From an uncultured Microbacteriaceae bacterium (GTDB lineage Bacteria > Actinomycetota > Actinomycetes > Actinomycetales > Microbacteriaceae): a stretch of DNA of 64,000 nucleotides. The notes under the pieces are model-generated. The model was not told the origin of the DNA and searched no databases. It saw nothing but the letters and a program-made list of their open reading frames with translations. The position numbers and the translations under genes were made by a program. The stretch covers positions 1 to 64,000 of the forward strand of contig CALMSL010000192.1 of NCBI GenBank assembly GCA_937872445.1, in the 5' to 3' direction. Below, piece by piece: positions 1 through 64,000 of this stretch; position 1 is the first letter of the stretch; each line of letters opens with the position of its first letter.

Positions 1-82
1 CCGGTTCCCTCCCGATCCTCGCCTGATAGCGTTCGAGGCACCAGGTTCGCCGACGTTCGCGAGCGGTTCAGGAGGTGTGGTG

Positions 83-730
83 GTGGTTCACGGCGAGCAT
101 GGTTTCGATCGCGACTACTGGGAGGAACGCTACTCAGCGTCCGGGCTCGCCTGGAGCGGCAACCCCAACCCGGTTCTCGTCACCGACGTCACCCCGCTGC
201 CTCCGGGGCGTGCCCTTGATGTCGGGAGCGGCGAGGGCGCGGATGCGATCTGGCTCGCGCAGCACGGATGGCAAGTCACCGGCGTCGACATCGCGACGAG
301 CGCGCTCACCAAGGCGAAGGCCCGCGCAGAATCCCTCGACCCGATCGCGGCAGATCGCATCGACTGGCAGCAGCACGACGTCACAGAGTGGTCGCCGTCA
401 CCGCGGGCCTTTGACCTGGTCTCAGCCCAGTTCATGCACCTGCCGGAGCCGGCGCGGACCACGCTCTTTCGTTCCCTTGCGGCCGCGGTTGCGCCCGGCG
501 GCACGCTGATCATCGTCGGCCATGACGCCTCGGATGTCGGCCCGGATTCCCCTCACCACGGGCACCTGGCCGACCTGATGTTCAGCGTCGAGGACGTGCT
601 CGCGGCGATAGCGCCCGAGGAGCTTCAGATCAGGGTCGCGGAATCCCGCAGGCGGAACCCGGTTCCAGCGCCGGACAGTGAGTTCCACCACGACGTGGTG
701 GTGAGAGCCTCCCGCGCCACGTCGATCTGA
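83..730 (+). CDS. class I SAM-dependent methyltransferase
   Basis: Probable cytoplasmic methyltransferase of 215 aa with a Rossmann SAM-binding fold. Motif I (ALDVGSGEG, about residues 44-52) is followed by the acidic strand-2 end (VTGVDIA, about 65-71), and the DYWEERY segment near the N-terminus is common in this group. Three in-frame GTG codons occur at 77, 80 and 83. The AGGAGG at 70-75 fits 83 best (7-nt spacing) and cannot serve 77. The substrate cannot be read from the sequence. The CPBP-like membrane gene follows after 12 nt and may be co-transcribed. Confidence 0.85.
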   Translation: MVHGEHGFDRDYWEERYSASGLAWSGNPNPVLVTDVTPLPPGRALDVGSGEGADAIWLAQHGWQVTGVDIATSALTKAKARAESLDPIAADRIDWQQHDVTEWSPSPRAFDLVSAQFMHLPEPARTTLFRSLAAAVAPGGTLIIVGHDASDVGPDSPHHGHLADLMFSVEDVLAAIAPEELQIRVAESRRRNPVPAPDSEFHHDVVVRASRATSI

Positions 731-742
731 CATGCTTTATCG

Positions 743-1570
743 ATGACGATCGACGCCGCCATCGACCGATCAACGCGCAGCGTGCACCCGGGGAAGCTGG
801 TATCCGCTGCGCTCGTGTCAGCATCCGGCGTGCTCCTCTTTGGATTCCAGTACAACCTTGCCGGATACGCGACGCTCGCGGCGAGCCTCGTCGTGGCGGC
901 ATTCGTCGATCGCGACTTGCTGCGCCATCTCGCGTTGATCGTCGCTGGGTTGGTCATCATCAGCCTCGTTCCGCTCAACGCGGACCTCAGCCTCGGCCAC
1001 ATGGCCGCGATGGGGACGGCGCTCGCCCTCGCGGTGATCGTTCCCTGGGTCGTCGGGCGATTCGTGTATCGGGAGCGCATCATCCGGTTTCCCATGCTCA
1101 CCGGCAGGAAGTGGTCGCTGCCGGCGAAGCTGTACTTGCCGGGCGTGGTCATTCTCGGCTACTTCATCCTGCCGGTGTACCTGATCGGCTCGGGCGCGTA
1201 CCTCAACTGGCCGGATGCCTCAGGAGACCCGAGCGTGTTCTGGCGGTTGTTCATCGGGGTGAACTCGGTGGGCATCTGGGACGAACTGTTCTTCATCTGC
1301 ACCACCTACACGCTCCTGCGACAGCACTTCCCGAACTGGCTCGCGAACATCCTTCAGGCGGTGATTTTCACCTCGTTCCTGTGGGAGATCGGCTACACCG
1401 GGTGGGGGCCGCTCCTGACGTTCCCGTTCGCGCTACTGCAGGGCTACACGTTCACCCTCACGAAATCGTTCAGTTACGTCGTGAGCGTGCACCTGCTGTT
1501 CGACCTCGTGCTTTTCCTCGCCCTCGTGCACGCCCACAACCGGGACTGGCTTGCGATCTTCCTGTACTGA
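743..1570 (+). CDS. CPBP-like polytopic membrane protein, degenerate
   Basis: A 275-aa integral membrane protein with roughly seven to eight hydrophobic segments. The layout resembles CPBP (Abi/CAAX-type) intramembrane proteases, but the signatures are eroded. The EExxxR motif reads WDELFFIC, so the first Glu is Asp and the Arg is Ile. The second-motif His region reads FTSFLWE, and the third motif is VSVHLLFD with the Asn replaced. It is therefore probably not an active protease of the canonical type. Function is unknown. The weak upstream signal leaves the exact start uncertain. Confidence 0.7.
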   Translation: MTIDAAIDRSTRSVHPGKLVSAALVSASGVLLFGFQYNLAGYATLAASLVVAAFVDRDLLRHLALIVAGLVIISLVPLNADLSLGHMAAMGTALALAVIVPWVVGRFVYRERIIRFPMLTGRKWSLPAKLYLPGVVILGYFILPVYLIGSGAYLNWPDASGDPSVFWRLFIGVNSVGIWDELFFICTTYTLLRQHFPNWLANILQAVIFTSFLWEIGYTGWGPLLTFPFALLQGYTFTLTKSFSYVVSVHLLFDLVLFLALVHAHNRDWLAIFLY

Positions 1571-1617
1571 GGCGCACGATTTACCTAGAAAAACCCGAGC
1601 CGAACCGAGGTACCGAA

Positions 1618-2313
1618 ATGCCGGCAACAGCGCTTCCCCCCAGCGGCAGCCAACCTGAATCCAACGGCGACAGAACCTGCGACGCAAGTGGAATGGTGGA
1701 GATCCACCGGATGTACCGGGCCGGATTCGCGGAAGGCCCCGCGCTCGTCACAGGGGTCCGAGACGGCGACCGTGCCCATGCCCAGGTCGTCGCGGACAAT
1801 CTCGCCCTCCTGTCAATCTCCCTTCACGCCCACCACGAAGGCGAGGATCTGAAACTGTGGGACGCCATCACCGAACGGGCGCCGTCGTGCGCCATCCACG
1901 TCGGGCGCATGAAGGAACAGCACGCCCAGATGCTCGTGCACCTCAACGCGCTGGATCCGGCCCTGGAACAGTGGCGCACAACCGCGTCGGCCACGGATGC
2001 CGTAGCGGTTCTTGACGCGCTGGACGGCGTGAACGCCGCGCTCGACGTGCACCTCGGCGACGAGGAGACCACCATCGTGCCGGTCATGGAGACCACCCTC
2101 ACCGAGTCCGAGGTGGAATGGTTCGCGAAACATGGCCGCGCCTCGACGCCGAAAGGCCAGTCCTGGTATGGCCTCGGCGCGATTCTCGCCGCACAACCCG
2201 ACGGCGGCACCGAGTGGCTGCACAAGAACATGCCCGCGCCCGCCCGCCTCCTGTGGCGCTGGGTGGGCAAACCGAAGTACGAAGCCCGGCGGGCGGCACT
2301 CGTCGGGAAGTAG
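1618..2313 (+). CDS. hemerythrin domain-containing protein
   Basis: A 231-aa soluble protein built on a four-helix hemerythrin HHE domain that would bind a non-haem di-iron centre. Candidate ligands are His30 (IHRMYR), the His70-His73 cluster with Glu76 (HAHHEGE), His residues near 102-108, and His145 with Glu149/150 (HLGDEE). The C-terminus carries a basic tail. The frame stays open far upstream over the membrane gene, but the ATG at 1618 is preceded by GAGG at 1607-1610 with good spacing, so the upstream extension was rejected. Likely roles in O2, NO or iron sensing are inferred from the family only. Confidence 0.85.
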   Translation: MPATALPPSGSQPESNGDRTCDASGMVEIHRMYRAGFAEGPALVTGVRDGDRAHAQVVADNLALLSISLHAHHEGEDLKLWDAITERAPSCAIHVGRMKEQHAQMLVHLNALDPALEQWRTTASATDAVAVLDALDGVNAALDVHLGDEETTIVPVMETTLTESEVEWFAKHGRASTPKGQSWYGLGAILAAQPDGGTEWLHKNMPAPARLLWRWVGKPKYEARRAALVGK

Positions 2314-2316
2314 AAT
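2311..2316 (+). promoter_or_regulatory. -10 box for leaderless msrA transcript
   Basis: TAGAAT ends 9 nt before the msrA ATG, and no Shine-Dalgarno sequence lies in between. Transcription starting about 7 nt downstream would give a leaderless mRNA. No convincing -35 was seen. The box overlaps the stop codon of the hemerythrin gene. Confidence 0.5.
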
Positions 2317-2325
2317 TGCACCATC

Positions 2326-2847
2326 ATGACGCAATCAACTGAAACCGCAATCCTGGCCAGCGGCTGCTTCTGGGGCGCCCAGGAACTGCTGCGGGCCCGC
2401 CCGGGCATCCTTTCCACCCGGGTCGGTTACTCGGGCGGCGAAGTTCCCAACGCCACCTACCGCAACCACGGCAACCACGCCGAGTCGGTGGAGATCGTGT
2501 TCGACCCGTCGGTGATCTCGTTCAGGGACATTCTGGAGTTCTTCTTCCAGATCCACGACCCGACCACGAAGGACCGGCAGGGCAACGACATCGGCCCCAG
2601 CTACCGCTCGGCGATCTTCTACACGAACGACGAACAGAAGCGCGTCGCGCTGGAGACGATCGCGGACGTGGATGCTTCCGGCCTGTGGCCGGGGAAGGTC
2701 GTCACCGAAGTGACGGCGGCCGGACCGTTCTGGGAGGCCGAGGAGGAGCACCAGGACTACCTGCAGAAATACCCGAGCGGGTACACCTGCCACTACGTCC
2801 GCCCGAACTGGAAGCTCCCGCACCGCGAAAGCCAGCCCGCCAGCTGA
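2326..2847 (+). CDS. msrA: peptide-methionine (S)-S-oxide reductase MsrA
   Basis: Cytoplasmic repair enzyme of 173 aa that reduces methionine-S-sulfoxide in proteins or free methionine. The catalytic GCFWG motif is at residues 13-17 with nucleophile Cys14. The conserved stretch after [13 protein letters not shown] and the C-terminal [10 protein letters not shown] region are present, and the latter offers a candidate resolving Cys. Length is normal for a stand-alone MsrA, with no fused MsrB domain. It is convergent with the downstream lipoprotein gene, only 4 nt apart. Confidence 0.95.
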
Positions 2848-2851
2848 GCGG

Positions 2852-3394
2852 CTACCTGCGTTTCAGAAGGTACAGCGATCCGTCGCGGTGATTCGTCCAC
2901 ACCATCGTGTCGGCGTCCCACGCGGTGACGGAATACCCGGTCGCGGGGGAGGGCAACACCAGCTCCGTACCGGCAAGCTCGATGTTGACGGCGTTCTCCG
3001 CCTGCGCTGTGGCCCCCTTCACGTCCTGGCAGTAGAGCAATCTGGACGTGGAAGGGAAAACGTACCGGATGTCCGTCGTCGGCTTCACGGCCTCGTATCC
3101 GGCACCGGAATCGATGTGGGTGTGCTGCCAGGATCCGATGAGGACCGTCGCCAGATCACTGCCCGCAGCGGCCGGGGCGTCCGCACTGCCGGAATCCAGC
3201 CGTGCTGTATTCCAATCGCAGGTTTCTTCCTGCGTCACCGGCTCAATCTTCGCTTCAGCTGGCTCGCTCGGGGATGAGGGAGATTTTGGGTCCTGCTGGC
3301 CGTTCGCACCGGGGGTGGTCTCTGCTGCACACCCGGTGAGCGCGAGAACGCAGGTCAGAAATGCGGCGGCAATGGTGGCCTGTGAACGGGACAT
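2852..3394 (-). CDS. putative lipoprotein, function unknown
   Basis: A 180-aa exported protein. The N-terminus is a lipoprotein signal peptide: short basic start, hydrophobic core, then lipobox LTGC with Cys22 as the predicted lipidated residue. A Pro/Ser/Glu-rich linker follows and the rest is a small extracytoplasmic domain. The C-terminal segment ends in a short YLLKRR tail. I do not recognise the family. It faces the SRPBCC gene divergently across about 120 nt. Confidence 0.75.
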   Translation of the reverse strand: MSRSQATIAAAFLTCVLALTGCAAETTPGANGQQDPKSPSSPSEPAEAKIEPVTQEETCDWNTARLDSGSADAPAAAGSDLATVLIGSWQHTHIDSGAGYEAVKPTTDIRYVFPSTSRLLYCQDVKGATAQAENAVNIELAGTELVLPSPATGYSVTAWDADTMVWTNHRDGSLYLLKRR

Positions 3395-3514
3395 CGTGAT
3401 CTACTTTCAGTCAGAGCATGACCCATCACCGTAGCATCGAGTTCGAAACAATCAGGATCATGCGTGGCGTGGGCAGCGCCCAGAGGAACCGCGCAAGAAC
3501 GAGGGAGCAGCGCA

Positions 3515-4000
3515 ATGCCAGTGATCGACTTCATCACGGACGCCGAGAAGCTCACCATGACGGTTGTGTGCGAGTTTTCGGCCACGCCCGAACGCGTGTG
3601 GCAGTTGTGGGAAGACCCGCGCGAATTGGAGCGTTGGTGGGGTCCGCCGGAGTGGCCCGCCACGTTCCACCACTACGACTTCGTCGAGGGCGGCAACGCG
3701 AAGTATTTCATGACCGGACCGGACGGCACGAAGATGCACGGGTGGTGGGAATTCACGAACATCGATGCCCCGCGCACGCTGGCCCTCATGGATCGTTTCG
3801 CGGAGGACGACGGCGAGCCCACCGACAAGCTCGGGACAACGAATCAGGTCACGACCATCGAGCCAGTGACGTCCGGGACGAGGATGACTCTGTTCAGCCA
3901 ATTCGAGAGCACTGAGCAGCTGGAAGAAATGGTCGCCATGGGCATGGAAGATGGGCTGCGTGATGCGCTCGGACAGATCGACGGAATCCTCGCCGGATGA
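3515..4000 (+). CDS. SRPBCC/AHSA1-like domain protein
   Basis: A 161-aa protein of the START/Bet v1-like superfamily (activator of Hsp90 ATPase homologue-like). Typical features are the ATPERVWQLWEDPRELERWWGP region at about residues 22-43, the central GTKMHGWWEF strand, and the C-terminal helix ending in a small-residue tail. The ATG at 3515 has GAGGGAG at 3501-3507, and the in-frame upstream extension has no such signal. The bound ligand is unknown. DUF4287 follows after 39 nt in the same direction. Confidence 0.85.
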   Translation: MPVIDFITDAEKLTMTVVCEFSATPERVWQLWEDPRELERWWGPPEWPATFHHYDFVEGGNAKYFMTGPDGTKMHGWWEFTNIDAPRTLALMDRFAEDDGEPTDKLGTTNQVTTIEPVTSGTRMTLFSQFESTEQLEEMVAMGMEDGLRDALGQIDGILAG

Positions 4001-4039
4001 TTCGCCGGCACCCAACCTCACGAAGGGAGCACTCAAAAC

Positions 4040-4351
4040 ATGTCATTTCAGGCATATCTCGATTCGATCGTGGAGAAAACCGGCCTCACCCCTCGGCAGC
4101 TTGTCGATATCGCACAGAAGAAGGGGTTCGATGACCCGAGTGTGAAGGCGGGTGTCATTCTCGACTGGCTCAAGTCGGACTACGACCTGGGGCGCGGGCA
4201 CGGAATGGCGCTTGTGCACGTCATCCGGAATGGGCCCGGCATTGACTCGAAACACGTCGGCTCCACCGGCACGCATCGGGACGAGTCCGACACGCTGTGG
4301 CTGGACGGGCAGGCAAGCAACCCCTCGGCCCGGAATCCGCGGGATCAGTAG
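4040..4351 (+). CDS. DUF4287 domain-containing protein
   Basis: A small 103-aa soluble protein. Residues 1-50 match the DUF4287 pattern (MSFQAYLDSIVEKTGLTPRQ then KAGVILDWLKSDYDLGRGHGMA). The C-terminal 35 residues are polar and probably disordered. GAAGGGAG at 4022-4029 supports the ATG start. Proteins of this family often sit next to SRPBCC genes, as here. The biochemical role is unknown. Confidence 0.8.
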   Translation: MSFQAYLDSIVEKTGLTPRQLVDIAQKKGFDDPSVKAGVILDWLKSDYDLGRGHGMALVHVIRNGPGIDSKHVGSTGTHRDESDTLWLDGQASNPSARNPRDQ

Positions 4352-4354
4352 GCT
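4349..4354 (+). promoter_or_regulatory. -10 box for leaderless transcript of the cap-like gene
   Basis: TAGGCT ends 6 nt before the ATG at 4361, with no Shine-Dalgarno between. It overlaps the stop codon of the DUF4287 gene. This suggests an independent leaderless transcript. No -35 was recognised. Confidence 0.45.
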
Positions 4355-4360
4355 GAATGC

Positions 4361-5038
4361 ATGGCACTTCTCCACCAGGCGGAACTCCGACCATCCAAGC
4401 TCGAGCTTCTCGACGGCTGGGTTCAAACACAGCCCTGGTTTGACGGCGCGCCGGATGCCGCGCTCAGCACGGTCGCCGCGTTCCGATTCGATGATCCAGA
4501 GGGTGAGGTCGGCGTGGAGACGCTCCTGATCCGCGCCGGGGATGGCCCGACACTTCAAATACCGCTGACCTATCGCGGATCGCCGCTGCGTGGCGCCGAC
4601 GCGTTTCTCATCGGCACCATGGAGCACTCGGTTCTGGGTGCGCGGTGGGTGTATGACGGCGTCGGCGATCCCGTCTACCTTCAGACGGTGACCGCCGCCG
4701 CGCTCAATGGCGGGAACCAGGCCGAGCTGTTCATCGACATCGACGGCAAGCGAGTCGAGCGCACGCCCACCGCGCTCGTCACGGGAACAGGCACGGCACG
4801 CGATTCCGTCATCCTGCCGGCGCTCAGCGACCTCGCAGTGCATCAGGATGGCGCAGTGACCGTCGTGGACACGAGCGCAATGCAGGTGGGGGTGCGGCGC
4901 GTCGTGGGCGGCGGCGCGATCAGCATTTCGGGCCCGTCCGCCGAAGGGTACCGCGCGGCCGAAACGCTGACCGGAACCTGGGACGGCGCCGCAGAGCCCC
5001 AACCGCTCGTGGTCGTGCGCCACAACAGGGCACACTGA
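4361..5038 (+). CDS. maltokinase N-terminal cap-like domain protein
   Basis: A 225-aa protein resembling the N-terminal cap found in mycobacterial-type maltokinases and related proteins. Features are an early KLELLDGW helix, the VETLLIRAGDGPTLQIPLTYR strand pair, and the DAFLIGTMEHSVLGARWVYDG segment. No kinase lobe follows, so the cap stands alone. Its role is unknown. A carbohydrate or metabolite-binding function can be guessed from the fold family, but catalysis is not supported. Confidence 0.75.
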   Translation: MALLHQAELRPSKLELLDGWVQTQPWFDGAPDAALSTVAAFRFDDPEGEVGVETLLIRAGDGPTLQIPLTYRGSPLRGADAFLIGTMEHSVLGARWVYDGVGDPVYLQTVTAAALNGGNQAELFIDIDGKRVERTPTALVTGTGTARDSVILPALSDLAVHQDGAVTVVDTSAMQVGVRRVVGGGAISISGPSAEGYRAAETLTGTWDGAAEPQPLVVVRHNRAH

Positions 5039-5114
5039 ACCACCCGCGCAGATTTTGCCTGCCCGGGATCGGCGTGCGATTCTTGGAACGGTTCGAATGA
5101 GTCAGGGAGCGGCA

Positions 5115-5504
5115 ATGATCGACGTAGTTCACGCATTCAGCGGCTTCAGTGTCAACGATCTTGATGCTGCCAGGGACTTCTACGGGAAATCCCTCGGCCT
5201 CGACATCCGCGACGGAGGCATGGGAAATCTCGAGCTCGTTCTGCCGGGCGGCCACACGGTGTTCCTCTATCCGAAACCGAACCATGAACCCGCCACGTTC
5301 ACGGTTCTCAACTTCGTGGTTGAGGACATCGACGCGGCGGTCTCGGCCCTCAACGATGCCGGCGTCGTCACCAAAATCTACGATGACCCGGACCTGCACA
5401 CGGATGACCGCGGCATCGCGCGCGGCAAGGAGCTTGGCTACGGTCCCGACATCGCCTGGTTCACGGATCCCGCAGGCAACGTGCTGTCGGTACTCACGGC
5501 CTGA
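5115..5504 (+). CDS. VOC family protein (glyoxalase/bleomycin-resistance fold)
   Basis: A 129-aa vicinal-oxygen-chelate protein with two beta-alpha-beta-beta-beta modules: FSVNDLDAARDFYGKSLGLDI in the first half and FVVEDIDAAVSALNDAGV in the second. The C-terminal DPAGNVLSVL is typical. AGGGAG at 5104-5109 lies before the ATG at 5115; an ATG 18 nt upstream is a less likely start. The substrate is unknown. The stop codon overlaps the start of the following J-domain gene by one base, so the pair is probably co-translated. Confidence 0.85.
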   Translation: MIDVVHAFSGFSVNDLDAARDFYGKSLGLDIRDGGMGNLELVLPGGHTVFLYPKPNHEPATFTVLNFVVEDIDAAVSALNDAGVVTKIYDDPDLHTDDRGIARGKELGYGPDIAWFTDPAGNVLSVLTA

Positions 5505-6430
5505 TGCCGGAAAGTCCAGCCGCGTCGACCCCCTACGAGGTCCTCGGCGTTTCCCCTGATGCCAGCCAGACGGAGCTGAGGCGGGCCTACCGTCGGCTGC
5601 TGCGCCAGACCCATCCGGACACGGGAGGGAATCCGGCGCGATTCAACGCCGTACAGCAGGCGTGGGCGCGCATTGGGGATATCGAGGCCCGCCGCCAATG
5701 GGACGCCGGTCGCACCGCCACCGCGAGTGGCGCTCCCTACGCGTCCCCCGCGTCAACGACAGGGCCACAGAGCGCCCGCGGAACCGAAACCGGATCCAGC
5801 GTCAAAGCGCGGGCCTACGGTCACCCCGGAGGCGTGGCACGGGAGCGGTTCCTCGTGCTCATGCGGGAATGGGCCGACAGGGGAGCCGACCTCGACGACC
5901 CGTACGACCCGGCGCTCGTCCGCTCGGCGCCGCGGGAGATCCGTCACCTTCTTGCGGACGCCCTAGCCGAGGAGGCCACAGCGCGCGCGGTGTCGAGCCT
6001 GGGCATCGGATACACGATCTGGAGCAACGTGGCCACGGATCGCGGCAAGCTCGACCACGTGATTCTCGGCCCGGCCGGCCTGTTCGCGGTCATGTCGGAG
6101 GACTGGGGAAGCGAGGTGCGGCTCGTCCGGGGGGAGCTCCGGGGGGACGGCATCCAGCCCGGTGAGCAGCCGGTGCGCGCGCTCGCCCGTGTGGCGAAAG
6201 CGCTCGGCCGCAGCGTTCGCGTTCGGTTCACCTCGAGGCTCATCGTCGTGCCCGACGACGCGATCGGGGAGCCGATCACCCATGTCGGAAAGCCCGGCGA
6301 GGCGGCGATCGTCCAGCTTTCCGCACTTCCCAGGGTGCTGCGCGACGGTCTCACCGGCGGGCAGCGGCTCAGCATCGAGGATGTCTTTGACGTGCGCACG
6401 CGGCTGCAGAACGGCATCCGATTCGTCTGA
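5504..6430 (+). CDS. J-domain protein with NERD-like C-terminal domain
   Basis: A 308-aa protein. Residues 9-66 form a DnaJ J-domain with an intact HPD tripeptide at 37-39, so stimulation of DnaK ATPase is plausible. There is no G/F region, zinc finger or DnaJ C-terminal domain. After a linker, residues of about 150-308 resemble the nuclease-related NERD fold (YTIWSNVATDRGKLDHVILGPAGLFAV). The usual catalytic Glu-x-Lys after that strand reads MSEDWGSE, so nuclease activity is doubtful. The domain boundary is an estimate. Confidence 0.75.
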   Translation: MPESPAASTPYEVLGVSPDASQTELRRAYRRLLRQTHPDTGGNPARFNAVQQAWARIGDIEARRQWDAGRTATASGAPYASPASTTGPQSARGTETGSSVKARAYGHPGGVARERFLVLMREWADRGADLDDPYDPALVRSAPREIRHLLADALAEEATARAVSSLGIGYTIWSNVATDRGKLDHVILGPAGLFAVMSEDWGSEVRLVRGELRGDGIQPGEQPVRALARVAKALGRSVRVRFTSRLIVVPDDAIGEPITHVGKPGEAAIVQLSALPRVLRDGLTGGQRLSIEDVFDVRTRLQNGIRFV

Positions 6431-6452
6431 GCCGAAGAACGCCCGTGCTCGA

Positions 6453-6458
6453 TAGGAT
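6453..6458 (+). promoter_or_regulatory. -10 box for leaderless GAPDH transcript
   Basis: TAGGAT ends 6 nt before the GTG start at 6465, with no separate Shine-Dalgarno. Spacing fits a transcription start at or next to the start codon. Confidence 0.45.
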
Positions 6459-6464
6459 CAGGGT

Positions 6465-7967
6465 GTGGACCGAACCAGCGAGCACAATCAGACCCCAGCA
6501 ACAGTGACGCCGTTTGCCGGCAACGGATCGGCGGAACACGACCGCTGGAACGAACGTCAGGCACTCGCTGAAGCCATGATCCCGCTCATCGGGATGCTCT
6601 ATCGCGAACACGGCGTTGTCACCTCCATTTACGGCCGTCGGCTGATCAACCAGTCGCCCGTCGAAATCCTCAAGGCGCACCGGTTCGCCCGCAAGGTGAA
6701 CGAGGTCGAGCTGCCGATCGACGAGACGTTCCCGCTGCTTCAGGCGATTGCCGAACTGCGGCCGGCCTCAGCATCGATCGACCTCGCAAAACTGCTCGCG
6801 CGGTCCCGCGCAGACGGGCGAGAACTTTCCGATTTCCTCCGCGACGAACTCGCCCCCGTCGTATCGCAGGACATGCCCGCTGCGAAGGCAACGGATGTCG
6901 TCCTTTACGGGTTCGGTCGAATCGGCCGCCTGCTGGCGCGCATCCTCATCGCCCATGCCGGTAACGGCGAGGGACTGCGACTCCGCGCCGTCGTCGTGCG
7001 TAAGGGCGCCGAGAACGACCTCACGAAGCGCGCGAGCCTGCTCCGCCGGGACTCCATCCACGGCCCGTTCGAGGGCACCATCACGGTCAACCACGACGAC
7101 AACACGATTCTGGCGAACGGTACCCTCATCCACGTCATCCACTCGGATGACCCGTCCACGATCGACTACACGAAATACGGCATCCACGACGCGATCGTCG
7201 TCGACAACACGGGTCGCTGGCGGGACCGCGAAGGGCTCGGACAGCACCTGAAAAGCAAGGGTGTCTCCCGGGTGCTCCTGACCGCGCCCGGCAAGGGCGA
7301 TGTGAAGAACATCGTGCACGGGATCAACCACGACACGGTTGGCGCCGACGATGAGATCATCTCGGCCGCGTCCTGCACGACGAACGCGATCGTGCCGGTG
7401 TTGAAGGTCATCCAGGACAAGTACGGCATCGTCCACGGCCACGTGGAGACGGTGCACTCCTACACGAATGACCAGAACCTCACCGACAACTTCCACAAGG
7501 GCAACCGCCGCGGGCGCTCAGCCCCCATGAACATGGTCATCACGGAGACCGGTGCTGCGCAGGCGGTGGCGAAGGCGATTCCAGAGCTTGCCGGGAAGCT
7601 CACCGGCAACGCCATCCGGGTGCCCACCCCGAACGTGTCGATGGCGATCCTGAACCTGAACCTCGACCGGGAAGCACCGGTTGCGGAAGTCAACGCTTTC
7701 CTGCGCGGGCTCTCGCTGGACTCGGCACTGCAACAGCAGATCGATTTCATCGACTCGCCCGAGGTGGTGTCGTCCGATTTCATCGGTTCGCACCGGGCGG
7801 GAATCGTCGACGGCCTGGCGACGATCAGCACGGGAACCAACCTCGTCCTGTACGTGTGGTACGACAACGAGTACGGCTACAGCAGCCAGGTGGTGCGCGT
7901 GCTCGAACACATGGCGGCCACGCACCCGCAGGTTTTCCCGACGCGGTCCCTCGTCGCCGGAGCGTAG
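6465..7967 (+). CDS. gapB: glyceraldehyde-3-phosphate dehydrogenase, long GapB type
   Basis: A 500-aa cytoplasmic GAPDH of the long actinobacterial type, with a helical N-terminal extension of about 140 residues (NERQALAEAMIPLIGMLYRE region). The NAD(P)-binding GFGRIGR is at 149-155, and the catalytic SCTTNAIVPV region places the nucleophile at about Cys304. The C-terminal WYDNEYGYSSQVVRV is intact. The extension and overall length match C. glutamicum GapB, which works in the gluconeogenic direction with NADP preference. That preference is inferred here. Start is GTG with a leaderless-type promoter. Confidence 0.9.
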   Translation: MDRTSEHNQTPATVTPFAGNGSAEHDRWNERQALAEAMIPLIGMLYREHGVVTSIYGRRLINQSPVEILKAHRFARKVNEVELPIDETFPLLQAIAELRPASASIDLAKLLARSRADGRELSDFLRDELAPVVSQDMPAAKATDVVLYGFGRIGRLLARILIAHAGNGEGLRLRAVVVRKGAENDLTKRASLLRRDSIHGPFEGTITVNHDDNTILANGTLIHVIHSDDPSTIDYTKYGIHDAIVVDNTGRWRDREGLGQHLKSKGVSRVLLTAPGKGDVKNIVHGINHDTVGADDEIISAASCTTNAIVPVLKVIQDKYGIVHGHVETVHSYTNDQNLTDNFHKGNRRGRSAPMNMVITETGAAQAVAKAIPELAGKLTGNAIRVPTPNVSMAILNLNLDREAPVAEVNAFLRGLSLDSALQQQIDFIDSPEVVSSDFIGSHRAGIVDGLATISTGTNLVLYVWYDNEYGYSSQVVRVLEHMAATHPQVFPTRSLVAGA

Positions 7968-7983
7968 TCGTGCTGCGTCGCGC

Positions 7984-8008
7984 GGAACTCCGCCTGCGAC
8001 CTCACGTT
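7984..8008 (+). promoter_or_regulatory. ECF-type promoter of the sigma-ogt-tag operon
   Basis: GGAACT at 7984-7989 and CGTT at 8005-8008 give GGAAC-N16-CGTT, the standard ECF sigma promoter layout. It lies directly upstream of an ECF sigma gene starting at 8035, which suggests autoregulation. The -35 also sits in the loop of a GC hairpin (7977-8000) that could be the GAPDH terminator, so the two functions may overlap. Confidence 0.6.
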
Positions 8009-8034
8009 TCGGCCGGCCAGAACGTTAGCCGGGT

Positions 8035-8520
8035 ATGAGACCTTTCGAGTCGGTTGTCGAAGAGTTTGGCGCTCGGGTGTTCCGGGTGTGCCGTGCCGTG
8101 GTCGGCCCGGTGGATGCCGAGGATGCCTGGTCCGAGACGTTCCTCGCCGCGCTTGGCGCGTACCCTCGCCTGGCCCCCGGCTCGGATGTCTCGGCGTGGC
8201 TGGTCACGATCGCGCACCGCAAGTCGATCGACATCCTCCGCGCGAAGTCGCGCGCGGCGATTCCGATCGGCGACATCCCGGAGCGCCCAAGCGCATTCGG
8301 AAATCCGGATGCCGGACGCGGCGAACTGTGGGGGAAGGTTGCCGCTTTGCCGGAGCGTCAGCGGCTCGCCGTCGCGTACCACTACCTGGGCGGGCTGCCG
8401 CACGCCCAAACGGCAGAACTCCTCGGCGGATCGGTCGAGTCGATACGCAGGGCGGCCTCAGACGGGGTTGCCGCGCTCAGAAATTTCTATGTGCCAGATT
8501 TGGATCGGAGAACATCATGA
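8035..8520 (+). CDS. ECF RNA polymerase sigma factor
   Basis: A 161-aa sigma-70 family factor of the ECF type. Region 2 spans about residues 5-72 (DAEDAWSETFL and WLVTIAHRKSIDILR). Region 4 spans about 100-150 (LPERQRLAVAYHYLGG then a helix-turn-helix). There is no region 1 or 3 and no anti-sigma gene beside it. The stop overlaps the ogt start (ATGA), so the sigma factor and Ogt are translationally coupled and Tag follows. It probably transcribes its own operon in response to alkylation damage; the signal is inferred. Confidence 0.88.
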   Translation: MRPFESVVEEFGARVFRVCRAVVGPVDAEDAWSETFLAALGAYPRLAPGSDVSAWLVTIAHRKSIDILRAKSRAAIPIGDIPERPSAFGNPDAGRGELWGKVAALPERQRLAVAYHYLGGLPHAQTAELLGGSVESIRRAASDGVAALRNFYVPDLDRRTS

Positions 8521-9131
8521 CCACCGCAATGGAGACCCTGGAGAACGTGGATTCGGCGCAGCTCGAAGGACTGCACCGGGCGCTGGAGGATTCCGCCGCA
8601 CGCGACGGGCTGCTGGATGCCGCCTACCGCACCCTCGACACTCCGATCGGGAACCTCCTGATCGCGGCGACCGACCGGGGAGTGGTGCGGGTCGCGTTCG
8701 CGAGCGAAGGCCACGACGCCGTGCTGGATGCGCTCGCGACACGTCTCGGCTCGCGCATCTTGAGGATGACGTCGACGAGGGGAGTGGGAGGCGAACTGGA
8801 TGCCGCCGCCCGCGAACTCGACGAATACTTCGCCGGACGCCGCACCGCGTTCGACCTGCCGCTCGACCTGAGCCTGGCGACCGGGTTCCGCCGGACCGTG
8901 CTCGGTCACCTCAGGGAGATCGCCTACGGCAGCACCGAGTCGTACGCGCAGGTTGCTGAGGCGGCGGGCAGTCCGCGCGCGGTTCGCGCCGTGGGCTCCG
9001 CGTGCGCCACTAATCCGCTCCCGGTGATCGTTCCGTGCCATCGGGTGCTGCGCTCGGACGGGTCGCTCGGCGGTTACCTCGGCGGCCTCGAGGCCAAGCG
9101 TGCCCTGCTCGCGCTGGAGGCTGCCGCGTGA
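8517..9131 (+). CDS. ogt: methylated-DNA--[protein]-cysteine S-methyltransferase
   Basis: Suicide repair protein of 204 aa that removes alkyl groups from O6-alkylguanine onto its own cysteine. The active-site PCHR is at 173-176 (Cys174), preceded by the DNA-binding helix ESYAQVAEAAGSPRAVRAVG. An N-terminal extension of about 35 residues precedes the usual start of the fold and contains no cysteine. ATG at 8517 overlaps the sigma stop and has CGGAG at 8506-8510. The frame is open upstream inside the sigma gene but is not needed. The end overlaps tag by 4 nt. Confidence 0.93.
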   Translation: MTTAMETLENVDSAQLEGLHRALEDSAARDGLLDAAYRTLDTPIGNLLIAATDRGVVRVAFASEGHDAVLDALATRLGSRILRMTSTRGVGGELDAAARELDEYFAGRRTAFDLPLDLSLATGFRRTVLGHLREIAYGSTESYAQVAEAAGSPRAVRAVGSACATNPLPVIVPCHRVLRSDGSLGGYLGGLEAKRALLALEAAA

Positions 9132-9739
9132 GCCTCGTGGTGGTCGGTGACGATGGCCTGGCCCGACCCCCCTGGGCGGCCGCTGATCCGCTCCTGCGGG
9201 ACTATTACGACACGGAGTGGGGGATGCCGATCCGCGACGAACGCGGGCTCTTCGAGCGCATCAGCCTGGAGGCATTCCAGTCCGGGCTGTCCTGGGCGAC
9301 GATTCTGCGCAAGCGCCCGGCATTCCGCGACGCGTTCGCCGGATTCGACCCTGACGCCGTCGCCGCGTACACCGATTCCGACGTCGAACGCCTCCTCGGC
9401 GATGCCGGAATCGTTCGAAATCGGGCGAAAATCCTGGCCACGATCACCAACGCGAACGCTGTGGTCGCGCTGCGCACCGAGGGCGGACTCGTCGACTTCG
9501 TGTGGTCGTTCCTTCCCGATTCGACGCCGGCGCCGGGGCCGGGCGAACCGCTCATCACGCAGTCTCCCGAGTCGGTCGCCCTGTCGAAAGCGCTCAAGAA
9601 GCACGGTTTCACGTTCGTCGGCCCGACCACTATGTACGCGCTCATGGAGGCGATCGGCATGGTCGACGCGCATCCGGTGGGCAGCCACCGCCGCGGAACA
9701 TCCGGTGTGTGGCCCCGCTCCGCTGGCTCGTGTCAGTAG
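9128..9739 (+). CDS. tag: DNA-3-methyladenine glycosylase I
   Basis: Base-excision glycosylase of 203 aa that removes 3-methyladenine. The HhH-type Tag core is clear: DTEWGMP at 28-34, LEAFQSGLSW around 47-56 with the catalytic-type Glu48, and DAGIVRNRAKI at 92-102. Three of the four positions that bind structural zinc in E. coli Tag are changed (Pro14, Tyr27, Ser186), leaving only His182. Start is GTG overlapping the ogt stop (GTGA). It is the last gene of the sigma-ogt-tag operon. Confidence 0.92.
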   Translation: MSLVVVGDDGLARPPWAAADPLLRDYYDTEWGMPIRDERGLFERISLEAFQSGLSWATILRKRPAFRDAFAGFDPDAVAAYTDSDVERLLGDAGIVRNRAKILATITNANAVVALRTEGGLVDFVWSFLPDSTPAPGPGEPLITQSPESVALSKALKKHGFTFVGPTTMYALMEAIGMVDAHPVGSHRRGTSGVWPRSAGSCQ

Positions 9740-9759
9740 CGTAGGTCGGCGGTGGAATA

Positions 9760-9765
9760 TATCCT
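9760..9765 (+). promoter_or_regulatory. -10 box for leaderless transcript of the cyclase-like gene
   Basis: TATCCT, within an A/T-rich GAATATATCCT stretch, ends 6 nt before the ATG at 9772. No Shine-Dalgarno is visible. Confidence 0.45.
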
Positions 9766-9771
9766 CTCGCC

Positions 9772-10776
9772 ATGGCAAAACTCTCTACCCTCGATTGGAT
9801 GTTGGACTCCGACCCCGCCCTCCGGTGGCAGGTCGAGCGAGACCTTGCCCTTGAGCCCGAAAGTGTGTGGGGTGAGACTCGAAGACGCGTCGCCAATGAA
9901 GGGTTTGGAGCTCAACTGCTTGCTCATCAGGATGCCGATGGGCAGTGGGCCGGCGGTGCATTCTTTCCCGTGGACTTCGACTTCCACGGGCCCGAAGCGC
10001 AGGACGGAGCCGGCCAGCCGTACACGGCGACAACGTGGTCACTCAACGCGCTTCGGGAGTGGGGAGTGGATGCGTCCGCGCTCGCGGGCACGGCGGAGAA
10101 GCTCGCCGCGAACAGCCGCTGGGAGTACGACAACCTTCCTTACTGGGGCGGCGAAGTCGATTGCTGCATCAACGCGTTCACCCTCGCGAACGGCCTCTGG
10201 CTCGGTGCTGATGTCGGTGGGCTGGTGGACTGGTTTCTCGAACACCAGATGGCGGACGGCGGCTGGAATTGCGAGTGGGTGGACGGTTCGACCAGGTCCT
10301 CCTACCACTCCACGCTCAACTCGCTGAAGGGATTGCTCGCGTTTGATGAGGCTACCGGTGGAACGTCGCAGTCGCGCAGCGCGCGGCACGCGGGCGAGGA
10401 ATTCCTGCTCGCCCGCCATCTCCACCGGCGGCTTTCCACGGGGAAAACGGTCGAACACTGGGCGACGAGGTTTGCCTACCCGTTCCGCTCGATGTACAGC
10501 GTGTTGAATGCGGCGGACTATTTCCGGGCGGCGTCCCTTCACGATCGCACCCCGTCGGACCAGCGGATGTCGGAGGCGATCGACATCATCCGTTCTGCGC
10601 GGGAACCCGACGGCACCTGGATCCAGGAGCGCAGGCATCCTGGCCGCGTCTGGTTCGAAATGGATGTGCCTGCGGGGGAGCCATCACGGTGGCTCACGTT
10701 TTACGCGACGCGCGTCCTGGACTGGTGGGATGAACACCACGGTGCTCCATCGACGACGCTCGGTCAGGTCGGCTAG
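9772..10776 (+). CDS. squalene-cyclase-like / alpha-alpha toroid protein
   Basis: A 334-aa soluble protein with repeat-type signatures of the terpenoid cyclase/prenyltransferase alpha-alpha toroid: HQDADGQWAGG, HQMADGGWNCEW and REPDGTWIQER. It is about half the length of a true squalene-hopene cyclase and has no recognisable DxDD catalytic motif, so squalene cyclisation is unlikely. The ends look complete. Function is unknown. It converges on the DUF1295 gene, overlapping it by 4 nt at the stop codons. Confidence 0.75.
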   Translation: MAKLSTLDWMLDSDPALRWQVERDLALEPESVWGETRRRVANEGFGAQLLAHQDADGQWAGGAFFPVDFDFHGPEAQDGAGQPYTATTWSLNALREWGVDASALAGTAEKLAANSRWEYDNLPYWGGEVDCCINAFTLANGLWLGADVGGLVDWFLEHQMADGGWNCEWVDGSTRSSYHSTLNSLKGLLAFDEATGGTSQSRSARHAGEEFLLARHLHRRLSTGKTVEHWATRFAYPFRSMYSVLNAADYFRAASLHDRTPSDQRMSEAIDIIRSAREPDGTWIQERRHPGRVWFEMDVPAGEPSRWLTFYATRVLDWWDEHHGAPSTTLGQVG

Positions 10777-11597
10777 CCGTCCACGGGAACTTCAGCGCGA
10801 GTCTCACGGCGCGGAAACCACGGGATGATCATGGACGTGCGTGACCGGTAGTCGGAGTATTCCGGATACTTCGACCGGGTGATCGACTCGGTGAAAATCG
10901 TGGAGCCGATGAACAGGAGCGTGAGCAGTACAGCGCCGATGATCGTCCAGGGGATCGTGCCCGCAGCGATGACGCCGAACGCCGCGACCATCCACCACTG
11001 GGCTTGCTCGAAGAAAAAGTTCGGGTGGCGGGAGAAACGAAACAGGCCTGTGGTGAGAAATCGCTGCGCTGGTTGACCGCCGCGGGCAACCGCTGCCGCC
11101 TTCATCCGATGGAAGTTCCACTGCTGCTGGTCCGCAACGATCTCTCCCCACAGAAAGAGCAGAAACAGGATCGCAACCACCGCATCCGGCACTCCGAGAG
11201 TGCGCGGATTCTCCAGCGCAGTGAATGCCGGGAGGGTGATCAGAACGAGCAGCAGGTTCTGGTAGATCACGATGAAGAACAGGTTGAATACCTGGAAAAC
11301 CGGCGGCGACATCCGTGCGCGAAGGACCGCCCAACGGTAGTCCTCAACACCCGAGTAGCCGCCCTTGCGGGCGAAGTTGAATGTCAGGCGCGCACCCCAC
11401 AGCGTGACGAGCACGGCCATGACGATGAGGCGAACGTCCGTGAACCCGGCGAATCCGGCAAACACCCAGACGTACGCGACCGGGGCGATCGACCACAACC
11501 GGTCGACCCACGACGTGTCCTTCGTGACGAGCGACGCGACCCAGCAGAATGCGCTCACGATGATCGCGACGGCGGCGACAACGGCAAGTGAATTCAT
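10773..11597 (-). CDS. DUF1295 membrane protein (steroid 5-alpha-reductase/ICMT-like)
   Basis: A 274-aa polytopic inner-membrane protein with about six transmembrane segments. The C-terminal half has the family signature RFSRHPNFFFEQAQWW followed by KYPEYSDYRSRTSMIIPWFP, which relates it to steroid 5-alpha-reductase and isoprenylcysteine methyltransferase folds. It may act on a lipid or isoprenoid substrate with NADPH or SAM; which of these is not decidable here. It lies downstream of the ureide operon on the same strand but is separated from it by a strong hairpin. Confidence 0.85.
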   Translation of the reverse strand: MNSLAVVAAVAIIVSAFCWVASLVTKDTSWVDRLWSIAPVAYVWVFAGFAGFTDVRLIVMAVLVTLWGARLTFNFARKGGYSGVEDYRWAVLRARMSPPVFQVFNLFFIVIYQNLLLVLITLPAFTALENPRTLGVPDAVVAILFLLFLWGEIVADQQQWNFHRMKAAAVARGGQPAQRFLTTGLFRFSRHPNFFFEQAQWWMVAAFGVIAAGTIPWTIIGAVLLTLLFIGSTIFTESITRSKYPEYSDYRSRTSMIIPWFPRRETRAEVPVDG

Positions 11598-11621
11598 TGC
11601 AGCATGGTATCGGGAATGGGA

Positions 11622-11653
11622 CGGGGCGGCTTCCTCTGGTTGAAGCCGCCCCG
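11622..11653 (-). terminator. terminator-like hairpin at the end of the ureide operon
   Basis: A perfect 12-bp inverted repeat (CGGGGCGGCTTC and its complement) with an 8-nt loop lies just past the permease stop codon. The very stable GC stem has no U-tract on the minus strand, as is common for actinobacterial terminators. It separates the ureide operon from the DUF1295 gene. Confidence 0.7.
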
Positions 11654-11660
11654 CCAGCTG

Positions 11661-13598
11661 TTACTTCTTGCTGGATACGTGCCTGCGCCAGCTCCCGTCC
11701 TTGATCTCGGGATGCTTCTTCGCGAGGGCCTCCTCGTAGAGGACACCGGGTACGACGCTGCCATCCTCGAGTTCCACTGCACCGCGGTACAGCCCGGCCG
11801 GTTCGCCCTCGACAACGCGGAGGAGCACGTCCAGCGGCAGCGTGTACAGCTCGCCCTCGACGGCCACGCCGCCGGAGTCCACCTCGTACATGCCGGGATG
11901 TACTCCGCCGATGTCGTGCATGCGGTACTTGGGCGCGGTCTTCGTTTCCTTGACCAGTTCGGCGCCGTTGAGATTGGAGTGCAACTCCAGACCCCGCATG
12001 AGCGTGCCGTTCACGAACAGCAAGTCATCCTTGAGCACGACCTCCTTGTCCTTGCGCCCGGCCCAACCGAAGCCGAGGAGCAGGATGGCGAGGAACGCAT
12101 ATCCGAGCGACACGCCCGGCGAGGCGTTGATCCCCACGGCGACAGCATTGATGAGGCCGAAGAACGACAGCACTGCGCAGATTCCGGACGTGATAGCTGC
12201 CGCGTACATCTTGTGGTCGATCACGAACACGGTAATCGCACCCAGCAGGATGCCGACGAGCACGGCGCCAGAGCCAAAGAGCTGGAGGCCCTGGTAGATG
12301 ACGCCATTGCCCGCAAGGTTGTCGAATCCGACCTTTGCCGCATTTGTTCCGGCCGCACCCAACGAGTTGTCAATCAGACCCGACGCCCACTGGGCGAGGC
12401 TCGGGAGCATGGCGAGGATGATCGCGGGCGCGTACCTGAGTGCGCTCACGCTCGTCGCCTGCGCGCCGATCACGAGGCCGATGTAGAGCAGGATCGGCAC
12501 CAGCGCCTGCATTGGGAATATCCCGAGGAACAGGCCGACCAGACCGCTGAAGCACACGACCGCGACCACTATTCCCGTGACGAGCGAGTATCCGATCCGA
12601 CCGCCAACCGCCTTCCAGCCTGGGTGGCCGATGTAGACGGCCGGCGGGAACGGGGAGCCAAGGAACGAACCGACGATGGCACCGAGACCATCTGCAGTCA
12701 GGATCTGACGCGCCGAGTATCGGTCGCCAGCCGCTGCCGCCGACTCGACGTTCGTCATTGCCTCAGTGAAGTTGTAGATACCGAGGGGGATGGCGGTTGC
12801 CAGGAGTGGGGCGATGTCCTGCATGCCATTGATCACGTCACCCGTGGGGAATGGCAGATAGAGGCCGAGCGTTGCGATCGATTCCGCCACCGCGCTGGGC
12901 TTGAGAATGTTCGACCATCCGGCAAGCACGGCAATCCATGCGATGACCGTTCCTGCAATCACGGCAATGAGCCCGACGGGTATCCCCAGCGGCATCTTCT
13001 TGAATCCGAGCCATCCGACGAGAATGAATCCGAAGGTCACGAACGCGATCCACGGAGCCTCCCACATTTGCGCGGCAGGGCTCATCGAGATGAACGTCAG
13101 CGAGATTCCGGCAAGCGCACCGAGCATCGCCGCGCGGGGCGTCCACTTGCGAATCCACGGTCCGAAGATTGCACCAAGCAGGATGATGACACCGACGATG
13201 AACGCCCACGCCAGCCCAGCTCGCCAGGCTTTAAGCGGGTCGCCCGACTGGATGTACACCGGAAGCATGACAACGAGCACCACGATGAACATGTGGGGCA
13301 CCGACGGACCATAGGGCAGGGCCGCGACATCCGTCCGGTTTTCGCGACGCGCAAGACGCCGGGCAAGGAGGGCGTACCAGATGTTTCCGAGCGGAAGTGC
13401 GATGCCCAGCGCCGGAAGAACCCGGCCGTACACGATGTTGTCCGGCATGTGCACAACGGCCAGGCACAGGCCGGAGAGCACGATGACGTTGAGAAGGACA
13501 TTGGTTCCGAGCCCAAAAAGCCCGTTCCAGTCGCCCTTGACCCACCACTTGATCTGCACCGGCGCAGATGTGGGGGCCTGGGTGGATGTGTTACTCAT
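11661..13598 (-). CDS. NCS2-type permease fused to allophanate-hydrolase C-terminal-like domain
   Basis: A 645-aa fusion. Residues 1-510 are a polytopic permease of the xanthine/uracil (NCS2-like) group with about 12-14 membrane segments and the conserved YNFTEAMTNVESAAAAGDRY and FPPAVYIGHPGWKA stretches. Residues 522-640 form a soluble domain starting DDLLFVNGTLMRG, with ELVKETKTAPKYRM and GGVAVEGELYTLP. These match the C-terminal domain of allophanate hydrolase (AtzF type, gamma-glutamylcyclotransferase-like fold). It is the last gene of the six-gene operon, and its start overlaps the stop of the biuret-hydrolase-like gene by 4 nt. Substrate is inferred to be a ureide or nucleobase-like compound. 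Confidence 0.88.
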   Translation of the reverse strand: MSNTSTQAPTSAPVQIKWWVKGDWNGLFGLGTNVLLNVIVLSGLCLAVVHMPDNIVYGRVLPALGIALPLGNIWYALLARRLARRENRTDVAALPYGPSVPHMFIVVLVVMLPVYIQSGDPLKAWRAGLAWAFIVGVIILLGAIFGPWIRKWTPRAAMLGALAGISLTFISMSPAAQMWEAPWIAFVTFGFILVGWLGFKKMPLGIPVGLIAVIAGTVIAWIAVLAGWSNILKPSAVAESIATLGLYLPFPTGDVINGMQDIAPLLATAIPLGIYNFTEAMTNVESAAAAGDRYSARQILTADGLGAIVGSFLGSPFPPAVYIGHPGWKAVGGRIGYSLVTGIVVAVVCFSGLVGLFLGIFPMQALVPILLYIGLVIGAQATSVSALRYAPAIILAMLPSLAQWASGLIDNSLGAAGTNAAKVGFDNLAGNGVIYQGLQLFGSGAVLVGILLGAITVFVIDHKMYAAAITSGICAVLSFFGLINAVAVGINASPGVSLGYAFLAILLLGFGWAGRKDKEVVLKDDLLFVNGTLMRGLELHSNLNGAELVKETKTAPKYRMHDIGGVHPGMYEVDSGGVAVEGELYTLPLDVLLRVVEGEPAGLYRGAVELEDGSVVPGVLYEEALAKKHPEIKDGSWRRHVSSKK

Positions 13599-14308
13599 TT
13601 GCTAGCTCCAATCTCAGGGATTGCCGCATCGACGGCCGTCAGGAGGTCCGTCGAAGTACTGACCCAGCCGACGATTCCGCCCTGGGCCTTGATCATGTTG
13701 AGCGTGGACTCATAGAACTCGGGAAAGTAGGACCCGGTGCAGTCGGACAGTACCAGGCAGTCGAACCCGCGGTCGTTCGCTTCGCGAGCGGTCGATTGCA
13801 CGCAGACCTCGGTTGTGACTCCCGTCACGATGAGACGAGTGATTCCGTTTGCACGCAGGATCGTTTCGAGATCCGTTCCGTAAAACGCCCCTTTGCCTGG
13901 CTTATCAAGCACGACCTCACCCTCAATGGGGTAGAGCTCCGGGATAATGTCGTGCCCTTTCGATCCACGGGTGAGAAGTCGGCCCATCGGCCCTTGGTCG
14001 CCGATTCGAAGACTCGGATTTCCTCGGTCTCGTTTGGACGGGAAGAGGTCGCTGAGATCCTCGCGATGGCCCTCCCGAGTGTGAATGACCATCCATCCCA
14101 GCTCGCGGAACTTGTCGAGCACTCGTCGCGTAGGTGCGATGGACCCGCGAAGGGTGGACACATCATTTCCGAGTGACTCCCCGAAACCGCCCGCTTCGAC
14201 GAAGTCGCGCTGGAAGTCGATGCACATCAGGGCAACGCGTCCGGGCTCGAAAGCGAACTCGTACGGTTCCGCGGGGACTTTCACTTCGACCTTCTCGGTG
14301 TCGACCAT
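13595..14308 (-). CDS. isochorismatase-fold cysteine hydrolase, biuret-hydrolase (BiuH)-like
   Basis: A 237-aa cysteine hydrolase. The Asp-Lys-Cys triad is visible as Asp31 (CIDFQRDF), Lys139 (DKPGKGAF) and Cys169 (TTEVCVQSTAREANDRGF). Long shared segments with bacterial biuret hydrolase include HTREGHREDLSDL, RLLTRG, IIPELYPIEGE and the AQGG substrate-loop Gln. It should hydrolyse a small ureide amide to an acid plus ammonia. Biuret itself is a candidate, but related enzymes act on triuret and other ureides. It lies in the operon between carbamate kinase (32-nt gap) and the permease (4-nt overlap). Confidence 0.85.
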   Translation of the reverse strand: MVDTEKVEVKVPAEPYEFAFEPGRVALMCIDFQRDFVEAGGFGESLGNDVSTLRGSIAPTRRVLDKFRELGWMVIHTREGHREDLSDLFPSKRDRGNPSLRIGDQGPMGRLLTRGSKGHDIIPELYPIEGEVVLDKPGKGAFYGTDLETILRANGITRLIVTGVTTEVCVQSTAREANDRGFDCLVLSDCTGSYFPEFYESTLNMIKAQGGIVGWVSTSTDLLTAVDAAIPEIGASK

Positions 14309-14340
14309 TGTCGGTTCCTTTCCTTCCGTGTGGGCGGCAA

Positions 14341-15318
14341 TCAGCCATTCGTCGTTACGACTGTTCCGGCGGCGCCCGCGAGAGCTACCGGTAGTTTTCC
14401 AATGGAGGTGATGATGGCGCGTCCGCCGCTGCTCTCCACGAAATCGATGGCGGACTGCACTTTCGGCCCCATGGATCCGGGCGGGAACTGCCCATCCGCA
14501 AGATGGCGGCGCATTTCCTCCACGCCGACGCTCCTCAACGCACGCTGGCTTGGTTTGCTGAAATCCACGTAAACCTCGTCCACGCCCGTCACGAGCACAA
14601 GAGTTGCCACGTCTATTTCTTTGGCGAGCAGCGCCGACGCGCGGTCCTTATCGATGACAGCGTCTATGGGGTGCCAACCGTCCGCGTCCCTGACGACGGG
14701 AATTCCTCCTCCGCCTGCTGCGATCACAATCGCTCCGCTGTCGACGAGGGCACGGATTTGCCGAGACTCGATGATCGTGCGGGGGAGCGGGCTGGCCACG
14801 ACCCTTCGATAGTTTCCCTCCGCAACCTCCGAGACGAACCAGCCTTCCTCAGCAACCCGCTGGCGCGCAACCTCAGCGCTCAGCTGGCCTCCGATCGGCT
14901 TTGACGGCTTCGAGAATGCAGGGTCGTCGAGCTCGATCTCGGCATGCGTGAGAACGGCTACCGCGCGGGTGTCGAGTCCCCGCCGAAGGACGGCGGAATC
15001 GATGGCTACTGCGAGCATATGCCCGATGCCGCCTTGCGAGTCGGCCACCGCAAGCCACAGGGGAAGCGCAGGCAGGCCCTCCACGGTCGCGTCGGGTGCG
15101 ACAAGCTCGCCGCGCCTCAGGATGTAGCCGACCTGGGGACCGTTCCCGTGGGTGACCACGACAGTCCAGCCCGATTCGGCGAGTGCAGCGATCGACTCGG
15201 CGAAGTCTGCGGCCCGCTCGAGCTGCCGTTCCACGGAGCCGGCCTCGCCATCCAGAACCAGGGCATTGCCGCCGACGGCGATGAGCACTGTGCCCGCGGT
15301 TGCGCGCGTCTCCGTCAT
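14341..15318 (-). CDS. arcC: carbamate kinase
   Basis: A 325-aa amino-acid-kinase-fold enzyme interconverting carbamoyl phosphate plus ADP with carbamate plus ATP. Motifs in order are AVGGNAL near the N-terminus, THGNGPQVG, LTHAEIELDDPAF, AAGGGGIPVV, DKDRASALLA and FPPGSMGPKVQSAI. No arginine deiminase or ornithine transcarbamylase gene is nearby. Its carbamoyl phosphate is therefore probably supplied by the FdrA/DUF1116/DUF2877 set, as AllK does in E. coli. The start overlaps the DUF1116 stop by 4 nt. Confidence 0.93.
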   Translation of the reverse strand: MTETRATAGTVLIAVGGNALVLDGEAGSVERQLERAADFAESIAALAESGWTVVVTHGNGPQVGYILRRGELVAPDATVEGLPALPLWLAVADSQGGIGHMLAVAIDSAVLRRGLDTRAVAVLTHAEIELDDPAFSKPSKPIGGQLSAEVARQRVAEEGWFVSEVAEGNYRRVVASPLPRTIIESRQIRALVDSGAIVIAAGGGGIPVVRDADGWHPIDAVIDKDRASALLAKEIDVATLVLVTGVDEVYVDFSKPSQRALRSVGVEEMRRHLADGQFPPGSMGPKVQSAIDFVESSGGRAIITSIGKLPVALAGAAGTVVTTNG

Positions 15319-16712
15319 GAGATTCCACGCCTGTTTGCGAGCGACCGGGCCGCCTGCAGGAACACTTCGGGCGGGGCGGTCACGATTCCGGCACCGATCT
15401 GCCCAACGCCGGCGAGCTTGTGCGCAATTCCAGTGTTGATCAACGGAAGTACTCCTGTGTCCAGCACCTTGAGCACGTCAATGCCTGATGGCGTCCCGGC
15501 GAAGTTGATCGGAGGAAGTGGGAACGCAGGATGCGGTCCCAGGGTGATGCGACGCATCGATTTTGTGGCGGCGATGGCGTCGTCGGGATTGCCGCCGACG
15601 AACTGTGTAATGGCGGGCGATGCGGCCATGGCGAATCCACCCAGTCCCAGCGTTTCGGTGATGGCCGAGTCTCCCAGATCCGGATTTGCGTCATCCGGGC
15701 CATAACCCGGGAAGAAGAGCCCATCTGCGGGGCCCACCGTGGTGGTGAACCATTCGGCGCCCGAGCCTGCGACGCGAAGTCCAAATTCCACGCCGTTGCG
15801 CGCCATGGCGGTAACGAGGGTTGAATTTTCCATTCCGACGGCCGCATCCATGGACAGTTTTGCGGATGCCATGGAGACGTTGAGTGCGAAGTGGTCATTC
15901 CCGGCGAGGAACTCGAGTACTGCGATCGCATCCGAACTCGGTTCCATGGCTGCGATCGTTGGCGCGAGCCGCCGGGTGAGAAGGGACGTTGCCGCAACAT
16001 TGCGGTTGTGGCCCTCATCGCCCATCGACAGTGCCTGACCGATGAGCGACGTGATGTCGATTGGCCCGAATGCTTCAAGCGCCCGGTCAAGTATCGGGCC
16101 AAGCACATCACGCATCCATGACAACCGAGTGATGACTTCGTCATCAAATGCTCCGAACCGCAGTACCTTCCCGAGCCCCTCATTGAGCGAAGCGAACGCG
16201 AGGCGCCCGTCACTCGGGTCGGTGGCCACGAATACAGGCATGGACGGTGCGAGCACGCCGGCCATCGGGCCGACGGCCCCGTGGTGGTGGCACGGATCGA
16301 CGGTGATCTCTCCGCGATCGAGCAGAGCCTCTGCCTGGTCAGGGGTTTCCGCCCAACCTTCGAACAGGGTGGCGCCGATGAGCGCGCCGCGCATAGGCCC
16401 GCACATTCGTTCCCACTCGATCGGCGGGCCAGCATGAAGGAGGGTGCGGCCGTCCGCGATTCCGGGGATCACTTCTTTGGCGGGTCTGACCCGTGTAAGT
16501 TGCGGTCGGACGGAGTGCACGGCCGTGATTGCCCGCGCATTGGCTTCTGCCGTCACGTCGTCGTCCAGGATGAGCGCCAGCCGCGCGACGTCGGCTTCCC
16601 CGAAAGCTGGCGGCCGCCAATCGAGCTGGATCACATCGGCGGCGGGAACTCCTTCAACGATGAGAGGCAGACCAACATTGATGATCCGTGCGACAGGTTC
16701 GAGAATTGTCAT
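15315..16712 (-). CDS. allG: DUF1116 protein, AllG/YlbE-like subunit
   Basis: A 465-aa protein of the DUF1116 family (E. coli YlbE/AllG). Diagnostic stretches are DPCHHHGAVGPMAGV, MGDEGHNRN, GNDHFALNVSMASAKL and ITLGPHPAFPLPPI. In E. coli the FdrA, YlbE and YlbF products have been assigned as subunits of oxamate carbamoyltransferase, which releases carbamoyl phosphate from oxalurate. The same role is inferred here from co-occurrence. The frame is open 135 nt further upstream, but the ATG at 16712 overlaps the fdrA stop (ATGA) and starts the conserved region. Confidence 0.87.
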   Translation of the reverse strand: MTILEPVARIINVGLPLIVEGVPAADVIQLDWRPPAFGEADVARLALILDDDVTAEANARAITAVHSVRPQLTRVRPAKEVIPGIADGRTLLHAGPPIEWERMCGPMRGALIGATLFEGWAETPDQAEALLDRGEITVDPCHHHGAVGPMAGVLAPSMPVFVATDPSDGRLAFASLNEGLGKVLRFGAFDDEVITRLSWMRDVLGPILDRALEAFGPIDITSLIGQALSMGDEGHNRNVAATSLLTRRLAPTIAAMEPSSDAIAVLEFLAGNDHFALNVSMASAKLSMDAAVGMENSTLVTAMARNGVEFGLRVAGSGAEWFTTTVGPADGLFFPGYGPDDANPDLGDSAITETLGLGGFAMAASPAITQFVGGNPDDAIAATKSMRRITLGPHPAFPLPPINFAGTPSGIDVLKVLDTGVLPLINTGIAHKLAGVGQIGAGIVTAPPEVFLQAARSLANRRGIS

Positions 16713-18208
16713 GATGCGTGAGTTCCCGCCTGCTGCGCAGCGACGAACCGTACGGCGGAAGCATTTGTTGCTGCCAGGATGACTCCCGCGTCGCGCAAAA
16801 TCGTCCGTTGACGCTCGATACCCTGCGGATCGGCGGCGGTACCGCACACCGAGGCGACGAATTCCAGCCTGCGCCCTACCGACTCCGCTTCCGACCTCGC
16901 GACCATGACGGCCTCAGCGACGGGCGTGGCCGGGTCGCGGCTGGCACCGTGCCCGAGAACGACATCCAGAAGAATTATTCCCACGCTGGAATCGGCGCCA
17001 GCCTCGATGATCTTGTCTGCCCTGGCTTCAGGATCGATCATCGGGTGAGGTCGCCCTGCGGTGTACTGGTCGTCGCCGAGGTCGAGGATTTCGCAGTCGA
17101 CTCCGGCACGTTTCAGGATGATTTTCGCCTCGGAGGCGAGAGTGCCGCCCGTAAAAAGGCCGAGAACTCGGCCGGGAACCGGTTCGATGGGATCCAGGTC
17201 CGTCACCGCAAGCTCGTGGCCCGCGAGGCGCGCCGTCGCTATGGCGCCGCCCTCAAGCGTGCCGCGGACGACCACTCCGGGGGTAACGGAATCAGGGTCT
17301 GCATCGTCCATTCCGAGGAAGCAGGCAACGACGGGCTTTCCGTGAGACGCAATGCCTTCGAGGCGGGAAATCAGCGCAGTTGCGACGTCGGTGGACGGCG
17401 GTTTGGACACTACGACGATGGCTTCGGAGCCTTCGTCACGTTCCAGCAGGTCGAGCGCGAATCCCGTCATGATCCCGCCGACGTCCGCACTGAGGTCACG
17501 CCCTCCGACGCCAATCAACTGGGACACACCCACGCCAGCAAGATCGAGCAGTCGCGAGACTTCCTGCGCGCCGGTACCCGAGGCAGCGACCATACCCACT
17601 TTTCCCTGCTTCACGACGTTGGCGAATCCGAGAGGAATACCGTCGATGATCGCGGTGCCGCAGTCCGGCCCCATGAAGAGAACTCCGCCCGCTACGGCGA
17701 GTTTTTTGAGGCGCACCTCGTCCTCGACGGCGACGTTGTCCGAGAAACAGAGAATATGGAGCCCATTCCTGATCGCGCGTTCGGCAACGATGGGAGCGTA
17801 GGTCCCGGCAATCGAAATCGCTGCAAGGTTGGCCGGAGATTCCCGGTCGCCGGCCAGCGCGGCGTGAATCCCTTCGTCCACGGTTCCCGGTCGCTGGTCC
17901 TCAATGGCGCCCGAGGTCTCGACAGCCGTAAGCCCGGCCTCCGCGGCGTCGAGTGCCTCAGTCGCCGTGTCTTCGCTCTCCGCGCGAACGACGAAGACCA
18001 GGTCATCGGATTCCGCGTTCAGATCGGGCGGGAGCATGTCCGAGTCGGCGAGGATTCCACGATTTGCAGGGGTCGCCATGACCGCTCCGACCCGTATCAC
18101 TCCCTCACGTTTCTCCGTTGCCGACGCGATCGCCATCAACGCCACCGAGTCGCGATAGAAGTGGTGCAGAACTCGGCTGCTGAGGACCGTCGTTTTTGGA
18201 GAGTTCAT
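16709..18208 (-). CDS. fdrA: FdrA/AllF, acyl-CoA-synthetase-like subunit
   Basis: A 499-aa protein of the FdrA family, built like fused succinyl-CoA-synthetase subunits. A CoA-ligase-type Rossmann region includes GGVLFMGPDCGTAII and MVAASGTGAQEVSRLLD, and a ligase-like half includes LFTGGTLASEAK and LLDVVLGHGASRDPA. It is shorter than E. coli FdrA (about 555 aa) but otherwise typical. It is the presumed catalytic or nucleotide-fold partner of the DUF1116 and DUF2877 proteins. Start ATG at 18208 overlaps the allH stop by 4 nt, and the conserved N-terminus SSRVLHHFYRDSVALM supports it. Confidence 0.88.
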   Translation of the reverse strand: MNSPKTTVLSSRVLHHFYRDSVALMAIASATEKREGVIRVGAVMATPANRGILADSDMLPPDLNAESDDLVFVVRAESEDTATEALDAAEAGLTAVETSGAIEDQRPGTVDEGIHAALAGDRESPANLAAISIAGTYAPIVAERAIRNGLHILCFSDNVAVEDEVRLKKLAVAGGVLFMGPDCGTAIIDGIPLGFANVVKQGKVGMVAASGTGAQEVSRLLDLAGVGVSQLIGVGGRDLSADVGGIMTGFALDLLERDEGSEAIVVVSKPPSTDVATALISRLEGIASHGKPVVACFLGMDDADPDSVTPGVVVRGTLEGGAIATARLAGHELAVTDLDPIEPVPGRVLGLFTGGTLASEAKIILKRAGVDCEILDLGDDQYTAGRPHPMIDPEARADKIIEAGADSSVGIILLDVVLGHGASRDPATPVAEAVMVARSEAESVGRRLEFVASVCGTAADPQGIERQRTILRDAGVILAATNASAVRFVAAQQAGTHAS

Positions 18209-19065
18209 GCTGCGCTTTCGACTGATCTCGTGTTCATGGAAGCTGCCAGAACGCTCACCAAACCGACCAGCAGATCCACCCCCGAGGTTGCACCCCACTG
18301 GCTCGCACGCTGCACCGTCAGATCCGGGTCTCCGTCTCCGGCGAGCGTGTCGACAAGGTCGTGAACGTGCTGGCCGAAGCGCCCCTGCATCGCGGCCTTC
18401 AGATAGTGGCGCGACGCCAGCGTCGTCCGTGGAAGAAAGGGCACTATTTGGCGGGCAAGGATGCTTACCTCGTTGAGAAGCCCGAAGACGTGAAGTCCGG
18501 CGAATATTCCGACGATGACATCGTCCCCCGACGGGGTTGTTCCCGGGCCCGCGCCGATGGTTACGCTCAGCATTTCATCGCCCAGGTTCGCGGCGAGAGC
18601 GCTCTGCGCGATGCTCGGTGCTTTCAGGCGGATTGGCTCAGGACTCAGAGGCCCGGCCGTCGCACGTGATGAGGTGTGGGCAGCCACTGCGCGTTGGTGG
18701 GCCAGCACTGAAACGGCCGGGATTGCTCGTGCCGCGAGATTGAGGTTGACCAGTGCCCAAACAGCGGACTGGCCTGACCAGCCCGCCAGAAGCACACTTC
18801 CCGTTGGAGGGTTATGGCTAAGGATGTCGGCGCGTACGCGATGAAAATCGACGTGAGCAAGGCACACGCCACCCGGCATCAGACCAGACCGTTCAGGGGA
18901 GATGATCAACAACTCATCGCCCGACGCCTGTTTGCGCGCCGATCGCAGCACAACGGCGGATTGTCCGACATGGACGACATGGAATGGCGAGGTGAAGGCG
19001 GAAAGCATGAGCGTGGTATCAACCCGCATCCGTGCCGGGGCCGAAATCCTCGCTGGCATCGCCAT
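18205..19065 (-). CDS. allH: DUF2877 protein, AllH/YlbF-like subunit
   Basis: A 286-aa protein of the DUF2877 family, first gene of the ureide operon. The family signature GAGPGTTPSGDDVIVGIFAG is present at about residues 190-209, and RHYLKAAMQGRFGQHVHDLV follows. It is the predicted third subunit of an oxamate-carbamoyltransferase-like complex with the FdrA and DUF1116 proteins. The ATG lies 8 nt after a TACTAT box, so the operon mRNA may be leaderless. Further ATG codons at residues 3 and 13 leave some doubt about the exact start. Confidence 0.83.
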   Translation of the reverse strand: MAMPARISAPARMRVDTTLMLSAFTSPFHVVHVGQSAVVLRSARKQASGDELLIISPERSGLMPGGVCLAHVDFHRVRADILSHNPPTGSVLLAGWSGQSAVWALVNLNLAARAIPAVSVLAHQRAVAAHTSSRATAGPLSPEPIRLKAPSIAQSALAANLGDEMLSVTIGAGPGTTPSGDDVIVGIFAGLHVFGLLNEVSILARQIVPFLPRTTLASRHYLKAAMQGRFGQHVHDLVDTLAGDGDPDLTVQRASQWGATSGVDLLVGLVSVLAASMNTRSVESAA

Positions 19066-19073
19066 ACTTAGGA

Positions 19074-19079
19074 ATAGTA
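19074..19079 (-). promoter_or_regulatory. -10 box of the ureide operon
   Basis: TACTAT on the minus strand ends 8 nt before the allH ATG, consistent with a leaderless operon transcript. No clear -35 was found; activation by the divergent PucR protein would be consistent with that. Confidence 0.45.
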
Positions 19080-19110
19080 GGACCCACGACTCGGGTCAGG
19101 CTCGGTCCGG

Positions 19111-19133
19111 ATTGGACGAAAGTGCGTCCCAAT
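19111..19133. promoter_or_regulatory. inverted repeat between allH and pucR, candidate operator
   Basis: ATTGGACG and CGTCCCAAT form an interrupted dyad (one-base bulge, 6-nt loop) in the 66-nt divergent region. A second short repeat, GACCC-N7-GGGTC, lies at 19081-19097. The dyad covers the first possible pucR start codon at 19132, which favours the later ATG. PucR or autoregulatory binding is a guess from position. Confidence 0.4.
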
Positions 19134-19161
19134 GTTGGCCGAAATGGACAATGATGGTGGC

Positions 19162-20655
19162 ATGAGCGCCATCACCGTCCGAGAAGTGCTGACTCTTGCC
19201 GCCTTGCGCGGAAACTTTGTCGTGGCTGGCCAGAACGGCCTCGAACGGGTGGTCACCGGCGTCAACGTGATGGAAGTCCCCGACATCGAATCCTTCGTGA
19301 AACGAGGCGAGCTCCTCCTCACCACGGCCTATCCGCTGCGCGAGCACCCCGAAGATCTCGCCGTTCTCGTTCACACTCTGTCGCGATTGGGACTCGCCGC
19401 ACTTGCCGTGAAGACCGGCCGGTATCTCGAACGGCTTCCGGACGACGCGCTTGCCATGGCAAACGAGCTGGGCTTGCCGGTCATACTCCTCGCTGAGGAC
19501 ACATCGTTCAATGAAGTCATCGGGGCTGTACTGGCTATAGTCCTCACCGAATACGGGGCCGACCCGGCAGGGGCGGAAGAGATCCGTGAACGACTGACTG
19601 GGGTTGCGCTCGCTGGCGGCGGTCTGATGGAGATTGCCCGAACGCTGGCCGGCGCCCTCGACAGGCACGTGAGCATTCTCGACCCGGAGGGTGTGGTACT
19701 CGGGGAAGGTGGCGTCCTCCCGGACGAGAATGTCGGCGAATCGTGGGAGTTCCCAGTTACCGTGGGGGGCCGTGAGCGCGGACTCATCATTGTCAATGGC
19801 ACGGATGAACCGACGCTCGGTCAACGGAGATTGGTGAGGCAGGCGTGTTTCGCCGCAGGAATGCACATTGCCCAGGCGCTTGCGAGTCTGGAACTTGACC
19901 GTCAGATGCGGGTCCTGTTCCTGGAAGAGCTCGTGGCGGGAAAGGCCGTCGATGAGTCGCTGGTGCGTGAGCGGTCTCGGTTGTTCGGATGGGACTTTCG
20001 ATCCGACCACGCCGTCATTCTTGCCCGGCTGGGCCAGGAGCTAGGCGACTCCGTGGTGGTGTCTGCTGCTCGCACCGGTCTGCCGCGAGGCGGGCTCGCC
20101 TGGGCGCGAGGGCAGGAAGTGGTTGCCATCGTGCCCGCAGAGTCCATCCCTACCGAAGCCGTCCCATGGCTCCAGGCCGATAGCTGGCGAAAGGCTCTGG
20201 AACGGGCTGGCGGGGGCGACGTGTACGTCGCCACGGGGAGTGTCGCTCGATCTGCGGCGGAACTTGCTGAATCCCACTCGGCAGCCCGCGAATCTCTGTC
20301 CATCGCCCAGGCCACTGGACGGAAGAACGTCCGGCACGATGTGCTGACGCTGGAACGGGTCATCCTCTCAGTGCCCGCGGATCTGCTTGCCGAGCTCATA
20401 CACCGCGAGCTTGGCCCGATTGTTGATGCCGACATCGCCAATGGCTCAGACCTGTGCGCAACTCTCGAGATGTTTCTGGGAACCGGGAACGCCGCCGACG
20501 CTGCCCGCAGACTGTTCATCCACTACAACACGATGAAGCACAGGATGTCGCGCATTGCCGGCCTTATCACGGCCGATCTGAGCGACCCGAGAGCTCGATT
20601 GCGACTGTCGTTTGCCCTGCAGGCACGGAAGCTCGTGCTCGACGCCCATCGCTAG
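19162..20655 (+). CDS. pucR: PucR family transcriptional regulator
   Basis: Regulator of about 497 aa. The N-terminal PucR domain occupies roughly the first 120 residues (TVREVLTLAALRGNFVVAGQNGLERVV, then SFVKRGELLLTTAYPLREHP). A central GGDEF-like/CdaR-type region follows. The C-terminal PucR helix-turn-helix is LEMFLGTGNAADAARRLFIHYNTMKHRMSRI. Relatives control purine and ureide catabolism. Its divergent position makes it the obvious regulator of the AllFGH-like operon. An ATG at 19132 could add ten residues, but a dyad overlaps it and the family homology begins at the later Met. Confidence 0.88.
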   Translation: MSAITVREVLTLAALRGNFVVAGQNGLERVVTGVNVMEVPDIESFVKRGELLLTTAYPLREHPEDLAVLVHTLSRLGLAALAVKTGRYLERLPDDALAMANELGLPVILLAEDTSFNEVIGAVLAIVLTEYGADPAGAEEIRERLTGVALAGGGLMEIARTLAGALDRHVSILDPEGVVLGEGGVLPDENVGESWEFPVTVGGRERGLIIVNGTDEPTLGQRRLVRQACFAAGMHIAQALASLELDRQMRVLFLEELVAGKAVDESLVRERSRLFGWDFRSDHAVILARLGQELGDSVVVSAARTGLPRGGLAWARGQEVVAIVPAESIPTEAVPWLQADSWRKALERAGGGDVYVATGSVARSAAELAESHSAARESLSIAQATGRKNVRHDVLTLERVILSVPADLLAELIHRELGPIVDADIANGSDLCATLEMFLGTGNAADAARRLFIHYNTMKHRMSRIAGLITADLSDPRARLRLSFALQARKLVLDAHR

Positions 20656-20658
20656 ACT
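20653..20658 (+). promoter_or_regulatory. -10 box for leaderless pgsA-like transcript
   Basis: TAGACT overlaps the pucR stop codon and ends 8 nt before the GTG at 20667. There is no Shine-Dalgarno in the gap. Confidence 0.45.
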
Positions 20659-20666
20659 GAGGCACT

Positions 20667-21284
20667 GTGGGACCCGACACGGCACATCAGGTGAGTTCGC
20701 GGATCCTCACGGTCCCGAACATTCTCAGTTTCTTCCGACTCGCCCTCGTGCCCGTCTTCCTCGTGCTCGTGATTGAGGGATACGACGTACTCGCCCTCAT
20801 CGTTCTCATCGTCTCCAGTCTGACCGACTTCCTCGACGGGGTCCTCGCTCGGAGGCTCAACCAGGTTTCCCGCCTCGGCCAGCTGCTCGACCCCGCGGCC
20901 GACCGATTCTTCATCTTCGCGACCCTCATTGGGCTCGCGGTACGGGGGATCGTGCCATGGTGGCTCGTCGTGATCATCGTGGGGCGCGACGTGCTTCTGG
21001 TCGTCATCGGGATCACCCTCGCCAACTTCGGGTACGGCCCTCTGCCGGTGCACCACATTGGCAAGATCGCCACGTTCTGCCTGTTCTATGCGCTGCCCAT
21101 CCTCATGATCGGGCAGGCATTCCCCGCAGCCGAACTCATCACTTCGCCGATCGGCTGGGCGTTCGCGCTCTGGGGCGCGTTCCTGTACTGGTGGGCCGGT
21201 GTCATCTACATCGTCGAAACCGTGCGCGTCATCAAAATTCCCCGGGTCACTGACGCGCCCGAATCCGATACTGTAGAGGGCTAG
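20667..21284 (+). CDS. CDP-alcohol phosphatidyltransferase family protein (PgsA-like)
   Basis: A 205-aa membrane enzyme with about five to six transmembrane segments that transfers a phosphatidyl group from CDP-diacylglycerol to an alcohol. The signature D-x2-D-G-x2-A-R-x8-G-x3-D-x3-D is complete (Asp54, Asp57, Arg62, Gly71, Asp75, Asp79). It occupies the place of M. tuberculosis pgsA2 upstream of garA. Whether the acceptor is glycerol-3-phosphate cannot be read from sequence. Start is GTG, likely leaderless. Confidence 0.88.
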   Translation: MGPDTAHQVSSRILTVPNILSFFRLALVPVFLVLVIEGYDVLALIVLIVSSLTDFLDGVLARRLNQVSRLGQLLDPAADRFFIFATLIGLAVRGIVPWWLVVIIVGRDVLLVVIGITLANFGYGPLPVHHIGKIATFCLFYALPILMIGQAFPAAELITSPIGWAFALWGAFLYWWAGVIYIVETVRVIKIPRVTDAPESDTVEG

Positions 21285-21294
21285 GAGGTTCGGG

Positions 21295-21771
21295 ATGGGC
21301 ACGTCGAACGGTGAGGGTCAACCGGCGGATAGTGGTGCTCGTCGCGACGACACGACGGATCACTTCGGTCAGGATTTCGAATCCCAGCTGGCAGCACTCG
21401 ATGGTGCAGTCACATCCGAGGAGCAGGAAGCGATCTCCGCGATCCCGTCCGGTTCCGCGCTTCTCATCGTGCGCCGCGGACCGAACATCGGTGCCCGATT
21501 TCTTCTCGACTCCGACGTCACGACCGCCGGCAGGCATCCGGATGCGGACATTTTCCTCGACGACGTCACGGTCTCCCGCCGGCACACCGAGTTCGTGCGG
21601 CACGGAACGGCGTTCGAAATGAAGGACCTCGGTTCCCTCAACGGAACGTACTTCGACGGTGTCCGAATCGAGAACGCGATGCTCACGGACGGCGCAGAAG
21701 TCCAGATCGGCAAGTTTCGCCTCACGTTTTACGCCTCCCGCGTCGACCTTGCCCCGGCGGCCGAAAAATAG
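21295..21771 (+). CDS. garA: FHA domain protein, GarA/OdhI-like
   Basis: A 158-aa cytoplasmic phosphothreonine-binding protein. The FHA domain spans about 56-146 with Gly79-Arg80, Ser94-x-x-His97 and Asn116. The segment PSGSALLIVRRGPNIGARFLLD is almost that of mycobacterial GarA, which inhibits 2-oxoglutarate dehydrogenase and regulates glutamate metabolism after phosphorylation by PknB/PknG. The phospho-acceptor region reads DDTTDHF (Thr20, Thr21) instead of the usual ETTSVF. AGGAGG at 21282-21287 supports the ATG. The stop overlaps the ftsR start by one base. Confidence 0.9.
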   Translation: MGTSNGEGQPADSGARRDDTTDHFGQDFESQLAALDGAVTSEEQEAISAIPSGSALLIVRRGPNIGARFLLDSDVTTAGRHPDADIFLDDVTVSRRHTEFVRHGTAFEMKDLGSLNGTYFDGVRIENAMLTDGAEVQIGKFRLTFYASRVDLAPAAEK

Positions 21772-22469
21772 TGGCGGCATCACCGGCAAGGGCAAACAAG
21801 CCCGCAACTCAGGGCCTCCTCAGTATCGGGCAGGTTCTTGCGCGACTCCGACCGGAGTTTCCGGATCTGTCGCCGTCCAAACTCCGGTTCCTGGAGGAGC
21901 GCCAGCTCATCAGCCCGGCGCGCACCGAATCCGGTTACCGCAAGTTCTCGCCCACCGACATGGACCGCTTGCGGTTCGTGCTCACCATGCAGCGCGACCA
22001 CTATCTGCCGCTCAAGGTCATCCGGGTCTACCTCGACGAGCTTGATGCCGGGCGCCAGCCCGACCTCCCCGGGACGGCCACCGGTCCGATTCCGACGATT
22101 CTGCCGACGGAACGCCGGCTGCAGCGGGACGAGCTGATCCGGGAAGCGAACGCGACTCCTCAGCTTCTCAACGACGCCGTGTCCGCCTCGCTCATCGTCC
22201 CCGCCGACCTGTACGGCGAGCCGGTGCTGGCGGTGCTCAAAGCTCTCGTCGAACTTCAACGCACCGGCATCGAACCCCGCCACCTGAGGGGTTTCCGCGC
22301 TTCAGCGGAACGTGAACTTGGGTTGATTGAGAGTGCGCTCATCCCGGTTTCCCGGCGCAACGATGCCTCAAGCCGGGCGAAGGCGAGCGAACTCTCCAGG
22401 GAGATCGCCGGCCAGCTCGAGATTGTCCGCAGCAGCCTGATTCGGTCGGCCCTGTCCCGGCTCGACTGA
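21771..22469 (+). CDS. ftsR: MerR family regulator FtsR
   Basis: A 232-aa MerR-type regulator, orthologous by sequence and context to FtsR (C. glutamicum; Rv1828 in M. tuberculosis). FtsR activates ftsZ in corynebacteria. The winged helix covers about residues 16-85 (LLSIGQVLARLRPEFPDLSPSKLRFLEE, then ESGYRKFSPTDMDRL). The C-terminal half is an effector or dimerisation region. GTG start shares a base with the garA stop. A MerR-type dyad in front of ftsZ at 53660-53688 is its likely target. Confidence 0.88.
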   Translation: MAASPARANKPATQGLLSIGQVLARLRPEFPDLSPSKLRFLEERQLISPARTESGYRKFSPTDMDRLRFVLTMQRDHYLPLKVIRVYLDELDAGRQPDLPGTATGPIPTILPTERRLQRDELIREANATPQLLNDAVSASLIVPADLYGEPVLAVLKALVELQRTGIEPRHLRGFRASAERELGLIESALIPVSRRNDASSRAKASELSREIAGQLEIVRSSLIRSALSRLD

Positions 22470-22634
22470 GCGGAATCCCACGGCGCCGGGTGCTTCCGCG
22501 GTATGCTGCAGGTTCGGCGAGTCCGACACGCCGAACACGTTCGACAGAATGTCATTGCCTCCGACCGGACCCGTAGGTACCGTGGAGGCTGCGAACGCAA
22601 AACGTCGCCAGCATCGGCACGGAAGGCAAACACC

Positions 22635-23186
22635 ATGAGTGAACCGCGCAGTAGCAATGAGGATTCGCGCTACGGCCTCGGCTTGCTCTTCACCGACGGC
22701 TTGCCCGACCTGGATGACACGGCGGGTTACCGTGGTGCGATCGCCGCGCGGGCGGCCGGAATCAGCTACCGCCAACTGGACTACTGGGCCCGAACCGAAC
22801 TGGTGGAACCGACGGTGCGGGGTGCCGCCGGCTCCGGCTCGCAACGCCTGTACGGGTTCCGGGACATCCTCGTGCTCAAGTTGGTGAAACGGTTGCTCGA
22901 CACCGGGATCTCGCTGCAGCAGATACGCACGGCCGTGAATCAGCTTCGTGAAGCCGGCGTGAACGATCTCGCCCAGACAACACTCATGAGCGACGGTGCG
23001 AGCGTGTACCTGTGCACGACGGACGACGACGTGATCGACCTGGTGAGCAGGGGGCAGGGAGTTTTCGGCATCGCGGTGGGCAAGGTTCTTCGCGAGGTGG
23101 AGTCCAGCCTCGTCGAGCTCGACCAGGACAAGGGCATCGATCCGGCGGATGAACTCGCCGCTCGCCGCGCCACGAGAGCATCCTGA
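22635..23186 (+). CDS. MerR family regulator, Rv1830 (ResR/McdR)-like
   Basis: A 183-aa MerR-type regulator. The DNA-binding region is about residues 30-100 (GYRGAIAARAAGISYRQLDYWART, then SGSQRLYGFRDILVLKLVKRLLDTGISLQQIR). The position next to FtsR and the family match point to the Rv1830 group, linked in mycobacteria to growth and division control. GGAAGG at 22621-22626 supports the ATG at 22635, and an upstream open extension was rejected. In mycobacteria a bifunctional-nuclease gene separates the two regulators; it is absent here. Confidence 0.87.
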   Translation: MSEPRSSNEDSRYGLGLLFTDGLPDLDDTAGYRGAIAARAAGISYRQLDYWARTELVEPTVRGAAGSGSQRLYGFRDILVLKLVKRLLDTGISLQQIRTAVNQLREAGVNDLAQTTLMSDGASVYLCTTDDDVIDLVSRGQGVFGIAVGKVLREVESSLVELDQDKGIDPADELAARRATRAS

Positions 23187-23213
23187 CGTCCTGTGCCACG
23201 TGCTCGCGCGGGC

Positions 23214-24125
23214 CTAGCGGTCGAACGTTGCGCGGGTTTGTGTGGTGTTGTTCCCGTCGAAGGTGAATGAGTACGGGTCTGCCGGCGCCTGCTCTTCTGG
23301 TTCTGGCGAAGCATCCTGATCGAACGCGACGCCGCCCACCGGGATACGGCCGGCGCGGATGACCCGATCCAGCAGCTGGTCGAAGTGGTGTGCCATTTCC
23401 TCAGCGCTTTCGCCCGGCCATACGTGCAGCGGTTTCGCAGCGCCCTGCGCCTGCTGCAGGGATGTGCGCTCCGGAAGCTGTGGGCTCAGCACGAGGGGCC
23501 CGAACATGTCTCGCAGCTCCTTGATGCGGAACTGATGCTCGAGTGACTGGGTCTTCGCGCGATTGACGATGATTCCGAGCGGTTGAAGCCGGGGCGACAA
23601 ACCGCGGCGGATCTCCTCGATCGCCCGCAGCGCACGGTCCGCCGCGGCCACAGAGAACAGCCCGGGCTCCGTCACGATCGTCACCCGATCGCTTGCCGCC
23701 CAGGCGGTCCTCGTGAGCGCGTTGAGCGACGGTGCAGAGTCAATGAGAACGAGATCGTATTCGCTCTCCAGGTGTGCGAGCGCTTCTTCGAGTTTCCAGA
23801 TATCCCGGATGCTCGGGTGCGGTCCGTCGAAGTTGATCGCCGACGGGCTCCCGATCAGCACGTCGATCTTTCCCGGCCGGCCGCGAGTCCAGCCGCTCGG
23901 CGAAATCGCCGCCCTGACCACTTTTTCCTTCGGCGATGCGAGCACGTCGGCGACGTTGAGATGGCCGCTCACGGAGATATCCATCCCGGTCGACACGTCC
24001 GCCTGAGGGTCGAGGTCGACGACGAGAGTGCGCAGCCCCCGCGCAAAGGCGGCCGAGGTCAACCCCAGCGTCACGGTGGTCTTTCCGACTCCACCTTTGA
24101 GGGAGCTGACGCTGAGTACATGCAC
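23214..24125 (-). CDS. ParA family ATPase, orphan
   Basis: A 303-aa deviant-Walker ATPase. The start MHVLSVSSLKGGVGKTT places the P-loop at about residues 10-17; LVVDLDPQAD and LVLIDSAPSL follow. The C-terminal 40 residues are acidic, proline-rich and probably disordered. The GTG at 24125 lies 8 nt after a TATCGT box and is preferred to a GTG 21 nt upstream. No ParB gene or parS-like repeat is next to it, so it is unlikely to be a plasmid partition system. The cargo is unknown. Confidence 0.82.
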   Translation of the reverse strand: MHVLSVSSLKGGVGKTTVTLGLTSAAFARGLRTLVVDLDPQADVSTGMDISVSGHLNVADVLASPKEKVVRAAISPSGWTRGRPGKIDVLIGSPSAINFDGPHPSIRDIWKLEEALAHLESEYDLVLIDSAPSLNALTRTAWAASDRVTIVTEPGLFSVAAADRALRAIEEIRRGLSPRLQPLGIIVNRAKTQSLEHQFRIKELRDMFGPLVLSPQLPERTSLQQAQGAAKPLHVWPGESAEEMAHHFDQLLDRVIRAGRIPVGGVAFDQDASPEPEEQAPADPYSFTFDGNNTTQTRATFDR

Positions 24126-24133
24126 GAGTAAAG

Positions 24134-24139
24134 ACGATA
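24134..24139 (-). promoter_or_regulatory. -10 box for leaderless parA-like transcript
   Basis: TATCGT on the minus strand ends 8 nt before the GTG start at 24125. There is no Shine-Dalgarno. It helps decide the start codon. Confidence 0.4.
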
Positions 24140-24248
24140 CCTTCACTAGTCTGAAAGAACCTAAATCTTCCCAGTCAGTTTCGCCCCCAGGCCGATGCTG
24201 GCCACGGATGCCGTGACTATCCTTGGACGTTCACGAGAGAGGACAGCA

Positions 24249-27200
24249 GTGTTCACCAAGATTCTTGTCGCCAACCGGGGTGAAATAGCTATCCGCGCTT
24301 TTCGTGCCGCATTCGAGCTCGGAGCGAAGACGGTCGCCGTGTTTCCCTGGGAGGATCGGAACTCCCTGCACCGGTTGAAGGCGGACGAGGCCTACCTCAT
24401 TGGCACGGAAGGGCATCCGGTTCGCGCCTACCTCGACGTGTCGGAGATTATCCGGGTCGCAACGGAATGCGGCGCCGACGCCATCTACCCGGGGTACGGA
24501 TTTCTTTCGGAGAACCCCGAACTTGCCGAAGCAGCCGCAGCCGCCGGCATCGCCTTCATCGGCCCGAGCCAGTCCGTGCTGGAAATGGCGGGCAACAAGG
24601 TCACGGCGAAAGAGCACGCCATCGCGGCGGGCGTTCCCGTGCTCCAGTCCTCCCCGGCATCCGACGACGTCGACGTGCTCCTCGCCAGCGCGGACGCAAT
24701 CGGCTTCCCCATCTTCGCCAAGGCGGTCGCCGGCGGCGGTGGCCGCGGGATGCGCCGCGTCGATCGGGCGGAAGACCTCCGGGGCGCGCTCGAAGAAGCC
24801 ATGCGCGAGGCGGACAGCGCGTTCGGAGACCCGACCATGTTCCTCGAGCAGGCCGTGCTTCGGCCCAGGCACATCGAGGTGCAAATCCTCGCCGACGGGA
24901 CGGGGGAGACCGTCCACCTGTTCGAGCGCGACTGCAGCGTCCAGCGCAGGAACCAAAAGGTCATCGAGATCGCCCCTGCCCCGAACCTCGATCCGAAAAT
25001 CCGCGAAGCGCTGTACCGCGATGCCATCGCTTTTGCGAAATCCATCAACTATGTGAACGCGGGCACGGTCGAATTCCTCGTGGACACCGTGGGGGAGAGG
25101 GCCGGGCAGCACGTCTTCATCGAAATGAATCCTCGAATTCAGGTTGAGCACACCGTGACGGAGGAGGTGACGGATGTGGACCTCGTTCAGGCGCAAATGC
25201 GCATCGCCTCCGGTCAAACCCTCGCCGAACTGGGTCTGGAACAGGGCTCGCTCTCCCTCCGCGGTGCCGCATTGCAGTGCCGGATCACGACGGAGGATCC
25301 CGCCGACGGGTTCCGGCCGGACACCGGAAAGATCACAACCTACCGTTCGCCGGGGGGCGGCGGCATCCGCCTCGACGGCGGAACCATCGACCCCGGCACT
25401 CAGATCAGCCCCCACTTCGACTCGATGCTCGTGAAGATGACGTGCCGCGGGCGGGATTTCACCGCGGCGGTGGATCGCGCCAAGCGCGGGCTCGCCGAGT
25501 TTCGCATTCGGGGCGTCTCGACGAACATCCCGTTTCTGCAGGCGGTCCTGGATGACCCGTCGTTCGCCGCAGGCGATATCAGCACGGCGTTCATCGACGA
25601 ACGGCCGGAGCTCGTCAACGCTGCGCCGTCGAAGGACCGCGGAACCAAGATCCTCAACTGGCTTGCCGATGTCACGGTGAACCAGCCGAACGGCAGCGGA
25701 GAGGGAATCATCAACCCGACTCTCAAGTTGCCGGCACTCGACGTGGATTCACCTGCGCCCGCCGGATCCCGGGAGCGCTTGCTGGCGCTCGGACCGACGA
25801 AGTTCGCGGCGGACCTTCGCGCTCAGACCGCCCTCGCGGTCACCGAGACCACGTTCCGGGACGCTCACCAGTCGCTGTTGGCGACCCGCGTGCGCACGAA
25901 GGACCTCGAAGCAGTGGCACCGTTCGTTGCACGCATGACCCCGCAGTTGCTCTCCGTCGAGGCGTGGGGCGGTGCCACCTATGATGTGGCGCTGCGTTTC
26001 CTCGGCGAGGACCCGTGGGATCGTCTTTCCGCCCTGCGCGAGACGTTGCCGAACATTGCCCTTCAGATGCTGCTGCGCGGTCGGAACACCGTCGGTTACA
26101 CGCCGTACCCGACGAAAGTGACGGAAGCGTTCGTCGTGGAAGCCGCGGCAAGCGGTGTCGACATTTTCCGGATCTTCGACGCCCTGAACGACGTCGAGCG
26201 CATGCGGCCGGCGATCGACGCGGTGCTGGCCACGGGGAGCACGGTCGCAGAGGTTGCGCTGTGCTACACCGGCAACCTGCTGGATCCCGCCGAAGAGCTC
26301 TACACCCTCGACTACTACCTGCGCCTCGCCGAGCAGATTGTGGCCAGCGGTGCCCACATTCTCGCCATCAAGGACATGGCGGGACTCTTGCGTGCAGGAG
26401 CCGCTGAGAAGCTCGTGAGCGCCCTGCGCGACCGGTTTGACCTCCCCGTCCACCTTCACACCCACGACACGGCAGGAGGGCAGCTCGCCACCCTCCTTGC
26501 CGCCAGTCGCGTCGGCGTCGACGCGGTCGATGTCGCGAGTGCGCCGATGGCCGGCACGACGAGTCAGCCGCCGTTCTCCGCCCTGGTCGCAGCCCTGGCC
26601 GACACCGAACGGGACACCGGCATTTCCCTGCAGGCCGTGTCGGATCTCGAACCATATTGGGAGGCCGTTCGGCACGCGTATCGCCCGTTCGAATCCGGAC
26701 TCCCCGGCCCCACCGGCCGGGTCTACCACCACGAGATTCCCGGCGGACAGTTGTCCAACCTCCGCACGCAAGCCGTCGCCCTGGGTCTCGCAGACCAGTT
26801 CGAGAAGATCGAAGACTGGTATGCGGTGGCGAACCGAATCCTCGGCCGTCCGCCGAAAGTGACCCCGTCCTCCAAGGTTGTCGGCGACCTCGCGCTCGCG
26901 ATGGCCGCGGCGGACGCTGATCCGGACGACTTCGAGGAAAATCCGGGCAACTATGACGTTCCGGACTCCGTGATTTCGTTCATGGCGGGGGAGCTGGGGG
27001 ATTTGCCCGGCGGCTGGCCGGAACCGTTCCGCAGCAAGGTGCTCGCCGGCCGGCAGGTTTCGATTGACGTTGCAGAACTCGGCCCGGAGGACAGCGCGGC
27101 ACTCGAATCCGACTCCGCCAGCAGGCGTGCGGCGCTCAACCGCCTGCTGTTCCCGGGGCCGACCGAGGTGTTCAACGGCATACGGGAAAACTTCGGGGAC

Positions 27201-27650
27201 GTGTCGGTCATCGACACCGTCGACTACCTGTACGGGCTCCACCCTGGCGTCGAAAGCACGGTCGCCATCGGGACGGGCGTGAACCTCATCGTCGGTCTGG
27301 AGGCGATTGGCGAAGCGGATGCCAAGGGCGTGCGAACCGTCATGACGGTGATCAACGGGCAGTTGCGTCCGGTCTTCGTGCGCGATCGGTCCATCACCGT
27401 CGATGTGAAGGCCGCGGAAAAAGCGGACCCGGCCGCTCCCGGGCAGGTCTCGGCCCCGTTCTCCGGCGTGGTGTCCCTCAAGGTCTCTGAGGGAGACCAT
27501 GTCGACGCAGGCCAGGTCGTCGCATCCATCGAGGCGATGAAAATGGAGGCGGCGATCACGTGCGCCGTGTCCGGAACGGTGGGCCGCCTCGCCATTCCGC
27601 CTACCCAGCAAGTTGACGCGGGTGATCTTCTGCTCGTCGTCGAGTTGTAA
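24249..27650 (+). CDS. pyc: pyruvate carboxylase
   Basis: Anaplerotic enzyme of 1133 aa converting pyruvate, bicarbonate and ATP to oxaloacetate. Domains in order are biotin carboxylase (about 1-450, with GGGGRGMRRV and FIEMNPRIQVEHTVTEEVT), carboxyltransferase (about 530-800, with ETTFRDAHQSLLATRVR and IKDMAGLL), the PYC tetramerisation region, and a C-terminal biotinyl domain with EAMKM (biotinylated Lys about 1098). GTG at 24249 follows GAGAGGA with good spacing, and the open frame further upstream was not used. Length is normal. Confidence 0.97.
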   Translation: MFTKILVANRGEIAIRAFRAAFELGAKTVAVFPWEDRNSLHRLKADEAYLIGTEGHPVRAYLDVSEIIRVATECGADAIYPGYGFLSENPELAEAAAAAGIAFIGPSQSVLEMAGNKVTAKEHAIAAGVPVLQSSPASDDVDVLLASADAIGFPIFAKAVAGGGGRGMRRVDRAEDLRGALEEAMREADSAFGDPTMFLEQAVLRPRHIEVQILADGTGETVHLFERDCSVQRRNQKVIEIAPAPNLDPKIREALYRDAIAFAKSINYVNAGTVEFLVDTVGERAGQHVFIEMNPRIQVEHTVTEEVTDVDLVQAQMRIASGQTLAELGLEQGSLSLRGAALQCRITTEDPADGFRPDTGKITTYRSPGGGGIRLDGGTIDPGTQISPHFDSMLVKMTCRGRDFTAAVDRAKRGLAEFRIRGVSTNIPFLQAVLDDPSFAAGDISTAFIDERPELVNAAPSKDRGTKILNWLADVTVNQPNGSGEGIINPTLKLPALDVDSPAPAGSRERLLALGPTKFAADLRAQTALAVTETTFRDAHQSLLATRVRTKDLEAVAPFVARMTPQLLSVEAWGGATYDVALRFLGEDPWDRLSALRETLPNIALQMLLRGRNTVGYTPYPTKVTEAFVVEAAASGVDIFRIFDALNDVERMRPAIDAVLATGSTVAEVALCYTGNLLDPAEELYTLDYYLRLAEQIVASGAHILAIKDMAGLLRAGAAEKLVSALRDRFDLPVHLHTHDTAGGQLATLLAASRVGVDAVDVASAPMAGTTSQPPFSALVAALADTERDTGISLQAVSDLEPYWEAVRHAYRPFESGLPGPTGRVYHHEIPGGQLSNLRTQAVALGLADQFEKIEDWYAVANRILGRPPKVTPSSKVVGDLALAMAAADADPDDFEENPGNYDVPDSVISFMAGELGDLPGGWPEPFRSKVLAGRQVSIDVAELGPEDSAALESDSASRRAALNRLLFPGPTEVFNGIRENFGDVSVIDTVDYLYGLHPGVESTVAIGTGVNLIVGLEAIGEADAKGVRTVMTVINGQLRPVFVRDRSITVDVKAAEKADPAAPGQVSAPFSGVVSLKVSEGDHVDAGQVVASIEAMKMEAAITCAVSGTVGRLAIPPTQQVDAGDLLLVVEL

Positions 27651-27683
27651 GCTAGAGGGTCCGATCACGAAGGGCCTGGTGCT

Positions 27684-28955
27684 GTGGCTTCGAAAACCAG
27701 CGATACCGACAGGTTTCCCGAATTCGACCCCGAGTCGGAGTCGGATGCCGTCGCCGTCCCGGATTCGGTGACCCCGCGAACAAATTTGACCATTGAGGTG
27801 ACCCTGCCGGAGGAAGTCCACTCCACCCCGGACGATGAACTTGCCGTGGCATTGGGCGACGCCACGTTGAACGCGGGGCAGGTGCTGGACGAAGACGGGG
27901 CGAGGACCTCCATCAACCTCGTGCCGGTGATTCCGGAGCTCCCGAAGCGTGCCGAGCCTGCCGGGGCGCACAGCTCGCGGGCCAGGCTTCGCGGGCGAAG
28001 CGCGGTGGCACCCGAAACGGCAGCGATGCTGACCTCGGAGCGGCTCATCGAACAACGCAGACGCGGCCGGGCCAGGCCCGAAGGCTTCTGGCAGGAGCTC
28101 GTTTACTCCAGCACCCTGCATCTGGTGAATCTTGGCGATTCTGCGCGGGTGCGTGCTCGCAAGGAACTGGACGCGCGCATCGGAAAGCGACTCGACGGCG
28201 GGACACGATTCGTGCCCGTGCTCACGAGGAAGGGCGGTGTCGGCAAGACGACGATTACCGCGCTTTTGGGAATGGCATTGGCGAACGTTCGCGAAGACCG
28301 GGTCATCGCGATCGACGCAAACCCTGACCGGGGCACCCTGGCTGAACGGGTGGCCAGGCACACCTCGGCGACCGTCAGGGACGTGATCCTCAACGCGCGC
28401 TCCATCAGCTCATTCAGCGATTTCACGAAACTCGTGTCGAGGGATGAAACCAGGCTCGACATTCTCGCCTCCGATTCCGATCCACTCCTCTCCGAAGCGT
28501 TCGATGCGGATGATTACAACGTCGTCGCGGAACTGGCCGCCCGGTTTTATTCCATCGTGCTCACCGACTGCGGCACCGGAATCGTTCACTCCGCCATGCG
28601 GGCGACACTGCAGCACGCCGACTCCGTGGTCATCGTGTCCGGTGGAAGCGTGGATGAGGCCCGGCTCGCATCCGAGACGCTGACCTGGCTCGAGGCGAAC
28701 GACTACGAGGAGCTTGCGCGCAACGCCGTCGTCGCGCTCAACACGGGCACTCAGGGCACGAACATGGTCAACATTGACGAGGTCGAAGCGCACTTCAGTT
28801 CGCGCGTGCGCGAGGTCGTGCGCATCCCGTATGACCCGATGCTCGCCTCCGGGGCCGTGATCGACTTTGACCGTCTTGAACCGCTGACTCGCGCCACGGC
28901 ACGGGATCTGGCCGCTTCCGTGGTGGACGGACTGCCGTCGACCAAGGACGACTGA
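27684..28955 (+). CDS. MinD/ParA-like ATPase with long N-terminal region
   Basis: A 423-aa protein. Residues 1-120 are acidic and probably disordered. About 120-160 form a helical lead-in (GFWQELVYSSTLHLVNLGDSAR), followed by a deviant-Walker ATPase with P-loop TRKGGVGKTT (about 189-198), VIAIDANPDRGTLAERV, and LTDCGTG. The lead-in resembles that of actinobacterial MinD-like proteins such as the EspI/ESX-associated group, but no ESX genes are nearby. It starts 33 nt after pyc and may share its transcript. Function is unknown. Confidence 0.8.
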   Translation: MASKTSDTDRFPEFDPESESDAVAVPDSVTPRTNLTIEVTLPEEVHSTPDDELAVALGDATLNAGQVLDEDGARTSINLVPVIPELPKRAEPAGAHSSRARLRGRSAVAPETAAMLTSERLIEQRRRGRARPEGFWQELVYSSTLHLVNLGDSARVRARKELDARIGKRLDGGTRFVPVLTRKGGVGKTTITALLGMALANVREDRVIAIDANPDRGTLAERVARHTSATVRDVILNARSISSFSDFTKLVSRDETRLDILASDSDPLLSEAFDADDYNVVAELAARFYSIVLTDCGTGIVHSAMRATLQHADSVVIVSGGSVDEARLASETLTWLEANDYEELARNAVVALNTGTQGTNMVNIDEVEAHFSSRVREVVRIPYDPMLASGAVIDFDRLEPLTRATARDLAASVVDGLPSTKDD

Positions 28956-28980
28956 GACCTCAGAAGGACCAGATTCGATC

Positions 28981-29472
28981 ATGACGGCGCGCCAGATCAG
29001 GGTGTTCGGTGACCCGGTTCTTCGCACGGTTTCCTCGCCGGTGGTGCTCCGCGACCACGGCACGGCCGGCCTCGTCGAGGACCTCCTGGACACGGTTCGC
29101 CTGCCCGGCAGGGCGGGCGTCGCCGCGCCGCAGATTGGGATAAACCAGCGCGCGTTCAGCTACAACATCGACGGCGACGTGGGATACCTCCTGAACCCGG
29201 TGCTCGTCGACGTCTCGGGTGAACCCGAACTCGTGGACGAGGGGTGCCTGTCCGTGCCCGGATTCTATTTTCAGCGTATGCGGTACCCGTGGGCGCGCGC
29301 GACCGGCGTCGATCTGGACGGGAACCCGGTCGAGCTTGAAGGCGACGGCCTGCTCGCCCAGGCACTCCAGCACGAAATCGACCATCTTGACGGCAAGCTC
29401 TTCATCGAAGGTCTCGACAAAGACCGCAAACGCGAAGCGATGCGAATGATTCGGGAGTCAGACTGGTTCTGA
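28981..29472 (+). CDS. def: peptide deformylase
   Basis: A 163-aa metalloenzyme removing the formyl group from nascent N-terminal methionine. All three motifs are present: GVAAPQIG (46-53), EGCLS (87-91, metal ligand Cys89) and HEIDH (131-135, two His ligands with the catalytic Glu). The start lies 25 nt after the MinD-like gene, so the two are probably co-transcribed. It ends 10 nt from the convergent fadD stop. Confidence 0.96.
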   Translation: MTARQIRVFGDPVLRTVSSPVVLRDHGTAGLVEDLLDTVRLPGRAGVAAPQIGINQRAFSYNIDGDVGYLLNPVLVDVSGEPELVDEGCLSVPGFYFQRMRYPWARATGVDLDGNPVELEGDGLLAQALQHEIDHLDGKLFIEGLDKDRKREAMRMIRESDWF

Positions 29473-29482
29473 CCCCCGCCCG

Positions 29483-31309
29483 TCAACCGACTACCGAGTG
29501 ACCCTGAGTCGCCGGCGCATCCTCATAGAGCCCGTCGATTGTGTCGGCGAAATCCGCGAGGATGACGTGCCGCTTGACGCTGAGCTTCGGTGTGAGGTGG
29601 CCACTCGCCTCCGTCAGGTCGTGCGGCAGGATAACAAACTTGCGCACCGATTCGGCGCGCGACACTGCCGAGTTCGCCCGGTCGATCGCCGATTGGATCT
29701 CCGCGAGCACCTTCGGATTCTTCGCTGCCTCGTCGACCGACATCGTCGCATCCTCGCCGTTGTTGTTCAGCCACACCGGCAGCATTTCCTCATCAAGCGA
29801 GATGAGCGCGCCGATGAAGGGGCGCTTGTCGCCGACCACGATGACTTGCCCGATGATGGGGTTCGCCCTGATGGGATCCTCGAGGGTCGCGGGGGCGACG
29901 TTCTTGCCGCCCGCGGTGACGATCATTTCCTTCTTGCGTCCGGTGATCTCCAGGTACCCGTCCTCGTCGATGGTGCCGATGTCTCCGGTCTTGAACCACT
30001 CGCCGTCGAAGGTTTCCTTCGTGGCCTTCTCGTTGTTCCAGTAGCCGCCGAAAATGTTGACGCCCTTCGCCTGGATTTCGCCGTCCGCAGCGAGCCGAAC
30101 AGCGCATCCCGGAAGCGGGGGACCGACCTTGCCGATCTTGAAGTGCGATGGGACGTTCACGGTGATGGGCGCCGTGGTTTCGGTCAGGCCGTAACCCTCA
30201 AGAATGGTCAGCCCGAGACTGCGGTAGAAGTGCCCGAGGAACAGCCCGAGCGGGGCCGAGCCGGACACCGCGTACTTGACGCGTCCACCGAGCGCTGCGC
30301 GGATTTTGCTCAGGACGAGCCGATCGAACAGGGCAAACTGGATCGCAAGTCCCAGGGGAACCTTTCCTGCATCCAGTGCCTTCGAGTGCGCGACGGCAAC
30401 CGCGGCGGCCTTGCGGAAGATCTTGCCCTTCCCGCCGCCCTCGGCCTTCTGCTCCGACGAGTTGTACACCTTCTCGAACACGCGGGGCACCGCGAGCAGG
30501 AACGTGGGTTTGAAGGAGCCCATCGCCGGAAGCAATTGCTTGGTGTCCGGCTGGTGGCCCACCTTCACGCCGCCGACAATTGCGAGCACCGAGATGAAGC
30601 GCGCGAAAATGTGGGCGAGCGTGATGAAGAGCAGGGTGCTGGACTCGGTGTTCACAACTTCCGGGATGGCTTCGCGCGCATTGCGGGTGAGTTCGACGAA
30701 GTTGGAGTGCGTGAGCATGCACCCCTTCGGCCGACCGGTGGTCCCCGCCGTATAGATGAGCGTCGCGAGGTCGTCGCCCTTCGCGAGATTCCGACGGCGC
30801 TCGATTTCCTCGTCGGTGACGTCTTTGCCACTGGCCGCGAGCTTCTCCAGATCACCGGTGTCGATCTTCCAGACGTTGCGGACGAGCGGAAGCTCCGGGT
30901 GGGCTTCATCGAATCGGGAGAAGTGGTCCGGGGTCTCCGTGATCATGGCGACCGTACCGGAGTCACCGAGGTTCCACTGGAGCTGGGAGGGAGAGGATGT
31001 CTCGTAGATCGGCACCATGACGGCGCCGGCGAACCAGATCGCAAAGTCGATGAGGGTCCACTCGTAGCGGGTCTTGCACATGAGCCCGATTTTGTCGCCG
31101 GGCTCGATCCCTGCTGCGACAAATCCCTTTGCGAGGGCGTGAACCTGGTTCAGAAATTCTGTTGCCGTGACGTCCGACCAGCCGCCATCGTGGGTGGGGA
31201 TGGAAAACAGGGCGAGGTTCGGAGTGGCGCGCACCCGTTCCACGAGAAGGTCCGTTGCGTTCGCATTCGGATCGGCGGGAACGATGGCGGGCGTTTCGTA
31301 GTGGTCCAC
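29483..31309 (-). CDS. fadD: long-chain fatty-acid--CoA ligase (AMP-forming)
   Basis: A 608-aa ANL-superfamily enzyme activating long-chain fatty acids through an acyl-AMP. The P-loop LIYTAGTTGRPKGCML is present, along with GYGLTETTAPI, the TGDIG hinge region and ITGRKKEMIVTAGGKNVAP. It resembles FadD15-type ligases, and the neighbourhood matches M. tuberculosis around Rv2187. AGGAG lies before the start. It diverges from plsC across 144 nt, a sensible pairing for acyl supply to phospholipid synthesis. Confidence 0.93.
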   Translation of the reverse strand: MDHYETPAIVPADPNANATDLLVERVRATPNLALFSIPTHDGGWSDVTATEFLNQVHALAKGFVAAGIEPGDKIGLMCKTRYEWTLIDFAIWFAGAVMVPIYETSSPSQLQWNLGDSGTVAMITETPDHFSRFDEAHPELPLVRNVWKIDTGDLEKLAASGKDVTDEEIERRRNLAKGDDLATLIYTAGTTGRPKGCMLTHSNFVELTRNAREAIPEVVNTESSTLLFITLAHIFARFISVLAIVGGVKVGHQPDTKQLLPAMGSFKPTFLLAVPRVFEKVYNSSEQKAEGGGKGKIFRKAAAVAVAHSKALDAGKVPLGLAIQFALFDRLVLSKIRAALGGRVKYAVSGSAPLGLFLGHFYRSLGLTILEGYGLTETTAPITVNVPSHFKIGKVGPPLPGCAVRLAADGEIQAKGVNIFGGYWNNEKATKETFDGEWFKTGDIGTIDEDGYLEITGRKKEMIVTAGGKNVAPATLEDPIRANPIIGQVIVVGDKRPFIGALISLDEEMLPVWLNNNGEDATMSVDEAAKNPKVLAEIQSAIDRANSAVSRAESVRKFVILPHDLTEASGHLTPKLSVKRHVILADFADTIDGLYEDAPATQGHSVVG

Positions 31310-31453
31310 AGCGACTCCTTTGGTACCGGTCAGGTCATTCTTACTACTCTATCTGGTCGTGCGCGTGGGCCACCCGGGTTCGTGTTCCCGCGTGCACGGG
31401 TAGGCTGAGGAGGTTCACGTCGGGGAAAAAACTGGCAGGAGGGAAAGGTTCGG

Positions 31454-32143
31454 ATGTTCTACTGGTTCATGAAGAACCTCATCGCTGGACCGATCCTGCG
31501 CACGGCCTTTCGCCCCTGGGTGACCGGTGAGGAAAACATCCCGCGCAAGGGCGGCGTCATTCTGGCGAGCAACCATCTTTCCTTCATCGATTCGGTGTTT
31601 CTGCCGCTCGTGATCGATCGCCGCGTGACGTTCCTGGCGAAGAGCGACTACTACACGGCCCGCGGCATCAAGGGCTGGGCGATCAAACACTTCCTGAAAG
31701 CTGCCGGGATGATCCCCATCGACCGCTCAGGTGGAAAAGCATCCGAAGCCAGCCTGCGCACGGGCCTCGGCGTTCTCCACCGCGGCGAGGTCCTCGGGAT
31801 TTACCCCGAGGGAACCCGAAGCCCGGACGGCAAACTGTACCGTGGCCGGACCGGCGTGGCCAGGATGGTGCTCGAAGGGGGAGTCCCCGTTGTGCCCGTC
31901 GCCATGATCGACACCGAAAAGGTCATGCCGATCGGCAAGCGGTTGCCCAAGGTGCGCCGCATCGGGGTCGTGATCGGCGAACCACTGGATTTCTCGCGGT
32001 TCGACGGGATGGAGAGCGACCGATTCATTCTGCGGTCCATCACCGACGAGATCATGTACGAACTCAGCCACCTCGGCGATCAGGAATACGTCGATGTGTA
32101 TGCCACAACTGTCAAGGAGAAGGCCGGGAGCCGCAGTCGCTAA
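31454..32143 (+). CDS. plsC: 1-acyl-sn-glycerol-3-phosphate acyltransferase-like protein
   Basis: A 229-aa membrane-associated acyltransferase making phosphatidic acid or a related lipid. The catalytic NHLSFID motif (NHx4D, residues 40-46) and the glycerol-phosphate-binding EGTRSPDG are intact, and the proline motif VPVVPVAMI follows. GGAGGGAAAGG lies upstream of the ATG. It matches the Rv2182c position in the mycobacterial neighbourhood. The acyl acceptor could also be a glycolipid. Confidence 0.9.
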   Translation: MFYWFMKNLIAGPILRTAFRPWVTGEENIPRKGGVILASNHLSFIDSVFLPLVIDRRVTFLAKSDYYTARGIKGWAIKHFLKAAGMIPIDRSGGKASEASLRTGLGVLHRGEVLGIYPEGTRSPDGKLYRGRTGVARMVLEGGVPVVPVAMIDTEKVMPIGKRLPKVRRIGVVIGEPLDFSRFDGMESDRFILRSITDEIMYELSHLGDQEYVDVYATTVKEKAGSRSR

Positions 32144-32224
32144 ACCCGCCACGAAACGTCACACTCAGCCACACGCGCTTAAATAGAGTTCAGGCGCGTC
32201 AACCAGCAACCCAGGGAGCAATCA

Positions 32225-33595
32225 GTGGTCGATCCAACCGAACCGGTCGTACTTGCCGAACCGGCAGTCATCGACGGGCTCGACCACTGGCGTGACCTTC
32301 CCATCGCCCAGCAGCCCCCGTGGCCGTCCGCTGACGACGTCGCCGCCGCGTCGCGCGAACTGTCGGGGCTGCCGCCGCTCGTCTTTGCGGGAGAGGTCGA
32401 CATCCTCCGCAACCGGCTCGCGAGCGTTGCCCGGGGTGAGGCGTTCCTGCTTCAGGGCGGGGATTGCGCGGAGACGTTCGCCGCGGCGACGGCGGATCAG
32501 ATCCGCGATCGGGTCAAGACGATTCTCCAGATGGCCGTCGTTCTCACCTACGGCGCATCCATGCCGGTCATCAAGATGGGCCGGATGGCGGGGCAGTTCG
32601 CGAAACCGCGCTCCAGCGACAGCGAGACCCGTGGTGATGTCACCCTGCCGGCGTACCGCGGCGACATCGTGAACGGGTACGACTTCACCCCGCAATCCCG
32701 CGCTGCCGACCCCTCCCGCCTGGTGCGCGGCTACCACACTGCCGCGAGCACCCTGAACCTGATCCGCGCATTCACTCAGGGCGGATTCGCTGATTTGCGC
32801 CAGGTGCACAGCTGGAATCAGGGCTTCGCACGCAACCCGGCGAATGTGCGGTACGAGCACATGGCGCGGGAGATCGACCGGGCGATCAAATTCATGATGG
32901 CCTGCGGCGCGGACTTCGAGGCACTCAAGCGCACGGAGTTCTACACGTCGCATGAGGCGCTCCTGATGGACTACGAGCGGCCGATGACCCGGATCGATTC
33001 GCGGACGGGAACCCCGTACAACACCTCAGCGCACTTCCTGTGGGTTGGGGAGCGCACGCGGCAACCGGATGGCGCCCACATCGACTTCCTGTCGCGCGTC
33101 CGCAACCCGCTGGGCGTCAAGCTTGGGCCGTCGACGACACCCGCGCAGGTTCTCGAGCTCATCGACCGGCTGGATCCGGACCGGGAGCCCGGCCGCCTCA
33201 CGTTCATCACGCGCATGGGTGCCGGACGGGTCAGAGACGTACTGCCGGAACTGCTGGAGACCGTCAGGAACAGCGACGCAACGCCCGTGTGGGTGTGCGA
33301 CCCCATGCATGGCAACGGGCTCACGACGCCGACCGGGTACAAGACCAGACGATTCGATGACGTCGTTGACGAGGTCAAGGGATTCTTCGAAGCCCACCGC
33401 ACGGTGGGAACCAACCCCGGCGGTATCCACATCGAACTCACCGGCGACGACGTCACCGAGTGCCTTGGCGGGTCAGAACAAATCGACGAATCGGCTCTCG
33501 CCACGCGCTATGAGTCGCTGTGCGATCCACGCCTGAACCACATGCAGTCGCTCGAGCTCGCCTTCCTGGTGGCGGAAGAACTCGGGGCTCGCTAG
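32225..33595 (+). CDS. aroG: class II 3-deoxy-7-phosphoheptulonate synthase
   Basis: First enzyme of the shikimate pathway (456 aa), condensing phosphoenolpyruvate and erythrose-4-phosphate. It is the class II (plant/mycobacterial AroG) type: LQGGDCAETF near residue 80, MGRMAGQFAKPRS, YRGDIVNGYDF, SAHFLWVGERTR, CDPMHGNG and GGIHIELTGDDVTECLGG. GTG start is preceded by AGGGAG at 32213-32218. A TAGAGT box about 37 nt upstream may be its -10. It converges with the PASTA kinase gene. Confidence 0.96.
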   Translation: MVDPTEPVVLAEPAVIDGLDHWRDLPIAQQPPWPSADDVAAASRELSGLPPLVFAGEVDILRNRLASVARGEAFLLQGGDCAETFAAATADQIRDRVKTILQMAVVLTYGASMPVIKMGRMAGQFAKPRSSDSETRGDVTLPAYRGDIVNGYDFTPQSRAADPSRLVRGYHTAASTLNLIRAFTQGGFADLRQVHSWNQGFARNPANVRYEHMAREIDRAIKFMMACGADFEALKRTEFYTSHEALLMDYERPMTRIDSRTGTPYNTSAHFLWVGERTRQPDGAHIDFLSRVRNPLGVKLGPSTTPAQVLELIDRLDPDREPGRLTFITRMGAGRVRDVLPELLETVRNSDATPVWVCDPMHGNGLTTPTGYKTRRFDDVVDEVKGFFEAHRTVGTNPGGIHIELTGDDVTECLGGSEQIDESALATRYESLCDPRLNHMQSLELAFLVAEELGAR

Positions 33596-33599
33596 GGGG

Positions 33600-33625
33600 C
33601 AACGGGGTCGAGGGCGCACCCGTTG
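33600..33625. terminator. inverted repeat between convergent aroG and kinase genes
   Basis: CAACGGG and CCCGTTG form a 7-bp stem with a 12-nt GC-rich loop, between the two convergent stop codons. It could end transcription from both sides, but there is no T-tract on either strand. Confidence 0.35.
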
Positions 33626-33640
33626 TTCGACGGTCGTGCC

Positions 33641-35593
33641 TTACTTCAGCCGGACATTCACTTTGGAACCCTTGTCCGCTTTGGTTCCTGCTCCTGGAGT
33701 TATGTCCTGCACAATCGCATCGTTGGGAATGCTCGCCAAGAGTTGACTCTTCGGGTCGCGAAAGACGATTTGGAATCCCGCGGTCTCGAGAACCGGTTTC
33801 GCATCGGCCCACGTCATCCCGACCACATCCGGCACCGTCACCTGCTCGATCCCGTCGGAAACGATGAGTTCCAGGGTTGTGCCCGTTGTTGCGACGGTAC
33901 CGTCGGGAAGCGGCCGATAGCCGATCACGGCGTCCTTCGGCACATCATCGCTCCAGTCGTGGAGCCCCTCGCTCGTGGACCCCACCAGCCCCTTGTCGCT
34001 GAGCGCCTTTTTCGCATTATCGACCGTCATGCCCTTGATGTCGGGGATGGCGCCGAGCGACACCACGAGCGTCACCGGCTGCCCTTCCCAGTATTGCTGG
34101 ACGGTGGAGAGGTCGAGCGTCTTGCCGTCCTTGTCCAGCCCGAAGGCGGAAATCACGGTGTTGACCGCGACGGTGGAGTTGAACTGGTATTGCGATTCCT
34201 TCACATCGAAGGACGTGCCGAGAGCGGCGCGGGCGGCGGTCTCCGTTTCGCCGACCAGGCTCGGCAGGGTGAGCAACTTCGGCCCCTGAGAGATGATGAG
34301 TTTGACCGTGCCGCCGTGCGAAACCGACTGACCCAGGCCCGGGTCGGTTCCCATCACCAGCCCCTCCTTGATGGTGACGCTGAACGCCGCCTTGTGGTCG
34401 GGGGAGACGACAAGGTCGGCTTTTTCGAGGAGTGCAGTCGCCGCCGCGACATCCTTGCCGGATACGTCGGGGATGACGACTTTGGAACCCGGCCCCGAAC
34501 CGAAATACCATCCGGTCGCGCCGGCCAGCGCGGCGAGCATGATCACGAGGGAGAAGAGCCACCACCCTCGGGACCGGCGCCGGTCGGCGATCGCGGCGAG
34601 GGCCGTCGTGCTGTCGAATGCCGCTGCCGTCGTGCGCGGTCGGGCACGCGTGCCCAGCACTTGCGTTTCTGCGTCAGAGGCGGCCGGCATCACGGGCGGC
34701 ATGACGACCGTTTTGGCCGCAGTGGTTGCGGCGGCCGGCCCGGGACCGTCCTGCAGGATTCGCCGGGTTTCGTGAAGCTGTTCCAGCATCGCTCGGGCAT
34801 CGCGCGGCCGTTGCTCGGGATCCCGCGCCGTCGCCCACAGCACGAGCTCGTCAAGCTCGACGGGGACACGCGAATTCTTGCTGCTGGGAGTCGGAACGGT
34901 GTCGTTCGCGTGCTGCTGCGCGATCTGGAACGGCTGCTCGCCCTTGAACGGTTGCTCGCCGGCGAGCATTTCGTACAGCATGATGCCGACCGCGTAGATG
35001 TCGCTTCGAGCGTCGGCGATGCCCCGAGTGACAAGTTCGGGGGAGAGGTAGGCGATGGTGCCCAGCAGCGCGTTGCCCGTCGCGGTCTGCGCGGTCGCGG
35101 CCCGCGCGAGGCCGAAGTCGCTGATCTTGATGCGCCCATCGTCGGCGAGGAGCACGTTCTCCGGTTTGAGGTCGCGGTGCACGATGCCGTTGCGATGCGC
35201 AGCGGCGAGCCCGGAGAGCACGGCCTCCATGATGTCGAGCGCCTGATCGGTCGTGAGCACCGGGTGCTCTTCCAGCAATTCGCGCAGGGTGATGCCGGGC
35301 AGGTATTCCATGACGAGGTAGGCGGTATCCGCATCCTGGCCCTGGTCGTACACATTGACGACGTTGGGATGGGCGAGCCGGGCAGCCGAACGCGCCTCCT
35401 GGATGAACCGTGCCTTGTATTGGGCATCGTCGGCGAGGTGGCCGTGCATGACCTTGATCGCGACCCGGCGCTCAAGGCGAAGGTCGGTCGCAAGGTAGAC
35501 GGTGGCCATGCCCCCTCTCGCGATGCGCGAGCGCACCTGATATCGGCCGTCGACGAGGCGGCCGATCATGGGATCAGGGGTGGCAGAGCTCAC
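33641..35593 (-). CDS. pknL: PASTA-domain Ser/Thr protein kinase, PknL-like by context
   Basis: A 650-aa membrane kinase. The intracellular kinase domain is about 18-275: Lys47 in VAIKVMH, HRDLKPEN at 139-146 and DFG at 159-161. A linker with Thr-rich segments follows, then one transmembrane helix (about 344-364). Four extracellular PASTA repeats of about 65-70 residues run to the C-terminus. Neighbours (Rv2175c-type protein, polyprenyl synthase, AroG, PlsC) match the pknL locus. M. tuberculosis PknL lacks PASTA repeats, whereas corynebacterial PknL has them. It should sense peptidoglycan fragments and phosphorylate division or metabolic proteins. Confidence 0.92.
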   Translation of the reverse strand: MSSATPDPMIGRLVDGRYQVRSRIARGGMATVYLATDLRLERRVAIKVMHGHLADDAQYKARFIQEARSAARLAHPNVVNVYDQGQDADTAYLVMEYLPGITLRELLEEHPVLTTDQALDIMEAVLSGLAAAHRNGIVHRDLKPENVLLADDGRIKISDFGLARAATAQTATGNALLGTIAYLSPELVTRGIADARSDIYAVGIMLYEMLAGEQPFKGEQPFQIAQQHANDTVPTPSSKNSRVPVELDELVLWATARDPEQRPRDARAMLEQLHETRRILQDGPGPAAATTAAKTVVMPPVMPAASDAETQVLGTRARPRTTAAAFDSTTALAAIADRRRSRGWWLFSLVIMLAALAGATGWYFGSGPGSKVVIPDVSGKDVAAATALLEKADLVVSPDHKAAFSVTIKEGLVMGTDPGLGQSVSHGGTVKLIISQGPKLLTLPSLVGETETAARAALGTSFDVKESQYQFNSTVAVNTVISAFGLDKDGKTLDLSTVQQYWEGQPVTLVVSLGAIPDIKGMTVDNAKKALSDKGLVGSTSEGLHDWSDDVPKDAVIGYRPLPDGTVATTGTTLELIVSDGIEQVTVPDVVGMTWADAKPVLETAGFQIVFRDPKSQLLASIPNDAIVQDITPGAGTKADKGSKVNVRLK

Positions 35594-35663
35594 CGCAGAA
35601 GTCTAAAGACGTTGCCCCCGATATAGCCGTAAAAACACCGGGTACGGCGGCATTGGGTACCGC

Positions 35664-37067
35664 TTAGCCCAACTGCGCCAGCCAGGCCCGGGCCGAGGCC
35701 TCCCATTTCGCGTACGCGTCCGGATAGGCCGAAATCTGCACGGCCTGGGCCGCCTGCGTGACCGTCATGGATTGCCATCCGGAAATGTCCAGGAGGCCCC
35801 TCGTGTAGCCCTTGTTCGGGTTGCTCGGGCCGCCGAAAAACAGCCTGCTCGCGTACACCGGATCGGTGACCTGCGCCGGGGTGCCCCAGCCGGTGCTCGG
35901 CCGCTGCTGGAAGAGTCCGAGCGAGTCGAGATCACCGTAGTTCAGGTTGCGCAGGCTTGATTCCTGCATCGCCGCTGCGAGGGCGATGACGAGCCCATAG
36001 TCGCTCACTCCGAGCGTCCTGCCGACCGAAATGATGGTTCGGGCGTTCGTCTCCATTTCCGCGGTGAGCGGTGTCGTGCTCGCGCCGACGGATGCCGTGG
36101 AGGAACCGGCCGTCGGGATGACGAGGGTGCGCCCGGCGTAGATCAGGCTGGAGTAGGACAATCCGTTCGCGCTGAGAATCGACTGGATGCTCACGCCGAA
36201 CCGTGCCGCGATGCCCGTGATGGTGTCACCGGACTTGATGAGGTAACTCGTCGTGGTGGGCGCGGGTGGCGCCGGCGTGACGCTGACCACGGGCTCCAGT
36301 TCAACGACGGGGGGCGGTGTCGGAGCCGGTGGCGTTGAGACCGGTGGTGTTGGGGCGGGCGGGGCGGAGACGGGTGGGGCTGGCGTGGCCGGAACCGACG
36401 CCGCGACGCCGGGAATCACGATCTTCTGACCGGGGTAAATGATTGTTGACCAGCCGAGCGAATTTGCGGTGAGGACCGACTGGGTGGACACACCGTAGCG
36501 CGCAGCGACACCGCTGATCGTGTCGCCTCTCGTGATCGTGTACATCGTCGCGGCGCCCTGCTGCCCAGCCGACGTGCTCGGCGCCGGTGCCGAAGGCGGC
36601 GTCGGCGAAGCAGTCGTGGTGAGGCGGAGAATCTGGCCGGGGAAGATGAGAGATTTCCAGCCGAGCCCATTGAGCGTCAGGACAGCGGCTGTGGCCAGCC
36701 CGAATCGAGCGGCAATTCCGCTGACGGTATCGCCGCTGACAACGCGGTAGGTTGCCGGGGTTGTCGAGGCGATGGTGGTGGTGCCGTGAACCATGGTTTC
36801 TGCCGAGGCCGCGCGCTGGCTGGCGGCAGCATTCATGGCATCAATGACCGCTTTGCGCAATTGGGCATTGGAGTCCTTGGGCTTGTCCGCGCCCGTCGCA
36901 TTCGCCTGCGGGAGCGGGCCGGTGAGGTTGAGGCTCATGGCCATCGAACCGGCAAGCAGTATCGGCAAGGTGTGGTACGCGCTGCGCGCGAGCTTGCCGG
37001 TGGTTTTCGGTGCGCGGTGACGTGCACCGCCGAACGCGTCACGAGTGCGCGCGAAATTGTCCGTCAT
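35664..37067 (-). CDS. LysM-repeat exported protein with lysozyme-like C-terminal domain
   Basis: A 467-aa secreted or membrane-anchored cell-wall protein. A hydrophobic segment at about residues 30-50 follows a basic N-terminus. Three LysM repeats (about 105-150, 175-220 and 270-315, each with YxVxxGDTxxGIAxRFG-like starts) are separated by long Pro/Thr/Ala linkers. The last 130 residues resemble a lysozyme/transglycosylase-like domain, with AAMQESSLRN (candidate catalytic Glu) and SLGLFQQRPS. It probably binds and may cleave peptidoglycan. The kinase gene follows 70 nt downstream on the same strand. Confidence 0.85.
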   Translation of the reverse strand: MTDNFARTRDAFGGARHRAPKTTGKLARSAYHTLPILLAGSMAMSLNLTGPLPQANATGADKPKDSNAQLRKAVIDAMNAAASQRAASAETMVHGTTTIASTTPATYRVVSGDTVSGIAARFGLATAAVLTLNGLGWKSLIFPGQILRLTTTASPTPPSAPAPSTSAGQQGAATMYTITRGDTISGVAARYGVSTQSVLTANSLGWSTIIYPGQKIVIPGVAASVPATPAPPVSAPPAPTPPVSTPPAPTPPPVVELEPVVSVTPAPPAPTTTSYLIKSGDTITGIAARFGVSIQSILSANGLSYSSLIYAGRTLVIPTAGSSTASVGASTTPLTAEMETNARTIISVGRTLGVSDYGLVIALAAAMQESSLRNLNYGDLDSLGLFQQRPSTGWGTPAQVTDPVYASRLFFGGPSNPNKGYTRGLLDISGWQSMTVTQAAQAVQISAYPDAYAKWEASARAWLAQLG

Positions 37068-37208
37068 CTGATTCCCCAGTCTGCCCAGATAAAAATGACA
37101 CAGTTATATACGCCTGTCAATCAGTGTGACGAAAGTGATTAGTGTAAATTTGGTCGAAATCCATCGTGTCGTGGTCTCCTCGACGCGCAGTTCTGGCAGT
37201 CTTTAAGG
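37068..37208. promoter_or_regulatory. divergent AT-rich intergenic region between LysM gene and Rv2175c-type gene
   Basis: A 141-nt divergent region that is clearly richer in A/T than its surroundings. A TTGACA sits on the minus strand at 37115-37120, but no good -10 is at proper spacing. TGACA and TGTCA half-sites flank a TTATATAC core at 37096-37119. It should contain the promoters of both genes; exact elements are unclear. Confidence 0.35.
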
Positions 37209-37568
37209 GTGGAATCCACCCCTGCACTGCCCGAGAGCGCCGAAATTCGATGGCTCACCGTCCCCGAGCTGGTCGAGATACTGGGCATCGGCGTCAGCAA
37301 GGTGCGCCGGCTTATTGAAGATCGGGCCCTTCTGGCTACCCGCGTGGACGGCGTGTGGCGCGTTCCGGAACTGTTTATCCGGGACGGGGAGCCTCTGCCC
37401 GAGCTGCGGGGCACACTCATCGTTCTTGCCGACAGCGGATACTCCGACGAGGAGGCCATGCACTGGATCCTGAATCGTGAGGAGAGCCTCGGCACGAGCC
37501 CCATTGAGGCCCTTCGATCCGGCCGGAAGGCGGAAGTGCGCAGGATCGCTCAAGCGCTGGGATTCTGA
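37209..37568 (+). CDS. Rv2175c family DNA-binding protein
   Basis: A 119-aa protein with an N-terminal winged-helix segment (WLTVPELVEILGIGVSKVRRLIEDRALLATRVDGVWRVPE, about 15-54) and a C-terminal Rv2175c domain. In M. tuberculosis the orthologue binds DNA and is phosphorylated by PknL at an N-terminal Thr, which reduces binding. Here Thr4 is a candidate site, and a PknL-like kinase lies 1.6 kb away. Start is GTG without a strong ribosome-binding site. It converges with the polyprenyl synthase gene. Confidence 0.88.
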   Translation: MESTPALPESAEIRWLTVPELVEILGIGVSKVRRLIEDRALLATRVDGVWRVPELFIRDGEPLPELRGTLIVLADSGYSDEEAMHWILNREESLGTSPIEALRSGRKAEVRRIAQALGF

Positions 37569-37574
37569 ACTCCG

Positions 37575-38693
37575 CTAGGCCGTGCGCGTGATCGCCGAGT
37601 CCGCGAGTCCCAGCAGTGCGCTGCGGGCGCTCGGGGTGATGGAGGCGTCGCTCAGCGCGCTCTTCGCGAGTTCGACATTGCGCTGAATAATTCGTTCGAC
37701 ATCCGTGACGGCACCGCTGTCGCGAATCGTGTCCTGCAGCGCACGAACCTGCAGTTCGGACAGCTCACGGTCTCCCAGGAGTTCATCGAACAGCCGCCCC
37801 GCATTCGGGGGAAGCGCCGCGCGCGCGAGGGCCACCAGGACGGTGCGTTTGCCCTCGCGCAAGTCGTCTCCCGCGGGTTTGCCCGTGACCGACGGGTCGC
37901 CAAACACCCCGAGAAGATCGTCGCGGAGTTGATACGCGATGCCCAGCGGCAGGCCGAACTCCCTGAGAGCCGCGAGGTGTTCGGTGCTGCCGCCGCCGAG
38001 GGCGGCGCCGATCGTGAGCGGTGCCTCGACGCTGTACTTGGCCGACTTGTAGACGATCACCCGGTGGGCGCGGGAGAGCTGTTCGGATTCCGGGTAGCTT
38101 TTCCAGGCCTGTTCGTTCAGCACGTCGAGGTACTGCCCGAGCATCACTTCGCTGCGCATCCTGTGGTGTTCGGACCGTGCGATTGCGCGTGCCGACGACG
38201 AGGCGGTCAGGGCCAGCGCCTCATCGAACGCTTCATCGCTCCAGGCGAGGAGCAGGTCGCCGAGCAGGATCGCGGCGGAGCGCCCGAACGCCGCAGAGGA
38301 GCCCGCCCAGCCTCCCGCCGTGTGGATGGATTCGAATCTCCGGTGGATGGACTCGCTGCCGCGACGCGTGTCCGAATTGTCGATGATGTCGTCGTGCACG
38401 AGAGCGGCCGCATGAAACAGCTCGAGAGCAACCGAGGCGCGAACGATTGCGGAGAGTCCGCGTTCGTCCGGATCCGGGATGAGGTCGAATTCCGTGGCGG
38501 GCACGTGTGTGGACTGCCAGCCCCAATAACAAAACAGTGCCCTGAATCGTTTTCCGCCCTTGAGAAGCGCACGCGAGTATTCGGCAAAGGGGGCGAGTTC
38601 CTCGGCGATATCGCTGAGCTGTGGTTCGTGGTCGTCGAGGAAGCGATCGATGTCGTCCTGGACCAGATCAACTAACCGCGTACTCTCAGCCAC
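37575..38693 (-). CDS. idsA: polyprenyl diphosphate synthase (IdsA-like)
   Basis: A 372-aa trans-prenyltransferase chain-elongating enzyme. The first aspartate-rich motif HDDIIDNSDTRR and the second (YQLRDDLLGVFGDP) are present, with GGKRFRALFCYWGW near the N-terminus. It probably makes geranylgeranyl or longer diphosphates for quinones, carotenoids or undecaprenyl precursors. Product length cannot be fixed from sequence. Start is GTG, 6 nt after TAGGCT, so likely leaderless. The position equals idsA2 (Rv2173) in mycobacteria. Confidence 0.92.
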   Translation of the reverse strand: MAESTRLVDLVQDDIDRFLDDHEPQLSDIAEELAPFAEYSRALLKGGKRFRALFCYWGWQSTHVPATEFDLIPDPDERGLSAIVRASVALELFHAAALVHDDIIDNSDTRRGSESIHRRFESIHTAGGWAGSSAAFGRSAAILLGDLLLAWSDEAFDEALALTASSSARAIARSEHHRMRSEVMLGQYLDVLNEQAWKSYPESEQLSRAHRVIVYKSAKYSVEAPLTIGAALGGGSTEHLAALREFGLPLGIAYQLRDDLLGVFGDPSVTGKPAGDDLREGKRTVLVALARAALPPNAGRLFDELLGDRELSELQVRALQDTIRDSGAVTDVERIIQRNVELAKSALSDASITPSARSALLGLADSAITRTA

Positions 38694-38699
38694 GCTGAT

Positions 38700-38705
38700 A
38701 GCCTA
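38700..38705 (-). promoter_or_regulatory. -10 box for leaderless idsA transcript
   Basis: TAGGCT on the minus strand ends 6 nt before the GTG at 38693. No Shine-Dalgarno is present. Confidence 0.45.
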
Positions 38706-38770
38706 GCCAGCCTCGTGAGCATACAATGGTGGACAAGACAGCGTCGAACTCGCAACAGAGGGGAGTGACC

Positions 38771-39139
38771 ATGCCGCTATCCGAGCATGAACAGCGCCTC
38801 CTCGACGAGATGGAGCGAAGCCTCTACCGAAACGACGCGGACTTCGTCGCGACCGTCGGCAGTCAGGGTTCGCGACCGAACTACCGCATGATCGTCATCG
38901 GCGCGCTCCTGGGCGTTCTCGGAATCGCCGGCATCGTCGCGGGCGTCATCACCCATCTCGTGATCATCGGAGTCCTGGGGTTCCTCATTATGTTTGGCGG
39001 TGTTCTCCTCGCCCTACGCCGTTCGGCCGCGCCGGAGGAGCAATCGCAGCACAGCGGAAAGACGTTCGCGAAGCACGCCAGTTTCATGGATCGCATGAAC
39101 GATCGGTGGGACAAGCGCCAGGACGAGCGGGGTAGCTAA
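38771..39139 (+). CDS. DUF3040 membrane protein
   Basis: A 122-aa protein with an amphipathic N-terminus (MPLSEHEQRLLDEMERSLYRNDADF), two adjacent transmembrane helices (about 42-85) and a charged C-terminal tail. This is the DUF3040 pattern of actinobacteria, usually found just upstream of mraZ (Rv2169c-like), as here. AGAGGGGAG before 38771 supports this ATG over the upstream open frame. Its role is unknown; location suggests a link to envelope growth. Confidence 0.88.
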   Translation: MPLSEHEQRLLDEMERSLYRNDADFVATVGSQGSRPNYRMIVIGALLGVLGIAGIVAGVITHLVIIGVLGFLIMFGGVLLALRRSAAPEEQSQHSGKTFAKHASFMDRMNDRWDKRQDERGS

Positions 39140-39165
39140 GCGACCTTCGCTGGACTGCGGCACCG

Positions 39166-39193
39166 GGCTGACCTCACGGTCAGCCTTTTTTTT
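39166..39193 (+). terminator. Rho-independent terminator after the DUF3040 gene
   Basis: GGCTGACC, a 4-nt TCAC loop, GGTCAGCC, then eight T residues. It is a perfect 8-bp stem with a full U-tract, ending transcription before the dcw cluster. Confidence 0.9.
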
Positions 39194-39315
39194 GTGCCCG
39201 AATCCGGCGCGATATTGCCGAATGTGGGAAAAATCCCTCCACTATCGAATGCTTCAAATTGCCAATAGAATCAAGGCCTCCTAGTCTCGCAAATCAAAAA
39301 AGAGGTCGAATTTGA

Positions 39316-39347
39316 TTGTTTTGTGGATGTAAGTGGAGTAAAGTGGA
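39316..39347 (+). promoter_or_regulatory. mraZ promoter with three MraZ-box-like repeats
   Basis: GTGGA occurs at 39323, 39333 and 39343, an exact 10-bp period that places all copies on one helix face. The copies read GTGGATGTAA, GTGGAGTAAA and GTGGAGGTCA. MraZ is known to bind such repeats upstream of its own gene. A possible promoter overlaps them: TTGTTT (39316-39321), 17-bp spacer, TAAAGT (39339-39344). Binding would then repress the dcw operon. Confidence 0.7.
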
Positions 39348-39390
39348 GGTCACCTGAATCCGGGCCGGAGTACGAGGGGGTGGACCGCGG

Positions 39391-39822
39391 ATGTTCCTTG
39401 GTACCTACACCCCCAAGCTCGACGACAAAGGCCGCATCATCCTCCCGGCAAAGTTCTGGGACGAGCTCGAAGCCGGCGTCGTCGTCACGCGCGGTCAGGA
39501 GCGGTGCCTGTTCGTGTACAGCACGCGCGAGTTCGAGGTGCAGCTGGAGAGGCTTCGTGAGGCTCCCGTCACGAAAAAGCAGGCTCGCGACTACTTCCGG
39601 ATGTTCCTGTCCGGCGCCCACTCCGAGGTGCCGGACAAACAACACCGCATCACGGTTCCCCAGCTGCTGAGGACCTACGCGGGACTCGACCGCGAACTCA
39701 CCGTCATCGGTGCGGGCAACCGGGCCGAAATTTGGGACACCGAAGCCTGGAACGAGTACTACGCCGAACAGGAATCCGGATACGCCGAGATCTCGGAGGA
39801 GGTGATCCCGGGCATCTTCTAG
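39391..39822 (+). CDS. mraZ: transcriptional regulator MraZ
   Basis: A 143-aa protein with two SpoVT/AbrB-like half-domains: [14 protein letters not shown] at about 9-22 and the second around [18 protein letters not shown] (about 81-98). It forms DNA-binding rings in characterised relatives and controls the division and cell-wall operon it heads. The start [15 protein letters not shown] is canonical. GTGGA repeats upstream are the expected operator. A 105-nt gap with a possible hairpin precedes rsmH. Confidence 0.96.
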
Positions 39823-39855
39823 CGCCTTGCTCCTGACTCCCAGCCGGATTCGTTC

Positions 39856-39907
39856 CTGACACCCTTCCCCAGTGCCAGGCCCGATGCGGAGGGGAATCAG
39901 GGGTCAG
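39856..39907 (+). other. possible stem-loop between mraZ and rsmH
   Basis: TTCCCC (39865-39870) pairs with GGGGAA (39891-39896), and outside these CTGACACCC can pair with GGGTCAG through a small bulge. There is no T-tract. It could attenuate or stabilise the transcript between mraZ and the rest of the operon. Confidence 0.35.
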
Positions 39908-39927
39908 GGGCTCGTCTCCCGAAAGAT

Positions 39928-40926
39928 ATGGCACGACCCGACAAATCCCGCACACCCTCCCGAGGAATCCGACCGGACCCCGAGCGCATCCACGAACCCG
40001 TTCTGCTGGAGCGAACACTTGAGCTTCTTGGCCCTGCGCTCGGAAACGACGGAGCCGTGCTCGTTGATGCGACGCTGGGCATGGCCGGCCACGCAGCAGC
40101 ATTCCTGGAGCGATTCCCCCGCCTGATTCTCGTCGGCATCGACCGGGATCAGGATGCCCTCGCGATCGCCCGCGAGAGGCTGGCCCCATACGCAGACCGC
40201 GCGCATCTGGTCCACGCGGTGTACGACGAGATTGCGGCGGTGCTCGGCGAGCTGGGCATTCGACACGTCGCGGGCATCCTGTTCGACCTCGGGGTATCCT
40301 CGCTCCAGCTGGATCAGGCCGAACGTGGATTCGCGTACTCGAAGGACGCGCCGCTGGATATGCGCATGGACGCCGGATCCGAGCTCACCGCCGAGCGTAT
40401 CCTCGCCGAATACAGCGAAGCGGAACTACGCCGGATCTTCTACCAGTATGGGGAAGAGAAGCTTGCGCCGCGCTATGCGAAGCGTATCGTCGACGCGCGG
40501 GCCACCACGCGGCTGCAGACTTCGGTGCAGCTTGTCTCCCTGGTGGAGGCGGCGACTCCCGCAGCGCTGCGCAGGGCCGGCCACCCGGCTAAGCGCGTTT
40601 TTCAGGCGCTGAGGATCGAAGTCAACCAGGAACTCGCCGTGCTCGAGAGGGCTATTCCTGCCGCCATCGCCGCCCTCGGTGTAGGCGGTCGGATCGTGGT
40701 GCTCTCGTACCAGTCGCTCGAAGACCGCATCGTCAAACACGCATTCGCCGCCGGATCCACCTCGAGCGCTCCGGCCGGACTCCCCGTCGAATTGCCGGAA
40801 CACCGACCGGAACTGAAACTCCTCGTGCGCGGTGCCGAGCTCGCGAGCGAACCTGAAATCGACGCGAATCCTCGGTCAGCGCCCGTGCGGTTGAGGGCGG
40901 CAGAACGAATCAGGAGGGCCGCATGA
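39928..40926 (+). CDS. rsmH: 16S rRNA (cytosine-1402-N4)-methyltransferase RsmH
   Basis: A 332-aa SAM-dependent enzyme methylating N4 of C1402 in 16S rRNA. Recognised features are [13 protein letters not shown] near the start, [15 protein letters not shown] (SAM motif), [33 protein letters not shown], and a C-terminal [12 protein letters not shown] segment. The stop overlaps ftsL by 4 nt. It is the second gene of the dcw cluster, as usual. Confidence 0.96.
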
Positions 40927-41507
40927 GTGCTTTGCCCGTTGAGGCGCCACGGCGGCACCCCGCCCAGCCGGCACCCCGGCGCCACCTCGACGTCGTGTCC
41001 ACGCGAGTCCAGAAGAGGGCACGTCCGAAAGCCGTCTACGCTCTTGTGACGGTTGCCGGGCTGTTCGCCATTCTGATCGCACAACTCCTGGTGAGCATCA
41101 TGGTGTCGGATGGCGCATACCAGATCTCAGCGCTTCAGCAGCAGCAGAAGGAACTGTCCCGCGATCAACAGACGCTCACCGAACAATTGCAGGTGCTCGA
41201 GTCCCCCCAGCACCTTGCGGCGAATGCCCAGGCATTGGGGATGGTGACGAACTCCAGCACCGCATATCTTCGGCTTTCCGATGGAACGGTGATCGGGCAG
41301 CCTGTCGCTGCGACCGCGAGCAACGGTATCCGTACCGGTACGGACGGCGGACCGCTCATCCCCAACCAGTTGCTGGCGGGCGTTGGCCTCACTCCGGCGA
41401 GCGCCGTCCAGACCGCTCCTGCCACCGCGGGCGCGCCTGCGGCAAACGCAAGTTCCGCGTCAGTAGCCTCAATCGATGCGGGGATTCCGTCCCCCATAAC
41501 CAGGTAG
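40923..41507 (+). CDS. ftsL: FtsL-like division protein
   Basis: A 194-aa bitopic membrane protein. It has a basic, Pro-rich cytoplasmic tail, one transmembrane helix (about 39-61, [20 protein letters not shown]), then a periplasmic coiled coil of Gln/Leu-rich heptads (about 70-100), and an Ala/Thr/Ser-rich C-terminal tail. Sequence identity is low, as normal for FtsL. The assignment rests on topology and its position between rsmH and ftsI. Partner proteins would be FtsQ and a FtsB-like protein. Confidence 0.85.
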
Positions 41508-41532
41508 TCGCCTACGCCGAAAGTTTGACACC

Positions 41533-43284
41533 GTGATCCACCAGAGAATGATCCGTCGCAGGCTGGCCGTCGCGATCCTTTTTACCTTTGCCATCGTCGC
41601 GGTTTTCGTCGTGCGCCTCGTCGACATCCAGGTTGTGCGGGCCAGCGAATTGAACGCCGAAGCGCTGAGCAAGCGGATGATCCAGACTTCCATTCCCGCA
41701 CCTCGAGGCGAGATCGTGGACACGAACGGCGTCGTCCTGGCCGACAACGTCACTCGTTACAACATCACGGTTTCACCGCGCGATGTGGCGTCATTCACGC
41801 GCACGGCGAAAGACGGGTCCAGCCAGGTCGTCAGCGTGCTGGAAGCGTTGACGGAAGTGGCGAAACTCACCGGCGCAAATACCAACGATCTGCTGACGGC
41901 GGCGACCAGCGACCATGAATCGTACTGGGCGATGCTCGTCAAAGGGGTGGATACTGCGACGTTTCGCGCCGTCCGGGATCTTCAAATCCCCTGGGTCTAC
42001 GCGGAACCGGAACAGCACAGGGTCTATCCGCTCGGATCTGTCGCGGGAAACCTGGTGGGGTTCGTCGGAACCGACAAACCGCTCAACGGGCTGGAGGCCA
42101 CGGAAAACTCGTGCCTGGCGAGCACGGCGGGTTCCTCCACGTATGAACAGAGCGCCGATGAAGTGCGTCTCCCCGGAAGCACGGTGACGACCAAACAGAC
42201 CATCCCGGGCGGCACCCTGAAGCTGACCATCGACAGCGACCTGCAGTGGTTCGTCCAGCAGGCAATTGCCGAACAGGCGATAGCCATTGGCGCTGAGTCC
42301 GGAATGGCGGCCGTCGTGCGGGTCAAGGATGCGCACATCATGGCCATGGCTGACTGGCCTGCCGTCGACCCGAACAACATCAACGGCACTGGAACCGATT
42401 TTCTCGGTGCGCGATCCTTCAGCTACATGTACGAGCCGGGCTCGATCATGAAGGCGCTTTCGGCATCGATGCTGATCGATCAGGGTGCGGCGACGCCGAC
42501 GACCCGAGTCGACGTGCCGTGGTTGTGGTGGACGCCGGATGGTGCCAGAATCCGGGATTCCGAATATCACGGCGATGAGCACCTGACGCTGACCGGGGTG
42601 CTGGAACAATCGTCCAACGTCGGGATGTCGAAGCTCGGCACGACGCTGCCGCAGAACATCCGGTACGACTACTTCCGCAAGTACGGTCTCGGAGAACCGA
42701 CCGCAGTGAATTTCCAGGGAGAAGCGAACGGGTTGCTGGCCAAGACCTGGAACGTGCAGCAAAACTACGACACCACCTACGGGCAGGGTGTGAGCGTCAC
42801 TCTTGCCCAGATGGCGAGCGCGTACCAAACCATTGCCAACGGCGGGGTTCGGCTTCCCCTCACTCTCGTGGAGGGATGCACGAAGCCCGACGGAACTGTC
42901 GTCGACCAGCCGTCGACCGGCGGCAGCAGGGTGATCTCCGAATCGGCGGCGTCGACGACCGTGAAGATGCTGGAGAGCGTGGTGACGGGCGGCTGGCTCT
43001 CTACCCAGCTCACGATTCCCGGATACCGGATCGCGGCGAAGACCGGAACCGCTGAGGTGGCCGCCAATGGGGTGTACACGAACGATTCCATCGTTTCCGT
43101 TGCGGGAATCGCCCCGGCAGACAACCCCCAGTACGTCGTCATCGTCACGTACGTGAAACCGCACACCATCACCACATCGGCTGCCGCGGCACCGACATTC
43201 AGTAAGATCATGAAGCAGGTGTTGAAAACGTATCGGGTGCCGCCGTCGACGGGCACAGATCCTGGCTACCCCACGACATGGTGA
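41533..43284 (+). CDS. ftsI: peptidoglycan D,D-transpeptidase FtsI (PBP3 type)
   Basis: Septal class B penicillin-binding protein of 583 aa. A short cytoplasmic tail and one transmembrane helix (about 10-32) lead to a dimerisation domain with PAPRGEIVDTNG. The transpeptidase domain has SIMK at 304-307 (nucleophile Ser304), SSN at 360-362 and KTG at 503-505. The C-terminus is short, without PASTA repeats. It crosslinks septal peptidoglycan together with FtsW, encoded in the same cluster. Confidence 0.95.
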   Translation: MIHQRMIRRRLAVAILFTFAIVAVFVVRLVDIQVVRASELNAEALSKRMIQTSIPAPRGEIVDTNGVVLADNVTRYNITVSPRDVASFTRTAKDGSSQVVSVLEALTEVAKLTGANTNDLLTAATSDHESYWAMLVKGVDTATFRAVRDLQIPWVYAEPEQHRVYPLGSVAGNLVGFVGTDKPLNGLEATENSCLASTAGSSTYEQSADEVRLPGSTVTTKQTIPGGTLKLTIDSDLQWFVQQAIAEQAIAIGAESGMAAVVRVKDAHIMAMADWPAVDPNNINGTGTDFLGARSFSYMYEPGSIMKALSASMLIDQGAATPTTRVDVPWLWWTPDGARIRDSEYHGDEHLTLTGVLEQSSNVGMSKLGTTLPQNIRYDYFRKYGLGEPTAVNFQGEANGLLAKTWNVQQNYDTTYGQGVSVTLAQMASAYQTIANGGVRLPLTLVEGCTKPDGTVVDQPSTGGSRVISESAASTTVKMLESVVTGGWLSTQLTIPGYRIAAKTGTAEVAANGVYTNDSIVSVAGIAPADNPQYVVIVTYVKPHTITTSAAAAPTFSKIMKQVLKTYRVPPSTGTDPGYPTTW

Positions 43285-43297
43285 GAATGAGGATGAA

Positions 43298-44836
43298 TTG
43301 ACTGATCGGACCCCTCCGGTCTTACGTCCTGAGCATCCCATGGACCGTTCGCTTCCGGGCCTGGTTGCGGAATTCGGCCTCGAGCACAGTGGATCGATCG
43401 ACGGGTTGGAGATCAGCGGAATCACGGTGCGCGCGAGCGATGTGGAGCCGGGCGACCTGTTCGTCGGACTTCCTGGCGTTCATACCCACGGTGCCCAATT
43501 TGCGGCGGACGCGCGCGAACGGGGAGCCGTGGCCATCCTGACCGATCGCGCCGGCGCCGACCTGGCCGCCGACTCCGGCTTGCCGGCGGTCGTCGTGGAG
43601 TCTCCCCGAGCGGCACTGGGGGATGTGTCGGCATGGATTTACCAAACGCTGGAAGACCCGCCACTCCTGTTCGGAATCACCGGCACCAATGGGAAAACGT
43701 CGGTCGCGTACCTGCTGGAGGCGATTTTGAGGCAACTGGGCCTCGTCGTCGGGCTCAGTTCCACTGCTGAGCGGCACATCGGTGAGAGGCTGTCCGTGGT
43801 GAGCCGGCTCACCACCCCCGAAGCCAGCGAATTGCATGCCCTCCTCGCCCGGATGCGCGAGAGCGAGGTCCGCGCCGTCGCCGTGGAAGTCAGCGCCCAG
43901 GCGCTCAGCCAGAACCGTATCGGCGGAATCGTGTTCGACGTCGTGTCATTTACGAATCTCAGTCACGACCACCTCGATGACTATGCCGACATGGAGCAGT
44001 ATTTCGCGGCGAAACTCGCGCTGTTCGAACCAGAGCATGGCCGCCGCGGCGTGGTTTCGCTCGATACCGAGTGGGGTCATCGCGTGGTCGACGGATGCCG
44101 CATTCCCGTGACCACGATCGCGACCGTCGAGGGGGTCGACGCCGAATGGCGGGTCGAGATCCTCGATCGACGGGCGGAAGCGACCGCGTTCCGCATCACC
44201 GGCCCAGAGGGGCGGAAGCTGGAGACGACGATTCCGCTGATCGGCTGGCACATGGCGGCCAACGCGGGGCTCGCGATCGTCATGCTCGTCGAGGCCGGTT
44301 TCGAACTCGAAGCGATCGGCCATGCCGTGCAGGACGGGATCGACGTGTATCTCCCCGGCCGCACGGAGCGGGTATCCGGCGACTCCGGGCCGACCGTGTT
44401 CGTGGATTACGGCCACAGCCCGGACGCCTTCATCAACACCCTCGATGCGGTTCGTGCGGTCACCGCCGGCCGCGTCATCATGGTGTTCGGTGCCGACGGC
44501 GACCGCGATGCGTCCAAGCGGCTCGAGATGGGCCGGGTGGCATCGGAAAACGCGGACATCGTCATCGTGACCGACTACCAGCCGCGGTTCGAGAATCCCG
44601 AATCGATCAGGAAGGCGCTCATCGAGGGAACGCTCCGCGCCGAGAATCAGGCCGAGCTGCACGAGGTTGGCGTGCCGGAGCAGGCGATTCGCCTCGCGGT
44701 CGACATGGCCCAGGAAGGCGACACGATTCTTTGGGCCGGACCGGGCCACGAGGATTACCGTGACATCGACGGTGTTCGCATTCCCTTTTCCGCGCGCGCG
44801 GAGGCCAGGGCGGCGTTGCGTGAGGCGGGCTGGTGA
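43298..44836 (+). CDS. murE: UDP-N-acetylmuramoyl-tripeptide synthetase MurE
   Basis: A 512-aa Mur ligase adding the third residue of the stem peptide. The P-loop GITGTNGKTSVAYL, the carbamylated-Lys region and the C-terminal ligase domain are present. In place of the DNPR signature of meso-diaminopimelate-adding enzymes it has YQPR (residues 427-430), so another residue is probably added. This would fit the group B peptidoglycan of Microbacteriaceae. Start TTG at 43298 follows GAGGA; an ATG at 43340 is the alternative. The stop overlaps murF. Confidence 0.93.
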   Translation: MTDRTPPVLRPEHPMDRSLPGLVAEFGLEHSGSIDGLEISGITVRASDVEPGDLFVGLPGVHTHGAQFAADARERGAVAILTDRAGADLAADSGLPAVVVESPRAALGDVSAWIYQTLEDPPLLFGITGTNGKTSVAYLLEAILRQLGLVVGLSSTAERHIGERLSVVSRLTTPEASELHALLARMRESEVRAVAVEVSAQALSQNRIGGIVFDVVSFTNLSHDHLDDYADMEQYFAAKLALFEPEHGRRGVVSLDTEWGHRVVDGCRIPVTTIATVEGVDAEWRVEILDRRAEATAFRITGPEGRKLETTIPLIGWHMAANAGLAIVMLVEAGFELEAIGHAVQDGIDVYLPGRTERVSGDSGPTVFVDYGHSPDAFINTLDAVRAVTAGRVIMVFGADGDRDASKRLEMGRVASENADIVIVTDYQPRFENPESIRKALIEGTLRAENQAELHEVGVPEQAIRLAVDMAQEGDTILWAGPGHEDYRDIDGVRIPFSARAEARAALREAGW

Positions 44837-46230
44837 TCGAACTAACGCTCGCTGACCTTGCTGGCATCGTCGGTGGTGTTCTTCACGGCGCCGCGGATGC
44901 GACCCACGTCCTGTCCGGCGACGTCGTCGTTGACTCCCGACTGGCATCGAGCGGTTCCGTATTCATTGCGATGCGCGGCGCCACCACGGACGGGCATGAG
45001 TTCGCGCAGTCGGCCATCGCATCCGGTGCGCGAGCAATCATCGCGGAACGAGAGCTGCCCGTCGACGTTCCGGTGATCGTGGTCGATGATTCTCTCCGTG
45101 CGCTCACGGACCTTGCTCGCGAGGTGGTGGCCAGGGTGAGGTCGAAGGGAACACTTCGCGTCGTCGCCGTCACCGGTTCCAACGGCAAGACAACGACAAA
45201 GAACATGCTGCGCGCGATCCTCGGCACGGCAGGCTCGGTGGTCGCGCCGCGCGAATCGTTCAACAATGAGGTCGGTGCCCCGCTGTCCATGCTGGACATC
45301 ACCGACGAGACTGACTTCCTCGTGGTGGAGATGGGGGCGAGCGCCGTCGGCGAGATCGCCCGGCTGGTGTCGATCGTGTGTCCCGATGTTGCGATCGTGC
45401 TCAAGGTCGGCTTGGCCCATGCCGGAGGGTTCGGAACCATCGAGGACACCCAGAAAGCCAAGGCCGAGATCGTCACGCAACTGCCCGTCGAGGCAATCGC
45501 TGTTCTCAATCTGGACGATTCGCGCGTCGCCGCCATGGCAGGCATGACCCGGGCGAAAGCCGTGACGTTCGGATTCTCCCCGGGTGCGGACGTTCGTGCT
45601 GAGGATGTCGCGACGACCACCGACGGGACCCGCTTCACTCTCGTTCTCGGCCAGGAAAAACACGACGTCCAGCTCGGCATCCTCGGCGAACACAACGTGA
45701 TGAACGCGCTCGCATCGATTGCGGCAACCAGACAGCTCGGCGTCAAGACGGCACCTGCGGTGTCGGCGCTGTCCGCGATGAAACGGGCCGAGCACTGGCG
45801 CATGGAGCTTCACCATGCGCCCGGGGGCGTCACGCTCATCAACGACGCCTACAATGCGAGCCCGGACTCGATGGCGGCGGCGCTGAAGACGCTCGCGGAG
45901 GTGACGCGCGGAACCCACCGTGCGGTAGCCGTGCTGGGGGAGATGGCTGAACTGGGGGAGTACTCCGACGAAGAGCACGACCGCATCGGGCGACTCGTGG
46001 TCCGGTTGAACATCGACAAGCTCATCGTGGTCGGCCACGAAGCGCGGCATATTCATGACGCGGCCGGACTTGAAGGTTCGTGGGACGGGGAGTCGGTCTA
46101 CGTCGAGGACGCCGACGGGGCATACGATCTGTTGCGTAACGAATTGCAGTCTGGAGACGTCGTCCTCGTGAAATCCTCGAACTCTGCAGGGCTCCGGCTG
46201 CTGGGCGACCGAATCGCCGAGGTGAGCTGA
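44833..46230 (+). CDS. murF: UDP-N-acetylmuramoyl-tripeptide--D-alanyl-D-alanine ligase MurF
   Basis: A 465-aa Mur ligase adding D-Ala-D-Ala to the UDP-MurNAc-tripeptide in the cytoplasm. The N-terminal domain has [18 protein letters not shown], the P-loop is [25 protein letters not shown] follows, and [16 protein letters not shown] marks the C-terminal domain. GTG start overlaps the murE stop, and the stop overlaps the mraY ATG by one base. Length and order are standard. Confidence 0.96.
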
Positions 46231-47336
46231 TGCTGGCCCTCCTGCTTGCCGCCGGGTTCTCGATGGTATTCACCCTCGTGCTCACCCCGCTCTTCGCGCG
46301 GGTTTTCCGCCGGTTGGGCCTCGGGCAGTTCATCAGGGCGGATACACCGACAACCCACGTCGTCAAACGCGGAACGCCATCGATGGGCGGCGTGGTGTTC
46401 GTCACGGCATCCGTCGTCGGCTACTTCCTCGGTCACCTCGTGGGAGGCGGAAGGCCGAGCGCGAGCGCCATGCTCGTCATCTTGATGATGGGCGGCCTCG
46501 GCATGATCGGCTTCATCGATGACCTCATGAAAGTGAGCAAGCAGAACAGCCTGGGGCTGCCCGGCATCTACAAGATCATCGGGACCGTGATTGTCGGGGT
46601 GATTTTCGCCCTGATCGGGATCAGCTACCGCGACAGCCACGGGCGTTCCCCGGTGTCGACCGCCATGTCGTTCATTCGCGATTTGCCGTTCGACTTCATG
46701 GTCGCATTCGGCGTCGGCCTCGGGACACTGGCGATTGTGGTGTGGATCGTGTTCCTCACGGTGTCGGCGTCGAACGCGGTGAATCTGACCGACGGTTTGG
46801 ACGGGCTTGCTGCCGGCGCCTCGATCTTCGCCATCGGCTCCTACATCATCATCGGATACTGGCAGTCGATTCAGTCCTGCTACAACCAGTCCATCAATCC
46901 GGAGAACGTGTTCAAGTGCTACGACGTATCGTCGCCGCTTGAGCTCGCCACCGTTGCCGCTGCCATCGTCGGTTCGCTTGTCGGATTCCTGTGGTGGAAC
47001 ACGTCCCCGGCGCAGATCATGATGGGCGACACCGGCTCCTTCGCGCTGGGCGGCGCACTGGCCGCACTGGCGATTCTGTCCCGCACCGAACTTCTCCTCG
47101 TGCTGATCGGCGGCCTCTTCGCGATCATCACCGGCCAGGTCATCATCCAGCGGATCTACTTCAAACTCACGAAGGGGAAGCGTATCTGGAGGTCCAGCCC
47201 CTACCACCATCACTTCGAGATGAAGGGCTGGCCCGAAGTTACGATCGTCGTGCGTTTCTGGATTATCGCCGGATTGTTTGTCGGAGCAGGAGTCGGATTG
47301 TTCTATCTCGAATGGCTCTCCAGCACGGTGCCATGA
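46230..47336 (+). CDS. mraY: phospho-N-acetylmuramoyl-pentapeptide transferase MraY
   Basis: A 368-aa membrane enzyme with about ten transmembrane helices that makes lipid I from undecaprenyl phosphate. Signatures are PSMGGVVF, the metal-binding GFIDDLMKV (Asp97, Asp98), [15 protein letters not shown] and the cytoplasmic loop [11 protein letters not shown] near the C-terminus. [14 protein letters not shown] is also intact. It shares bases with both neighbours, which indicates coupled translation. Confidence 0.97.
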
Positions 47337-48847
47337 TGCCGCAGCGGGATATCCTGGGGCTCACGAGTTGGAACGCCCAGTGGGCCGGGCTGCGCACCCT
47401 CGTTCTGGGTCTCGGGGTTTCCGGTTTCGCGGCCGCGGACACCCTCGCGGAACTCGGGTGCTCCGTCATGGTGGCCACGCCGACCGCGGACACGGCGAAG
47501 CGCGAAATCCTGGACGTGCTCGGAGTTGAACTGGTGCTCGCGGACCTCGACGGCGGGGTTCCCGATCGGGTCATCGAATTCGACCCCGAGCTGGTCATCG
47601 TTTCGCCCGGGCTGCCGCCGGCTCATCCCGCCGTGCGCTGGGCTCTCGAAAGCGACCGCGTGGTGTGGGGCGACGTGGAGCTCGCCTGGCGCCTGCGCGA
47701 TAAAACTGGCGTCCCTGCCGAGTGGCTTGTCGTGACCGGGACGAACGGAAAAACCACGACGGTGCAGCTGGCCGCGGCGATGCTCGCGGCGGGCGGATTC
47801 CGTGCGGCGCCGTGCGGAAACGTGGGGGTGCCGGTTCTGGACGCGATCCGCGACCCGAGCGGTTTTGACGTGCTCGTCGTCGAACTCTCCAGTTTTCAGC
47901 TCCACTACCTCGGCGACATTTCGCCGTGGAGCAGCGCGTGCCTGAACATTGCCGATGACCACCTCGACTGGCATGGGTCGGCCGCCGCGTACCGCGCAGC
48001 CAAAGGAAAGGTATACGAGCAGACGAAGATCGCCTGCATTTTCAACGAGGATGACCAGGCGACAAGGGAACTCCTCGAAAACGCGAACGTCGTCGAAGGG
48101 TGCCGTGCGATCGGATTCGGCCTGGGAATTCCCCAGCCGAGCAGTTTTGGAATTGTGGACGGCATTGCGTGCGACCGCACTTTCGTGGACGACCGCCACC
48201 ACGTGGCGCAGGAGCTGTTCACTGTGGACGAATTGGCGGCGGTGGGGCTCGGCGGACGCCACATGGCGGCAAACGCCCTCGCGGCATCCGCTCTCGCACG
48301 ATCCTTCGGAGCCACCGTCGATGCGGTCAGGGCAGCCGTTCTGTCCTTCCGTGCCGATCACCATCGCACGGAGCTCGTCGCCGAAAGCGCCGGTGTGCGG
48401 TGGATCAATGACTCCAAGGCTACGAACGCCCATGCAGCTCTGGCCTCGCTCGGCTCGTTCGATTCCGTCGTGTGGATAATCGGCGGACTCTTCAAAGGCA
48501 CCTCTCCTTCCGAACTCGTGAGAGCGATGTCCGCCCGACTCCGCGGTGCGGTGGTCATTGGCACTGACCGCGCAGTCGTGCTGGAGGCATTCGCACGACA
48601 CGCCCCGCATCTGCCCGTGATCGAGGTCGACACGCTCGACACTAAAGAGGTAATGCCGACGGCTGTGCGGCTGGCGGCGGGGCTTGCGGCCGACGGTGAC
48701 GTTGTGTTGCTCGCACCGGCGGCAGCCTCCATGGATCAATTCCGGGATTATGCGGATCGCGGGGAGCAGTTCGCGACCGCCGTGAACGACCTGTTGGGAG
48801 GATACGCCGATGACGACGAGTCCTCCGCGTTCCCGCAAAAACCCTGA
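47333..48847 (+). CDS. murD: UDP-N-acetylmuramoyl-L-alanine--D-glutamate ligase MurD
   Basis: A 504-aa Mur ligase adding D-Glu. The N-terminal Rossmann motif is [18 protein letters not shown], the P-loop is [15 protein letters not shown], then [13 protein letters not shown], and the C-terminal domain has [12 protein letters not shown]. The frame is open far upstream inside mraY, but the ATG pair at 47333/47336 overlaps the mraY stop and begins the MurD homology. The last 38 nt overlap the start of ftsW, the largest overlap in the cluster. Confidence 0.95.
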
Positions 48848-50033
48848 CCCTCGGGATTCGCCGACGCCCGGGGCGAATTCCCCTGTCGTCATGGTGGCAG
48901 TCAAGCGCATTTTCGGGTCCGAAAACGGCGACTACTTCCTGTTGCTTGGTTCCACCCTGTTTCTTGTGGTGTTCGGCCTCGTCATGGTGCTGTCCTCGTC
49001 CTCCGTCGAGTCCTTCAAGGCAACCGATGATTTCTTCACCGGCTTTCTCCGTCAGGCGCTGTTCGCCCTTCTCGGCATTCCCGTCATGTTGATCGCCGCG
49101 CGCATGCCTGCCGTATTCTGGCGGAAGTGGTCCGGCATGGTGATGCTGATCGCCGTGTCCCTGCAGTTCCTGGTTGTGGCGACGAATCTGGGGGTCGAAC
49201 ACAACGGAAACCGGAACTGGATCCTTCTCGGGTCGTTCTCCTTCCAGCCCTCCGAGCTCGTGAAGGTCGGCCTGGTCGTGTGGCTCGGCGGTGTGCTCGC
49301 GCGGCGGGCGGCCGTCCTCGACGACTGGCGGGTACTGTTTCGATCGATCGGGATCGTTTCCGGCCTCGCGATCGCACTCGTGCTGTTCGGTGGCGACCTC
49401 GGCACCGCCATCATCCTCGTCGCGATCGTGCTCGGCACCCTGTTTTTTGCCGGCGTGCGACTGAGGGTTCTCGCGGTCCCCGCCTTGGTGATGGCCGGCG
49501 CCGCGATAATACTGTCGTTTTCCCGTGGATCGCGCCAGGACCGAATTCTGGCCTGGCAGAGCGGCTGCACGTCGGACGTCGACTACAACGGCCTCTGTTG
49601 GCAGCCGCTGCACGGTTGGTGGGCACTCGCGTCGGGTGGCGTCTTCGGTGTCGGTCTCGGAAATTCGAAAGCGAAGTGGTCGTGGCTTCCCGAGGCGGAC
49701 AATGACTTCATTTTCGCGATCATCGGCGAAGAGCTCGGACTCATCGGTGCGATCGTCGTTTTGGCGCTGTTCGTGGTTCTCGCGTTCTCGTTCATCCGCA
49801 TCATCCGGGGATCCAGCGATCCCGCGGCGCGGATCACGGTGAGCGCGGTACTCACCTGGATCGTCGTGCAGGCTTTCGTGAATATCGCTGTCGTACTTGG
49901 GCTGTTGCCGGTGCTCGGCGTACCGTTGCCGCTCATTTCGGCCGGAGGTTCCGCGCTCGTGACAACGTTGCTGGCCATTGGAATCGTCTTGTCGTACGCC
50001 AGACAGCCCGCGCCGGTCCGGGCGCGGCGGTGA
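48810..50033 (+). CDS. ftsW: septal peptidoglycan glycosyltransferase FtsW
   Basis: SEDS-family polymerase of 407 aa with ten predicted transmembrane helices. A charged cytoplasmic N-terminus of about 40 residues comes first. Signatures are GNRNWILLGSFSFQPSELVK, FGGDLGTAIIL, a large extracellular loop with GLGNSKAKWSWLPEADNDFIFAIIGEELG, and GVPLPLISAGGSA. It pairs with FtsI. The ATG at 48810 has GGAGGA just upstream, inside murD. The stop overlaps the murG start (GTGA). Confidence 0.95.
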   Translation: MTTSPPRSRKNPDPRDSPTPGANSPVVMVAVKRIFGSENGDYFLLLGSTLFLVVFGLVMVLSSSSVESFKATDDFFTGFLRQALFALLGIPVMLIAARMPAVFWRKWSGMVMLIAVSLQFLVVATNLGVEHNGNRNWILLGSFSFQPSELVKVGLVVWLGGVLARRAAVLDDWRVLFRSIGIVSGLAIALVLFGGDLGTAIILVAIVLGTLFFAGVRLRVLAVPALVMAGAAIILSFSRGSRQDRILAWQSGCTSDVDYNGLCWQPLHGWWALASGGVFGVGLGNSKAKWSWLPEADNDFIFAIIGEELGLIGAIVVLALFVVLAFSFIRIIRGSSDPAARITVSAVLTWIVVQAFVNIAVVLGLLPVLGVPLPLISAGGSALVTTLLAIGIVLSYARQPAPVRARR

Positions 50034-51121
50034 CACGATATCTGCTCGCCGGCGGCGGTACGGCCGGTCACGTGAACCCGTTGCTCGCGGTGGCGGAGCG
50101 ACTTCGCTCCGCAGAGCCCGAATCCCGGTTCACCGTTCTCGGCACGGCGGATGGCCTGGAAGCGCGGCTCGTCCCGGCCCGCGGATTCGAACTCGTCACG
50201 ATCGAGAAGGTTCCCCTGCCGCGCCGACCCGGAAAATCGATGGTGCAGTTTCCCGGCCGGTTTCGGCGGGCGGTGGGCGAGGTGCGTCACCTCATTGCCG
50301 ATCGCGAAATCGATGTCGTCGTCGGCTTCGGCGGCTTTGTTTCAGCCCCCGCGTACCTCGCCGCGTGGCGCGAGAAGCGTCCCATCGTGGTCCACGAGGC
50401 CAATGCCGTGCCGGGGTTTGCCAATCGTCTGGGGAGCTGGCTCACCCGGCACGTCGGCGTCGCATTCGAAGGGACGCGGCTGAGGAACGCACGGTTCGTC
50501 GGAATGCCCCTGTCGTCGGCGCTGGAGGAGCTGGATCCGGCCGCGACACGGCACGTGGCGCTTCGGCACTTCGGTTTCGATGAGACGAGCCGCGTGCTGC
50601 TCGTGACGGGCGGGTCGCTCGGTGCGCGCAGCATCAACAATGCCGTGTCGAGCGCGGTGGCCAGCATTCTCGGCACCGGCTGGTCGGTGCTGCACATCAT
50701 CGGGAATCGGTCCGAACTGGGGGAGAGCAGCCTGCCAGGGTATCGGGTGGTTCGATTCTGCGACCGCATGGATCTGGCGTTTTCGGCCGCCCAGCTGGTT
50801 GTTTCGAGGGCCGGCGCCGCCACCGTCTCCGAAATCACCGCTCTCGGTATCCCCGCGGTCTATGTTCCCCTGCCCATCGGAAACGGTGAACAAAGGCGGA
50901 ATGCCGCAGGGGTCGTTGCGGCAGGCGGCGCACTTCTGGTGGCAAATTCCGACTTCACGCCGTCCTGGATCGAGCACACGCTCATCCCGCTTCTGCTCGA
51001 CCCCGCCGGCATTGCGCAACGTGCCGCGAACACGGCGGCAGTGGGCGTGCGGGACGGCACGGCGCGCACGGTCGCACTCGTCATGGAGGCCGCTGCCGAG
51101 GCGCAGGAGGGTTCCTCGTGA
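50030..51121 (+). CDS. murG: UDP-N-acetylglucosamine--N-acetylmuramyl-(pentapeptide) pyrophosphoryl-undecaprenol GlcNAc transferase MurG
   Basis: A 363-aa GT-B glycosyltransferase converting lipid I to lipid II on the cytoplasmic face. It begins with LLAGGGTAGHVNPLLAVAE, has VVGFGGFVSAPAYLAAW and VHEANAVPGFANRL, and a C-terminal UDP-GlcNAc site with SRAGAATVSEITALGIPAVYVPLP. GTG start overlaps ftsW and the stop overlaps murC, each by 4 nt. Confidence 0.97.
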   Translation: MTRYLLAGGGTAGHVNPLLAVAERLRSAEPESRFTVLGTADGLEARLVPARGFELVTIEKVPLPRRPGKSMVQFPGRFRRAVGEVRHLIADREIDVVVGFGGFVSAPAYLAAWREKRPIVVHEANAVPGFANRLGSWLTRHVGVAFEGTRLRNARFVGMPLSSALEELDPAATRHVALRHFGFDETSRVLLVTGGSLGARSINNAVSSAVASILGTGWSVLHIIGNRSELGESSLPGYRVVRFCDRMDLAFSAAQLVVSRAGAATVSEITALGIPAVYVPLPIGNGEQRRNAAGVVAAGGALLVANSDFTPSWIEHTLIPLLLDPAGIAQRAANTAAVGVRDGTARTVALVMEAAAEAQEGSS

Positions 51122-52542
51122 TCAAGTCCGACTTCCACCAGAGCATGCCGGGGAATCCGGAGCGGGTTCACTTCATCGGCATTGGCGGGGCCGGAATGAG
51201 CGGCATCGCCGTGCTGTTCCTGTCTGCCGGCCTCCGCGTTTCCGGTTCGGACCTCCGCGACACAGAGACGGTCCGGTCGCTGAGCGCCTCGGGGGCGAAG
51301 GTCACGATCGGACACGATGCGCGCGCGATCGGCGACGCTGACACGGTCGTGGTGACGGGGGCGATCGATGAAGACAACCCCGAATACCTGGCGGCGCGCG
51401 AGCGCGGGATCCCCATCGTGCATCGGGCTGTTGCGCTGGCGTGGCTCACCGAACGGCACCGGCTCATCGCGGTCGCCGGGGCGCACGGGAAGACCACCTC
51501 GACGGCGATGATCGTGACAGCCCTTCGGGAACTCGGCGCGGATCCCGGATTCGTTAACGGCGGCGTGATCACGTCCCTCGGCGTGAGCGCGATGCCGGGG
51601 TCCGGAGAGCTCTTCGTCGTCGAGGCCGACGAGTCCGACGGTTCGTTCCTGCTGTACGGAACCGATATCGCGCTCGTGACGAACGTCGACCCCGATCATC
51701 TGGACCACTTCGGCACTGCTGAGGCGTTCAAGGACGCGTTTGTGACGTTTGCGGCCGGGGCCGCAGAGTCGGTCGTGATTTCGGCGGACGATGAAGGAGC
51801 CCGCGAGATCATTCCCAGGCTCGCGGATCGCACCGTCGTGACGTTCGGAACGGATCCCGCCGCCGATGTGCGCATCCACTCGATCGAGCCAGGACCGACG
51901 GCATCGTTTGGCCTGTCCTGGCGCGGGGACGAGTTCGCTGTGGCGCTTCGCGTCCCCGGCCGCCACAATGCGCTGAATGCCGCCGGTGTGTTTGGCGTGC
52001 TGGTGGCGCTCGGGTTCGAACCGGCCCGGGTGGTTGATGCGCTCGGTGCCTTCACCGGCACCGGTCGCCGATTCGAGCTGCGCGGGGAGGTGCACGGGGT
52101 GCGGGTCTTCGACGATTTCGCGCACCATCCGACCGAAATCAGGGCGGCGCTGAGTGGCGCCAGAGCCGTCGTGGGCGACGGCAGGATCATCACGATCTTC
52201 CAGCCTCACCTGTACAGCAGAACGTCACGCCTCTCCGCCGAGTTCGCCGCGGTCCTCGAGGAACTCGCGGATCACACGATCGTGGTTCCGATCTATGCCG
52301 CGCGGGAGAAACCCGAGGAGGGCGTGACCGGCGAACTGATCGTGGAGCGATTCGCCGACCGATCGCGGGTCGAATACTGCTCGACGTGGGCGGACGCCAT
52401 CGCGTCGGCGGTACGCGAGGCGGCGCCGGGAGACATTGTCCTGCCGATGGGGGGCGGGGACGTGTTCGGGCTCATCCCCGACCTTCTCGTCGCCCTCGCG
52501 GAAGGCGGGTCGGTCAGCAGTACCTCTGGCGGGGCGCAGTGA
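51118..52542 (+). CDS. murC: UDP-N-acetylmuramate--L-alanine ligase MurC
   Basis: A 474-aa Mur ligase that adds L-Ala to UDP-MurNAc (Gly or Ser is added in some actinobacteria). N-terminal FIGIGGAGMSGIAVLF, P-loop AGAHGKTTSTAMI, EADESDGSF, TNVDPDHLDHFG and the C-terminal DDFAHHPTEI and FQPHLYSRT motifs are present. It has GTG starts and 4-nt overlaps at both ends. No murB is found next to it. Confidence 0.96.
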   Translation: MIKSDFHQSMPGNPERVHFIGIGGAGMSGIAVLFLSAGLRVSGSDLRDTETVRSLSASGAKVTIGHDARAIGDADTVVVTGAIDEDNPEYLAARERGIPIVHRAVALAWLTERHRLIAVAGAHGKTTSTAMIVTALRELGADPGFVNGGVITSLGVSAMPGSGELFVVEADESDGSFLLYGTDIALVTNVDPDHLDHFGTAEAFKDAFVTFAAGAAESVVISADDEGAREIIPRLADRTVVTFGTDPAADVRIHSIEPGPTASFGLSWRGDEFAVALRVPGRHNALNAAGVFGVLVALGFEPARVVDALGAFTGTGRRFELRGEVHGVRVFDDFAHHPTEIRAALSGARAVVGDGRIITIFQPHLYSRTSRLSAEFAAVLEELADHTIVVPIYAAREKPEEGVTGELIVERFADRSRVEYCSTWADAIASAVREAAPGDIVLPMGGGDVFGLIPDLLVALAEGGSVSSTSGGAQ

Positions 52543-53513
52543 AGCGACCGGAAGGCTTCGATCGGCGCCCGATCCCGGATCAGGCGGCGACGCCGAAGCC
52601 CCGGCAGAAACGGCCCCCGCGGACGGCAACCGGGCCTTCGCCCGGCGCGGCGCCGACACCGAAGCCAGTTCCCGAGCGGTCATCGCGCACCCGAAACGCG
52701 CCCCGGCGGTCCCAGGCGCCTGATCGCAGGGACACGACGTCACGCAGCCGATCCGAGGTTCGTGCCGCCACACGGGAACGGCGGCGGTTCGAGAAAAGCG
52801 AGATTCGCCGGTTCACGCGACGCGCGCGCCACCGCCGGCTGGGCTGGGCCGTCGCAGCAGGTCTCGTGGGGGTCCTGGTTGCCTTGCTTGCCGTCGCCGT
52901 GTACTCGCCGCTGCTCGCGTTGCGCACCATCACGGTGGAGGGCACCAAGGCGGTGAGCGCGAAGGAGGTGACTGCCGCGATCGACGGCCAGCTGGGTACT
53001 CCGCTCGCCCTGTTCAATTACGACACATTGCGGTCCCAGCTCGACGCGTTTCCGCTCATCCGCAGTTTCGTCACCGAGGTTGTCCCGCCGTCAACCCTCA
53101 TCGTGCACATCGTCGAGCGTTCGCCGGTGGGCGCGGTCGCGTCGGCAAACGGCTTCGCGATCGTCGACCCCGCCGGTGTCATCCTGAACACCACGGCACG
53201 CCGCGCGGACGGGGTGCCGCTCATCGACGTCGGCAATGCCGGCACGGATTCTCCCGCATTTTCCGCGGTCGTCGATGTGCTCCTGTCGCTGCCGGAATCC
53301 GTTCGATCCAGAGTGGATGTCGCCACTGCCACCTCGAAGGACGATGTGCAGCTCGTGCTGCGCGATGGCGGCCAGCGGGTCGTGTGGGGTAGTGCCGAAC
53401 GCTCGGCGCTCAAAGCCCGGGTGCTGCAGGAACTCATCGCCGTGCAGGGTGCGACTGCGAGGGTTGAGTATGACGTGTCCGCCCCATTGAGCCCTGTCGT
53501 GAGGTCGCGCTGA
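52539..53513 (+). CDS. ftsQ: cell division protein FtsQ
   Basis: A 324-aa bitopic division protein. The first 105 residues are a very basic Pro/Arg/Thr-rich cytoplasmic tail. One transmembrane helix follows (about 105-128, LGWAVAAGLVGVLVALLAVAVY), then a POTRA domain (LRTITVEGTKAVSAKEVTAAI) and the FtsQ/DivIB domain (VERSPVGAVASANGFAIVDPAGVIL). GTG at 52539 overlaps the murC stop; the upstream open frame in murC is not used. It is the last gene before the ftsZ promoter region. Confidence 0.93.
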   Translation: MKRPEGFDRRPIPDQAATPKPRQKRPPRTATGPSPGAAPTPKPVPERSSRTRNAPRRSQAPDRRDTTSRSRSEVRAATRERRRFEKSEIRRFTRRARHRRLGWAVAAGLVGVLVALLAVAVYSPLLALRTITVEGTKAVSAKEVTAAIDGQLGTPLALFNYDTLRSQLDAFPLIRSFVTEVVPPSTLIVHIVERSPVGAVASANGFAIVDPAGVILNTTARRADGVPLIDVGNAGTDSPAFSAVVDVLLSLPESVRSRVDVATATSKDDVQLVLRDGGQRVVWGSAERSALKARVLQELIAVQGATARVEYDVSAPLSPVVRSR

Positions 53514-53659
53514 GTGGACTGCGCGGTGGGGCGGCGCCAGGGGACGGCGTGGTCAGGATTCCGTGACTCTGCCATGGACTTCGCGACACGCTGGAGCGGA
53601 TGCGCCACGGCGGGCCGCCTCGCGCCTACCGTCAGGTCAGGAAATGCATACTGAGCATA

Positions 53660-53688
53660 ACTTTAAACCTCAAGTAGAGATTGAAAGT
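53660..53688. promoter_or_regulatory. MerR-type dyad upstream of ftsZ, candidate FtsR operator
   Basis: ACTTTAAACCTC and GAGATTGAAAGT form an inverted repeat matching at 10 of 12 positions around a 5-nt spacer. It lies 17 nt before the ftsZ start in the 191-nt ftsQ-ftsZ region, the only sizeable gap in the late dcw cluster. FtsR, encoded at 21771-22469, is the expected binder. The A/T-rich dyad stands out from the local GC-rich sequence. Confidence 0.65.
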
Positions 53689-53704
53689 ATCCCGGAGGCC
53701 GGAC

Positions 53705-54868
53705 GTGACATCGAACCAGAACTACCTCGCCGTGATCAAGGTGGTCGGCATCGGCGGTGGCGGCGTGAACGCCGTCAACCGGATGATCGAACTCGGACTC
53801 AGGGGAGTGGAATTCATCGCCATCAACACGGACGCTCAGGCGCTCCTGATGAGCGATGCCGACGTGAAGCTCGACGTCGGGCGGGAGCTCACGAGAGGGC
53901 TCGGTGCCGGTGCTGACCCCGAGGTTGGTCGGCGCGCGACGGAGGACCACGCGGAAGAGATCGAAGAAGCCCTCGCCGGCGCCGACATGGTCTTCGTCAC
54001 CGCGGGAGAAGGCGGTGGCACCGGAACCGGCGGCGCGCCCGTCGTCGCGCGCATCGCGAAATCGATCGGCGCCCTCACCATCGGCGTCGTCACCCGGCCG
54101 TTCGCGTTCGAAGGAAAGCGGCGCGCGTCACAGGCTGACATCGGGGTCGCCGCGCTCAAAAGCGAAGTCGACACCCTCATCGTCGTCCCGAACGACCGTC
54201 TGCTCGAGATCAGCGACCGTGGGATCAGCTTCCTCGAAGCGTTCGCCACCGCGGACCAGGTGCTCCTGGCCGGCGTGCAGGGAATCACCGACCTTATCAC
54301 GACGCCCGGGCTGATCAACCTCGACTTCGCCGACGTGAAATCCGTCATGCAGGGCGCCGGGTCGGCCCTCATGGGGATCGGCTCGTCGCGAGGGGCGGAT
54401 CGCGCCATCAAGGCCGCCGAGCTGGCTGTGGCAAGCCCCCTTCTCGAGGCGAGCATCGACGGCGCTCACGGCGTGCTCCTGTCCATTCAGGGCGGATCGA
54501 ACCTGGGCATATTCGAGATCAACGACGCCGCCAGGCTCGTCCAGGAAGCCGTCCACCCCGAAGCGAACATCATTTTCGGGGCCGTCATCGACGACACGCT
54601 CGGCGACGAAGTCCGCGTCACCGTGATTGCCGCCGGATTCGACGGCGGAGAACCGACCGTGCACAAGGCGGATCGCCGCTCCAGCTACGTCACGGCCGGC
54701 GCGCCACCCCTGGAGGCGACCGCGGAGTACGGCGAGGGCTTTGCGGCAAGCGAAGGCCTCTCGGATCCGCGCAGCTGGGACGACGAGCCCGACGTGCCGG
54801 TCGTCGCCAAGGACCCGGTGTTCGACGACGCGGGAGACGACCTGGACATCCCAGACTTCCTGAAATGA
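53705..54868 (+). CDS. ftsZ: cell division protein FtsZ
   Basis: A 387-aa tubulin-like GTPase that forms the division ring. The GTP-binding signature GGGTGTG is at 103-109, and the T7 loop region is [13 protein letters not shown]. After a short acidic linker the conserved C-terminal peptide DLDIPDFLK is intact. It should bind SepF, which is encoded nearby. The GTG start has GGAGG at 53694-53698, and the sequence [19 protein letters not shown] is the usual actinobacterial N-terminus. The stop overlaps yggS. Confidence 0.98.
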
Positions 54869-55596
54869 CCGCGATGCCCCACGGTGCAGATCCGGACGGG
54901 CCAGTGCGGAAAGACGGCGACCCACGAGCGCCTTTGGCGGAGCGGTGGGAACGAGTGCATGCGGCGATCGGCGACGCCGCGCGGGAATCCGGCCGGAGCC
55001 CCGAAGACATCACGACGATCGTCGTGACCAAGTTCCATCCCGCATCGCTCGTGCGCGAACTTGCTGATCTCGGTGTGCGTGATGTGGGGGAGAGCCGCCA
55101 TCAGGAGGCCAGGGCCAAAGTCGCTGAGGTTGCCGACCGCAGACTCACCTGGCACTTCGTCGGTCAGATCCAGGGCAAGAAGGCGCGCCAGATCGCAACC
55201 TATGCTCACGTCATCCATTCGCTCGACCGGGAGAGCCTGCTTGAGGCACTCGCCTCCTCCGAACAAACGACGGCGTGCTTCCTCCAACTCAACCTCACCG
55301 ACGACCTGTCTCGGGGCGGCGTGGCGCCGGATCAGCTGAACCCTCTGGCCGAACGGGCTCTGGCCACGCCCGGCATCCGCTTGCTCGGGATCATGGCGGT
55401 GGCGCCGCTCGGTGCAGACCCGCGCCGGGCCTTCGCACGAGTTCGAGTAGCGTCCGAACGACTCCGGCAGGTCGCCCCGAGCGCCACGTTCATCTCCGCC
55501 GGCATGTCCGGCGACTTTCGCGAAGCGATACTCGAAGGCGCGACACACCTCAGGATTGGTACGGCAATCACGGGAAATCGACCCCCAGCCGGTTAA
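54865..55596 (+). CDS. yggS: YggS-family pyridoxal-phosphate homeostasis protein
   Basis: A 243-aa single-domain PLP-binding TIM-barrel protein (COG0325). The PLP Lys lies in [12 protein letters not shown], followed by [36 protein letters not shown] and the phosphate-binding [10 protein letters not shown]. An N-terminal extension of about 25 residues carries charged residues. In many actinobacteria a laccase-domain gene (pgeF) separates it from ftsZ; here the two overlap by 4 nt. Confidence 0.94.
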
Positions 55597-55631
55597 TCTC
55601 GAAAGCAGAAGTTCACCACTGGAGGCACAAA

Positions 55632-56123
55632 ATGGCTAACCCGCTGCGCAAGACCATGGTCTATCTTGGCCTCGCCGACGAAGACTACGACGACTACGGG
55701 GCCGTGTCATCCGCTCCGCAGGGGCCAAGCGGCGCCTCCGCGTCCGCCGGTTCGGGGCAATCCGGTCACCAGCAGGCGCAGCGCGCCCCGGTGACCCCGC
55801 TGCGACGGCCATCCAGAGCCGCGGCGCCGGTAGCAGAGATGAATGAGATTCTGACCGTGCACCCGCGACAGTACAAGGATGCACAGACTATCGCCGAGAG
55901 CTTCCGCGAGGGAATCCCGGTGATCATCAACCTGTCGCAAATGAGCGAGTCGGAAGCACGCCGCCTCGTCGACTTCGCCAGCGGACTGTCCCAGGGCCTG
56001 TACGGGAGGATCGAACGGGTCACGAACAAGGTGTTCCTGCTTTCGCCCGCCCACGTGGCGGTGAGCGGAGACCAGGGCGAACCTGAGTCGACGGTTGATG
56101 CCGCGTTCTTTCCGGAGCGCTGA
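55632..56123 (+). CDS. sepF: cell division protein SepF
   Basis: A 163-aa FtsZ membrane anchor. The N-terminal amphipathic helix [16 protein letters not shown] binds membrane, a Ser/Gly/Gln-rich linker of about 45 residues follows, and the SepF core is about 68-150 ([44 protein letters not shown]). GGAGG at 55621-55625 fixes the ATG at 55632 against a longer upstream frame. It replaces FtsA/ZipA in actinobacteria. Confidence 0.95.
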
Positions 56124-56178
56124 TCGTACGCCGAGGTAGAAGCAGTGCCGCTGGCCACCGAGCGGTATCGGTAGCCCC

Positions 56179-56481
56179 ATGTTGATCGTGTCTGCCGTAG
56201 CCGGGGTCCTGTACTTTCTCCTGCTCGCCTACTTTTTCGCGATGTGGGCGCGTTTCATCGTCGACCTCGCGCAGAATTTTTCCCGAAGCTGGCGGCCTCG
56301 GGGGTTCGGACTCGTGCTTGCGGAATTTGTGTACACGCTGACGGATCCGCCCATTCGGGCAGTGCGAAAAGTCGTTCCTCCCTTCCGCATTGGCCCCGCC
56401 GCGCTCGACTTCTCCTGGAGCATCGTCATGCTCGTCGTCATCGTGCTCATGTACCTCGCGTTGGCGCTGAGTTCCGTCTGA
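56179..56481 (+). CDS. YggT family membrane protein
   Basis: A 100-aa protein with two transmembrane segments (about 1-25 and 70-97) flanking a basic loop with FVYTLTDPPIRAVRKVVPPFRIG, the YggT signature. Its constant place between sepF and divIVA suggests a role in division or polar growth, not demonstrated here. No strong Shine-Dalgarno is visible. Confidence 0.9.
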   Translation: MLIVSAVAGVLYFLLLAYFFAMWARFIVDLAQNFSRSWRPRGFGLVLAEFVYTLTDPPIRAVRKVVPPFRIGPAALDFSWSIVMLVVIVLMYLALALSSV

Positions 56482-56543
56482 CGTCGGTGTCTGCGGGGCC
56501 GCGAAAATTTCTTTGGCGCGATGTCGCGACCTTAACAGGGGTT

Positions 56544-56560
56544 TACCAATAAATTTGGTA
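56544..56560. promoter_or_regulatory. palindrome in the divIVA promoter region
   Basis: TACCAA and TTGGTA are perfect inverted 6-mers around a 5-nt A/T spacer, about 55 nt before the divIVA start in a locally A/T-rich gap. It may be an operator or part of the promoter. The binding protein is unknown. Confidence 0.35.
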
Positions 56561-56613
56561 CCTTTGTGAGTACGTTGAGTTCGACGTGCAACTGATCTTT
56601 GAAGGTGACTCTC

Positions 56614-57336
56614 ATGGCTCTGACCCCAGAAGACGTGGTCAACAAGCGATTCCAGCCAACCAAATTCCGCGAGGGCTATGACCAGGATGAGGTGGATGAC
56701 TTCCTCGATGAGGTCGTCGTCGAGTTGCGGCGCCTTGGCCAGGAGAACGAAGAGCTTCGGCAGCGGTTGATCGCGAGCGACGCCCAGATCGCCGAATTCC
56801 AGCGCGGAGGCGGCGCAATGGCGCCAGCCGCAGTGGCACCCGCTGCCGCAGCGCCGGCCGCACCGCCCATCCCCACGCCAGAGCCCGCGGCGGCGAGCGC
56901 GTTCCCGGGCGGGGATCCGTCGTCCGACCCCAACAACACGAACAACCTGCTTCAGCTGGCTCGCCGGCTCCACGAAGAACACGTGCGGGAGGGAATCGAG
57001 AAGCGCGATGCGCTCATCGCGGAAGGCCATGCCACCGCGGCGCGAATCATCAGCGAAGCGGAGGGCCAGAAGCTTTCAGAGCTCAGCGCCCTCGAACAGG
57101 AGCGCACGGCACTGGAGAGTCGAGTTGAAGACCTTCGGTCGTTCGAGCGCGAATACCGCGCGAAGCTCAAGGGCCACATCGAGGGAATTTTGCACGACCT
57201 CGACTCCACCGCTGTGCCGGTAGGCGCTCCGGCTCCTCAGGAGCCGGCGGCCGTTGGGGCTCCGCAGGACCCATCAGGGTTCGGCGTGGTTCCCGCGCAG
57301 CCGCAGCAGAACTTCCCGGGCTTCGGCGGTAACTGA
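56614..57336 (+). CDS. divIVA: DivIVA domain protein (Wag31-like)
   Basis: A 240-aa polar scaffold protein. The N-terminal DivIVA domain (MALTPEDVVNKRFQPTKFREGYDQDEVDDFLDEVV, about 1-65) binds curved membrane. An Ala/Pro linker (about 70-105) separates it from a long C-terminal coiled coil (about 110-195), and a Gly/Pro/Gln tail ends the protein. It directs polar growth in actinobacteria and is often phosphorylated by PASTA kinases. GAAGGTGA at 56601-56608 supports this ATG. Confidence 0.95.
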   Translation: MALTPEDVVNKRFQPTKFREGYDQDEVDDFLDEVVVELRRLGQENEELRQRLIASDAQIAEFQRGGGAMAPAAVAPAAAAPAAPPIPTPEPAAASAFPGGDPSSDPNNTNNLLQLARRLHEEHVREGIEKRDALIAEGHATAARIISEAEGQKLSELSALEQERTALESRVEDLRSFEREYRAKLKGHIEGILHDLDSTAVPVGAPAPQEPAAVGAPQDPSGFGVVPAQPQQNFPGFGGN

Positions 57337-57388
57337 CCTGTCGTCCGAAACCCGCGCCGAGGCGCCCCTGCGCACGAGCCTGCGCGCC

Positions 57389-57877
57389 ATGATGGTGCTT
57401 GTCGGAGTTGCCATCGTCGTGTACGGAGGTGATCAGCTCACCAAGTTCCTTATCGTCTCCAATCTGAGCGAAGGGCAGCAGGTCGATGTACTTGGCCCTG
57501 TGCTGCAATTTCATTTCGTAAAGAACTCGGGTGCAGCGTTTTCGTTCGCAAGCGGTTCCACCTGGATTTTCTCGCTCGTTGCCGCGGGAGTCACCGTCTT
57601 CATCATTTGGTATGCGCGCCGCATCCACTCCCTCGCCTGGGCGATCCTTTTCGGCATGCTTTTGGGGGGAACCACCGGAAACCTCACCGACAGATTGCTG
57701 CGGGAACCGAGTTTCGGACTTGGCCATGTCGTGGATTTCATCCAGGTGTGGGGGTTTCCGGCGATCTTCAACGTGGCCGATTCGTTCATCGTTGCGAGTA
57801 TGGGCCTGTTCATCATCCTGTCGGTGCGCGGGGTGCGGATCGATGGGCGCCGCGTCGTCCGCCACGCCGAGTCCTGA
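57389..57877 (+). CDS. lspA: lipoprotein signal peptidase LspA
   Basis: Inner-membrane aspartyl protease that removes signal peptides from prolipoproteins; about 162 aa from the chosen ATG. Four transmembrane helices and both catalytic Asp regions are present (GNLTDRLLREP and FNVADSFIV), along with GGDQLTKF, KNSGAAFSF and GHVVDFIQV. The start is unclear: the ATG pair at 57389/57392 abuts the first helix but lacks a Shine-Dalgarno. The frame is open back into divIVA, with a TTG at 57254 and no ATG or GTG between. A start near 57336 with a rare codon is possible. Confidence 0.85.
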   Translation: MMVLVGVAIVVYGGDQLTKFLIVSNLSEGQQVDVLGPVLQFHFVKNSGAAFSFASGSTWIFSLVAAGVTVFIIWYARRIHSLAWAILFGMLLGGTTGNLTDRLLREPSFGLGHVVDFIQVWGFPAIFNVADSFIVASMGLFIILSVRGVRIDGRRVVRHAES

Positions 57878-57880
57878 CTC

Positions 57881-58801
57881 ATGGAAACCCGGCGATTCCC
57901 GGTCCCGCCCGGTGTCGCCGGCGAACGGCTGGACGTCGCGCTGACCAGAGTCCTCGGGTTCACGCGGACCTTCGCGGCGGAGGTCATCGAGTCCGGCGGG
58001 GTGAGCTCTGACGGCCGCGTCTGGTCGAAGGGAGATCGGGTTGCGGAAGGGGACACGCTCGAGGTCACCTGGCAGCCCAAATCCGAACCGGCCATCGTGC
58101 CGGTCCCTGTGCCCGGCATGGCGATCGTGCACGCGGACGACGACATCGTCGTCGTCGACAAGCCCGTCGGAGTCGCGGCGCACCCGTCGATCGGATGGGA
58201 TGGGCCGACCGTGCTCGGGGCGCTGGCCGCAGCCGGAATCCGCACGAGCACCGCTGGGGCCGCGGAGCGTGCGGGCATCGTGCACAGGCTTGACGTGGGG
58301 ACGAGCGGGCTCATGGTGGTCGCGTCGAGCGACCGGGCCTACACGGAACTGAAGCGCGCGTTCCACGATCGGGAGGTGGACAAGGTCTACCACGCGGTCG
58401 TGCAGGGCCATCAGGACCCGCTGCGCGGAACGATCGACGCTCCGATCGGACGGCACCCTGGTGCACGCTGGAAATTCGCGGTGACCAGCGACGGGAAGCC
58501 TTCGGTGACCCACTACGAGACTCTGGAGGCGTTCCGGAGCGCCTCGCTGCTCGAAATCCATCTGGAGACCGGCCGCACGCATCAGATTCGCGTTCACCTC
58601 TCGGCCCAACGGCACCCGTGCGTCGGCGACGAGATGTACGGCGCAGATCCTTCGCTTACAGCCAGGCTCGGACTTGCGCGGCAGTGGCTGCACGCGGTGC
58701 GTCTGGGCTTCCGCCATCCTGGGACGGGGGAGGCGGTGGAGTACTCCTCACCGTATCCGGACGATCTTTCCCGCGCCCTCGAGGTGCTGCGGAGCGATTG
58801 A
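57881..58801 (+). CDS. rluD: RluA/RluD-family 23S rRNA pseudouridine synthase
   Basis: A 306-aa pseudouridine synthase. The N-terminal S4 RNA-binding domain (about 15-65, [22 protein letters not shown]) precedes the catalytic domain with [14 protein letters not shown] (catalytic Asp138), KVYHAVVQG and [13 protein letters not shown]. It lies 4 nt after lspA, the usual actinobacterial arrangement. The exact target uridines cannot be read from sequence. Confidence 0.92.
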
Positions 58802-58836
58802 CGGCACGTCGTCTCCGATGGGGACTCCGGAAGCCA

Positions 58837-58842
58837 TAGTCT
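58837..58842 (+). promoter_or_regulatory. -10 box of dnaE
   Basis: TAGTCT lies upstream of a GGAGAG (58865-58870) and the TTG start at 58875, giving a leader of about 25 nt. It lies downstream of the alternative ATG at 58818, which argues against that start. Confidence 0.4.
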
Positions 58843-58874
58843 GGACTGACACGACCATCCCCGCGGAGAGTTCC

Positions 58875-61800
58875 TTGCCACCGAGTTCCGATTCCTTTGT
58901 GCACCTGCACGTGCACAGCGAGTATTCGATGCTCGACGGCGCGGCGCGGGTAGGCCCTCTCATCGATGCCGCAGTGGAGCAGGGCATGCCGGCCATCGCC
59001 GTGACCGACCACGGAAACATGTTCGGTGCCCACGACTTCTGGACGACGGCCACCGCGGCGGGGATCAAGCCGATCATCGGCACCGAGGCGTATGTGACTC
59101 CGGGAACCGCCCGTGCGGACAAGACGCGCGTCCGCTGGGGGGACGGCGGCGAGAACGATGTCGGGGGGAGCGGCGCCTACACGCACATGACGCTGCTGGC
59201 GAGAAACAACGTCGGCATGCACAACCTGTTCAGGATGTCATCGCTCGCGTCCATCGAGGGTTTCTACTACAAGCCGCGCATGGACCGCGAACTTCTCAGC
59301 CGGTACGGGGAGGGCGTCATCGCGACGACCGGTTGCGTCGGCGGCGAAGTGCAAACCCGGCTCCGGCTTGGCCAGTACGACGAAGCGCGCACGGCAGCAT
59401 CCGAGCTCCAGGACATCTTCGGCAAGGAGAACTTCTACTGCGAGATCATGGACCACGGCATCGACATTGAGCGCCGCACCATGAGCGAGCTCCTCACCCT
59501 GGCCAAAGAGCTGGGGATGCCGCTCGTTGCCACGAACGACCTCCACTACACGCACGCGGGCGATGCCGAAGCGCACGCCGCACTGCTGTGCGTTCAGTCG
59601 GGCTCCACCCTGGACGACCCGAACCGGTTCAAATTCGATTCGCAGGAGTTCTACCTGAAGTCCGCGGCGGAAATGCGCTCGCTCTTCGCCGATCACCCGG
59701 AGGCGATCTCCAACACGCTGCTCATCGCGGAGTCCTGCGATGTGTCGTTCGAGAAGCGCGACCTCATGCCGAGATTCCCGGTCCCGCAGGGACACACCGA
59801 GGCGAGCTGGTTCGCCGCCGAAGTGGATCGCGGCCTGAAGGAAAGGTTCCCGGCCGGAGTCCCGGAGAAGCACAGGGCCCAGGCCGATTACGAGGTTGGG
59901 GTCATCAATCAGATGGGGTTCCCCGGGTACTTCCTGGTGGTGGCGGATTTCATCGGCTGGGCGCGGGAGAACGGCATCCGGGTCGGGCCGGGGCGCGGCT
60001 CGGCGGCCGGGTCCCTGGTGGCGTATGCCATGAAGATCACCGGCCTCGACCCGCTCGCGCACGGCCTCATCTTCGAACGTTTCCTGAATCCCGACCGCAT
60101 CTCCATGCCCGACATTGACATCGACTTCGACGATCGCCGCCGGGGGGAAGTCATCCGCTACGTCACGCAAAAGTACGGGGACGATCGGGTCGCGCAGATC
60201 GTGACCTATGGCACGATCAAGGCCAAGCAGGCGCTCAAGGACTCCGCGCGCGTCCTCGGCATGCCGTACGCGGTTGGCGAGAAACTCACGAAAGCCATGC
60301 CCGTGCCGATCATGGGCAAGGACATGGGCCTGGCCGATGTGACGGACAAATCGTCGGCGCGGTACAAGGAAGCCGGCGATTTGCGGGCGATCGTCGACGC
60401 CGACCCGGAAGCAGCTCGGGTGTTCCACACGGCGCTCGGAATCGAGAACCTCAAGCGCCAGTGGGGCGTGCATGCCGCGGGCGTCATCATGTCCGCAGAA
60501 CCGCTCCTGGATGTGCTCCCGATCATGAAGCGCGAGGACGACGGCGCCATCATCACCCAGTTCGACCAGCCGCCGTGCGAGAAGCTCGGCCTGCTGAAAA
60601 TGGACTTCCTCGGGCTGCGCAACCTCACGGTGCTGCAGGATGCGCTCGTCTCCATCAAATCCAACCGGGGCGAAAATGTCGTGCTCGAAGATCTGGACCT
60701 CGGCGGCGATGCGAAGACCTACGAATTGCTGTCTCGTGGCGACACGCTCGGCGTGTTCCAGCTCGACGGGGGACCGTTGCGCTCCCTCCTCAAACAGCTG
60801 AAGCCGGACAGTTTCAATGACATCACCGCGGTGATCGCCCTGTATCGGCCGGGGCCGATGGGAATGAACTCCCACACGAAATATGCGCTGCGCAAGAACG
60901 GGCTGGAAGAGGTGGATGCGATCCATCCGGAGCTTGCGGAGCCGCTCGCCGACATCCTCGGGGAAACCTACGGGCTCGTCATCTACCAGGAGCAAGTGAT
61001 GGCGGCCGCGCAGAAGGTGGCCGGTTTCACCCTGAGCCAGGCGGACACGCTCCGCAAGGCGATGGGGAAGAAGGATCTCAAGGTCCTCAACAAGGAGTTC
61101 GCGAATTTTGCGGCGGGCATGGAGAAGAACGGCTACAGCACGGATGCGGCGAGCGCGCTGTGGGGCATCATGGTGCCGTTTTCCGACTACGGCTTCAACA
61201 AGTCGCACGGGGCCGCCTACGCGGTGCTGAGCTACTGGACCGCATATCTGAAGGCGAACTACCCGGCAGAGTACATGTCGGCGCTGCTGACGAGCGTCGG
61301 CGACTCCAAGGACAAGCTCGGTGTGTACCTGGCCGAATGCCGCCGGATGGGAATCCGCGTGCTGCCGCCGGACGTGAACGAGTCAGCGGGCGACTTCACG
61401 GCGGCGGGTGAAGACATCCGGTTCGGGCTCGGCGCCATTCGGAATGTCGGGGCGAATGTCGTGGAGGCCATTCGGGCGGCGCGAGAAGAAAAGGGCCGGT
61501 TCGAGAGCTTCCACGACTTCCTCGCCAAGGTTCCGCTGCAGGTCGCGAACAAGCGCACGGTGGAGTCCCTCGTGAAAGCCGGCGCGTTCGATTCGCTGGG
61601 CTGCACCCGGCGCGCCCTCGTCGAGATTCACGAGGATGCGATCGACGCGGCAGTCACCCAGAAGCGCGCGGAGGCGAACGGGCAGGTCGGATTCGACTTC
61701 GACAGCCTGTGGGAGGAACCGCAGGCCGTCAACAAGGTACCGGACCGCCCGGAGTGGTCCAAGCGCGACAAACTCGCGTTCGAGCGGGAAATGCTCGGGC

Positions 61801-62390
61801 TGTACGTCTCCGACCATCCGCTCGCCGGTCTCGAACTCCAGCTCGCGAAACACGCGAGCGTGGGGATTTCGGAGCTGCTCGCGGGCGATGCCGCGTCCGA
61901 CGGCGACACGGTATCGGTGGCAGGGCTCATCACGAGCGTGCAGCACCGTACGGCACGCAACAGCGGGAACCCTTACGGCATCGTCCAGGTTGAGGATTTC
62001 GGCGGTGAGATTTCAATCCTGTTCCTCGGAAAGACGTATCAGGAGTTTTCGCCTGCCCTCGTCAACGACTCCATCGTGGTTGTGAAGGGCCGAGTCAGCG
62101 AGCGCGACGACGGCGTTGCACTGCACGCGGTGAGCTTGTTCTCTCCGGACCTCGGCCAGAGTCTCGGTGCCGGGCCGCTCGTCATCTCGGTGCCGGAGGT
62201 TCGGGCAACCACGGACGTCGTGACGGCGCTCAACGACGTCCTCATCCGGCACTCCGGCGACAACGAGGTGCGGCTGAAGCTCGTCAAGGGCGAAACCGCG
62301 CGGATGTTCGAGGTGCCGTATCCGGTGAGCGTGAGCGCCGATCTGTACGGTGAGCTCAAGTCCCTGCTCGGACCGAATTGCCTGAATTGA
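58875..62390 (+). CDS. dnaE: DNA polymerase III subunit alpha
   Basis: Replicative polymerase of 1171 aa from the chosen TTG. The N-terminal PHP domain begins FVHLHVHSEYSMLDG. The polymerase palm carries the catalytic PDIDIDFDDRR motif, with GPGRGSAAGSLVAYA just before and LYRPGPMGMN after. A helix-hairpin-helix and a C-terminal OB fold (VAGLITSVQHRTA) follow. The TTG has GGAGAG and a -10 box upstream. An in-frame ATG at 58818 would add 19 residues but lacks a ribosome-binding site. Confidence 0.96.
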   Translation: MPPSSDSFVHLHVHSEYSMLDGAARVGPLIDAAVEQGMPAIAVTDHGNMFGAHDFWTTATAAGIKPIIGTEAYVTPGTARADKTRVRWGDGGENDVGGSGAYTHMTLLARNNVGMHNLFRMSSLASIEGFYYKPRMDRELLSRYGEGVIATTGCVGGEVQTRLRLGQYDEARTAASELQDIFGKENFYCEIMDHGIDIERRTMSELLTLAKELGMPLVATNDLHYTHAGDAEAHAALLCVQSGSTLDDPNRFKFDSQEFYLKSAAEMRSLFADHPEAISNTLLIAESCDVSFEKRDLMPRFPVPQGHTEASWFAAEVDRGLKERFPAGVPEKHRAQADYEVGVINQMGFPGYFLVVADFIGWARENGIRVGPGRGSAAGSLVAYAMKITGLDPLAHGLIFERFLNPDRISMPDIDIDFDDRRRGEVIRYVTQKYGDDRVAQIVTYGTIKAKQALKDSARVLGMPYAVGEKLTKAMPVPIMGKDMGLADVTDKSSARYKEAGDLRAIVDADPEAARVFHTALGIENLKRQWGVHAAGVIMSAEPLLDVLPIMKREDDGAIITQFDQPPCEKLGLLKMDFLGLRNLTVLQDALVSIKSNRGENVVLEDLDLGGDAKTYELLSRGDTLGVFQLDGGPLRSLLKQLKPDSFNDITAVIALYRPGPMGMNSHTKYALRKNGLEEVDAIHPELAEPLADILGETYGLVIYQEQVMAAAQKVAGFTLSQADTLRKAMGKKDLKVLNKEFANFAAGMEKNGYSTDAASALWGIMVPFSDYGFNKSHGAAYAVLSYWTAYLKANYPAEYMSALLTSVGDSKDKLGVYLAECRRMGIRVLPPDVNESAGDFTAAGEDIRFGLGAIRNVGANVVEAIRAAREEKGRFESFHDFLAKVPLQVANKRTVESLVKAGAFDSLGCTRRALVEIHEDAIDAAVTQKRAEANGQVGFDFDSLWEEPQAVNKVPDRPEWSKRDKLAFEREMLGLYVSDHPLAGLELQLAKHASVGISELLAGDAASDGDTVSVAGLITSVQHRTARNSGNPYGIVQVEDFGGEISILFLGKTYQEFSPALVNDSIVVVKGRVSERDDGVALHAVSLFSPDLGQSLGAGPLVISVPEVRATTDVVTALNDVLIRHSGDNEVRLKLVKGETARMFEVPYPVSVSADLYGELKSLLGPNCLN

Positions 62391-62435
62391 CCACCCTCGC
62401 TCCTTCCCAGACACCCGTGCCGTGCGCGGTCGAAC

Positions 62436-62441
62436 TAGGCT
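62436..62441 (+). promoter_or_regulatory. -10 box for leaderless hisD transcript
   Basis: TAGGCT ends 9 nt before the hisD ATG, with no Shine-Dalgarno between. Confidence 0.45.
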
Positions 62442-62450
62442 GATCCCGCC

Positions 62451-63788
62451 ATGATTTCCACGATTGACCTGCGCGGGACCACCCCGACGGCGCGCGAGCT
62501 CCGCCTGCTCGTTCCGCGTGCGGAAGTGGATGTCGCCGGCTCGATGGCACAGGCAGCGCAACTCGTCGAAGACGTGCGGGACCACGGCGAATCCGCGCTG
62601 AAGGATCAGGCGGAGAAGTTCGATGGAGTGCGCCCGGAGCACGTCCGCGTCGCACCGAAGCGCATCGCGGCGTCTCTGGACAAGCTCCGGCCGAACGTCC
62701 GCGCTGCCCTGGAGGAGAGCATCCGGCGGGTGCGCGCGGTCTCCTCTGCGGCCATGCCCATTCCCATCTCCACGGAGCTCGCCGAGGGTGCCATCGTCGC
62801 CCACCGCTGGCGGCCGATGGGACGGGTAGGCCTCTACGTCCCCGGCGGCAAGGCCGTGTATCCGTCGAGCGTCGTCATGAACGCGGTCCCTGCGCAGGTC
62901 GCCGGAGTCGGTTCGGTGGCGATCGCATCCCCGCCCCAGAAGGAATTCGGTGGGGAAGTGCACCCGGTGATTCTCGCCGCTGCGGGACTCCTCGGAATCG
63001 ACGAGGTGTACGCGATGGGCGGACCCGGCGCGATCGGCGCCTTCGCCTATGGGGTCCCCGAGCTCGAACTGGAGCCGGTGGACCTCATCACGGGCCCGGG
63101 CAACGTGTGGGTCGCTGCGGCGAAGCGAGTGGTGCGCGGCGTGGTGGGGATCGATGCAGAGGCCGGCCCCACTGAGATCCTGATCATTGCCGACGATTCG
63201 GCAGATGCGGTGCTCGTCGCCGCGGACCTGGTCAGCCAGGCGGAGCACGACGAACTCGCTGCAGCCGTGCTGGTCACCGATTCCGACGGTTTCGCGGGCA
63301 GAGTGCGAGCCGAACTCGGGCTGCTGGCGGAAAGCGCACGCAAGGGAACCCGCGTACGCGCGGCGATCGACGGCAGGCAGTCCGCGATCGTCCTCGTCGA
63401 TTCGCTCGAGCAGGCTGCGGCATTCAGCAACGCGTACGGGCCGGAGCACCTCGAACTTCAGGTCCGCGGGCCGGAAACCCTTCTTGCCTCCATCTCGAAC
63501 GCCGGCGCGATCTTCCTCGGCGAGGACTCCCCGGTGAGCCTCGGCGATTACCTCGCCGGATCGAATCACGTGCTTCCGACCGGCGGTCAGGCCCGATTCG
63601 CCTCTGGCCTCGGAGTCCACACGTTTCTGCGACCGCAACAGGTGATCAGCTACGACCGCGGCGCTCTCGGCGCCGTCCGGGCGCACATTTCCGCGCTGGC
63701 GACGGCCGAGGATTTGCCGGCGCACGCGGATGCCGTGACCGCACGGTTCCGTGGGGAAACCACGGACGGTGCACACGCCGTGCCGTAG
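62451..63788 (+). CDS. hisD: histidinol dehydrogenase
   Basis: A 445-aa zinc enzyme catalysing the last two NAD-dependent steps of histidine synthesis. Signatures are GRVGLYVPGGKAVYPSSVVMNAVPA, TGPGNVWVAAAKR, GIDAEAGPTEILIIAD, SQAEHDELAAAV, AYGPEHLEL and the C-terminal GLGVHTFLRPQQV. Length is normal. Other his genes are not in the window, though hisD is commonly near dnaE and nrdR in actinobacteria. Confidence 0.97.
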   Translation: MISTIDLRGTTPTARELRLLVPRAEVDVAGSMAQAAQLVEDVRDHGESALKDQAEKFDGVRPEHVRVAPKRIAASLDKLRPNVRAALEESIRRVRAVSSAAMPIPISTELAEGAIVAHRWRPMGRVGLYVPGGKAVYPSSVVMNAVPAQVAGVGSVAIASPPQKEFGGEVHPVILAAAGLLGIDEVYAMGGPGAIGAFAYGVPELELEPVDLITGPGNVWVAAAKRVVRGVVGIDAEAGPTEILIIADDSADAVLVAADLVSQAEHDELAAAVLVTDSDGFAGRVRAELGLLAESARKGTRVRAAIDGRQSAIVLVDSLEQAAAFSNAYGPEHLELQVRGPETLLASISNAGAIFLGEDSPVSLGDYLAGSNHVLPTGGQARFASGLGVHTFLRPQQVISYDRGALGAVRAHISALATAEDLPAHADAVTARFRGETTDGAHAVP

Positions 63789-63791
63789 GCT
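63786..63791 (+). promoter_or_regulatory. -10 box for leaderless nrdR transcript
   Basis: TAGGCT overlaps the hisD stop codon and ends 9 nt before the nrdR ATG. No Shine-Dalgarno is present. Confidence 0.45.
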
Positions 63792-63800
63792 TGACGCACC

Positions 63801-64000
63801 ATGTTCTGCCCCTTCTGCCGCTATCCGGACTCCAGGGTCGTCGACTCGCGCACGAGCGATGACGGGCTGTCCATCCGCCGCCGCCGACAGTGCCCCGAGT
63901 GCGGGCGCCGGTTCAGCACGACGGAAACGGCGAGCCTCAATGTGGTGAAGCGCAGCGGGGTTGTCCAGCCGTTCAGCCGCGAGAAAATCGTGGCTGGCGT
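63801..64000 (+). CDS. nrdR: transcriptional regulator NrdR (5' part, cut by window end)
   Basis: Partial gene: 66 codons are visible and no stop is reached. The N-terminal zinc ribbon is complete, with CPFC (Cys3, Cys6) and CPEC (Cys31, Cys34), followed by RRFSTTE and the start of the ATP-cone ([16 protein letters not shown]). NrdR represses ribonucleotide reductase genes according to ATP/dATP status. The rest lies beyond the window. Confidence 0.95.

Follow-up and report, generated by a model that had tools for sequence, protein, structure and literature searches.

The closest described counterparts of the locus are the allFGHK genes of Escherichia coli K-12 and the trtA-biuH-atzF pathway of Herbaspirillum and Rhizobium. 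Triuret is a small urea-like waste compound, and polyurea compounds have their sources in fertiliser impurities, the oxidation products of uric acid and the breakdown products of s-triazines. Carboxybiuret is the product of both TrtA and the ring-opening AtzD (PMC7948467). The only compounds used in assays of E. coli AllFGH, according to the portion of PMC11326118 consulted, were oxamate and carbamoyl phosphate. In the window, by which is meant the whole 64,000-nucleotide stretch of Microbacteriaceae DNA that was analysed, genes of both systems share a single operon on the minus strand, in the order allH, fdrA (allF), allG, carbamate kinase, TrtA-type hydrolase and permease/AH_C fusion, with pucR divergent (Table 1). 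Judged from the sequence, the chances lie slightly on the side of this operon importing and degrading triuret and retaining part of the bond energy as ATP.

Organization of the operon

Table 1. Positions of the operon genes, the divergent regulator and the flanking elements in the window
Feature	Position	Strand	Evidence
pucR, divergent regulator	19132..20655	+	PF07905 2e-33; HTH_30 7.4e-16
pucR/allH intergenic region, candidate operator	19103..19151	-	two copies of GTCCNNTYCGGNC, 19105-19117 and 19137-19149
TACTAT, possible -10 element	19074..19079	-	8 nt ahead of the allH ATG
allH (DUF2877), transcarbamylase subunit	18205..19065	-	PF11392 73.3 bits (cut-off 25), E-value 3.1e-20
allF/fdrA, transcarbamylase subunit	16709..18208	-	NF004760 413.9 bits, under the subfamily cut-off of 433; PF00549 4.8e-32
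allG (DUF1116), transcarbamylase subunit	15315..16712	-	PF06545 299.9 bits, 1.3e-89
carbamate kinase	14341..15318	-	NF009007 320.2 bits (cut-off 266)
TrtA-type isochorismatase-like cysteine hydrolase	13595..14308	-	Isochorismatase PF00857 3.3e-44
permease/AH_C fused protein, whole gene	11661..13598	-	
permease part of fusion, aa 1-526	12021..13598	-	no Pfam match
AH_C domain (allophanate hydrolase C-terminal), aa 527-641 of fusion	11676..12020	-	PF21986 6.5e-28
hairpin 3' of the last gene, 12-bp, G+C-rich, no T-run	11622..11653	-	z -3.85

An earlier, sequence-only reading had placed the six genes and the divergent pucR correctly, and the junctions it described (four overlaps of 4 nt and a single gap of 32 nt) match the coordinates. 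The hairpin that it saw at the end of the operon is also present and strong, but it has no T-run, and the terminator scan lists five terminator-like sites without this one. The pucR gene starts with the ATG at 19132 (an alternative ATG is at 19163), and PucR presumably senses a ureide. The GTCCNNTYCGGNC pattern between pucR and allH was picked only after inspecting the intergenic alignment of the window with loci L014-L018, and its 3 matches in the window, against 1.05 expected, are equalled in 13 of 100 shuffles. In the same alignment TACTAT is identical throughout; as a -10 element it would make the allH start leaderless, and the sigma-70 promoter scan lists no site, TACTAT included.

In a scan of 12 members, that of the window among them, the permease part matched no Pfam family at E 0.1, and a profile built from these members gave no match in the PDB at E 10. 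The NCS2 label given in the sequence-only reading is therefore not confirmed. The permease part shares 47% identity with two ‘xanthine permeases’ from a Peptoclostridium cluster. The AH_C tail of the fusion had gone unnamed in the sequence-only reading. It stands without the amidase domain of a full allophanate hydrolase, and its best PDB match is 5c5z, which we take to be C4763 of E. coli CFT073; the segment covered by the alignment is identical to the CFT073 gene P0009.

The hydrolase and its likely substrate

The hydrolase had been called BiuH-like. This label is better replaced by TrtA-type, since the score with the BiuH model NF050097 (270.9 bits) stays under the cut-off of 370, and both the signature residues and the tree are of the TrtA type. 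The best PDB match is 6xix (TrtA, 267.8 bits), and identity is 55.4% to TrtA against 49.3 and 50.9% to two BiuH proteins. The catalytic residues D24, K129 and C162 are present together with Q202. At the six positions that discriminate TrtA from BiuH (taken from PMC7948467) the protein carries all six TrtA letters, F35, N41, A134, E160, Y187 and I205, where the BiuH consensus reads Y, Y, S, D, T and V. In a tree of 34 rows, the TrtA-type rows (n=24) form one group with support of 100/99 and BiuH outside it; the AU p of 0.01 obtained with this tree applies to a group that had been defined once an earlier tree was available. The characterised Herbaspirillum TrtA is placed among the AllFGH-linked rows, with the clade of the window as its sister (95/82). 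On these grounds the enzyme is TrtA-type and is predicted to act on triuret rather than biuret. The residue agreement is not in itself proof of triuret as the substrate; the Peptoclostridium hydrolase has H in place of E160 and F in place of Y187, and S replaces A134 in the hydrolases of L019, L123, L124 and L129.

The same TrtA letters and the unreached BiuH cut-off make it rather improbable that the hydrolase acts on biuret, with AllFGH splitting allophanate into carbamoyl phosphate and carbamate. Such a route would fit the common hydrolase family, the derivation of AH_C from allophanate hydrolase, the structure of allophanate (oxalurate minus one carbonyl), and the presence of BiuH, along with AtzF, beside the closest AllF/AllG relatives beyond the window's own TrtA-type clade (L020, L021). 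Still further from the evidence is salvage of pyrimidine nitrogen with a RutB-like hydrolase, as the E. coli counterpart is read in the part of PMC12928451 consulted. RutB is related, and the permease of the E. coli version is of the cytosine/purine family, but 101.9 bits with TIGR03614 compares with a RutB cut-off of 377.95, PDB chains of RutB reach 95-99 bits against 268 for TrtA, and no further rut gene is found among the six operon genes, so that we regard this as very improbable.

A comparison of gene neighbourhoods across actinobacteria, proposed in the sequence-only reading, bears out the linkage: of the 8 TrtA-type places in 396 actinobacterial genomes, 6 adjoin AllG and 4 have AllG, AllF and carbamate kinase, while BiuH-type places adjoin AllG in none of 7. 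A TrtA-type hydrolase occurs at 17 of 130 AllG loci (80 best loci plus 50 actinobacterial ones), with carbamate kinase in 15 of the 17. The gene set is found again in Microbacteriaceae, Chloroflexota, enterobacteria and Peptoclostridium, an anaerobe that has the core set with AH_C absent from the stretch. One relative with the operon of the window is Terrimesophilobacter mesophilus DSM 19267 (L015). At L164 and L167 AllG is flanked by the TrtA-type gene and the permease, but AllF, AllH and carbamate kinase were not found even at E 0.01 (L167 gives only a chance-like carbamate kinase match of 29.6 bits); AllH was likewise not found in L033, L123 and L124. Not every locus, therefore, retains the complete set. 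Two further loci (L200, L201) combine the same hydrolase and permease with AtzF in genomes lacking AllG.

The AllG context is labile, 33 of 80 and 18 of 50 stretches having none of the sought partners, though many are cut by contig ends, and we know of no assay of any AllFGH-linked hydrolase. Both points leave a small chance that the true substrate is another, unnamed acylurea with the size and shape of triuret, the chain of hydrolase, AllFGH and carbamate kinase being unchanged; the nesting of the characterised triuret hydrolase within the AllFGH-linked group argues against it.

Transcarbamylase subunits and the genomic background

AllF, AllG and AllH are encoded together in the operon, AllG as the single copy in the genome; it is 52% identical to the CFT073 protein and 50% to K-12 YlbE. 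The carbamate kinase scores 312.4 bits with a second model, TIGR00746, under its cut-off of 358.25. In the AllF and AllG trees alike, a sister relationship between proteins from TrtA-type operons and proteins from AtzD operons appears three times, with bootstrap 100. As TrtA and AtzD have carboxybiuret as a common product, these pairings suggest a carboxybiuret-related substrate for AllFGH. The pairing is not unique, given frequent shifts of context labels: the TrtA label changes 10 times on the AllG tree, where shuffled labels average 13.1 changes and 25 of 500 shuffles are as low, and 8 times on the AllF tree, where the average is 11.9 and 6 of 500 shuffles are as low. The ring-opening enzymes of the AtzD-type operons satisfy a cyanuric-acid-hydrolase model, but they may be barbiturases instead.

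The allantoin-type AllG proteins (K-12, L157, L158), only three rows, form their own 100/100 group apart from the window; the AllF counterpart of this group is weak (79/77). The genome-wide model search covered allantoinase, AllC and AllD among the allantoin and purine genes, and none of the three came out over cut-off. This agrees with the placement of the small-ureide operon outside the allantoin pathway in the sequence-only reading, which had named co-regulated allantoin genes elsewhere in the genome as the finding that would speak against it. A 259-bit allantoinase match was rejected, as the protein scores 568 bits as a dihydropyrimidinase (cut-off 393). Nor did urease, AtzF or urea carboxylase pass their cut-offs genome-wide; these three and AllC have only sub-cut-off relatives. 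With no AllD-linked grouping and none of these three allantoin genes over cut-off, the window AllFGH is probably not an oxamic transcarbamylase of the allantoin pathway.

An oxalurate route outside the allantoin pathway, the hydrolase making oxalurate (for example from oxaluramide) or oxalurate being imported, and AllFGH yielding carbamoyl phosphate and oxamate, is unlikely. In its favour, the E. coli complex is an oxamic transcarbamylase (PMC11326118, part consulted), and allFGHK beside trtA/biuH is interpreted as a separate oxalurate pathway in the part of PMC12625717 consulted. It is opposed by the triuret-type residues of the hydrolase, the separate allantoin-type AllG group of three rows, the lack of an AllD match in the genome and of a recognised oxamate-using gene among the operon genes, and it gives AH_C no role.

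A predicted route from triuret to ATP

For the preferred triuret route, a first step can be proposed from the sequence, residues and tree of the hydrolase, which would remove NH3 from triuret to give 1-carboxybiuret. Next, the complex of AllF, AllG and AllH, which is related to the oxamic transcarbamylase of E. coli, would pass the terminal carbamoyl group to phosphate. If the donor is carboxybiuret itself, the product would be allophanate, in parallel with oxalurate yielding oxamate; if decarboxylation to biuret comes first, biuret would be the donor and urea the product. By the known chemistry of its family, carbamate kinase would convert carbamoyl phosphate and ADP to ATP, CO2 and NH3. Carbamoyl phosphorolysis with carbamate kinase had been put forward as the energy step in the earlier reading, and it is the likely one. 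If allophanate is only decarboxylated, the net reaction in either order would be triuret + ADP + Pi to ATP + urea + 2 NH3 + 2 CO2. A point against this reading is that, were urea formed last, two of the four nitrogens would be wasted for lack of a urease in the genome.

The decarboxylation, of carboxybiuret or allophanate, is tentatively assigned to AH_C, which the permease tether would place at the entry point. AH_C is fused to the permease in the window and L014-L019 and to carbamate kinase in L123, and it is a separate neighbouring gene in L022-L024, L055 and L124, beside the permease in Chloroflexota. Among the 130 AllG loci it occurs outside AtzF at 13, and all 13 have a TrtA-type gene. 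Most stand-alone or fused copies have NGTLMRGL, and AtzF rows have GAHLSG-like letters. An AH_C gene outside AtzF was not found in five TrtA-type loci (L031, L129, L130, L164, L167; L167 carries AtzF with its own AH_C), which is compatible with an accessory decarboxylase under either reaction order. A decarboxylase role for AH_C reportedly goes back to work on Kluyveromyces; a literature search found no residue-level mechanism. The N and C domains of allophanate hydrolase catalyse sequential reactions, according to the part of PMC5770610 consulted. That AH_C is an accessory decarboxylase of an unstable N-carboxy intermediate is, by this analogy, a guess.

AllG has a clear AtzF (>300 bits) as its neighbour at four of the 80 best loci and at one of the 50 actinobacterial ones; these few loci favour allophanate as the product. 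A laxer count gives 8 and 7 AtzF-like loci, the additional matches reaching only 70-110 bits; these may be other amidases. A wider proposal is tentative and somewhat short of an even chance: AllFGH in these operons would be carboxybiuret phosphorolases (carboxybiuret + Pi to carbamoyl phosphate + allophanate), a single route of substrate-level phosphorylation, fed with triuret by TrtA and with cyanuric acid by AtzD, would be shared by actinobacteria, Chloroflexota, a clostridial anaerobe and some E. coli, and stand-alone or fused AH_C would be N-carboxy-ureide decarboxylases. Confidence in this and in the triuret reading was reduced by L164 and L167, which lack AllF, and by the mostly weak AtzF-like matches. 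The proposal is that polyurea compounds can give ATP and not ammonia alone; it suggests that AllFGH is a general family of acylurea phosphorolases with the E. coli allantoin branch as one member, and it gives a testable role to a gene set that the uropathogen E. coli CFT073 also carries. The AH_C protein of that strain has a solved structure.

Compared with known systems, the operon shares with E. coli K-12 allFGHK the three-subunit complex of FdrA, DUF1116 and DUF2877 proteins and carbamate kinase; it differs in that no allantoin genes lie with it or pass their cut-offs in the genome and in having the TrtA-type hydrolase, AH_C and another permease, and the K-12 AllG belongs to a different tree group. 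With the trtA-biuH-atzF pathway it shares a hydrolase of the same group and residues, but biuH and atzF, the neighbours of the described TrtA, are both missing from the window operon, and AllFGH with carbamate kinase in their place predicts carbamoyl phosphate and ATP rather than hydrolysis alone. Allophanate hydrolase AtzF has AH_C in common, joined to the amidase domain that is missing from the window protein. In comammox bacteria and AOA, TrtA/BiuH-type hydrolases likewise lie beside allFGHK; there atzF or a gatA-like amidase is present, and the part of PMC12625717 consulted interprets the genes as two separate pathways. The CFT073 cluster (L002) has seven roles in common with the window, namely hydrolase, AllH, FdrA, AllG, carbamate kinase, AH_C and permease, but differs in gene order, in an AH_C gene of its own, in a PF02133 permease and in its LysR and MurR/RpiR neighbours.

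Operon layout and hydrolase type

The gene content of the operon is established, since all six genes and the divergent pucR were located in the window as the sequence-only reading had arranged them, with the same junctions (four 4-nt overlaps and one 32-nt gap). The host genome, 96.5% complete at 3.06 Mb in 214 contigs, carries one AllG copy. AllG is present in four of the eight genomes of the genus, this one included, and the other three (L209–L211) share the window's architecture. Between pucR and allH lie two copies of GTCCNNTYCGGNC, a pattern picked after viewing the alignment, which align across relatives without being letter-perfect in every one; TACTAT, 8 nt upstream of the allH ATG, is identical in five relatives. 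Of the terminator-like hairpin proposed at the operon end, the strong hairpin after the last gene stands but has no T-run.

Location of features in the window, its genome (G000) and a related locus (L011)
Feature	Location	Strand	Remarks
Operon	window, 11661–19065	minus	allH, fdrA (allF), allG, carbamate kinase, hydrolase, permease/AH_C fusion
DUF1295 membrane protein	window, 10773–11597	minus	directly downstream of operon, hairpin in between
AH_C domain	last operon protein, residues 527–641		PF21986; best PDB 5c5z
Amidase-like reading frame	G000:C141:43892–45331		four in-frame stops
454-aa membrane protein	L011:7016–8380 (Aminobacter pSR8)		11 hydrophobic stretches, without Pfam match

The earlier label "BiuH-like" (biuret hydrolase) for the hydrolase does not hold. 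The enzyme scores 270.9 bits against the BiuH equivalog (cut-off 370) and 101.9 bits against the RutB model (cut-off 377.95). It has the triuret hydrolase (TrtA) letter at all six positions that separate the TrtA and BiuH consensus in PMC7948467, keeps the catalytic triad and Q202, and shares 55.4% identity with TrtA and 49.3 and 50.9% with two BiuH over the aligned parts. Its best solved relatives, 6xix and 6xj4/6xje, are Herbaspirillum TrtA according to the same paper. In a 34-row tree (excluding two L010 pieces), all 24 TrtA-type rows form a single group (100/99), and the seven rows that make up the window's clade have the four described-type TrtA rows as their sister (95/82), so that the TrtA type is established. 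Herbaspirillum TrtA falls among the AllFGH-linked rows, and constraining these to one clade, a group named after the first tree, was rejected (p 0.01); the known triuret hydrolases are therefore nested within the AllFGH-linked group. An equivalent cluster occurs on the E. coli ColV plasmid pAPEC-O2-ColV (L010), its hydrolase split over two reading frames in the record.

Distribution of AllG and hydrolase loci

The best 80 of 419 AllG relatives were examined. AllG was also found in 49 of 396 actinobacterial genomes, at 52 places (the window and 51 others in 50 stretches), giving a survey of 130 stretches (80 + 50) in which the two sets may overlap. Seventeen of the 130 have a TrtA-type hydrolase, 15 of these with carbamate kinase. 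Even at E 0.01, AllF, AllH and carbamate kinase were not found in two of these 17 (L164 and L167), nor AllH in three others of them (L033, L123 and L124).

A hydrolase profile search of a same-sized sample (396 genomes, at most seven candidates scored per genome, so that counts may run low) gave at least 19 places, of which 8 + 7 were classified and four weak ones left out. Among the matches listed, the eight above 350 bits are TrtA-type at F35, N41, E160, Y187 and I205; six adjoin AllG, four of these also with AllF and carbamate kinase. The actinobacterial neighbourhood comparison called for by the sequence-only reading establishes conservation. The seven at 278–305 bits are BiuH-type, two deviating at one or two positions, and none has AllG within the surrounding 13–16 kb, two of these genomes having it elsewhere. 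The two TrtA-type places without AllG (L200, L201), in whose genomes none was found, have allophanate hydrolase (AtzF; 319 and 326 bits) and a window-type permease; this permease thus accompanies the hydrolase whether the cluster is of the AllG or the AtzF kind. Peptoclostridium acidaminophilum has in one row PucR, two copies of this permease (47% identical to the window's), hydrolase, AllH, FdrA, AllG and carbamate kinase.

None of the partners sought, carbamate kinase included, occurs in 33 of the 80 and 18 of the 50 AllG stretches (among them L034, L036, L040 and L044), many being cut by contig ends; AllFGH likely has a further use. L057, titled Bacillus sp. AZ43 (unverified), has an AllG grouping among Geodermatophilaceae and is probably mislabelled. 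The 11.85-Mb Nonomuraea record NZ_LT559118.1 (L013) is classed as a plasmid although chromosome-sized.

Allantoin and urea routes and the substrate of AllFGH

That the substrate lies outside the allantoin pathway (the reading from the operon was below or outside it) is supported genome-wide, where AllD, allantoinase and AllC have no match above cut-off. AllD has none at all, and AllC reaches 188.8 bits (cut-off 597.75); an allantoinase candidate (259 bits, cut-off 357.85) is actually a dihydropyrimidinase. The operon is therefore probably not fed by allantoin made in the same cell, with a gene possibly missed at 96.5% completeness. Urease (21.9 bits, cut-off 680), AtzF (158.6, cut-off 511) and urea carboxylase (541.8, cut-off 1303.85) also fall short at best, and urea, if formed, therefore probably stays unused.

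The assay of E. coli AllFGH, as an oxamic transcarbamylase, used oxamate and carbamoyl phosphate (PMC11326118). In AllG and AllF trees (43 and 41 rows, picked from 137), the allantoin-linked rows, three per tree, form a group apart (AllG 100/100; AllF 79/77, weak). Three times, at bootstrap 100 in the AllG tree as in the AllF tree, a TrtA-operon lineage pairs as sister with one whose operon has a ring-opening enzyme of AtzD type (cyanuric acid hydrolase): L130/L079, L129/L011 and (L002, L033)/L064. These pairings are to be read with caution, as the context label switches often across the trees. Of the 33 AtzD-family genes in AllG stretches, 11 were scored, and every one exceeds the cut-off (360) of the cyanuric acid hydrolase equivalog, with 539–556 bits for L011, L064 and L079 (Rhizobium AtzD 543); barbiturase is a possible alternative identity. 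TrtA and AtzD have carboxybiuret as common product (PMC7948467). Two unrelated upstream enzymes share a product and are found with closely related AllFGH, which suggests carboxybiuret, or its decarboxylation product biuret, as the AllFGH substrate. The combination of ordinary-looking parts makes a sharp prediction, with triuret as predicted operon substrate and a predicted donor for AllFGH.

As far as the literature search reached, this conserved combination is unexplained. PMC12625717 describes trtA/biuH and allFGHK as neighbours in ammonia oxidisers (comammox and archaeal) and interprets them as two separate pathways; PMC12928451 assigns the E. coli version to a Rut-like use of pyrimidines. 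Among the matches listed, in a search with most subscription journals outside its coverage, no proposal of phosphorolysis of a triuret product was found.

Among the upstream enzymes sought, the one seen most often beside AllG is a ring-opening member of the AtzD/barbiturase family (22 of the 80 and 10 of the 50 stretches), as in L011, L012, L027, L064, L079 and many Geodermatophilaceae loci. The L011 membrane protein (table) has relatives in the other four and, recurring in AtzD + AllFGH clusters, is perhaps their transporter.

The AH_C domain and the E. coli CFT073 cluster

AH_C, the C-terminal domain of AtzF, occurs outside AtzF in 13 of the 130 AllG stretches, all 13 among the 17 with a TrtA-type hydrolase. 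It is an accessory component of these operons, since none was found outside AtzF in the TrtA-type loci L031, L129, L130, L164 and L167. In four Chloroflexota loci (L022, L023, L024, L055), permease and AH_C are encoded separately, side by side and arranged as in the window. Another in-frame fusion joins AH_C to carbamate kinase in L123, the two being separate genes in its close relative L124. Fusion in two ways to two operon partners supports a role in the same pathway. At L202 (G248:C51), a stand-alone AH_C has as neighbours a BiuH-type hydrolase, a gene resembling formamidase and an amidase distantly similar to AtzF (25%), and may be part of an allophanate hydrolase that has been split.

Over the aligned stretch, 5c5z is identical to the stand-alone AH_C gene of E. 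coli CFT073 (P0009); the structure is presumably that of C4763. A 2015 paper on the C4763 structure is cited in PMC7558591. The CFT073 cluster has, like the window operon, a TrtA-type hydrolase, AllH, FdrA and AllG, but its AH_C gene is flanked by carbamate kinase and a cytosine permease, whereas in the window AH_C is fused to the permease.
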